Shown here piece after piece: positions 1-32,113 of a stretch of DNA of 32,113 nt. Numbering within the stretch: the first letter of the stretch is position 1; every line of letters begins with the position of its first letter. The stretch spans positions 1 through 32,113 of the forward strand of contig JANXYH010000009.1 in the NCBI GenBank assembly GCA_025350145.1, written 5' to 3'. Made by a program: the position numbers and the translations under genes. A model generated the notes under the pieces. It was not told the DNA's origin, did not search any database, and was given only the letters and a program-made list of their open reading frames with translations. This stretch comes from Burkholderiales bacterium (lineage in GTDB: Bacteria > Pseudomonadota > Gammaproteobacteria > Burkholderiales > Burkholderiaceae_C).

Positions 1-150
1 ACGCCGCTGGGCGTGGCCGTGGTCAACAGTGACGGCAGCAGCGACGGTGGCGAGTTGTTCATGCTCGCCTGCGGCGTCTGGGTCTGCTGCGCGCTGCTGC
101 TGTGGATCAGGCGCGGGGTCTGGCTGGGCTGGCTCAGGCGCTGGATCTGA
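1..150 (+). CDS. C-terminal end of a membrane protein (partial, function unknown)
   Basis: Reading frame 1 is open from the first base to a TGA at 148-150 and gives 49 residues. The last 30 or so contain a hydrophobic stretch (MLACGVWVCCALLLWI) followed by an Arg-rich tail, which looks like a final membrane helix with a cytoplasmic end. The frame enters from outside the window, so the start and the family cannot be seen. The next gene ends 19 bases later on the opposite strand, so the two converge. Nothing in the fragment identifies a function. Confidence 0.5.
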   Translation, partial: TPLGVAVVNSDGSSDGGELFMLACGVWVCCALLLWIRRGVWLGWLRRWI

Positions 151-168
151 GGCCTGGCTGCCCGCCTG

Positions 169-870
169 TCAGGCGCTGGCCAGGCGGGCGTTCTGCGGGA
201 ACATGGCCTGGCGCGCGGCCTCGTCCATCTCGGTCTTGAAGGCGTGGCGGGTCTTGATCGCGTCGGCACGCTGCGCCGCCGGCCGGGCATTGATCTGGTC
301 GAGCAGGCGCTTGACGTTCGGCAGCCGGGCGTAGGCCTCGGCGCCGAGGGCGAACGGCACGGCGCGGGCCCAGCCCCAGACCGCCATGTCCACCAGGGTG
401 TAGCCTGAGCCGACCATGTACCCGGTGTTGGCCAACTGGGCTTCGATCAACTGCCAGTGCCGCCAGGCCTCGAAGTCGTAGCGGTTGACGGCGTAGGCCT
501 TGGGCTCGGGGGCAAAGTGCTTGAAGTGCACGCACTGGCCGGTGAACGGGCCGATGCCGCTGGCCACGAACATCAGCCAGGACAGCATCTGGCCGCGCGC
601 GGCCGGCGTGTCCTCGGGCAGGAACTGGCCGCTTTTTTGCGCCAGGTACAGCAGGATCGCGTTGCTGTCGAAGACGGTGGCCGCAGCCTCGCCTTCGCCG
701 TCGACGATCACCGGCACCTTGGCATTCGGGTTGATCGCGGTGAAGGCCGGCACATGTTGCTCGCCCTTGCGCGTGTCGACCGCAATCGCCTCATAGGCCA
801 GGCCGGTTTCCTCCAGCATCAGCGCCACCTTCATCGGGTTGGGGGCCAGGCTGTAATAGAACTTGATCAT
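169..870 (-). CDS. Glutathione S-transferase, YfcG/YghU-like (nu class)
   Basis: The 233-residue protein has the two-domain soluble GST layout. An N-terminal thioredoxin fold (about residues 1-85) carries PNPMKV at the glutathione site, the cis-Pro motif KVPVIVD (51-57) and SNAILLYLA. An all-helical C-terminal domain follows. The pattern matches E. coli YfcG: Asn11 at the active site, GxGPFTGQxxHF and a YAVNRY segment. Known nu-class members act as GSH-dependent disulfide-bond oxidoreductases or peroxidases in the cytoplasm, and that role is inferred here. The ATG at 870 is preceded by AAAGGAA at good spacing. The histidine kinase gene upstream on the same strand ends 92 bp away, so co-transcription is possible but not shown. 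Confidence 0.88.
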   Translation of the reverse strand: MIKFYYSLAPNPMKVALMLEETGLAYEAIAVDTRKGEQHVPAFTAINPNAKVPVIVDGEGEAAATVFDSNAILLYLAQKSGQFLPEDTPAARGQMLSWLMFVASGIGPFTGQCVHFKHFAPEPKAYAVNRYDFEAWRHWQLIEAQLANTGYMVGSGYTLVDMAVWGWARAVPFALGAEAYARLPNVKRLLDQINARPAAQRADAIKTRHAFKTEMDEAARQAMFPQNARLASA

Positions 871-962
871 CGTGATTCCTTTGCGGCGGCAGCGCGGTGG
901 TGGGGTCGGCCCGAGCGCCCTGCGCCGGGAGCGCGCATTTTGCAGCCGGCCGCAGCGGCGCG

Positions 963-3296
963 TCAGAAAGCCGCCGCCTGCCCCACGGCCAGCGCCTGCT
1001 GCACCGCCGTGCCCAGGTGCTCGAGCAGGTGCTCCTTCTGCACCAGGGCGCGCACGCCCAGCCGCTGCGCCTCGCTGCGCAACTGCTCGGTGACGTTGCC
1101 ACTGCTGATCACCACGCCCAGCCCAGGGCGCATGGCCGCGATCTCACGCGCCACGTCCATGCCCGAGCACTGCGGCATGTTGTAGTCGCTGACCACCAGG
1201 TCATAGACGCGCGGGTCGCGGCGCACCATGGCCAGGGCCTCGAGCGGGTTCTGGAAGACGCTGACTTCATAGCCGGCCCGGCGCAGCAGTTGGTCGACCA
1301 GCAGCAGCATGACCTCGTCGTCGTCGATGTACAGCACATGTTCGCCCTGGCCGCGGCTGGGTGCCGCCTCCAGCGCGCCCCAGTCCGAGGGCGGCGCCAG
1401 CGCCTCACTGTGCGCGGCCAGCAGCGGCAGGTGGATGTGGAAGCTGCTGCCTTGCCCGACGCTGCTGTCGACCGTGATCGCCCCCTGGTGGCCGGCAACG
1501 ATGCCGTGGACCACGGCCAGACCCAGGCCGGTGCCGTGGCCGACCGCCTTGGTGGTGAAGAACGGCTCGAAGATGTGTGCCCGGGTGCCGGCGTCCATGC
1601 CGCAGCCGTCGTCGCTGACCCAGAGGTGGGCATAGTGGCCAGCGGCCAGGCCACCGGCCGTGCGCGCCGCCGCCGCGTCCAGCAGCACCGCCTCCAGGCC
1701 CACCACTATGCGCCCCGGCCGGCCCTGCAGGGCGTGCCAGGCGTTGGTGCAGAGGTTCATCAGCACCTGCTGGATCTGGGTGGCATCGGCCAGCACATGC
1801 AACGGCGAATGCGCCAAATCGGCCTGCAGCGCCACCCCGGCGGGCAGGGTGGTGCGCATCAGGTTCAGCGCCTCCTGGACCAAGGGCCGCAGCGCACGCT
1901 CGCGCAGCTCCTGCGGCTGGCGCCGGCTGAAGGCCAGGATCTGCTGCACCAGGCTGCGGGCGCGGATCGCCGCACGGTTGATCTGCTCCAGGCTGGCCAG
2001 GGCCGCCTTGGGCCGCCCCAGGTCCTCGCGGACCAGCGCGACGTTGCCCAGGATCGCACCGAGGATGTTGTTGAAGTCGTGGGCGATGCCGCCGGCCAGC
2101 ACGCCGATGGCCTCCATCTTCTGCGACTCGCGCAGTTGCACCTCCAGCGCCTGGCGTGCCACCTCGGCGCGCTTGCGCTCGGTGATGTCGCGGTTGGTGC
2201 CGACCAGGCGCAGCGCCCGGCCTCGGGCGTCGCGCTCGACCACCCGGCCCTCGCTCAGGTTCCAAATCCATTGGCCGTCCAGCCGTCTGACCCGGTGCTC
2301 GACGCGGTATTCGGCGCCCGGGTTACGGATCGCTGCAGCCTGGGCCGCCACCACGGCAGCACGCTCGGCCTCGGGCACCAAGGCCGACAGGGCGCTGAAA
2401 CTGGTCCAGGTCTCGACCCAGGGGCCACCCAGGCACTTGGACCAGCCCTCGGAGAGGTAGACCCGGCCCGAGCCGAGATCGCAATCCCACAACGCCAGTT
2501 CCGAGGCCTCAAGCGCGCGCTTGAGCCGGTCCTCGCTCTCGCGCAGCGCCGCCTCGGCCTGCGCTTGGCGGCGCTGCGGGCGCAGGCTCAGCACCAAGGC
2601 CATGCCGGACAGGCCCAGCCCGAGCAAGACGGTGCTGACCCACACCAGCCCGGTCAGCGCCCGCGAGGTCTGGCCGAGTTTGGCCGAGAAGCGGTAGTCG
2701 AGCAGCGCGAGGTCTTCGTTCAAGCGCAGCAACTCGCGCTGCCAGGCGGTGATCTGGGCGGCATCGAGGCTGGCGCCGGGGCTGGCGGCACGGCGTTGGT
2801 GAATCTGCACCCCCAGGGCTTGCAGGATAGCGATGCGGGCATCTGCCTCGGCCCAGATCTGGATCGCCTCGGCCATGAAGCCGACCCGCCGGAAAAAGCG
2901 GAACAGGTCGATCATCGGCCGCAGATCGTCGCGGTGGTTGCCGGCCTCGAGCAGGCTTGCGCGCACCCGGTCCAGGTCCGGCTCGGGGCGCTCGAGTTCG
3001 AGCCTGGCGCGCTGCGCCGCCAGCGGTGCCGCCAGGGCCTGGCGGAACAGCCGCTCGTCCTCGGCGTTGCCGGTCTGGGCGTAGCTGGCCAGGTAGAAGG
3101 CAGCGTCGCGTTGGCCCTTGCTCCACAGGCTGGCGCTGCCGACGTAGGCCCGAAGCGCCGACAGTACCTCGGCGCTGGCAATGCTGAGCAATGCCACCAG
3201 CACGGCGGCGACCAGGAACGGCCCGATCACGAACCAGCCCGGGCCACGGCGCGAGGCCGGCGGTCTCGATGCTGGGGCAGGCGGCGGTGTCAGCAC
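963..3296 (-). CDS. Membrane hybrid sensor histidine kinase with receiver domain
   Basis: This 777-residue protein has a membrane helix at about 21-43, an extracytoplasmic helical region of about 170 residues without a recognised fold, and a second helix at about 214-238. A PAS domain of the PAS_3 type follows (about 255-378, ending in NRDITERKRAE). The DHp H-box is GGIAHDFNN with phospho-acceptor His406. The ATPase domain shows N514/N518 of the N-box, DDGCGM at 562-567, FEPFFTTK and GTGLGLAVV. The C-terminal receiver (about 653-770) keeps acidic residues 658-660, phospho-Asp704 and Lys754, so both modules look intact. The HDFNN type of H-box is typical of one-piece kinases that pass phosphate to an attached receiver. 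No DNA-binding output is fused, so the target is unknown. The start is a GTG at 3296 without a clear Shine-Dalgarno. The frame stays open to about 3423, so the start is uncertain. Confidence 0.88.
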   Translation of the reverse strand: MLTPPPAPASRPPASRRGPGWFVIGPFLVAAVLVALLSIASAEVLSALRAYVGSASLWSKGQRDAAFYLASYAQTGNAEDERLFRQALAAPLAAQRARLELERPEPDLDRVRASLLEAGNHRDDLRPMIDLFRFFRRVGFMAEAIQIWAEADARIAILQALGVQIHQRRAASPGASLDAAQITAWQRELLRLNEDLALLDYRFSAKLGQTSRALTGLVWVSTVLLGLGLSGMALVLSLRPQRRQAQAEAALRESEDRLKRALEASELALWDCDLGSGRVYLSEGWSKCLGGPWVETWTSFSALSALVPEAERAAVVAAQAAAIRNPGAEYRVEHRVRRLDGQWIWNLSEGRVVERDARGRALRLVGTNRDITERKRAEVARQALEVQLRESQKMEAIGVLAGGIAHDFNNILGAILGNVALVREDLGRPKAALASLEQINRAAIRARSLVQQILAFSRRQPQELRERALRPLVQEALNLMRTTLPAGVALQADLAHSPLHVLADATQIQQVLMNLCTNAWHALQGRPGRIVVGLEAVLLDAAAARTAGGLAAGHYAHLWVSDDGCGMDAGTRAHIFEPFFTTKAVGHGTGLGLAVVHGIVAGHQGAITVDSSVGQGSSFHIHLPLLAAHSEALAPPSDWGALEAAPSRGQGEHVLYIDDDEVMLLLVDQLLRRAGYEVSVFQNPLEALAMVRRDPRVYDLVVSDYNMPQCSGMDVAREIAAMRPGLGVVISSGNVTEQLRSEAQRLGVRALVQKEHLLEHLGTAVQQALAVGQAAAF

Positions 3297-3442
3297 AGGC
3301 GACTTCGTGTCGGCGGCGGGCTGCAGCCACCGGCACCACGAAGCGGATCTCGGTCGGGGCTGCGGCGGAGCATGGGGGCGCGAACAGTAGCACGCAGGGA
3401 GGCCAGCCGAGGCAGGTCGGCTTTAGGCATTGCGTCGCGCGA

Positions 3443-6220
3443 TCACGTTGGCGCCGGTTCCAGCACCGCCGCAGCGCTTGCCGCGTGCGCAGGCCCGGCA
3501 CGGTGCTGCGCGGCCGCCGGCGAGGGCCGCGGCGCTTCGGATTCGGCGCAGAAGCAGCGGCCGCGGCCACGCCGCTTGGCCTCGTACAGCGCGGTGTCGG
3601 CGCGCTGCAGCAGCGCGGCGTCATCGCTCTCACCAGGCCGGCACAGGGCCACGCCGATGCTGGCGCTGACTTGCACCGTCTGCTCGTCCAGCGTCAGCGG
3701 CTGGGCCAGCGCCTCGAGCAGTTTGTCGGCCAGCATCCTGGCGTCGCCAATGTCGTGCAATGCCTCCAGGATGATGGTGAACTCGTCACCCGCGAGCCGG
3801 GCGACGGTGTCGCAGGCACGCACTGTCTGCTGCATCCGCGCCGCAAACACCTGCAGCAGGGTGTCGCCGGCGGCGTGGCCAAGGCTGTCGTTGATGGACT
3901 TGAAATGGTCGATGTCCAGGTACAGCAAGGCCATCGGCTGGCCACGTGCGGCGCGGGCCATGGCCTGGCGCAAACGGTCGTAGAACAGGGCCCGGTTGGG
4001 CAGGCCGGTGAGGTTGTCGAAATCGGCGCGGCGGCGCAGTCGGCCCTCGGCGATCTTGCTGTCGTGGATGTCGGCATAGGTGCCCGACAAGCGCAGCGCC
4101 AGCCCTGCGGCGTCGCGCAGCACCACCCGGCCGCGGGCACGGGTCCAGAACCACTCGCCGTCGTGGCGCCTGATGCGGAATTCAGCCTGGTACAGCTTCG
4201 CCCTGCCGGACACCGCCGCCTTCATCTGGGCCACCACATGGGCGAGATCATCGGGGTGGATGAAGCGCTGCTGCTCGGACAGCGACGTGGTCGACTCGAC
4301 CGCCGGATCGCCACGCATGGCCGCGACCTCGGCGCTGTGGTGGAGCAGGCCGGCGGGGATGTCCCAGTCGAACAGGGCCAGGCTGGAGGCATCCAGCGCC
4401 AGGCTCAGCCGTCGCTCGCTGTGGGCCCGCTGCGTCTCGGCCTGGTGGCGCTGACTGATGTCGGTCGCCAGCAAGAACAGCCCACCCACACTGCCATCCG
4501 CGACGAACTGCGGCACCAGCGCGCATTCGACCCGGCGTGGGACATCACCCAACGACAGCTGACGCTCGAAACAGGTCGTGATGCCCGCCAGGGCGCGCTC
4601 ATAGTGCGCGCGGTAGGCGGCAAAGGCCTTGGCCCCGAACACCTCGAGCAAGCTGCGACCGATCAGCGTCGCCGGTTCGATCTGCAGCCAGTCGGCATAG
4701 GCGCGGTTGGCAAAGCAAAAGCGCAGCTCGGTGTCCAGCCGCGCGACCAGCGCCGGCATGTGGTCCGTGACCAGACGCAGCTCGGCTTCGCTCTGCTGCA
4801 GGCGCGCCGCTGCCTGGTCGAGCTGGGCCTGGGCCAGCTTGCGCTCGGTGATGTCCAGGTGGGTGCCGACGATGCGCAGCGGCGCGCCGCGGCCGTCGCG
4901 CTCGACGATCATTGCCCGGTTCGAGATCCACAGGTAATGGCCATCGCGGTGGCGCATGCGGTGCTCGCAGCCGTAGCTGGCGCTGCGGCCATTCAAATGG
5001 TCGACGATGGACGCGTTGACTGCGGGCCAGTCGTCCGGGTGGATCATTGCCCGCCAGGCCTTGCCCTGCGGCACCTCATGCTGTTCGGCGTAGCCCAGCA
5101 TGCTGCACTCGCGGGCATTGACGATGAATTGGTTGCTGGGCACATGCAGCTCCCACAGTCCCAGGTCGGCGCCGCGCAGCGCCAGCTCAAGCCGCTCAAC
5201 GCCGGTTCGGCGTTCATGCGCAAGGGCCGCCTCTGCCGCAGCCTGGGCCAGGCGCTGCCTTTGGCTCAGGCCCAGCCAGGCCACAGCCGCCAAGGCCAGC
5301 AGCGCCAGAGCGCCGATCTGCGGCCAGGCGTGGGCACGCCAGGGCGCATAGATGTCGGCCTGTGGTCGGCTGACCGCGACCACCAGGGGTTTGTCAAGGC
5401 GCAGCTCGGGCCGATCAATGGTCCGCGTGGCCACGACCCAGTCGTCCAGCCCGGCAGTGTCACGGACGATGAACAGGTTCAACGCCTCGCGGCTTGCCTT
5501 GTGCCGGCTGAACGCCGAGTCGGGTGTGGACGACAGGTCGCTGCCCAGCCCCGCAGCGTCGGCCGGCATGTTCAGAAACAGCTTGCCGTCAGCGTGGATG
5601 AGCTCGACGCGCATGCCTGGCGCGTACATCACCGAGTGCAGCAGCACCTTGAAATAGGCCGCATCCAAGGTGGCGGTGACGACGCCGCTGAACTGCTGCT
5701 GGCGGTCGACCAGCACCCGGCTGAGGACCATCACGAAATTGCCCAAAGCCGACCGAAAGGGCGGCGTCAGGTGCAGCGTCGCAGGGTCCAGCCGGCGACG
5801 CGGCAGGTCGAAATAGTCGCGTTGCCTGAAGTTCTTGCCGACCAAGGCCGGCAGGCTGGACGCGATCACCGTACCGTCGACGTCCTGCACCAGCATCGAG
5901 CTGATGCCCGGCATGGCACCGGCCAACAGGCTGAGCTTGCCGCGCAGCGCCGCCAGGTCCGGCGCCTGGCCTGGTTTGGTCAGGTCCGCAGCGATGCCGC
6001 TGAGCGCCTTGTCGGCACCTTCGAGGTGCAGGACCAGGTTGTCATCGATGACCCTGGCCTGCGCCTGCAGGTGATCGGCTTCGGCTGCGGCCAAGCCGGC
6101 GTGCGCGCGGTACAAGACCCCGCTGAGCACGACCACCAGCAACAGCAGCAGCCCGCCCGGTGCCACCCACTCTGCGCGCATGCGCCGCTGCAGGCCTGTT
6201 TCTTTGGAAGTGTGGAGCAT
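3443..6220 (-). CDS. Membrane diguanylate cyclase (dCache-PAS-PAS-PAS-GGDEF)
   Basis: The 925-residue protein is predicted to make cyclic di-GMP from two GTP in response to an extracellular cue. Helices at about 20-37 and 300-318 flank a large periplasmic domain of dCache type (YFDLPRR..., then a second lobe with LNLFIVRD). Three PAS units follow at about 340-460, 475-592 and 600-722; the first ends in the typical DITERK. The cyclase domain spans about 730-890, with LTGLPNR, LDIDHFKSIND and the signature as AGDEF (810-814). An allosteric inhibitory I-site RxxD is present as R801-A-C-D804, five residues before the signature, so feedback inhibition by c-di-GMP is expected. No EAL domain is present. 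The ATG at 6220 has a weak ribosome site, and Met14 (6181) is an alternative. The tail after residue 890 is low-complexity Ala/Pro. Confidence 0.9.
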   Translation of the reverse strand: MLHTSKETGLQRRMRAEWVAPGGLLLLLVVVLSGVLYRAHAGLAAAEADHLQAQARVIDDNLVLHLEGADKALSGIAADLTKPGQAPDLAALRGKLSLLAGAMPGISSMLVQDVDGTVIASSLPALVGKNFRQRDYFDLPRRRLDPATLHLTPPFRSALGNFVMVLSRVLVDRQQQFSGVVTATLDAAYFKVLLHSVMYAPGMRVELIHADGKLFLNMPADAAGLGSDLSSTPDSAFSRHKASREALNLFIVRDTAGLDDWVVATRTIDRPELRLDKPLVVAVSRPQADIYAPWRAHAWPQIGALALLALAAVAWLGLSQRQRLAQAAAEAALAHERRTGVERLELALRGADLGLWELHVPSNQFIVNARECSMLGYAEQHEVPQGKAWRAMIHPDDWPAVNASIVDHLNGRSASYGCEHRMRHRDGHYLWISNRAMIVERDGRGAPLRIVGTHLDITERKLAQAQLDQAAARLQQSEAELRLVTDHMPALVARLDTELRFCFANRAYADWLQIEPATLIGRSLLEVFGAKAFAAYRAHYERALAGITTCFERQLSLGDVPRRVECALVPQFVADGSVGGLFLLATDISQRHQAETQRAHSERRLSLALDASSLALFDWDIPAGLLHHSAEVAAMRGDPAVESTTSLSEQQRFIHPDDLAHVVAQMKAAVSGRAKLYQAEFRIRRHDGEWFWTRARGRVVLRDAAGLALRLSGTYADIHDSKIAEGRLRRRADFDNLTGLPNRALFYDRLRQAMARAARGQPMALLYLDIDHFKSINDSLGHAAGDTLLQVFAARMQQTVRACDTVARLAGDEFTIILEALHDIGDARMLADKLLEALAQPLTLDEQTVQVSASIGVALCRPGESDDAALLQRADTALYEAKRRGRGRCFCAESEAPRPSPAAAQHRAGPAHAASAAAVLEPAPT

Positions 6221-6363
6221 GCCGCTGGGCTGAATGGCTTGGCCTTTGGGGCACCCGCCCCGTCACCATCCAGCGTAGCGAATCCCTAACCCGGCCGGTC
6301 TGGCAAATTGACCGATCTTTGCCCCCAGCCGCGGCCCCAAGGCCAGGCGGCGTACCGAACCGG

Positions 6364-7248
6364 TCAAGCCGGCAGCGGCCCGGCGCCCGGCACGGCCGCG
6401 GCGGCGGCAGCGGCGCTGGCCAGCCGCTGGGTCACTTCCTTGCGGAAGCGGTTGAGATCCTGGACGCTGGCAAAGCTGCGCTCCATCAGCAGGCTGAGGT
6501 TGTGCAGGATGCGCTCGACGACCTTGTTCTCCCAAACGCTGTCGAACTGGATTTGGGTGTCCAGCCATTCCTCCAGCCAATCCGGGTCGGGCAGGCGGCT
6601 CTGCACCGTGTCACGCGGGAACAGGCTCTCGTTGACATGCAGGTTGGTCGGGTGCAGGGCCTGGGCGGTGCGCCGGGCACTGGCCATCAGCACCCCGACC
6701 TTGCTGAACGCCGCCCGCGCCTCGTCGCCGAACTTGGCGAGCGCGCGCTTCATGTAGCGCAGGTAGGCGCCGCCGTGGCGGGCCTCATCGCGGGCCAGGG
6801 TCTCGTAGATCTGCCGGATCACCGGCTCGGTGTGCCACTCGGCGGCACGCCGGTACCAGTGGTTCAAGCGCACCTCGCCGCAAAAGTGCAGCATCAGGGT
6901 CTCCAGCGCCGGTGCCGGGTCGAACTCGAAGCGCACCTCGTGCAACTCGGCCTCGGTAGGCGCGAATTCGGGGCGAAACCGTTTGAGGTACTCCATCAGC
7001 ACCAGAGAGTGCTTCTGTTCCTCGAAGAACCAGACGCTCATGAAGGCCGAAAAATCGCTGTCGTCGCGGTTGTCGCGCAGGAACATTTCGGTGGCCGGCA
7101 ACGCCGCCCACTCGGTGATGGCGTTCATCTTGATCGTCTGCGCCTGGGCATCCGACAGCAACTTGGGGTCGAAGCTGGCCCAGGCGATGTCGGTATCCAT
7201 GTTCCAGCGAACCGCCTCAAGCTGCTTGAAAAGTTCTGGGTAGAGCAT
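6364..7248 (-). CDS. Di-iron ferritin-like protein (acyl-ACP desaturase/AurF-like fold)
   Basis: The 294-residue protein has the carboxylate/histidine pattern of four-helix di-iron enzymes: Glu54, EEQKH at 76-80, Glu125 in GEVRLNHWYRRAA and DEARH at 154-158. The DEARHGGAY context resembles the DEKRH motif of soluble acyl-ACP desaturases. All expected iron ligands are visible, so an O2-activating oxidase, desaturase or N-oxygenase chemistry is plausible. The substrate cannot be told from sequence, and plain ferritin storage is less likely because ferritins are much shorter. The ATG at 7248 was chosen because AAGGAAG lies 7 bases upstream; the frame runs on to 7638 but that extension is Pro/Arg/Ala-rich and looks non-coding. 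The C-terminus ends in an Ala-rich tail. There is no obvious partner gene nearby. Confidence 0.75.
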   Translation of the reverse strand: MLYPELFKQLEAVRWNMDTDIAWASFDPKLLSDAQAQTIKMNAITEWAALPATEMFLRDNRDDSDFSAFMSVWFFEEQKHSLVLMEYLKRFRPEFAPTEAELHEVRFEFDPAPALETLMLHFCGEVRLNHWYRRAAEWHTEPVIRQIYETLARDEARHGGAYLRYMKRALAKFGDEARAAFSKVGVLMASARRTAQALHPTNLHVNESLFPRDTVQSRLPDPDWLEEWLDTQIQFDSVWENKVVERILHNLSLLMERSFASVQDLNRFRKEVTQRLASAAAAAAAVPGAGPLPA

Positions 7249-7703
7249 GGCGACTTCCTTGGGGTAGGCGCAGATTCTAGGAGCCGGTCGCGTCTGCCGG
7301 TTGGCGCGCAACCTGTTCAAGGGGCGGGGGCCTTGGGCAGCACGCAGCCGACCCTGCATCCTCGCAGCGGCCTGTGTCAAAACAATTGCCGGGGCGCCCT
7401 GCCAACGGCCCACGCCTGGGTCCAAAGCGCGCCAGCAACCGCGACACAGCCGTGGCCGCGACGGAACCAATTCCGCGACCGCGAATCCATGGCCAGTGCG
7501 CACCGGCGCCAGCACCAGCACCAGCGCCAACCCGTTCTCTTGCCGTGCGGCCATGCAGGCGCCCATCGGGCCGACTGCACTGCAATCCCCGGCCGCTCCT
7601 CCTCCCTCCCTGATTGGCCGAGGGGCGCCGCACGGCAACTTTTCAACCTCGTAACCCGACTGAAGTTGCGCCCCATTTCAGCCGCTGCGCCCAGGGCTGC
7701 GCC
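7249..7703. other. Intergenic region between divergent genes, no convincing gene
   Basis: These 455 bases separate the minus-strand di-iron gene from plus-strand kdgK. Open frames on both strands here have biased, low-complexity products and no start signals, so none is called. The left end holds a promoter-like TAGAAT for the di-iron gene. The right end holds a dyad, GCAACTT (7635-7641) and AAGTTGC (7663-7669) separated by 21 bases, which could be an operator for kdgK. The middle contains a short CACCAG-type repeat near 7510. Confidence 0.5.
7274..7279 (-). promoter_or_regulatory. Promoter -10 element for the di-iron gene
   Basis: On the minus strand the hexamer is TAGAAT, 25 bases upstream of the ATG at 7248 with the AAGGAAG ribosome site in between. 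It sits in a 15-base block (7273-7287) that is identical to one upstream of purB. No good -35 was found. Confidence 0.45.
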
Positions 7704-8672
7704 GTGATTGGCGCAGCGCAGATCCGCTCCTGGCGCAACCGCTCGGTGCTCGGCGTCGGCGAAGCGATGGTCGAGTTCGCACCCGATGGCAACGACGGCT
7801 ACCGGCGTGGCTTTGCCGGCGACACGCTCAACACCTGCTGGCACATGGCCCAGATCCTCGGCCCGCAGGCCCGGGTCGGCTACTGCACCCAGGTCGGCGC
7901 CGACCACTTCTCCGATCAGTTGCTCGCCTTCGTCGCGGCCAGTGGCATGGACACGAGCCGGATCCTGCGCGACGGCGAACGCCAGCTCGGCCTCTACGTC
8001 ATCGGCTTGACCGGGGCCGAGCGCCATTTCACTTACTGGCGCGACAACTCCGCCGCGCGGCGCCTGGCCGACGACGGCCACAGCCTGGCGACAGCGCTGC
8101 GTGACTGCGGGCTGATCCATGTCTCGGGCATCACCCTGGCGATCATCGGCGACGCCGGGCGCCGCAACCTGATTGCGGCGCTGCGCCAGGCGCGACGCGA
8201 CGGTGCGGTCGTGTCGTTCGACCCGAACGTGCGCCTGCGGCTGTGGCGCGATTTGGCACAACTGCGCGAGGCCACCCAAGCCATCCTTGAGGTCGTCGAC
8301 ATCGCCTTGCCGAGCTTTGACGACGAGGCCCTGGTCTGGGGCGACACCGACCCGGCCGCGACCCTGTCGCGCTTGGCACAGGCCGGCGTCCACGAGATCG
8401 TGGTGAAGAACGGCGCGCAGGATGTCGATTGGGCTGTCGCCGGCCAACGCGGCAGCGCGCCCACACCGGTGGTCGCCTGCATCCGCGACACCACCGGCGC
8501 CGGTGATGCGTTCAACGCCGGCTACCTGGCAGCGCGGCTGGTGGGCCTGGCGCCGCTGGCTTCGTGCCAGCTCGGGCAGCGTGTCGCCGGTGAGGTCATC
8601 GGCCACTTCGGCGCGCTCGCACCCAAGGAGGCGCTGGCCGAGCTCGGGCGCGGGCTGAACCACCCGGGCTAA
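7704..8672 (+). CDS. kdgK: 2-dehydro-3-deoxygluconokinase (PfkB family)
   Basis: This cytoplasmic kinase phosphorylates 2-keto-3-deoxygluconate to KDPG, linking uronate and gluconate breakdown to the Entner-Doudoroff aldolase step. The 322-residue product matches KdgK along its length: VLGVGEAMVEF at the N-terminus, RRGFAGDTLNT at the sugar site, YWRDNSAARR, and VSFDPNVRLRLW. The PfkB anion-hole signature DTTGAGDAFNAGY starts at about residue 262, with catalytic Asp268. The GTG at 7704 was chosen because CAGGG lies about 8 bases upstream and the family starts close to this point. The frame is open back to 7614, but that part does not resemble a kinase. No other hexuronate or Entner-Doudoroff gene is nearby, so it looks like an orphan. 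Confidence 0.88.
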   Translation: MIGAAQIRSWRNRSVLGVGEAMVEFAPDGNDGYRRGFAGDTLNTCWHMAQILGPQARVGYCTQVGADHFSDQLLAFVAASGMDTSRILRDGERQLGLYVIGLTGAERHFTYWRDNSAARRLADDGHSLATALRDCGLIHVSGITLAIIGDAGRRNLIAALRQARRDGAVVSFDPNVRLRLWRDLAQLREATQAILEVVDIALPSFDDEALVWGDTDPAATLSRLAQAGVHEIVVKNGAQDVDWAVAGQRGSAPTPVVACIRDTTGAGDAFNAGYLAARLVGLAPLASCQLGQRVAGEVIGHFGALAPKEALAELGRGLNHPG

Positions 8673-8675
8673 GCT
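8670..8675 (+). promoter_or_regulatory. Promoter -10 element (TAAGCT), possibly giving a leaderless mRNA
   Basis: TAAGCT overlaps the kdgK stop codon and lies only 7 bases before the ATG at 8683. No Shine-Dalgarno lies between them. If it is used, transcription would begin at or next to the start codon. Confidence 0.35.
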
Positions 8676-8682
8676 CGCCTTC

Positions 8683-9447
8683 ATGCCAGGCAACGACCTC
8701 GGTCCAGCCCACCGTCGCCGCCTGCGCGAGGTCTGGCGCTCGGCCGGCTGGCCGTACCAGGATCTGCTCGAAGTCGAGTTGCTGGCCGCCGGGCTGATTG
8801 CCCGGGTGGACGATGGCGCCGGCCGGCAGACGCTGCGCGTGACCGATGCCGGCGTCGCCGAACTCGCCCGCACCTTGCAGAAGAACCGCGCCGCCCGCGA
8901 TGCCCACGAGGCGCTGGTCGGGCGGGTGGCGCGCGAGATGCAGCGCGCCGGGCGGGTGGTCTGGCGCGGGCTGTCTCTGCGCGCCTGGGTCGGCCAGGAT
9001 CCAGCGCCTGCGACCGAGGCCGAGCCGACGCCAGCGCCGCTGCTGACCGAGCCGCAGGCGCCGGTCATCGGGACCGAGCCCCGCTGGGCCATGGCCATGC
9101 CCGATGTCTATTCGATCCGCCACACCAGCGTCGAGGCCTACCTCGAACCCGTGGTCCACGAGATCAAGGTGCGGCGCGGCGACCTGCTGTCCGACCTGCG
9201 CCGCCCGGCCAAGGCCAATGCCTACCGTTGGCTGGCCAGCCAGTGCTGGTACGTGCTGGCGGCCGGCATCGGCCGGGCCGACGAGATCCCCGAAGCCTAT
9301 GGCGTGATGTTTGCCGCCGCCGACGGCAGCCTCGAAGTCGCCCGACCGGCACCGCGGCGGGCGATGCGCTTGCCATTCGCGGTCTGGATGGCGCTGGCCC
9401 GGGCCACGCCCGAGGCGCCCGACGACGATCCGCAGGCGCCACTTTGA
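8683..9447 (+). CDS. Winged-helix protein with a PD-(D/E)XK nuclease-like domain
   Basis: I do not recognise a named family for this 254-residue protein. Residues about 10-62 read as a winged helix: helices REVWRSAGW and LLEVELLAAGLIA, then a hairpin ending in LRVTDAGVAEL. A helical stretch (65-100) and a Pro/Ala/Glu-rich linker (105-133) follow. The second half resembles a restriction-endonuclease fold: P140-D141, then E160-I-K162 as the ExK motif, followed by a helix with Lys177, Tyr181 and Trp183 and the strand CWYVLAAG. The spacing resembles MmcB-like or other small PD-(D/E)XK proteins. A DNA-binding nuclease role in repair or defence is inference. It begins 10 bases after kdgK and has no ribosome site. 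Confidence 0.6.
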   Translation: MPGNDLGPAHRRRLREVWRSAGWPYQDLLEVELLAAGLIARVDDGAGRQTLRVTDAGVAELARTLQKNRAARDAHEALVGRVAREMQRAGRVVWRGLSLRAWVGQDPAPATEAEPTPAPLLTEPQAPVIGTEPRWAMAMPDVYSIRHTSVEAYLEPVVHEIKVRRGDLLSDLRRPAKANAYRWLASQCWYVLAAGIGRADEIPEAYGVMFAAADGSLEVARPAPRRAMRLPFAVWMALARATPEAPDDDPQAPL

Positions 9448-9456
9448 GCCCGCGCC

Positions 9457-9462
9457 GACAAT
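9457..9462 (+). promoter_or_regulatory. Promoter -10 element (GACAAT) for the thioredoxin-fold gene
   Basis: GACAAT in the context GCCGACAATC lies 44 bases before the ATG at 9507. The same context (GCCGACAATC) occurs before parB. No convincing -35 is visible. Confidence 0.35.
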
Positions 9463-9466
9463 CGCC

Positions 9467-9498
9467 GCTTGTTCGCTTGTTCGCCTGTTTGCCTGGAG
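9467..9498 (+). repeat. Short 8-bp tandem repeat in the leader of the thioredoxin-fold gene
   Basis: GCTTGTTC occurs twice in tandem (9467-9474 and 9475-9482). Degenerate copies GCCTGTTT and GCCTGGAG follow, the last containing the GGAG ribosome site. The repeat lies between the promoter-like element and the start codon. Confidence 0.6.
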
Positions 9499-9506
9499 CC
9501 CAGACC

Positions 9507-11081
9507 ATGCCCAGCTCGCCCCGCCTCGCCCTGCGCCACCTCGCCGCCCCGGCGGTCTTGGCCGCATTGCTCGCCCTCGGCCCGTTGGCCCAGGCGGCAC
9601 AGGCCGGCGTCGACTGGCGCATGGCCGCCAGCGACGCCGACATCGGCAGCGCATTCGCCCAGGCCAAGGCCGAGCAAAAGCCGGTCTTGCTCTACTGGGG
9701 TGCGGGCTGGTGCCCACCCTGCAACCAGCTCAAGGCCACGCTGTTCAACCGCGCCGATTTCATCGAGCGCAGCCGCAGCGTGGTGGCGGTGCAGATCGAC
9801 GGCGATTTGCCCGGGGCGCAGAAATTGGCCGGCCGCTTCAAGGTTCGGGGCTACCCGACGATGGTCCTGATCGCTGCGGATGGCCTCGAAATCACCCGTT
9901 TGCCGGGCGAGGTCGACGCGCCGCAGGTGCTGGCGGTTTTGCAGCTCGGCCTGTCGGGCGGCCGGCCGATCAAGGCGGTGCTGGCCGACGCCCGTGCCGG
10001 CCAGCCACTCAGCCCGGCCGAGTGGCGGCTGCTGTCCTTCTACGCCTGGGACCTGGACGAGGACCAGTTGGCGCCTGCGGCCGAGCGCGCCGCCACACTG
10101 GTCGACCTGGCGCTGGCCTGCCCGCCGGCCCAGACCGAGACCGCCCTGCGGCTGCTGCTGCGGGCGCTGGCCGAGAGTGACGACGGCAAGGGCCTGCGCG
10201 CCGATGCCGCGACCGTCACCCGGGTCCGGGCGCTGCTCGCCGACCCGGCGGCCACACGGCTGCAAATGGACCTGGTGGTGAATGCCGCCGCCGCGATCGT
10301 CAAGGCGCTGGCGCCCACGCCCGGACCGCAGCGCCAGAGCCTGGTGGCGGCCTTTGACAGCGCCCTGCAGCGGCTGCAGGCCGACGCCAGCCTGTCGCGC
10401 GGCGACCGCCTGGGCGCACTCGGCGCGCGGGTCGAACTGGCGCGCATCGGTCAGCCCAAGGACCGGCTCGCGCCGCGCCTGCCGGCGGTGCTGCTGGCCG
10501 AGGTGCGGGCCCAGGCCGAGCGCGACGACACGCAGATCAGCGACCCCTACGAGCGCCAGGCGGTGATCACCGGCGACGCCCAAGTGCTGGCCATGGCCGG
10601 CATGTGGCGCCAGAGCGACGCCCTGCTCAAGGCCAACCTGCCACGCAGCCACTCGCCGTACTACCTGATGAGCCAGCTCGGCAGCAACGCCCGCAAGCAG
10701 GGCCGCAAGGCCGAGGCGCTGGACTGGTTCGGCCAGGCCTACGCCGGCAGCCAGGGCCCGGCCACGCGGCTGCAATGGGGCGCGTCTTACCTCAGTGCGC
10801 TGGTCGAGCTGGCGCCCGCCGAATCGAGCCGGATCGAGCAGGTGGCCGCGCAGATGTTTGCCGAGGCCGCCACCGACCCGGCCGCATTCCATGAGCGCAG
10901 TGCGCGCTCACTGCAGCGCGTGGGCAGCAAACTCACGGCTTGGGCCGCCAAGGGCGGACGCGATCCGGTGCTGGCGCGGCTGCGGACGCAGCTCGATGGG
11001 GTCTGCGCCAAGCTGCCGGCCGACGACCCGCAGCGCGCCACCTGCGGCAATCTTGCGCAGGCGCTGGCGGCGGCGGGCTAG
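9507..11081 (+). CDS. Exported thioredoxin-fold protein with a long helical C-terminal region
   Basis: The 524-residue product starts with a Sec-type signal peptide (Arg at 6 and 10, hydrophobic core 12-27, AQA at 28-30 or 31-33). The thioredoxin domain (about 35-155) has the active site WGAGWCPPC with Cys69 and Cys72 and the cis-Pro motif RGYPTMVLI. CPPC suits a periplasmic thiol-disulfide exchanger. The remaining 350 residues are Ala/Leu-rich helices resembling a TPR-like scaffold (KAEALDWFGQAY near the C-terminus), perhaps for substrate binding. The ATG at 9507 has GGAG 8 bases upstream; the frame runs back to 9228 but only overlaps the previous gene out of frame. Its stop is 6 bases from the end of the converging GST gene. 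The physiological partner is unknown. Confidence 0.8.
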   Translation: MPSSPRLALRHLAAPAVLAALLALGPLAQAAQAGVDWRMAASDADIGSAFAQAKAEQKPVLLYWGAGWCPPCNQLKATLFNRADFIERSRSVVAVQIDGDLPGAQKLAGRFKVRGYPTMVLIAADGLEITRLPGEVDAPQVLAVLQLGLSGGRPIKAVLADARAGQPLSPAEWRLLSFYAWDLDEDQLAPAAERAATLVDLALACPPAQTETALRLLLRALAESDDGKGLRADAATVTRVRALLADPAATRLQMDLVVNAAAAIVKALAPTPGPQRQSLVAAFDSALQRLQADASLSRGDRLGALGARVELARIGQPKDRLAPRLPAVLLAEVRAQAERDDTQISDPYERQAVITGDAQVLAMAGMWRQSDALLKANLPRSHSPYYLMSQLGSNARKQGRKAEALDWFGQAYAGSQGPATRLQWGASYLSALVELAPAESSRIEQVAAQMFAEAATDPAAFHERSARSLQRVGSKLTAWAAKGGRDPVLARLRTQLDGVCAKLPADDPQRATCGNLAQALAAAG

Positions 11082-11087
11082 TCGGGC

Positions 11088-11699
11088 TTACTTGAGCAGG
11101 CCTTCGGCGCGCATCGCCGCCTGCACCGCCGGCCGGGCGGCGACGCGGGCGCGGTAGGCACCAAGCTGGGTCAGGGCCGAGATGTCGATGCCCAGCGGCG
11201 CGGCCCAGTTGGTGACGGTGAACAGATAGCCGTCGGCGACGCTGAAATCGTCGCCCATCAGGTACTGCTGGCCCTCAAGCTGCTCGTTGACCCAGCCCAG
11301 CCGGCTCATCAGTTTGGGCAGCACCATGGCCTTGTATTCGGCCGGCGTGGCCGGGTTGAAAAGCGGCGTGAAGCTGCCCTTGTGCAGCTCGGTGCCGATG
11401 AAGGTCAACCAGCTCTGCAGACGGTAGCGCGCCAGCGTGCCGTTGGCCGGCGCCAGCTTCTTGTCCGGCACCTGGTCGGCGATGTACTGGACGATCGCCG
11501 GGCCCTCGGCCAAGCGGGTGCCGTCGTCCAACTCCAGCAGCGGCACATAGCCCAGCGGGTTGATGCTGTAGTAGTCGGTGCCATCGTCGAGCCGGTGGGT
11601 CTTGGTCGGCGCCTTCAAGGCGGTGAACGCCAGGCCGGCTTCGTGCAGGGCGATGTGCGGGCTCAGCGAGCAGGCGCCGGGGCTGTAGTAGAGCTTCAT
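11088..11699 (-). CDS. gstA: Beta-class glutathione S-transferase (GstA type)
   Basis: The 203-residue protein aligns along its whole length with E. coli GstA. MKLYYSPGACSLSPHIAL places the beta-class catalytic Cys at position 10. NPLGYVPLLELDDG gives the cis-Pro site, EGPAIVQYIAD the glutathione gamma-glutamyl contact, and TELHKGSFTPLF the conserved His106. Beta-class enzymes form a mixed disulfide between Cys10 and glutathione and act in detoxification and redox buffering in the cytosol. The ATG at 11699 has AAAGGA about 8 bases upstream. The frame continues to 12005 but that extension overlaps the start of the divergent glutaredoxin-like gene and has no family likeness. The thioredoxin-fold gene converges on it. 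Confidence 0.92.
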   Translation of the reverse strand: MKLYYSPGACSLSPHIALHEAGLAFTALKAPTKTHRLDDGTDYYSINPLGYVPLLELDDGTRLAEGPAIVQYIADQVPDKKLAPANGTLARYRLQSWLTFIGTELHKGSFTPLFNPATPAEYKAMVLPKLMSRLGWVNEQLEGQQYLMGDDFSVADGYLFTVTNWAAPLGIDISALTQLGAYRARVAARPAVQAAMRAEGLLK

Positions 11700-11801
11700 G
11701 GCAAGGTGTCCTTTGGGGCGGGGTAGAAGAAGCAGGCGCGACGATAGCGCGCCTGGCAATCCCCGGATCGGCATCACGGGCAATCCTGGCGACCCTGCCG
11801 T

Positions 11802-11807
11802 TATGCT
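11802..11807 (+). promoter_or_regulatory. Promoter -10 element (TATGCT) for the glutaredoxin-like gene
   Basis: TATGCT in CCGTTATGCTGCG lies 34 bases upstream of the ATG at 11842, with GGAG in between. It is in the 142-base gap between divergent genes. The -35 is unclear. Confidence 0.4.
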
Positions 11808-11841
11808 GCGCGCCACCGCTTTTCCCCTCGGAGCCCTGACC

Positions 11842-12207
11842 ATGCCGCGTGCCATCCTCGACGAATCCCGCATCCACCCGGCCGTGCGCTCGGTGGTGGC
11901 CGGCCACCAATCCGCCGTCGTGCGTGAGGTCGAGCAGGCGCTGGCGGCGCATGCCGTGGTGGTGGTCGGCATGCGCCAGAACCCGTTCCCGCGCAAGGCG
12001 CGCAAGGCCCTGGACGCCGCCGGGGTGGCCCACCACTACCTGGAGTTCGGCAGCTATTTCGGCCAATGGCGGCAGCGCAACGCGCTGAAGATATGGTGCG
12101 GTTGGCCGACCATGCCGCTGGTGTTCGTCAAGGGCCAACTGGTCGGCGGCGCTGACGACCTGGTCAAGCTGATCGCCAGCGGCGAACTGGGCCGGCTGCT
12201 GGCCTGA
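11842..12207 (+). CDS. Glutaredoxin-like protein lacking the catalytic cysteine
   Basis: The 121-residue product has the glutaredoxin/Grx4 layout: a strand VVVVGM, helix, a second strand HHYLEFG, then the cis-Pro motif WPTMP (88-92), VFVKGQLVGG and DDL. The position where monothiol glutaredoxins have the active Cys reads NPFP (47-50), so neither Cys of a CPYC or CGFS site is present. The only cysteine is Cys86, just before the WPTMP loop. The fold and the glutathione-contact motifs are kept, so the protein may bind glutathione or another ligand, but ordinary dithiol or monothiol catalysis at the usual site is not possible. The ATG at 11842 has GGAG 8-9 bases upstream; the open frame back to 11698 overlaps the divergent GST start. 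Confidence 0.8.
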   Translation: MPRAILDESRIHPAVRSVVAGHQSAVVREVEQALAAHAVVVVGMRQNPFPRKARKALDAAGVAHHYLEFGSYFGQWRQRNALKIWCGWPTMPLVFVKGQLVGGADDLVKLIASGELGRLLA

Positions 12208-12218
12208 ACCCTCAGGCC

Positions 12219-13754
12219 ATGCTGGCCGGCGCCCTGCGCCCGATGGCGCGGTCCACCGCCCTCCGTCCGATGGCGCGCTCCTTCGCCCGGCGCCCGATGG
12301 CGCTCTCCATCGCCCTGCGCTTGGCCGCGCTGTCCATCGGCCTGGCGTCGACAGCCGCCGGGTCGGCCCAGGCGCTGTCGTTCAGCCCCTGCTGGCTGCA
12401 CGGCCACCCGTTGGTCGCGCGTTGCGCCAGCGTCACCCGGCCGCTGGACCCGGGCCAGCCGCAGGGCCGGCAGGTGGAGATTCATTTCGCGGTGGTGCCG
12501 GCACTGGCCCGGCAGAAGGCGCCCGACCCGGTGGTCTTCTTGGTCGGCGGTCCGGGGCAAAGCGCGATCGACCTGGCGGGCACGCTGGCCGGGCGTTTCA
12601 GCCGGCTCGGCCAGCGCCGCGATCTGGTGTTTGTTGACCAGCGCGGCAGCGGCCGTAGCGCGCCGCTGAAATGTGCTGACGACAGCGACGCCGCCGCCTG
12701 GCAGCCCTTGATCGACGAGGCCCAGCGCCTGGCCCGCCTGCGCGGCTGCCGGCAGGCGCTGCAGGCCCTGCCCTGGGGCGACCTGCGCCAGTTCAGCACG
12801 GCCATCGCCAGTGCCGATCTCGACGCCGTGCGCGTCGCCTTGGGCGTCGACCGGATCAACTTGATCGGCTTTTCCTACGGCAGCCGGGCAGCGCTGGACT
12901 ACCAGCGGCAGTTCCCGGCGCAGGTCCGGCGGACCGTGCTGGACGGCGTGGTGCCACCCTGGATGGCCTTGTCGCGCAGCGCCTCGGCCGACAACCAGGC
13001 CGCGCTGGACAAGGTCTTCGACGAGTGCGAGCGCTCGCCAACCTGCCGCGCCCGGCATCCCGACCTGCGCCAGCAATGGCATAGCCTGCTGGCCAGCCTG
13101 CCGCGCCGGGTGACGGTGGTCCAGCCCTTGAGTGGCCTGGCCCAGACGCTGGACCTCAGCCGCAGCACCGTGCTGGGACTGGTCCGCGCGCCGCTGTACG
13201 CGCCGGCGCTGGCGGCCGCGCTGCCACCGGCGATCGAGGCGGCGGCGCATGGCCGACTCGAACCCCTGCTCGGCCTGGCCAGCGGCCTGGGCGGAGGCGG
13301 CCTGGCCAGCGGGATGCATTTTTCGCTGCAATGCAGCGAGGACGCGGCCGAGACCAGCCCCGCCGGCCCGGCCGATGGCACCGATTTCGGCGACAGCTTT
13401 GCGCGGCTGTACGCCGCCGTCTGCGCCGATTGGCCGCGCGCGGCCATACCGGCGGCGTTCTACACCCTGCCGGCGGCGCAGACGCCGGTGCTGCTGCTCT
13501 CGGGCGGTGCCGATCCGGTGACGCCGCCTGCCCATGCCCGGGCGGCCGCCCAGGCGTTGGGGGCCAAGGCGCGCGAGCTGGTGGTCGCCCAGGCCGGCCA
13601 CGGCCTGCTGGCTCTGGGATGCCTGCGCGAGGCGGCGGTGGACTTCATCCAGGCCGAGTCCGACGCCGCCGCCCTGGCCACGCCGCTGGACTGCGCCAGC
13701 CAGGTGCCGGCGGCGCGGGTGTTCGCCGCGCCGGCTGCGGTGGCCAAGCCATGA
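12219..13754 (+). CDS. Exported alpha/beta hydrolase (prolyl/tripeptidyl aminopeptidase-like)
   Basis: This 511-residue protein is a serine hydrolase of the proline iminopeptidase/tripeptidyl aminopeptidase type. An oxyanion-type motif GGPGQSA is at 110-116 and DQRGSGRS at 140-147. The nucleophile elbow is GFSYGS with Ser219. Asp432 (GGADPVTPP) and His461 (AGHGLL) complete the triad, and a C-terminal TAP-like segment is present. The N-terminus is exported but odd: residues 7-42 are four 9-residue repeats from a 27-bp tandem repeat, ending in a hydrophobic stretch and AGSAQA. Four candidate ATG codons (12219, 12243, 12270, 12297) could start it, and the first is only nominal. The stop overlaps the ATPase start by 4 bases (ATGA), so it is co-translated with the ABC transporter that follows. 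The substrate is unknown. Confidence 0.82.
   Translation: MLAGALRPMARSTALRPMARSFARRPMALSIALRLAALSIGLASTAAGSAQALSFSPCWLHGHPLVARCASVTRPLDPGQPQGRQVEIHFAVVPALARQKAPDPVVFLVGGPGQSAIDLAGTLAGRFSRLGQRRDLVFVDQRGSGRSAPLKCADDSDAAAWQPLIDEAQRLARLRGCRQALQALPWGDLRQFSTAIASADLDAVRVALGVDRINLIGFSYGSRAALDYQRQFPAQVRRTVLDGVVPPWMALSRSASADNQAALDKVFDECERSPTCRARHPDLRQQWHSLLASLPRRVTVVQPLSGLAQTLDLSRSTVLGLVRAPLYAPALAAALPPAIEAAAHGRLEPLLGLASGLGGGGLASGMHFSLQCSEDAAETSPAGPADGTDFGDSFARLYAAVCADWPRAAIPAAFYTLPAAQTPVLLLSGGADPVTPPAHARAAAQALGAKARELVVAQAGHGLLALGCLREAAVDFIQAESDAAALATPLDCASQVPAARVFAAPAAVAKP
12237..12344 (+). repeat. Four 27-bp tandem repeats coding for the signal-peptide region
   Basis: Units are 12237-12263, 12264-12290, 12291-12317 and 12318-12344. 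They encode RPMARSTAL, RPMARSFAR, RPMALSIAL and RLAALSIGL. The first three each contain an in-frame ATG; the fourth is more diverged. The repeat keeps the frame, so a change in copy number would lengthen or shorten the positively charged part of the signal peptide. Confidence 0.85.
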
Positions 13755-14509
13755 TCCGGCTGCAAGGCCTGGCCAAGCGCTTTTGCCACGGCTGGGGCCG
13801 GCGGGCGCGCAGGGTCGAGGCGGTCGTCGCGGTCGACCTGCATGCCGCCAACGGCAGCATCACCGGCCTGCTCGGCCCCAACGGCGCCGGCAAGACGACC
13901 TGCCTGCGCATGCTCGCGGGCCTGATCACGCCCGACGCCGGCCAGGCCTGGGTCGACGACATCGATGTCGCCCGTTCGCCACGCGCCGCCCAGGCCCGGC
14001 TGGGCGTGCTCAGCGACGCGCGTGGCCTGTATCCGCGGCTGAGCGCGCGCGAGAACATCGCCTACTACGCCCGTCTGCACGGCGTGCCGGCCGAGATCGC
14101 CGAGCAGCGCATCGAGGCCCTGGCCGAGACGTTGGAGATGCGGCCGCTGCTGGCGCGGCGCTGCGAGGGCTTCAGCCAGGGCGAGCGGATGAAGACCGCG
14201 CTGGCCCGGGCGCTGGTCCACGACCCGACGCACATCGTGCTCGACGAGCCGACCAATGGCCTGGACGTGGTCGCCACCCGCGCGCTGCGCCAGGCGCTGC
14301 GGCGGCTGCGCGACGAGGCCGGCAAATGCATCATCGTATCGACCCACATCATGCCGGAGGTGCAGCAGCTCTGCGACCAGGTGGTGGTGGTCGCGGCCGG
14401 CCGCAGCGTGGCCAGCGGCAGCGTGTCCGACTTGCTGGCGCTGGCCGGAGTCGATGACTTTGAGGAGGCCTTTGTGCGCCTGGCCTATCCGCAGGGCGCC
14501 CAGCCATGA
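13751..14509 (+). CDS. natA: ABC transporter ATP-binding protein, NatA-like
   Basis: The 252-residue ATPase has Walker A GPNGAGKTT (42-50) and Walker B HIVLDE (161-166) with the D-loop NGLD. The H-loop His is in STHIM. The ABC signature is FSQGE (141-145) rather than LSGGQ, and LSDARGLYPRLSARENI occupies the Q-loop region, as in NatA-type ATPases. NatA pairs with NatB in an ABC-2-type exporter first described for sodium extrusion; the substrate here is not known. Its ATG overlaps the hydrolase stop (ATGA) and its own stop overlaps the permease start in the same way, so three proteins are made from one coupled message. Confidence 0.88.
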   Translation: MIRLQGLAKRFCHGWGRRARRVEAVVAVDLHAANGSITGLLGPNGAGKTTCLRMLAGLITPDAGQAWVDDIDVARSPRAAQARLGVLSDARGLYPRLSARENIAYYARLHGVPAEIAEQRIEALAETLEMRPLLARRCEGFSQGERMKTALARALVHDPTHIVLDEPTNGLDVVATRALRQALRRLRDEAGKCIIVSTHIMPEVQQLCDQVVVVAAGRSVASGSVSDLLALAGVDDFEEAFVRLAYPQGAQP

Positions 14510-15678
14510 GTGCCCTGGCCACCACCTGGGTGATCTTCAGCAAGGAGCTGCGCGACGCCCTGCGCGACCGGCGAACGCTGCTGGCGGTGGCGCTGTCTTC
14601 GTTGCTGCTCGGGCCGCTGCTGTTGGTGCTGCTGTCGGCGCTGGTGGCCACGCTGGAGGAGCGCGCCCAGTCGCGCGAGGTGGTCATCGCCGGCATCGAC
14701 CATGGCCCGACCCTGGCCAACTTTCTGCAGCGCCAGGGGCTGCTGCTCAGGCCCGCGCCGGCCGACTTCGAGCAGGCCTTGGTGGAACGGCGCCTGGGCG
14801 ACGCGGTGCTGGTGATCCCGCCCGGCTTCGATGCCGACCTGGCGGCCGGGCTGCGCCCCACCCTGCTGTTGGTCGGCGCCACCGGCAACACCCGCGCCAG
14901 CGGCACCCAGGGCCGGCTGCGGCAACTGCTGCAGGCCTTCAACCAGGAGCAGGCGACGCTGCGTCTGGCGCTGCGTGGCGTCGCGCCGGTGCTATTGGAG
15001 GCCATCCGGGTCGACGAACGTGACCTGGCCGAGCCGCGCGCGCGCTCGGCCCAGCTCACCGCGATGCTGCCCTGCCTGGTGCTGATGGCGGTGCTCTATG
15101 GCGCGCTGGCGGCGGCCCTGGACAGCACCGCCGGCGAGCGTGAACGCGGCAGCCTGGAGCCGTTGCTGAGCAACCCCGCGCCGCGCGGGGCGATCGTGGT
15201 CGGCAAATGGGCCGCCGTGGCCTGCGTCAGCATGCTGGTGGCGACCCTGTCGTCGCTGAGCTTCTTGCCCGGCCAGTGGCTGCTGCGCAGCCAGAGCCTG
15301 GCGGCGCTGTTCCAGTACGGTCCGCGCGAGGCCGGGCTGTTCATCGCCCTGCTGCTGCCCTTGGCCGGGCTGCTGTCGGCGCTGCTGATGGCGCTGGCAA
15401 TCCGCTGCCGCAGCGTCAAGCAGGCCCAGGCCAACGCCGCCCTGCTGCTGTTGCTGGTGTCGCTGGCGCCACTGCTGTCGCTGCTGAATGTCGAGGCCGA
15501 GCAGCCCTGGCAGTTGGCCGTGCCGGCGCTGGCGCAAGTCACCCTGATGGGCCGGGTGCTGCGCGGCGAGGCGCTGCCGGCCATGGACCTGCTGCTGCCC
15601 CTGGGCGTGACCCTGCTGCTGACGCTGCTGTGCCTGGTCGACCTGGCGCGGCAACTGCGCTCGGCCACGGCCAATTGA
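14506..15678 (+). CDS. natB: ABC-2 type transporter permease, NatB-like
   Basis: The 390-residue membrane protein has the NatB/ABC-2 topology. A cytoplasmic start FSKELRDALRDRRTL is followed by a first membrane helix (about 25-48) and an extracytoplasmic domain of roughly 130 residues (50-185). A block of about five helices follows (LTAMLPCLVLMAVLYGALAAAL onwards), with the short cytoplasmic motif GERERGSLEPLLSNP. This last motif is characteristic of NatB-type permeases. It overlaps the ATPase gene by 4 bases. With one ATPase and one permease the complex would be a homodimer of each half. The neighbouring secreted hydrolase suggests a peptide, lipid or antimicrobial substrate, but that is inference. 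Confidence 0.87.
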   Translation: MSALATTWVIFSKELRDALRDRRTLLAVALSSLLLGPLLLVLLSALVATLEERAQSREVVIAGIDHGPTLANFLQRQGLLLRPAPADFEQALVERRLGDAVLVIPPGFDADLAAGLRPTLLLVGATGNTRASGTQGRLRQLLQAFNQEQATLRLALRGVAPVLLEAIRVDERDLAEPRARSAQLTAMLPCLVLMAVLYGALAAALDSTAGERERGSLEPLLSNPAPRGAIVVGKWAAVACVSMLVATLSSLSFLPGQWLLRSQSLAALFQYGPREAGLFIALLLPLAGLLSALLMALAIRCRSVKQAQANAALLLLLVSLAPLLSLLNVEAEQPWQLAVPALAQVTLMGRVLRGEALPAMDLLLPLGVTLLLTLLCLVDLARQLRSATAN

Positions 15679-15705
15679 CTTGGCTATCGACGACCAAGAT
15701 CAAAT

Positions 15706-15733
15706 AGCGCCAGTCATGGCCTGGTCTGGCGCT
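15706..15733. terminator. Hairpin between converging genes, possible bidirectional terminator
   Basis: AGCGCCAG (15706-15713) and CTGGCGCT (15726-15733) form a perfect 8-bp stem with a 12-base loop. It lies between the natB stop and the end of the Cys-cluster gene, whose TGA lies in the loop. There is no clear T-tract on the natB side, so classical intrinsic termination is uncertain. Confidence 0.45.
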
Positions 15734-15968
15734 CCAACCGCGACAGCCACAGCATCGCCTGGTCGCGGTTGTCGCCGCACATCTCGGCGGATGGGCGCAG
15801 GCCGGTGCACACCGCCGGCCGCTCGGGTCGGCCGAACAATCGGCAGCGCAGCGCCTGGTCGAGTTGCGGGCAGGCGACCCCGGCGGGCTTGCCGCCGGGC
15901 AGGCCGGGAATGGGCGAACTGATAGACGGGGCGGTGCAGCAGGCGGCGCAACCGGGGCGGCAGTACAT
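15714..15968 (-). CDS. Small YkgJ-family cysteine-cluster protein
   Basis: The 84-residue product has the YkgJ/UPF0153 pattern: [11 protein letters not shown] at the N-terminus, then [32 protein letters not shown] and AEMC. Cysteines fall at 3, 7, 10, 11, 33, 42, 54 and 64, a set thought to bind zinc or an iron-sulfur cluster. Family function is not known. The length is normal for the short betaproteobacterial version. The ATG at 15968 is the only sensible start, with no strong ribosome site before it. It is divergent from mnmG, whose promoter-like TACAAT lies 47 bases away, and converges with natB. Confidence 0.82.
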
Positions 15969-16014
15969 CGGCGGCGACAGTCCATCGGGTGGGTCGGGCC
16001 AGGCCCGGGGTTTT

Positions 16015-16020
16015 TACAAT
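16015..16020 (+). promoter_or_regulatory. Promoter -10 element (TACAAT) for mnmG
   Basis: TACAAT in GTTTTTACAATAGCG lies 35 bases upstream of the mnmG ATG, at a normal distance from the AGGAGG ribosome site. It is close to the sigma-70 consensus. The -35 region is G+C-rich and unclear. Confidence 0.5.
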
Positions 16021-16040
16021 AGCGGGTTTTTGATTCGATC

Positions 16041-16046
16041 AGGAGG
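16041..16046 (+). promoter_or_regulatory. mnmG ribosome binding site (AGGAGG)
   Basis: This is the strongest Shine-Dalgarno noticed in the window. It is 6 bases from GTG (16053) and 9 from the adjacent ATG (16056), which favours the ATG. Confidence 0.7.
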
Positions 16047-16055
16047 CCCACCGTG

Positions 16056-18032
16056 ATGCATCCCCAGACTTTTGACGTGATCGTCGTCGGCGGCGGCCAT
16101 GCCGGGACCGAGGCCGCGCTGGCGGCGGCGCGGATGGGTTGCACCACCCTGCTGCTGAGCCACAACATCGAGACGCTGGGGCAGATGAGCTGCAACCCGT
16201 CGATTGGCGGCATCGGCAAGGGCCATCTGGTCAAGGAGGTCGACGCGCTGGGCGGAGCGATGGCGCTGGCCACCGACGCGGCCGGGATCCAGTTCCGCAT
16301 CCTCAATTCAAGCAAGGGCCCGGCGGTGCGCGCCACCCGCGCCCAGGCCGACCGGCTGCTGTACAAGGCGGCGATCCGGCACCGGCTGGAGAACCAGCCC
16401 AATCTGTGGCTGTTCCAGCAGGCGGTGGACGACCTGATGGTCGAATCCGACGGCCAGTGCGACCGCGTCAGCGGCGCGGTCACGCAGTCCGGCATCGCCT
16501 TTGCCGCGCGCAGCGTGGTGCTGACCGCCGGCACCTTTCTCGGCGGCCTGGTCCATGTCGGCCTGCAAAGCCATGCCGCCGGGCGGGCCGGCGATCCGCC
16601 CGCGAACACGCTCTCGGCCCGGCTGAGGGCGCTGAAGTTGCCGCAGGGGCGGCTCAAGACCGGCACGCCGCCACGGCTGGACGGGCGCAGCATTGATTTC
16701 AGCAAATTGCAGGCCCAGCCGGGCGACAGCGGGCCGCTGCCGGCGTTCAGCTTCATCGGCGACAGCGCCATGCACCCGGCCCAATTGCCCTGCTGGATCA
16801 CCCACACCAATGCCCGCACCCACGAAATCATCCGCTCCGGCTTTGACCGCAGCCCGATGTTCACCGGCGTGATCGATGGCGTTGGCCCGCGCTACTGCCC
16901 GAGCATCGAGGACAAGGTCAACCGCTTCGCCGACAAAGATTCGCACCAGATCTTTCTCGAGCCCGAGGGCCTGACGACGCATGAGTTCTATCCCAACGGC
17001 ATTTCGACCTCGCTGCCGTTCGACATTCAGTTGGCCGCAGTGCGCTCGATGTGCGGGCTGGAACAGGCCCACATCCTGCGCCCCGGCTACGCCATCGAGT
17101 ACGACTTCTTCGATCCGCGTGAACTCAAGTCCAGCTTCGAGACACGCTCGATCGCCGGACTGTTCTTTGCCGGCCAGATCAACGGCACCACCGGCTATGA
17201 AGAAGCGGCGGCGCAGGGCCTCTACGCCGGGATCAACGCGGCGCGCCAGGCCAAGGGTCAAGCCGCAGTCAGCCTCGGCCGCGACCAGGCCTATCTGGGC
17301 GTGCTGGTCGATGACCTGATCACCAAGGGCGTCACCGAGCCCTACCGCATGTTCACCAGCCGGGCCGAATACCGGCTGCAACTGCGCGAGGACAACGCCG
17401 ACGCCCGCCTGACCGACCTGGGCCGCAGCCTGGGCCTGGTCGACGATGCGCGCTGGAATGCCTTCAGCCGCAAGCGCGACGCGGTTGCGGCACAGATGCA
17501 GGCGCTGCGCAGCACCTGGGTCAATCCGGCGCTGTTGGCCGCCGCCGACGCCGAGCGCCTGCTGGGCAAGGCCATCGAGCATGAATACAGCCTGGCCGAA
17601 CTGCTGCGCCGGCCGGGCGTGCGCTTTGACACGGTTGCCGAGATTTCGCGCCTGGCCAGGCCCGGCCAGCCCGCTGTTTCACGTGAAACATTGGCCGCCG
17701 AACTGGGTGACAAGGTCTTGGCCGACACCGTGATCGAGCAGGCGGAAATCATCAGCAAGTACGCCGGCTACATCGACAAACAGGTCGAGGAAGTCGAACG
17801 AACGGCACACCATGAGCAGCTCAAATTGCCCGCCGATCTGGACTACAGCAGCGTCACCGCGCTGAGCTATGAGGTGCGGCAGAAGCTGGGGCGGCAGCGC
17901 CCCGAAACGCTGGGCCAGGCCTCGCGCATCTCGGGCGTGACGCCGGCCGCCATCTCGCTGCTGTTGGTGCACCTGAAGAAGCGCCGTCTCAGCAGCGTCG
18001 CCACGCCTGCCGACCTGCCGGATGCCGCGTGA
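16056..18032 (+). CDS. mnmG: tRNA U34 carboxymethylaminomethyl-modifying enzyme, MnmG subunit
   Basis: MnmG (GidA) is an FAD protein that works with MnmE to modify wobble uridine 34 of several tRNAs. The 658-residue product has the Rossmann motif [12 protein letters not shown] near the start, the family signatures [23 protein letters not shown] and [11 protein letters not shown], and [21 protein letters not shown]. The C-terminal helical domain that contacts MnmE and tRNA ends in [21 protein letters not shown]. Length is normal. The start is ATG 16056, or GTG 16053 immediately before it. Its stop overlaps the rsmG GTG (GTGA). A complete parS site is written into codons 540-545 (AVSRET), so the gene is also a segregation landmark. 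Confidence 0.96.
17675..17690. other. parS: parS centromere site 1, inside mnmG
   Basis: The sequence TGTTTCACGTGAAACA is a perfect 16-bp palindrome and a full match to the consensus parS (TGTTNCACGTGAAACA) bound by chromosomal ParB. It codes for part of MnmG (VSRET). It is 3.9 kb upstream of parB. Confidence 0.95.
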
Positions 18033-18691
18033 GCATTCCGGCCAACGACGCCCGCGCCAAGCTCAGGCAAGCCAGCGACACCCTGGCATTGGCATTGACC
18101 GACACCGCCATTGAGCAACTGCTCGGCTTTTTGAACCTGCTGCTGCGCTGGACCCAGGTCTACAACCTGACCGCATTGCGCCAACCCGAGCAGGTGCTGA
18201 GCCACCACCTGCTGGACTGTCTGGCGGTATTGCCCCCGCTGCGCCGCTGGGCCCATGGCCGGGCGCTGCGGATTCTGGATGTAGGCAGCGGCGGCGGACT
18301 GCCCGGCGTGGTGCTGGCGATCGCCGAGCCCGGCTGGCGGCTGGACTGCGTAGACGCGGTGGCGAAGAAGGCTGGCTTCATCCGCCAGGTCGCGGCGGAG
18401 CTGGCCCTGCCCCTGCTGCACAGCCACCATGCCAGGGTCGAGGCCATGGTGCCGGACGGGCACGATCTGCTCATATCCAGAGCCTTCGCCTCGCTCGCCG
18501 ATTTCACAAGATTGACGGCACACATGCTGCCGAACGCAGGCGCCTGGCTGGCGATGAAAGGCCAGCCAAGCCAGGCCGAGCTGGCCGAATTGCCGCCCAG
18601 TTTGTCGGTGTTTCACGTGGAACAACTTCAAGTCCCGACGCTGGATGCGCAACGCTGCCTGGTCTGGATCCAGCGAACGCCAAGCGCCTGA
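18029..18691 (+). CDS. rsmG: 16S rRNA (guanine-N7)-methyltransferase RsmG
   Basis: RsmG (GidB) methylates G527 of 16S rRNA using S-adenosylmethionine. The 220-residue product has the family N-terminal region [13 protein letters not shown] with the [13 protein letters not shown] helix. The SAM-binding motif is [16 protein letters not shown] (82-97), followed by [15 protein letters not shown] and [10 protein letters not shown]. It starts with GTG at 18029 overlapping the mnmG stop, so the two are coupled. Length is normal. A second parS site occupies codons 194-199 (SVFHVEQ region), in the poorly conserved C-terminal part. Loss of RsmG is known to give low-level streptomycin resistance in other bacteria. 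Confidence 0.95.
18609..18624. other. parS: parS centromere site 2, inside rsmG
   Basis: The sequence TGTTTCACGTGGAACA differs from the perfect palindrome at one position. Read on the minus strand it is TGTTCCACGTGAAACA, which fits the consensus with N = C. It codes for FHVEQ in RsmG and lies 919 bases after site 1 and 117 bases before the parA start. Confidence 0.92.
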
Positions 18692-18725
18692 GCGACTTGG
18701 ATCGCAAGGCGCTGGGGCCTGCGGC

Positions 18726-18731
18726 GATACT
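18726..18731 (+). promoter_or_regulatory. Promoter -10 element (GATACT) for parA
   Basis: GATACT ends 9 bases before the parA ATG at 18741, and there is no Shine-Dalgarno between them. If real, the parA message would be leaderless or nearly so. parA could also be read from the mnmG-rsmG transcript. Confidence 0.35.
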
Positions 18732-18740
18732 CCCGGCACC

Positions 18741-19577
18741 ATGTACAAAGCCTTTTGTATAGCCAATCAAAAGGGCGGCGTCGGCAAGACGACGACCACG
18801 GTCAACCTCGCCGCCGGCCTTGCGCAACTGAAGCAGCGGGTGCTGGTGGTCGACCTTGACCCCCAGGGCAACGCGACCATGGGCTCTGGCGTGGACAAGC
18901 GGGCCATGCCCCTGTCGGTCTACGACGTGCTGCTGGAAACTGCCAGCATTGCCGAGACGCGACAGCGGTCTGCGCTGGGCGGCTATGACGTGGTCGGCGC
19001 CAACCGCGAACTCGCCGGGGCCGAGATTGAACTGGTCGGCCTGCCGCGCCGCCACGAGCGCCTGCGCGACGCCATGCTCGCGGTGCAGGCCGACTACGAC
19101 GTGGTGCTGATCGACTGCCCGCCATCGCTGAGCCTGCTGACGCTCAATGGCCTGTGCAGCGCCCATGGTGTGCTGGTGCCTATGCAGTGCGAATACTTTG
19201 CGCTCGAAGGCCTGTCGGACCTGGTCAACACCATCAAGCAGGTGCACGCCAACCTCAACCGCGATCTTCAGGTGATCGGCCTGCTGCGGGTGATGTTCGA
19301 TCCGCGCATCACCCTGCAGCAGCAGGTCAGTGAGCAGCTCAAGGCGCACTTCGGCGACAAGCTGTTCAACAGCGTGATCCCACGCAACGTGCGCCTGGCC
19401 GAGGCGCCCAGCTATGGCCAGGCCGGGGTGGTGTTCGACCCATCCTCCAAGGGCGCCCTGGCCTACGTCGAATTTGCCCACGAGTTGCTGGCGCGGATAA
19501 CCCTAACCCCGGCTGCACCGGCTGCGCCGACTGCGCCGACTGCACCGACTGCACAGGCCAGGGCCAGGAAGAAGTGA
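18741..19577 (+). CDS. parA: Chromosome-partitioning ATPase ParA
   Basis: ParA binds DNA non-specifically as an ATP dimer and pulls ParB-parS complexes apart during segregation. The 278-residue protein has the deviant Walker A KGGVGKTTTTVNLA with Lys11 and Lys16, the A-prime box VLVVDLDPQGNAT, Walker B VVLIDCPPSLS, and the C-terminal signature VRLAEAPSYGQ. It has no extra N-terminal helix-turn-helix, so it is the chromosomal (Soj, type Ib) form. The ATG at 18741 starts right at the fold; the frame is open to 18645 but that overlaps rsmG. The last 25 residues are a low-complexity APTAPTAPTA tail from a 9-bp repeat. The stop overlaps the GNAT start. Confidence 0.95.
   Translation: MYKAFCIANQKGGVGKTTTTVNLAAGLAQLKQRVLVVDLDPQGNATMGSGVDKRAMPLSVYDVLLETASIAETRQRSALGGYDVVGANRELAGAEIELVGLPRRHERLRDAMLAVQADYDVVLIDCPPSLSLLTLNGLCSAHGVLVPMQCEYFALEGLSDLVNTIKQVHANLNRDLQVIGLLRVMFDPRITLQQQVSEQLKAHFGDKLFNSVIPRNVRLAEAPSYGQAGVVFDPSSKGALAYVEFAHELLARITLTPAAPAAPTAPTAPTAQARARKK
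19514..19555 (+). repeat. 9-bp tandem repeat at the parA 3' end
   Basis: Four imperfect copies of an (A/G)CCG(A/G)CTGC unit in a row give AAPAAPTAPTAPTAQ at the ParA C-terminus. The unit is a multiple of three and keeps the frame. The tail lies outside the ATPase fold. Confidence 0.6.
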
Positions 19578-20365
19578 TCCCGGCCCTGCCGCCGGGCATT
19601 GACGCGAACCTGCTGTCGCGGGTCGAAGATGCCGGACTGAACGCCAGCGCGCCGCCCCAGCAGCGCTGGGTGGACGGCTGGCTGCTGCGCTTCTGCCCGG
19701 GCCAGGCACGGCGGTCGCGCTGCATCCAGCCGGTGGCCGCCGGTCGACTGGGCAATGCCCAACGCCTGGCGCTGTGCGAGGCGGTGTTCGCCGAGGCCAG
19801 GCTGCCGCTGCTGGTGCGCATCACGCCCTTCAGCCAGCCCAGCGGGCTGGGCCAGTGGCTGCATGGCCTGGGACTGCAGCGCCTGGACGAATCGCGGGTC
19901 ATGGTCAGCACCGCGCTGCCCAGCGCCGCGCCGCCGCTGCCGCCTGGCACCCGCCTGGAGGCGGTGGACGCCGCGCGTTATGCCGAGGTGGTGGGCGGCA
20001 TGCGCGGCTCTACCGCGGCGCAGCGCCTGGGGCATGCCCAGCGCCTGGCGCTGTCGCCGGTGCCGTACCACGGCTGGCTGCTGCGGCGCGTCGACGACGG
20101 CCAGATCCTGGCCTGTGCCCAGACCGCCGTTGAAGCCGACATGGTCGGCCTTTACGACGTCTTCACCGCCAGCCAGGCGCGCGGCCAGGGCCTGGCCGGT
20201 GTGCTGTGTGCGACGCTGCTGGCTCAGACAGCCTCAGGCGGCGCCAGGCTGGCCTACCTGCAGGTCGGCGCGGACAACGGCAGCGCGATCCGGGTCTACC
20301 GCCGGCTCGGCTTCGCCGACGCCTACGGCTACCACTATCTGGCCCGCGACCCGCAGGCCGCCTGA
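19574..20365 (+). CDS. GNAT-family N-acetyltransferase
   Basis: The 263-residue protein has a GNAT domain in its C-terminal half: the strand MVGLYDVFTASQ, acetyl-CoA pyrophosphate loop ARGQGLAG (a version of Q/RxxGxG/A), then LQVGADNGSAIRVYRRLGFADAYGYHYL, the typical motif B. The first 130 residues (WVDGWLLRFCPGQARRSRCIQP) look like a second, degenerate GNAT half, as in tandem GNAT proteins. The acetyl acceptor is unknown. It starts with GTG at 19574 overlapping the parA TGA (GTGA), so it is co-translated with parA, and it separates parA from parB. The stop falls at the left edge of a 105-bp inverted repeat. Confidence 0.82.
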   Translation: MIPALPPGIDANLLSRVEDAGLNASAPPQQRWVDGWLLRFCPGQARRSRCIQPVAAGRLGNAQRLALCEAVFAEARLPLLVRITPFSQPSGLGQWLHGLGLQRLDESRVMVSTALPSAAPPLPPGTRLEAVDAARYAEVVGGMRGSTAAQRLGHAQRLALSPVPYHGWLLRRVDDGQILACAQTAVEADMVGLYDVFTASQARGQGLAGVLCATLLAQTASGGARLAYLQVGADNGSAIRVYRRLGFADAYGYHYLARDPQAA

Positions 20366-20469
20366 TACGGTCTCGCATTCAACGCGCTAACCGCGTTGCT
20401 TCGCCTCGCCGTGCCAGTGCACTGTCTTCGGCTTCGCGCCTTGTTATCGCATCGAATACGAAACCGTAT
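20365..20469. repeat. 105-bp imperfect inverted repeat with palindromic core between converging genes
   Basis: The left arm is 20365-20391 and the right arm 20443-20469. They match as inverted repeats at 22 of 27 positions. Outer ends read ATACGGT and ACCGTAT, and inner ends are CTAAC and GTTAT. Four of the five mismatches become G.U or G.T wobble pairs when the minus strand folds. The centre holds a perfect palindrome CAGTGCACTG (20415-20424). A small hairpin AACGCG/CGCGTT (20381-20397) is nested on the left. It fills the gap between the GNAT and argC stops. It may be a bidirectional terminator, a dispersed repeat or an attC-like recombination site. Confidence 0.65.
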
Positions 20470-20479
20470 GAATCGGAGG

Positions 20480-21439
20480 CTACAACCCCAGCCCTTCGTC
20501 CAGCCCCAGGTGCAGGTTCATGCACTGCACCGCCGCGCCACTGGCGCCCTTGCCGAGGTTGTCGAGCCGGGCCATCAACACCGCCTGGCTGGCATTGGCA
20601 AACACGAACAGCTCGCAGCGGTTGCTGCCGTTGCAGGCCTGGACATCGAAGTAGCCGGCGTCGGTCAGCGTCGCCGGGTCGCTGGACAGCGGCATGACGC
20701 GGACGAAGCGCTCGTCGGCATAGTGCGCGGCCAGCGCCCGGTGGATCGTGGCCGCATCCGTGCCGCCCCTGAGTTGCGACAGATGTAAGGGCACGCTCAC
20801 TGCCATGCCCTTGTAAAACCTGGCAATGATGGGCATGAACACCGGCGCCTGGCGCAAGCCGGTGTGGGCCACCATCTCGGGCAGGTGCTTGTGCGCCAGG
20901 CCCAGGGCGTACGGCCGCGGGGCCTGCAGCCTGGCATCGGCCGGATCGTCGCCACCGCCTTCGTAGCTGGCGATCATGGCCTTGCCGCCGCCCGAATAGC
21001 CGGTGAGCGAGGTCGCACTGAGCAGCAAATCGGCGCCGACGATGCCGGCGTCGAGCAGCGGGCGCAGCAGCAGGACGAAGCCGCTGGCGTGGCAGCCGGG
21101 GTTGGCGATGCGCTTGGCGCCACGCAGCGCCCGGCGCTGGCCAGGCGACAGCTCCGGCAGCCCGTAGACCCAGCCCGGTGCCGTGCGGTGGGCGCTGCTG
21201 GCGTCGATCACGCAGGTGCCGGGGTTGTCGACCAGGGCCACCGCCTCGCGCGCGGCCGCGTCGGGCAGGCACAGGAAGGCGACATCGGCGGCGTTGAGCA
21301 GCCGCGCCCGCTCGGCCGCGTTCTTGCGCAATTCGGGATCGATGCGCAGCACCTCGATGTCGCTGCGGCGGGCCAGCATCTCGTGGATCTGGAGGCCGGT
21401 CGTGCCCTCTTGTCCGTCAACGAAGATGCGGTAGGTCAT
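20480..21439 (-). CDS. argC: N-acetyl-gamma-glutamyl-phosphate reductase, type 2
   Basis: ArgC reduces N-acetylglutamyl phosphate to the semialdehyde with NADPH in arginine synthesis. The 319-residue length and the start MTYRIFVDGQEGTTGLQIHEML are those of the shorter type 2 family. The nucleotide motif is GQEGTTGLQI (9-18). Catalytic Cys116 sits in IANPGCHASGF, and substrate-site residues are seen in TGYSGGGK and GLAHKHLPEM. The ATG at 21439 has AGGA 8 bases upstream. The frame is open far upstream (to 22408), but that is antisense to parB and is rejected. The gene lies alone on the minus strand between GNAT and parB, an unusual place for an arginine gene. Confidence 0.93.
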   Translation of the reverse strand: MTYRIFVDGQEGTTGLQIHEMLARRSDIEVLRIDPELRKNAAERARLLNAADVAFLCLPDAAAREAVALVDNPGTCVIDASSAHRTAPGWVYGLPELSPGQRRALRGAKRIANPGCHASGFVLLLRPLLDAGIVGADLLLSATSLTGYSGGGKAMIASYEGGGDDPADARLQAPRPYALGLAHKHLPEMVAHTGLRQAPVFMPIIARFYKGMAVSVPLHLSQLRGGTDAATIHRALAAHYADERFVRVMPLSSDPATLTDAGYFDVQACNGSNRCELFVFANASQAVLMARLDNLGKGASGAAVQCMNLHLGLDEGLGL

Positions 21440-21556
21440 GGCGGATCCTGGTGGCCAGGGCTTGCCCTGGCGGCGGTATCGGGTTGGTGCAAACCCGCGA
21501 GTATGCGGCAGGCGCGACCGGCACTGCCGGCGGGCCGCCGCGGCGGCAATCTGGCC

Positions 21557-21562
21557 GACAAT
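21557..21562 (+). promoter_or_regulatory. Promoter -10 element (GACAAT) for parB
   Basis: GACAAT (context GGCCGACAATCC) ends 9 bases before the parB ATG at 21572 with no ribosome site between. It lies in the 132-base divergent gap with argC. parB needs its own promoter because argC interrupts the operon. Confidence 0.45.
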
Positions 21563-21571
21563 CCCGCCCCT

Positions 21572-22486
21572 ATGGCGACCAAGAAACCCAAGGGCCTGGG
21601 GCTGGGCCTGGAGGCACTGCTGGGCCCGCGGGTCAGCGACACCGCCGCCGCGCCCTCGGCCTACCCGACCACGCTCAAGCTCGACCAGTTGCGCGCCGGC
21701 AAGTACCAGCCGCGCACCCGCATGGACGAGGGCTCGCTCTACGAACTGGCCGAGAGCATCAAGAGCCAGGGCCTGATGCAGCCCATCCTGGTGCGCCCGC
21801 TGGGCCCATCGGACAAGGCTGCGGGTGCCGGTGCCTACGAAATCATCGCCGGTGAGCGGCGCTTCCGTGCCGCCCGTCTGGCCGGTCTGGACGAGGTGCC
21901 GGTGCTGGTCCGGGCTGTGGCCGACGAGGCCGCCGCCGTGATGGCGCTGATCGAGAACATCCAGCGCGAGGACCTGAATCCGCTCGAAGAAGCGCAGGGC
22001 CTGCAACGCCTGGTCGACGAGTTCAAGCTCACCCATGAGCAGGCGGCGCAGGCGGTCGGGCGCTCGCGCAGTGCCGCCAGCAACCTGCTGCGGCTGCTGA
22101 ACCTGGCCGCGCCGGTACAGCAGATGCTGCTGGCCGGCGATATGGACATGGGCCATGCCCGGGCACTGCTGCCGCTGGACCCAGCCCAGCAGATCCTCAC
22201 CGCGACCGAGATCGTGGCCAAGAAGCTGAGCGTGCGCGAGGCCGAGAAGCTGGTCGCCCGCAGCACCACGCTCGGCCGGCAGGCGCCGCTGCTGCGGGCC
22301 AAGCCGCAGAAATCTGGCGACGTGCGCCGGCTCGAGGAGCAACTGGCCGACGCGCTGGCGGCCACGGTCGAGATCCGCATCAGCCGCAAGACCCGGCGCG
22401 GCGAGCAAGGCGAGGTGGCGATTGCCTTTGCCTCGCTCGACGAGTTGGGCGGCCTGCTCGACAAGCTCGGGATCCGTGAGCGCTGA
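21572..22486 (+). CDS. parB: Chromosome-partitioning protein ParB (Spo0J family)
   Basis: ParB is a CTP-dependent DNA clamp that loads at parS and spreads. The 304-residue protein begins KKPKGLGLGLEALLG, the conserved ParA-activating N-terminus. It then has the CTP-binding boxes GERRFRAA (94-101) and ENIQRED (128-134). A helix-turn-helix (about 153-174, EQAAQAVGRSRSAASNLLRLL) recognises parS. A C-terminal dimerisation domain ends DELGGLLDKLGI. All motifs are intact and the length is typical. The ATG at 21572 starts the conserved N-terminus; the long open frame upstream is antisense to argC. parA is 2 kb away, beyond GNAT and argC. Confidence 0.95.
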   Translation: MATKKPKGLGLGLEALLGPRVSDTAAAPSAYPTTLKLDQLRAGKYQPRTRMDEGSLYELAESIKSQGLMQPILVRPLGPSDKAAGAGAYEIIAGERRFRAARLAGLDEVPVLVRAVADEAAAVMALIENIQREDLNPLEEAQGLQRLVDEFKLTHEQAAQAVGRSRSAASNLLRLLNLAAPVQQMLLAGDMDMGHARALLPLDPAQQILTATEIVAKKLSVREAEKLVARSTTLGRQAPLLRAKPQKSGDVRRLEEQLADALAATVEIRISRKTRRGEQGEVAIAFASLDELGGLLDKLGIRER

Positions 22487-22493
22487 TTTGCCT

Positions 22494-22516
22494 GATCCGC
22501 AGCCTCAGCGCGGATC
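22494..22516. terminator. Hairpin between parB and the interrupted kinase gene
   Basis: GATCCGC (22494-22500) and GCGGATC (22510-22516) form a perfect 7-bp stem with a 9-base loop just after the parB stop. A second small palindrome, GCGCTTCAAGCGC, follows. The position between converging genes suits termination for both; there is no T-run. Confidence 0.45.
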
Positions 22517-22540
22517 GGGGCAGACTCGCGCTTCAAGCGC

Positions 22541-25390
22541 TCAGCCGGCGGCGGGGGCCGCCAGCAGCGTCTTGATCAGCACCAACCGCATCCTTTGCGT
22601 GTCCAGCGGCTTGGTCAGGAAGTCGTTCATCCCCGCCTCCAGCGCCTGGGCGCGCTCGGAGACCATCGCTGCGGCGGTCAGGGCGACCACCGGCAGCGCC
22701 GTGGCGCTGTAGTCCTGGCGCAGCCGGCGGGTGGCCTCGTAGCCGCTGATGCCGGGCATCTGCACGTCCATCAGCACCAGCGCGAACGGCTGCCCTGCCT
22801 GCGCGGCGCGCGCCACCTCGGCCAGCGCGGCGTAGCCGTCACAGGCCTGGGTGACCTGCATCTGCCAGCTCTCGAGCAGCGCCGCAGCGATCAGCATGTT
22901 GACCGGGTTGTCCTCGACCAGCAGCACCCGGGCGCCCTGCAGTACCTCGCCCTGCTGGGCCTCCAGCAGCGCGCCGACTTCGGTGTCGCTGGCCGCAGGC
23001 AGGGGCAGCTCGGCAAAGAAGCAACTGCCCCGGCCGGGCGCGCTGTCCACCCCCACCGTGCCGCCCATCAGGGTGGCGAGCTGGCGGCATATCGCCAGCC
23101 CCAGGCCACTGCCGCCAAAGCGCCGGGTGGTCGATTCGTCACCCTGGGTGAAGGGGTGGAACAGCCTGGCCTGGGTCGCCGGCGCAATCCCCGGCCCGCT
23201 GTCCTGAACCTCGAAGCGCAGCATCCCTTCGGCGCCGGTACGGGCCCGCAGCACGATTTCGCCTTGCTCGGTGAACTTGCGCGCATTGGTCAGGTAGTTC
23301 GACAGGATCTGCCGCAGGCGCAGGGCGTCGCCGCGCACCGTCGCCGGCAGGCCGCGTTCCAGCTCGGTGCGAAAGCCCAGTCCGCGGTTGTCGGCCAGCG
23401 CGGCATGGATCTGGCCGAGGTTCTCCAGCAGCTCGGGCAGGTCGAACGCGGCGGACTCCAGATCGAGCTTGCCGGCCTCGATCTTCGACAGGTCAAGGAT
23501 GTCGGAGACGATCAAGCCCAGGGTCTGGGCGCTGTCATCGATCTGCGCCAGGTACTGCTCGCGCTTGGCCGGGTCCAGTCCGGGTTGGCGCACCATCCTG
23601 ACCAGGCCCTGGACCGCGTTCAACGGGGTTCGCTACTCGTGGCTGGTGTTGGCCAGAAAATCGCTCTTGGCTTGGTTGGCGGCCTCGGCGGCGTCGCGGG
23701 CACGGGCCAGTTCGATCTCGGCCCGGCGCTGGCTGGTGATGTCTTCGGCGATCCAGATCGTGCCGCCTTGGCTGGGATGCTGCGGATCTATCGCCTTGCC
23801 GCGCAGCTTGACCAGGAACGGCGTGCCGTCACGGCGTTCGGTCCAGCGTTCGGTCTGGACCGCCTCGCCCTGGCGCAGGCCCGCCGCCACCTCGTCGCTG
23901 TAGGCCTGCGCCTGGGCCGGATCTGGCCAGACCGAATGCGGCTCGCGGCCGACCAACTCGCCAGGCGGCCAGCCGTAGATCTCGTCGAATCGCGGGTTGG
24001 CCATGACAAAGCGACCACCCCGGGTCAGGGCGATGCCGACCGACGCATTCGCCAAGATCGCGTCGCGCTCCTGTCGCTCGCGCTGGCTCTGGCTGAGGTC
24101 GCGGGCGTTGATCACCAGGTACTGCCGGCCGTCCTGGCTGAAGCGCGAGGCCAGCACCATCAGCGCCTTGACCTCGCCGGAGCGGGTGCGAAATCGCAGA
24201 CTCATTTCCGCAGCAATTTCGTCAACCGCCAGCGCCCGGACCAGCTTCTCGCGCTCGCCAGCGTCGGCCCAAATGCCCAGCTCCATCGCGCTGCGGCCCA
24301 CCGCCTCCTCGGCCGACCAACCGCTGAACTGGCTGAAGGCGGCGTTGACGACGATGTAGCGCCCCGTGCTGAGGTCGGTCAGGGTCATCACATCCGGGCT
24401 GGTCGAGACCAGGGCACGCAGCCAGGCTTGCGACTGCTGCAGCGCCTGGTCGGCCTGGCGCTGCCGGGTCACATCGCGACCCACCCCCCAATAGCCAAGG
24501 AATTGCCCGGACAGGCTGAACCGTGGCTGACCGCTGACCAGCGCGTCCAGCCACTGCCCAGAGGCGTCGCACCAGCGTATTGGCAGGTCGCGCAACGGCT
24601 GGCGCACAACCAGCGCCTGACGCAGCGTATTGAGCGCCTCGGCGGTGATTTTTACGTCGTCGACCGCCAACAACTTTTCAGGCCGGGGCCCTGTGATCCG
24701 AACGAACTTGCCTTGCAGGTCACGCAGCCAGGCGCCCTTGAGGCGCAGATCGGGGCCGGCCTCCCAATAGGCCTCGGCGGCGATGCTGAGCAAGCCTTGA
24801 AAGCGTGACTGGCGCGCCACCGCATCCTCGACATGCGCAGCCAACTGGCGCGCCACCGCCAGACCTGCGGCCACACCGGCGACGACCGACAACAATGTCA
24901 CCGTCAAGCGCGCCGGCTGCGACGGGCCCGGGCCACTGCCAATCCAGCCCAGCCATTGCGCGGCGCCCAGCGCAATCGACAACGCCGCCGCCATGCCCGC
25001 CACCAGCAGACCGTTGCGCCGCGACATGACGGCACAGGCCATGCAACTGATCAGCGCCAGGAAGCCCAGGCCCGGTGCGGCCAGACCCCAACCGTTGGCG
25101 GCATTGGCGCTGCCGATCAGCAGCAGCAGCATCAGCAACACGCCCGGGGCCGCGCGTTGCGCGGCTGAGTGCGGCAACCGCAATGCCCGGCCACAGCAGA
25201 CCGCGCCGACCAGGTAGCCCACCACCAGGGCGCTGCGGGTCCAGCCTGCTTGCGGCGTCGTCAGCCAGACGGACAGCGCCGCGCCGGCCAAGCAGCAGGC
25301 CAGGCTGGTTCCAAAGAATGCGCTGGCGATGTGCCCGCGCAACTGCGCCAGTCCATCGTCGGTCGGGGTGTCTGGGTCTTTGTCGGCCAT
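22541..25390 (-). pseudogene. Membrane hybrid histidine kinase interrupted by an in-frame TAG
   Basis: Two pieces in one frame make a single hybrid kinase of about 950 residues. The N-terminal piece (23633-25390, 585 residues) has about six membrane helices in its first 180 residues, then three PAS domains and the DHp helix up to NTSHE. A TAG follows, and the frame continues RTPLNAVQGLVRMV. The downstream piece (from about 23632 to 22541) has the ATPase motifs SNYLTNARKFT, DSGPGIA and GGSGLGLAICRQL, and a full receiver (LLVEDNPVN, LMDVQMPG, TKPL). The expected text is SHE(L/I)RTPLN, so a single T-to-A change of a TTG Leu codon would explain it. Split products would separate the phospho-His from the ATPase. 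All other motifs are intact, so the lesion is recent, a sequencing error, or read through. The start is ATG 25390; a TTG at 25408 is an alternative. Confidence 0.85.
23633..23635 (-). other. In-frame amber codon in the kinase H-box
   Basis: On the minus strand the codons read AGC CAC GAG TAG CGA ACC CCG TTG. The stop comes two codons after the phospho-acceptor His and before the invariant RTPLN. Confidence 0.9.
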
Positions 25391-25464
25391 CGTCAAGGCT
25401 TCGTCCAAGGGCGCAATTTTCGCAGCCTCGGGGCGTCGGCCATGCCTCCAACAGCGCCGTGTTC

Positions 25465-25508
25465 CGGGTCTGTCCCGGGTCTGTCCCGGGTTTGGCCCGG
25501 GTTTGGCT
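25465..25508. repeat. Four 11-bp tandem repeats between pyrF and the kinase gene
   Basis: Two copies of CGGGTCTGTCC (25465-25475, 25476-25486) are followed by CGGGTTTGGCC (25487-25497) and CGGGTTTGGCT (25498-25508). CCAACAGC (25448-25455) and GCTGTTGG (25506-25513) flank the block as inverted repeats, so the whole could fold into one stem. It lies just after the pyrF stop and upstream of the kinase start, in a 135-base gap. Confidence 0.8.
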
Positions 25509-25525
25509 GTTGGCGCGGCCGCCGC

Positions 25526-26374
25526 TCAGCCGCGCGCCTGGTTCAGCGCCACCCGGGTCTGGTCGGCGACGGCGCGCGCGGCGTCGGCAAAGTCGCCGCC
25601 AGCGCTGGCGTACAGCACCGCCCGCGACGAGCTGACCATCACCGGCCCGGTGGTGGCCGCGCCAGCGAGGCCGCGCCAGCCGGCCCGCACCGTCGCCGCC
25701 GCATCGCCGCCCTGCGCGCCTATGCCCGGGATCAGCAGCGGCAGGGTCGGTGCCAGGGCCCGCACCCGGGCGATCTCCTCGGGGTAGGTCGCGCCGACCA
25801 CCAGGCCCAGCCGGCCGCTGCGGTTCCAGGCCCCGGCGGCCAGCCTGGCGATGCGCTCGTACAAGGCCTCGGCGGGCTGCGCCGAGGTGGCCGCGAGCAT
25901 CTGCGCCTGCAGGTCGCTGCCGCCGGGGTTGGAGGTGCGGCACAGCAGGATCAGGCCGCGGCCGTCGTAGCGCAACCAGGGCTCCAGCGAATCCAGGCCC
26001 ATCAACGGCGACAGCGTCACCGCGTCGGCGGCGTAGCGCACAAAGGCCTCGCGGGCGTACTGCTCGGCGGTGGCGCCGATGTCGCCGCGCTTGGCGTCCA
26101 GGATCACCGGCACCTGCGGCGCGACCCGGCGGATATGGGCGATCAAACGCTCCAGTTGGTCCTCGGCGGCTTGGGCGGCGAAGTAGGCGATCTGCGGTTT
26201 GTAGGCCAGCACCAGGTCGCGGGTGGCATCGACGATGGCCGCGCAGAAGTCGAAGATCCGTGCCGGGTCGTCGCGCCAGGCGCCGGGAAAGCGGGCCGGC
26301 TCAGGGTCCAGGCCGACACATAACAGCGAATTGGCGGTTTGCTCGGCGGCCAGCAGACGGGCGCGAAAGTCCAT
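25526..26374 (-). CDS. pyrF: Orotidine 5'-phosphate decarboxylase, type 2
   Basis: PyrF converts OMP to UMP, the last step of de novo UMP synthesis. The 282-residue protein belongs to the longer type 2 family: LCVGLDPEPARFP near the start, KPQIAYF, the catalytic motif DAKRGDIG with Lys95, and PGIGAQGGD in the phosphate-binding loop. The ATG at 26374 was chosen over GTG 26383 because GAGGGG (26383-26388) sits 8 bases before it and overlaps the GTG. That ribosome site overlaps the purB stop codon. The 12-base gap shows that purB and pyrF are one operon, giving coordinated purine and pyrimidine supply. Confidence 0.94.
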   Translation of the reverse strand: MDFRARLLAAEQTANSLLCVGLDPEPARFPGAWRDDPARIFDFCAAIVDATRDLVLAYKPQIAYFAAQAAEDQLERLIAHIRRVAPQVPVILDAKRGDIGATAEQYAREAFVRYAADAVTLSPLMGLDSLEPWLRYDGRGLILLCRTSNPGGSDLQAQMLAATSAQPAEALYERIARLAAGAWNRSGRLGLVVGATYPEEIARVRALAPTLPLLIPGIGAQGGDAAATVRAGWRGLAGAATTGPVMVSSSRAVLYASAGGDFADAARAVADQTRVALNQARG

Positions 26375-26386
26375 CGTCGGCACCCC

Positions 26387-27754
26387 TCAAACCGCTGCGG
26401 CCAGGCGCGCCGCCAGCCCGGTGTAGCTGGCCGGCGTGAGCGCCAGCAGCCGCGCCTTGTCCGCCTCGGGCAGCGCCAGCTTGGCGACAAAGCCCTGCAT
26501 CAAGGCGCGGGTCATGGGCTGGCCACGGCTGAAGGCCTTGAGTTGCTCATAGGGCTCGGGCAGGCCGTGGCGGCGCATCACCGTCTGCACCGCCTCGGTC
26601 AAGACCTCCCAGGCGGCGTCGAGGTCGGCCGCCAGCGCGGCGGCGTTGAGCTCAAGCTTGTCCAGCCCCTTGGCCAGCGAATCCAGCGCCAGCACGGCGT
26701 AGCCCAGCGCCACGCCCATGTTGCGCAGCACCGTCGAGTCGGTCAGGTCGCGCTGCCAGCGGCTGATCGGCAGCTTCTGGCTGAGGTGGCTCAGCAGCGC
26801 ATTGGCCAGGCCGAAGTTGCCCTCGGCATTCTCGAAATCGATCGGGTTGACCTTGTGCGGCATGGTCGAGGAGCCGACCTCGCCATCCTTGAGCCGCTGC
26901 TTGAAATAGCCCAGCGAGATGTAGCCCCAGAGGTCGCGGCAGAGATCGATCAGGATGGTGTCGCAGCGCACCAGCGCGTCGAACAACTCGGCCATGCCGT
27001 CGTGCGGCTCGATCTGGGTGGTGTGGGGGTTGAAGGCCAGGCCCAGGCCCTGCTCGACCACGCGGCGGCTGAAGGCCGGCCAATCGATCTCGGGGCAGGC
27101 CGCCAGGTGGGCGTTGTAGTTGCCGACCGCGCCATTCATCTTCGCTGGCAGCGGCACGGCGGCGATGCGTTCGCGCGCAGTCTGCAAGCGGGCCACCACG
27201 TTGGCCAGTTCCTTGCCGACCGTGGTCGGGCTGGCACTCTGGCCATGGGTGCGGCTGAGCATCGCCACCTCGGCCTGGGCATGGGCCATCGCCCGCAACC
27301 TCTCCAGCACCGCGTCCAGGGCCGGCAGCAGCACCTGCTGGCGTGCGGCCTGCAGCATCAGCGCATGGCTGGTGTTGTTGATGTCCTCGCTGGTGCAGGC
27401 GAAGTGGACGAACTCGGCCGCCGCCAGCAGTTCGGCATGGCCCTCGAAGCGCGCCTTGAGCCAGTACTCGACCGCCTTGACATCGTGGTTGGTGCGGCGC
27501 TCGATGTCCTTGATCGCCTGCGCATCGGCCGGCGAAAAGCCCTGCACCAGGCCGCCCAGCAGCGCCCGCGCGGCCGGCGACAGCGGCTTGAACTCGGCCA
27601 GCCCGGCGTCGCTCAGGGCGGTGAACCAGGCCACCTCGACCTGCACCCGGCGGTGCATCAGGCCAAACTCGGACAGCAGCGGCCGCAACGCAGCGACCCG
27701 GCTGGCATAGCGACCGTCCAGCGGCGATAAGGCAGTCAAGGCGGACAAGGTCAT
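26387..27754 (-). CDS. purB: Adenylosuccinate lyase
   Basis: PurB removes fumarate from SAICAR and from adenylosuccinate in purine synthesis. The 455-residue product starts LSALTALSPLDGRYASRVAALRP. It carries TSEDINNTSHALML with the substrate site, the general-acid region SRTHGQSASPTT, and the superfamily signature SSTMPHKVNPIDFEN on the flexible catalytic loop. This is the E. coli-type PurB. Length and all motifs are normal. The ATG at 27754 was chosen because the family begins there; the open frame to 27898 overlaps the divergent aldolase gene. The ribosome site is weak. A TAGAAT -10 element lies 33 bases upstream. pyrF follows in the same operon. Confidence 0.96.
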   Translation of the reverse strand: MTLSALTALSPLDGRYASRVAALRPLLSEFGLMHRRVQVEVAWFTALSDAGLAEFKPLSPAARALLGGLVQGFSPADAQAIKDIERRTNHDVKAVEYWLKARFEGHAELLAAAEFVHFACTSEDINNTSHALMLQAARQQVLLPALDAVLERLRAMAHAQAEVAMLSRTHGQSASPTTVGKELANVVARLQTARERIAAVPLPAKMNGAVGNYNAHLAACPEIDWPAFSRRVVEQGLGLAFNPHTTQIEPHDGMAELFDALVRCDTILIDLCRDLWGYISLGYFKQRLKDGEVGSSTMPHKVNPIDFENAEGNFGLANALLSHLSQKLPISRWQRDLTDSTVLRNMGVALGYAVLALDSLAKGLDKLELNAAALAADLDAAWEVLTEAVQTVMRRHGLPEPYEQLKAFSRGQPMTRALMQGFVAKLALPEADKARLLALTPASYTGLAARLAAAV

Positions 27755-27786
27755 CGCGGCAGGCCGGTGGCTTCGGGCAAACCCGG

Positions 27787-27792
27787 ATTCTA
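27787..27792 (-). promoter_or_regulatory. Promoter -10 element (TAGAAT) for purB-pyrF
   Basis: On the minus strand TAGAAT is 32 bases upstream of the purB ATG. It sits in a 15-base block (27786-27800) identical to that before the di-iron gene (7273-7287). It lies in the 91-base gap with the divergent aldolase. Confidence 0.5.
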
Positions 27793-27845
27793 GGAGCCGG
27801 CCGGGGTCGATCAGCGATGATGGCCGCCCGCCCCGGAGCCTGGCC

Positions 27846-28634
27846 ATGCCGCTGCTGATGAACCCACCCACGCCCGAACGCGACCCCGCTGCCGACATCG
27901 CCCTGACCGACGCCGAGCGTGCCGCCCGGGTGCAACTGGCCGGCTGCTACCGGGTGTTTGACCTGCTCGGCTGGACCGAGATGATCTTCAACCACATCAG
28001 CCTGCGCGTGCCCGGGCCCGGACCCGAGAGCGTCTTCCTGATCAACCCCTTCGGCCTGCATTACAGCGAAGTGAGCGCCTCCAAACTGGTTGCGGTAGAC
28101 CTGCAGGGCCGCCCGGTCAGGCCCACGCCCTACCCGATCAACCGCGCAGGCTTCGTCACCCATGCGGCGATCCACCGCGCCCTGCCGCAGGCGCATTGCG
28201 TGATGCACACCCACACCACCAGCGGCTGCGCGGTGGCCTGCCTCGAAGCCGGGCTGTCGCACGACTCGTTCTATGGCGCGCAGCTCAGTGGCCAGGTGGC
28301 CTACCACGACTTCGAGGGCGTCACCGTCAACCTTGACGAGCAGGCGCGGATGGTGGCCGACATCGGCGCCAAGCGCGCCGTGGTCCTGCGCAACCACGGC
28401 CTGCTGGCCTGGGGCCATGATCTGCCCAACGCCTTCATGACCCTGTGGACGATGCAACGCGCCTGCGACATCCAGATCGCTGCCGCTGCCGCCGGGCCGA
28501 CCCGGCGGCTGCCCGCCCAGGTGCTGGCGCAATGCGTGGCCGAGGCCGGGCCGGCCGAGGCGGGCGTCTGCGCGCTGGTGTTTGCCGCCCTGCTGCGCCA
28601 GGTCGACGCCCGCGACCCGGGTTACCGCGACTGA
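27846..28634 (+). CDS. Class II aldolase/adducin-family protein
   Basis: The 262-residue protein has the class II aldolase fold. The zinc site is formed by H121 and H123 in MHTHTTSG and H184 in LRNHGLLAWG, and FNHISLRVPG is the family N-terminal motif. Acidic Glu75 (HYSEVSAS) is at the place of the catalytic acid. Members include fuculose- and ribulose-phosphate aldolases and epimerases, but this subgroup, common in proteobacteria, has no firm substrate. The ATG at 27846 has GGAG about 9 bases upstream, with Met5 as an alternative. It diverges from purB, with GATGAT at 27816-27821 as a possible -10. The dehydrogenase gene converges 13 bases downstream. Confidence 0.85.
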   Translation: MPLLMNPPTPERDPAADIALTDAERAARVQLAGCYRVFDLLGWTEMIFNHISLRVPGPGPESVFLINPFGLHYSEVSASKLVAVDLQGRPVRPTPYPINRAGFVTHAAIHRALPQAHCVMHTHTTSGCAVACLEAGLSHDSFYGAQLSGQVAYHDFEGVTVNLDEQARMVADIGAKRAVVLRNHGLLAWGHDLPNAFMTLWTMQRACDIQIAAAAAGPTRRLPAQVLAQCVAEAGPAEAGVCALVFAALLRQVDARDPGYRD

Positions 28635-28647
28635 AGGCGTGGCCGCC

Positions 28648-30168
28648 TCAGAGCTCGAACTTCACCCCCTGCGCCAGCGGCAGTTGGCGCGAGTAGTTGA
28701 CGGTATTGGTGGCCCGGCGCATGTAGTTGCGCCAGGCGTCCGAGCCCGATTCGCGGCCGCCGCCGGTTTCCTTCTCGCCGCCGAAAGCGCCGCCGATTTC
28801 GGCGCCCGAGGTGCCGATGTTGACGTTGGCGATGCCGCAGTCGCTGCCGGCGGCCGACATGAAGGCCTCGGCCTCGCGCAGGTCGTTGCTGAAGATCGCC
28901 GACGACAGCCCCTGCGGCACGCCGTTGTGCAGGGCGATGGCCTGGTCGAAGTGGTCGTAGCCCAGCACATACAGCACCGGCGCAAAGGTCTCGTGGCAGA
29001 CGATCTCGGTCTGCGCCGGCATGCTGACCAGGGCCGGCGCGGCGTAGTGGGCCAGGTCGCCGCCGCAGCCCGGCGGCCAACGCCGCTCGCCACCCAGCAC
29101 CGTGCCGCCCTGGGCCTGCGCGGCGGCCAGGGCGGCCTGCATCGCCTCGAACGCCGCGCCGTCGATCAGCGGCCCGACCAGCACCCCGGCCTGGCGCGGA
29201 TCGCCCACCCCCAGGCTGGCGCGGGCGCGCTCCAGGCGCTGCAGCAGCTCGGCCTGGATGCTGCTGTGCACGATCACCCGCCGGGTGCTGGTGCAGCGCT
29301 GGCCGGCCGTGCCCCAGGCACCGAAGGCGATGCCGCGCAGCGCCAGGTCAAGGTCGGCACTGGGCGCGACGATGACCGCGTTGTTGCCGCCCAACTCCAG
29401 CAAGCAGCGGCCAAAGCGCGCCGCCACCCGTGGCGCCACCGCCCGGCCCATGCGGGTCGAGCCGGTGGCCGACAGCAGCGCCACCCGCGGGTCGTCGGCC
29501 AGTGCCTGGCCGACCTCGGCCCGGCCGTTGAGGACTTGTGCCAGGCCGCCGGGCGCCGGGATGCCGCCATCGGCGTTGAACTGGCGCAGTGCCATCTCCA
29601 GCAGGGCCTGCGTCGCCAGGGCCGTCAGCGGCGTCTTCTCGCTCGGCTTCCAGACCAGCGCATTGCCGCAGACCAGTGCCAGCGCGGCATTCCAGGCCCA
29701 GACCGCGACCGGGAAATTGAAGGCGCTGATCACGCCGACCACGCCCAGCGGATGCCACTGCTCCATCATCCGGTGGCCGGGGCGCTCGCTGGCGATGGTC
29801 AGGCCGTGCAACTGCCGGCTCAGGCCGACCGCGAAGTCGCAGATGTCGATCATTTCCTGGACTTCGCCCAGCCCCTCGCTGCGGACCTTGCCAGCCTCCA
29901 GCGTGACCAGTTCGGCCAACGCCGGCTGGTGTACACGCAGCGTCGCGCCCAGCAGGCGCAGCAGCTCGCCGCGCCGGGGCGCCGGCACCAATCGCCAGGC
30001 GAGGAAGGCGGCCTGCGCCTGGCCTATCGCCGCAGCCATGGCCTGCGGCGTGGCGGCATGCACCATCGCCAGGGTCTGGCCATCGATCGGCGAGCGGGCG
30101 CGCAGTTCGCCGCCGCTCAGGGCAGCGGCGGGCACGCCCAGGGTGTGGAGCAGGTCGGCAGCGGTCAT
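28648..30168 (-). CDS. amaB: ALDH7-type dehydrogenase, probably 2-aminoadipate-6-semialdehyde/piperideine-6-carboxylate dehydrogenase
   Basis: This NAD-dependent enzyme is predicted to oxidise 2-aminoadipate semialdehyde (in equilibrium with piperideine-6-carboxylate) to 2-aminoadipate in lysine breakdown. The 506-residue product has the coenzyme motif FNFPVAVWAWNAALAL, the SATGSTRMG turn, catalytic Glu258 (LELGGNN) and Cys292 (GQRCTSTRR). The C-terminal stretch SGAEIGGAFGGEKETGGGRESGSDAW is the hallmark of ALDH7A1 (antiquitin) and bacterial AmaB. The ATG at 30168 is close to the family start; the open frame to 30309 overlaps the divergent PhnD-like gene. The saccharopine-dehydrogenase-like gene at 31170, also on the minus strand, fits the preceding step. 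Substrate is inferred from family and context. Confidence 0.85.
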   Translation of the reverse strand: MTAADLLHTLGVPAAALSGGELRARSPIDGQTLAMVHAATPQAMAAAIGQAQAAFLAWRLVPAPRRGELLRLLGATLRVHQPALAELVTLEAGKVRSEGLGEVQEMIDICDFAVGLSRQLHGLTIASERPGHRMMEQWHPLGVVGVISAFNFPVAVWAWNAALALVCGNALVWKPSEKTPLTALATQALLEMALRQFNADGGIPAPGGLAQVLNGRAEVGQALADDPRVALLSATGSTRMGRAVAPRVAARFGRCLLELGGNNAVIVAPSADLDLALRGIAFGAWGTAGQRCTSTRRVIVHSSIQAELLQRLERARASLGVGDPRQAGVLVGPLIDGAAFEAMQAALAAAQAQGGTVLGGERRWPPGCGGDLAHYAAPALVSMPAQTEIVCHETFAPVLYVLGYDHFDQAIALHNGVPQGLSSAIFSNDLREAEAFMSAAGSDCGIANVNIGTSGAEIGGAFGGEKETGGGRESGSDAWRNYMRRATNTVNYSRQLPLAQGVKFEL

Positions 30169-30222
30169 TCGCGGTTCTCCGGTCGGGGGTCTGTGCGGGG
30201 CCAGTCTTCGCCCGCCCGGGCC

Positions 30223-30228
30223 TATCAT
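30223..30228 (+). promoter_or_regulatory. Promoter -10 element (TATCAT) for the PhnD-like gene
   Basis: TATCAT lies 38 bases upstream of the ATG at 30267, in the 98-base gap with the divergent dehydrogenase gene. The surrounding DNA is strongly G+C-rich, so the hexamer stands out. Confidence 0.4.
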
Positions 30229-30266
30229 GGCGCGGCCCGGCGCAGCAGCGGCCGGGCCAAGGCCAA

Positions 30267-31157
30267 ATGAGTTCAGCACCGGGCACCCGCGCCATGAAAA
30301 ACAGAACAAGCATGGCGTCCAGCCCGGCCTCGACCCGGCGACGTTTCGTCGGCCAACTTGGCGGGGCGGCGGCCGCGCTGGCCGGCCTGCGTGCCGGCGC
30401 GGCCGAGCCGCTGCTGCTGGCCATCAACGAGGGCGCCACCTACCGGGTCAACCCGGTCGAGACGCAGGAGCGATTTCAGGCCATCAGCGACGACCTGGCC
30501 AAGCTGCTCAAGACGCCCGTCAAGGCGGTGGCCGTGCCGCGCTACGACGAATTGGTCAAGGGCCTGGCCAACCAGCAGTACGCCATCGCCTATGTGCACC
30601 CTGCGCACCACGCGATCCGCGCCATGACGGCCAACGGCTACCGCCTGGCGGCGCTGACCAAGGCCTACACCGAATACCGCGCCTCGGTGTTCGTCAACAA
30701 GGATTCGCCAGTCAAGGCATTGGCCGACCTCAGGGGCAAGCGCCTGGGCGCGCCCGACGAGGACTCGATCACCTCGGTGATCCTGCGCGCGACGCTGCGC
30801 GACGCCGGCCTGGCGGCGGACGCGGCGGTGAGCTATGTGCGCTACCAAGACGCCGTGCCCTTTATGGTCGAGCACGGCCTGGCGGCGGCCGGCGTCAGCG
30901 CCTCGGGCGCGGTGCTCAAGGCCTGGACCGACAAGGGCGGGCGAATCGTCGCCACCAGCAAGCCGGTGCCGATCAAGCAGATGCTGGTCAGCGGCAAGGC
31001 GCCGGCCGGCACGCTGGAGCGCGTGAGCGACTACTTCTGCGGCCTGGAAGCCGCCAAGGACGGGCGCAGCCGGTTGGAGGCGATGCGCGTCGCGGGCTTA
31101 GTGCCGTTCGACGAGGAGCCGGTCAAGGCGATCGGCAAATGGCTGGGCGTGGCCTGA
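30267..31157 (+). CDS. Tat-exported PhnD-like substrate-binding protein
   Basis: The 296-residue protein starts with a twin-arginine signal (STRRRFVGQ at 22-30, hydrophobic GGAAAALAGLRAGAA). A periplasmic binding fold of the phosphate/phosphonate (PhnD/PtxB) type follows: YDELVKGLANQQYAIAYVHPAHH, VFVNKDSPVKALADLRGKRLGAPDEDSITS and YVRYQDAVPFMVEHG. The VxxxSPxxxLADLRGKR block is typical of the family. Binding of phosphonate is not shown, and related proteins bind other oxyanions or small acids or act as sensor inputs. No ABC ATPase or permease is adjacent. ATG 30267, 30294 and 30312 are all possible starts; 30267 has AAGG nearby. It is the only plus-strand gene between the two lysine-catabolism genes. 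Confidence 0.8.
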   Translation: MSSAPGTRAMKNRTSMASSPASTRRRFVGQLGGAAAALAGLRAGAAEPLLLAINEGATYRVNPVETQERFQAISDDLAKLLKTPVKAVAVPRYDELVKGLANQQYAIAYVHPAHHAIRAMTANGYRLAALTKAYTEYRASVFVNKDSPVKALADLRGKRLGAPDEDSITSVILRATLRDAGLAADAAVSYVRYQDAVPFMVEHGLAAAGVSASGAVLKAWTDKGGRIVATSKPVPIKQMLVSGKAPAGTLERVSDYFCGLEAAKDGRSRLEAMRVAGLVPFDEEPVKAIGKWLGVA

Positions 31158-31169
31158 ACCGAGCCCGCC

Positions 31170-32113
31170 TCAGCCTATGGTCTCGACCCGCCGCGACTGC
31201 TGGTAGGCGCTGCCGAAGCGGTTGCGCAGGAACGCCGGCAAGGCCAGTTGCTCCTGGCGGATGAAGCCGCGCTGCGGCAGCGCGCCCTCACGGAACAGGT
31301 CCAGCGCCGCACAAATGCCGGCGGCGGTGGTGATCTGGATCGCCGACAGCGGCGCCGCCGGGTCGCGGTCGGCAAAGATTTTGCGCGCGAACACCTCCTG
31401 CATGAACTGCCCGGCGCGCATCCCGCTGACGGTGACGAACACCAGCACCACGTCCTGCATCGTGCCCGGCACGCTCTTGCGCAGGATGTCTTTGAGCAGT
31501 TCCGGCTCGCGCTTGAGCTGCAAGTCCTCGAGCAGCATCTTCATCAGCGCGCAATGGCCGGGGTAGCGCACGCTCTTGTAGTCGAGGTTGCGGACCCGGC
31601 CGGCCAGGGTCTCGCACAGCGTGCCCAGCCCGCCCGAGGTGTTGAAGGCCTCGTACTCGGTGCCGTCGAGCGAGAAATGCTCCAGCCCTTCAAGCGCCAG
31701 CAGCTCCAGGCGCTGGCCGTCGTGGATCGCCTCGCAGGGGTGGCAATACTCGTTGATCAGCCCGTCCACGCTCCAGGTCAGGTTGTATTTCAGCGCGTTG
31801 GTCGGAAACGCCGGCAGCGCGCCGACCCGCATCTTGACGTCGTGCAGGCTGTCGAAACCCTGGGCCAGGTGGTGGGCGACGATGCCGATGAAGCCCGGCG
31901 CCAGCCCGCACTGCGGCATGAAGGCGGTGGCCGCGCCCTCGGCCAGCGCCTGGATCGCCCGCGTCGCCGCCACGTCCTCGGTCAGGTCGAAGTAGTGGCA
32001 GGCGCTGTCGCGCGCGGCCTGCGCGGTGGCCGCCGCCAGGTGGTAGGGCAGGGCGTTGACGACCGCATCAAAGCCGCCCGCGGCCACCAGCGCCCGGCGC
32101 AGCGCCGCGCCAT
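31170..32113 (-). CDS. Saccharopine dehydrogenase/lysine 6-dehydrogenase-like protein (5' end missing)
   Basis: The frame is open to the right edge of the window, so the N-terminal NAD(P)-binding part is cut off. About 314 residues are visible. They start in the Rossmann domain (GGFDAVVNALPYHLA, HYFDLTED) and run through the catalytic region AFMPQCGLAPGFIGIVAHHL, VRVGALP-like text (MRVGALPAFPTNALKYNLTWSVDGLINEY) and TTAAGICAALDLF at the C-terminus. These are features of the saccharopine dehydrogenase family, including lysine 6-dehydrogenase (LysDH), which makes 2-aminoadipate semialdehyde from lysine. With the ALDH7 enzyme on the same strand this suggests a lysine-to-aminoadipate route. The exact substrate is inferred. 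It converges on the PhnD-like gene, 12 bases apart. Confidence 0.85.
   Translation of the reverse strand, partial: GAALRRALVAAGGFDAVVNALPYHLAAATAQAARDSACHYFDLTEDVAATRAIQALAEGAATAFMPQCGLAPGFIGIVAHHLAQGFDSLHDVKMRVGALPAFPTNALKYNLTWSVDGLINEYCHPCEAIHDGQRLELLALEGLEHFSLDGTEYEAFNTSGGLGTLCETLAGRVRNLDYKSVRYPGHCALMKMLLEDLQLKREPELLKDILRKSVPGTMQDVVLVFVTVSGMRAGQFMQEVFARKIFADRDPAAPLSAIQITTAAGICAALDLFREGALPQRGFIRQEQLALPAFLRNRFGSAYQQSRRVETIG

Follow-up and report, generated by a model that had tools for sequence, protein, structure and literature searches.

Probable chromosomal parS sites in conserved coding positions of mnmG and rsmG in a family of Burkholderiales

According to our analysis, two 16-bp palindromes in the window, as we call the whole stretch of 32,113 nucleotides analyzed here, are very probably chromosomal parS centromere sites (probability of about 0.93), with ParB binding and chromosome segregation carried over from established ParABS biology. 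One palindrome (site B) lies inside mnmG and the other (site C) inside rsmG. In both genes the DNA site appears to drive the encoded residues, a conclusion that is well supported by the codons in which these residues are written across the family. The presence of parS in genes is already known; the case described here is an ordinary centromere whose position within genes is conserved to an unusual degree.

The two sites and their presumed reader

Site B (TGTTTCACGTGAAACA) and site C (TGTTTCACGTGGAACA) both match the consensus TGTTNCACGTGNAACA with 0 mismatches, and both have the central hexamer CACGTG, which sets them apart from the Noc binding site (NBS), the center of which is CCCGGG. Site B is read as xxT GTT TCA CGT GAA ACA, which gives residues 541 to 545 of MnmG (numbered from the ATG at 16056), and site C as xTG TTT CAC GTG GAA CAA, which gives residues 195 to 199 of RsmG. 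An earlier note on this DNA had reported two consensus parS sites in these genes, and its coordinates proved right. It had also placed the second site on the minus strand, where the site does fit, but not exclusively: the pattern is its own reverse complement, and site C therefore fits both strands. Given the base composition, exact sites are expected 1.5e-5 times per window and 0.002 times per genome. When up to 3 mismatches are allowed, the window still yields just these two matches; shuffled versions contain 0.47 on average and two or more in 7 of 100 cases, so that the significance is carried by exactness. A genome-wide parS scan of the assembly to which the window belongs (4.56 Mb, 211 contigs, 98% complete) returned sites B and C as the sole matches with at most 1 mismatch, while a reversed control pattern gave 2 matches at the same threshold, neither of them exact.

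Table 1. Predicted parS sites and genes of the par region (positions in the window)
Feature	Position	Strand	Remarks
Predicted parS site B	17675..17690	.	Codes VSRET of MnmG, variable linker
Predicted parS site C	18609..18624	.	Codes FHVEQ of RsmG
Place of site A	17483..17498	.	Empty in the window: GGTTGCGGCACAGATG, 9 mismatches, protein VAAQM
mnmG (gidA), tRNA uridine modification enzyme	16053..18032	+	TIGR00136, 852.8 bits (cut-off 524.85); hosts site B
rsmG (gidB), 16S rRNA methyltransferase	18029..18691	+	TIGR00138, 139.7 bits (cut-off 99.5); hosts site C
parA, partition ATPase	18741..19577	+	Best match NF041546, 1.3e-29; KGGVGKT in translation
GNAT acetyltransferase ORF	19574..20365	+	Between parA and parB; NF049894, 5.9e-19, below cut-off
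argC	20480..21439	-	Between parA and parB; TIGR01851, 434.9 bits (cut-off 229.85)
parB, presumed reader of sites B and C	21572..22486	+	TIGR00180, 179.7 bits (cut-off 58.45)

The gene order in the window is mnmG, rsmG, parA, the GNAT ORF, argC on the opposite strand, and parB, and mnmG has two candidate starts (GTG at 16053 or ATG at 16056). As had been pointed out earlier, the sites lie just upstream of parA, the start of which is 116 bases past site C. The parA product gave ParA-type matches in the profile search, all of them below curated cut-offs. The parA-parB gap in the window (19574 to 21572, about 2 kb) is filled by the GNAT ORF and argC; among the 74 loci with both genes, window included, the gap was below 300 bases in 40 and above 1,500 bases in 9, the window being one of the latter. 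A search for tRNA genes in the window found none.

Alignment to 6t1f showed that R166 and G194 of the window's ParB correspond to R173 and G201 of Caulobacter ParB. These two Caulobacter residues are reported to be absolutely conserved among extant ParB orthologues, and they belong to the set of four by which parS reading is told apart from NBS reading (PMC7383237). At the six DNA-contact residues that the same source gives as common to ParB and Noc, the window's ParB differs in two, with Q162 replaced by H and K171 by R. We considered and rejected a reading of the palindromes as Noc binding sites, since the reader would need Q173 and R201 (Caulobacter numbering), and these places are taken by R and G in the ParB of the window. 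With regard to the setting that PMC7022226 gives for chromosomal parS, the window's sites lie at a par locus, and dnaA is on another contig.

On the parS reading, each palindrome would be bound by the ParB encoded at this locus, which would then form a CTP-dependent clamp and slide outward across mnmG-rsmG-parA, building a partition complex that ParA would move. Loading of SMC is a further role of this complex in other bacteria. Selection for ParB binding would fix the DNA, with the MnmG linker taking VSRET and the RsmG strand taking FHVEQ. At position 12, where ParB makes no choice between A and G, the base would depend on which residue the host protein tolerates. The earlier suggestion of a ParB loading zone agrees with the canonical sites, the ParB family member, the adjacent parA and the family-wide conservation, and we regard such a role as probable.

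Occurrence in the family and the order

The family sample comprised 120 genomes from 119 genera. The mnmG-rsmG stretch from 117 of them and the window make up a set of 118 loci, from which G095 (mnmG partial) and G105 (mnmG not found) were left out. The exact 16-mer was found in 87 of the 120 genomes, and the control pattern had one match in one genome. A 14-base core pattern, with positions 1, 16, 5, and 12 left free, was present anywhere in 118 of the 120 genomes, the two without it being G095 and G105. In these 118 genomes, 284 of the 361 core sites lie within mnmG or rsmG, and in 74 genomes all of them do; part of the 361 may be due to chance, since the control pattern had 36 matches over the 120 genomes (table count), and one site counted as lying elsewhere is perhaps inside the fragmentary mnmG of L232 (G003). 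The number of core sites per genome is 2 to 5 in 116 of the 118; G036 and G044 have unusually many, with 12 and 9. A core site is found in mnmG in 115 of the 118 loci, in rsmG in 109 and in either gene in 116, and a coding core site in these two genes is absent only from L119 and L148.

Three places recur in the alignments, namely, A in a conserved MnmG stretch (KRDAVSRETERL), B in the MnmG linker after RRPxV and C in the C-terminal strand of RsmG. Site A is present in 96 of 117 family genomes and site B in 78 of 117. For site C, the fetched stretch includes rsmG in 116 genomes, and 107 of these have a core site at its column. Being related by descent, the genomes do not represent independent events in these counts. 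In three genomes, a site that reads FHVK occurs elsewhere in rsmG. The window and a relative from the same genus have B and C and lack A.

A second sample consisted of 80 contigs picked for the similarity of their MnmG, the search peptides being free of VSRET; its genomes possibly overlap with those of the 118 loci, and the two samples were tallied separately. With the window added and up to 2 mismatches allowed, site A was found in 50 of 81 loci, site B in 33 of 81 and site C in 39 of 79, and all 80 loci had at least one site at this threshold in the fetched stretch. Site A is present in the loci recorded as Burkholderia, Paraburkholderia, Caballeronia, Pandoraea, and Trinickia, while those of Massilia, Janthinobacterium, Duganella, and similar genera have none in mnmG and carry sites upstream of mnmG instead. 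Across the order, the core was absent from 8 of 200 genomes. In other families of the order we observed clusters of parS cores, with 13 at a spacing of about 205 to 226 bases in G196 (C61:134635-137276) and 4 at a spacing of exactly 389 bases in G158 (C1:396580-397760).

Codons, reading frames, and rival explanations

In the MnmG proteins of the family VSRE occurs 172 times, and in 170 cases it is written GTT TCA CGT GAA, against an expectation of 0.05 from per-gene codon usage. The shares of these codons among their synonyms in the window's mnmG are 0.12 for GTT, 0.05 for TCA and 0.07 for CGT, and when the 664 scored mnmG columns are ranked for unexpectedly rare codons, the first nine places all go to parS columns. 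All 107 cases of FHVE in RsmG have parS-compatible codons, with 13 expected; these codons are common ones, which makes the rsmG codon test weaker than that of mnmG. Under the rare-codon ranking the rsmG columns showed no clear-cut order, and VFHV and FHVE are the two most codon-conserved of its 46 runs of four. In the second sample, 81 of 81 VSRE were parS-compatible, as were 39 of 39 FHVE if one with TTC, a codon within the consensus, is included. Relatives that keep the residues in codons that break the palindrome, which the earlier note had named as grounds for refutation, are just two of the 172 cases for VSRE, namely, L206, which is fully recoded (GTG TCG CGC GAA ACC), and L181, which differs in one base (GTA TCA CGT GAA ACA), and there is none for FHVE.

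Relatives without the site mostly have other residues at its place. Where site A is missing, we found VARET, IERET, VAREA, and others, with VSRET in L206 only; this locus (G090) may represent a centromere site that has been lost while the protein has yet to change. Seven rsmG rows lack a site anywhere in the gene; they read LSRIEPL, T-QVQTL, VTGVQPL, VFHIEPL, and VVHVEPL at place C, the remaining two being gapped. The linker at site B is often shorter in loci lacking the site, and the MnmG of 3cp2, from E. coli, is shorter by 4 and 13 residues near it. Since the parS codons are nearly invariant and site-less relatives mostly carry other residues, the residues appear to follow the DNA site, and the claim of the earlier note that the letters of MnmG and RsmG bend to it is well supported at the level of codons and alignments.

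The converse explanation, that a protein need conserves VSRET and FHVE and that the palindrome is a by-product of their coding, draws on the structural setting of the sites. In the RsmG model (pLDDT 94.9), FHVEQ is inside an ordered beta strand spanning residues 192 to 200. The model of full-length MnmG is of low quality (mean pLDDT 48.3), and only its better C-terminal blocks (residues 451 to 570, means of 70 to 91) were used, with caution; there, the place of site A falls within a predicted helix (464 to 486), and VSRET of site B runs from the last part of a coil into a helix (543 to 550). The earlier statement that both sites are in less conserved C-terminal parts requires correction for site C, which is in a strand predicted with confidence and not in a loose tail. 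L206, with VSRET in other codons, also fits a protein need. However, it is the only genome without site A to retain VSRET there, and the same pentapeptide recurs at a second place of MnmG, where the linker varies in length. Such a need also does not account for the avoidance of synonymous codons, and we rejected it on the codon test, giving it hardly any credence.

It could also be that the sites are true parS but that their coding position is passive, with sites having arisen at random near parA and their loss still pending. The sites are indeed gained and lost: a rough tree (a quick FastTree of the N-terminal part of MnmG, with row L232 left out and the three sites at the other rsmG position included in C) requires a minimum of 16 changes for A, 32 for B, and 8 for C, and the lineages with sites upstream of mnmG fit this as well. 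Yet the rare codons are kept at the sites above anywhere else in mnmG and nearly every genome of the set has at least one coding site, which argues for selection for keeping the sites and makes a passive position very unlikely. As for the CACGTG palindromes serving another DNA-binding protein, for instance, a regulator of mnmG-rsmG-parA, the short distance from site C to parA is suggestive, and a weak parA promoter has been placed inside gidB in Pseudomonas aeruginosa (PMC3909081). We deem such a regulator highly improbable, however, since the full 16-bp parS consensus is matched beyond the core hexamer and ParB is encoded nearby; moreover, a scan of positions 15600 to 21700 found no sigma-70-like promoter, which in GC-rich DNA is a weak test.

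The parS reading also accommodates the way in which the palindrome is read by its host genes. Its three frames translate as CFT-stop-N, xFHVK, and xVSRET, and a G at position 12 turns these into CFTWN, xFHVE, and xVSRGT. Because one frame of the symmetric palindrome holds a stop codon, only some of the readings are possible. Each host gene keeps to a single frame, which is the VSRET frame for all 174 sites in mnmG and the FHV frame for all 110 in rsmG. At position 12, an A is found in 171 of the mnmG sites and a G in 107 of those in rsmG, while the 26 sites upstream of mnmG have either base (20 A, 6 G). For parSc1 of Burkholderia, symmetrical changes were reported to be tolerated for binding only at positions 1/16 and as a transition at 5/12, along with certain single-arm changes (PMC5450999), and these positions are the ones left free in our core pattern. 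Since position 12 splits by gene and the 5/12 transition kept binding in Burkholderia, it appears to be the host gene that decides which of the variants permitted by ParB is used at this position.

Chromosomal setting, known systems, and meaning

The earlier note had also suggested that oriC is close. Going by relatives, this is only loosely right, at the scale of the chromosome and not within the window: the sole dnaA over the cut-off is on another contig (C129), and the GC skew of the window has no clear switch, so that we rejected an oriC inside it. Among the sampled relatives, 25 have the locus on a contig of 2.28 Mb or longer; in these, the distance between mnmG and dnaA ranges from 15 kb to 1.01 Mb, with a median of 86 kb, which corresponds to 2.2% of the contig when it is treated as circular. 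In 23 of the 25 it is within 300 kb, and likewise 23 are within 10% of the contig, the other two being at 12.9% and 27.8%. In G051 and G015, mnmG is 623 kb and 1.01 Mb from dnaA, possibly through rearrangement or misassembly; the RsmG peptide of G051 at site C is FHIEP, with no core site (L172).

The locus resembles known chromosomal parS/ParB systems (Spo0J/ParB family) in its 16-bp palindrome, in the equivalents of R173 and G201 and in the adjacent parA, and gidA/gidB surroundings are usual for chromosomal ParB (PMC10653881). It differs from them in that the sites occupy the same codon positions of mnmG and rsmG throughout a family. In P. aeruginosa, 9 of 10 parS are most likely within coding sequence, as here, and they were mutated without changing the coding sequence; the passages concerned do not discuss mnmG/rsmG or conservation of the encoded peptides (PMC4368675). 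Coding parS sites have also been described inside parB, both in the chromosome 2 and plasmid systems of Burkholderia cenocepacia, where the chromosome 2 site was disrupted by a silent mutation (PMC4948915), and in Bacillus subtilis, as parS-359 (PMC4442127); in these two species, unlike here, the host is the partition gene itself. The coding parS of repABC replicons were suggested to be positively selected even there (PMC9040568), although these are chromid or megaplasmid systems and, in contrast to our analysis, the passages on them contain no codon-level test. Our literature search, by title and start of abstract, found no report of parS inside mnmG/gidA or rsmG/gidB; the survey of Livny et al. 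(2007) lay outside its scope, and prior publication is possible.

In a wider reading, the centromere of the family would lie mostly, and in the majority of the genomes sampled wholly, in two RNA-modification genes, imposing residues on their products, among them a pentapeptide of a variable linker, and ParB sliding out from inside the operon may tune the expression of mnmG-rsmG-parA. The residue-imposing part of this reading is well supported. The tuning is a conjecture, and the wider reading as a whole is doubtful; we lowered its odds somewhat because, according to unpublished data mentioned in PMC3909081, neither ParA nor ParB was seen to regulate the gidA and parA promoters of P. aeruginosa in E. 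coli. If true, such tuning would tie chromosome segregation to tRNA and rRNA modification.

The sites are a clear natural example of a DNA-binding site dictating protein sequence, with the same pentapeptide at two places of one enzyme as a result of a DNA need and with the free base of the centromere following the reading frame. VSRET and FHVE thus call for caution before such strings are treated as functional protein motifs, and synonymous recoding of them would be a direct way to gauge the strength of selection on a bacterial centromere.
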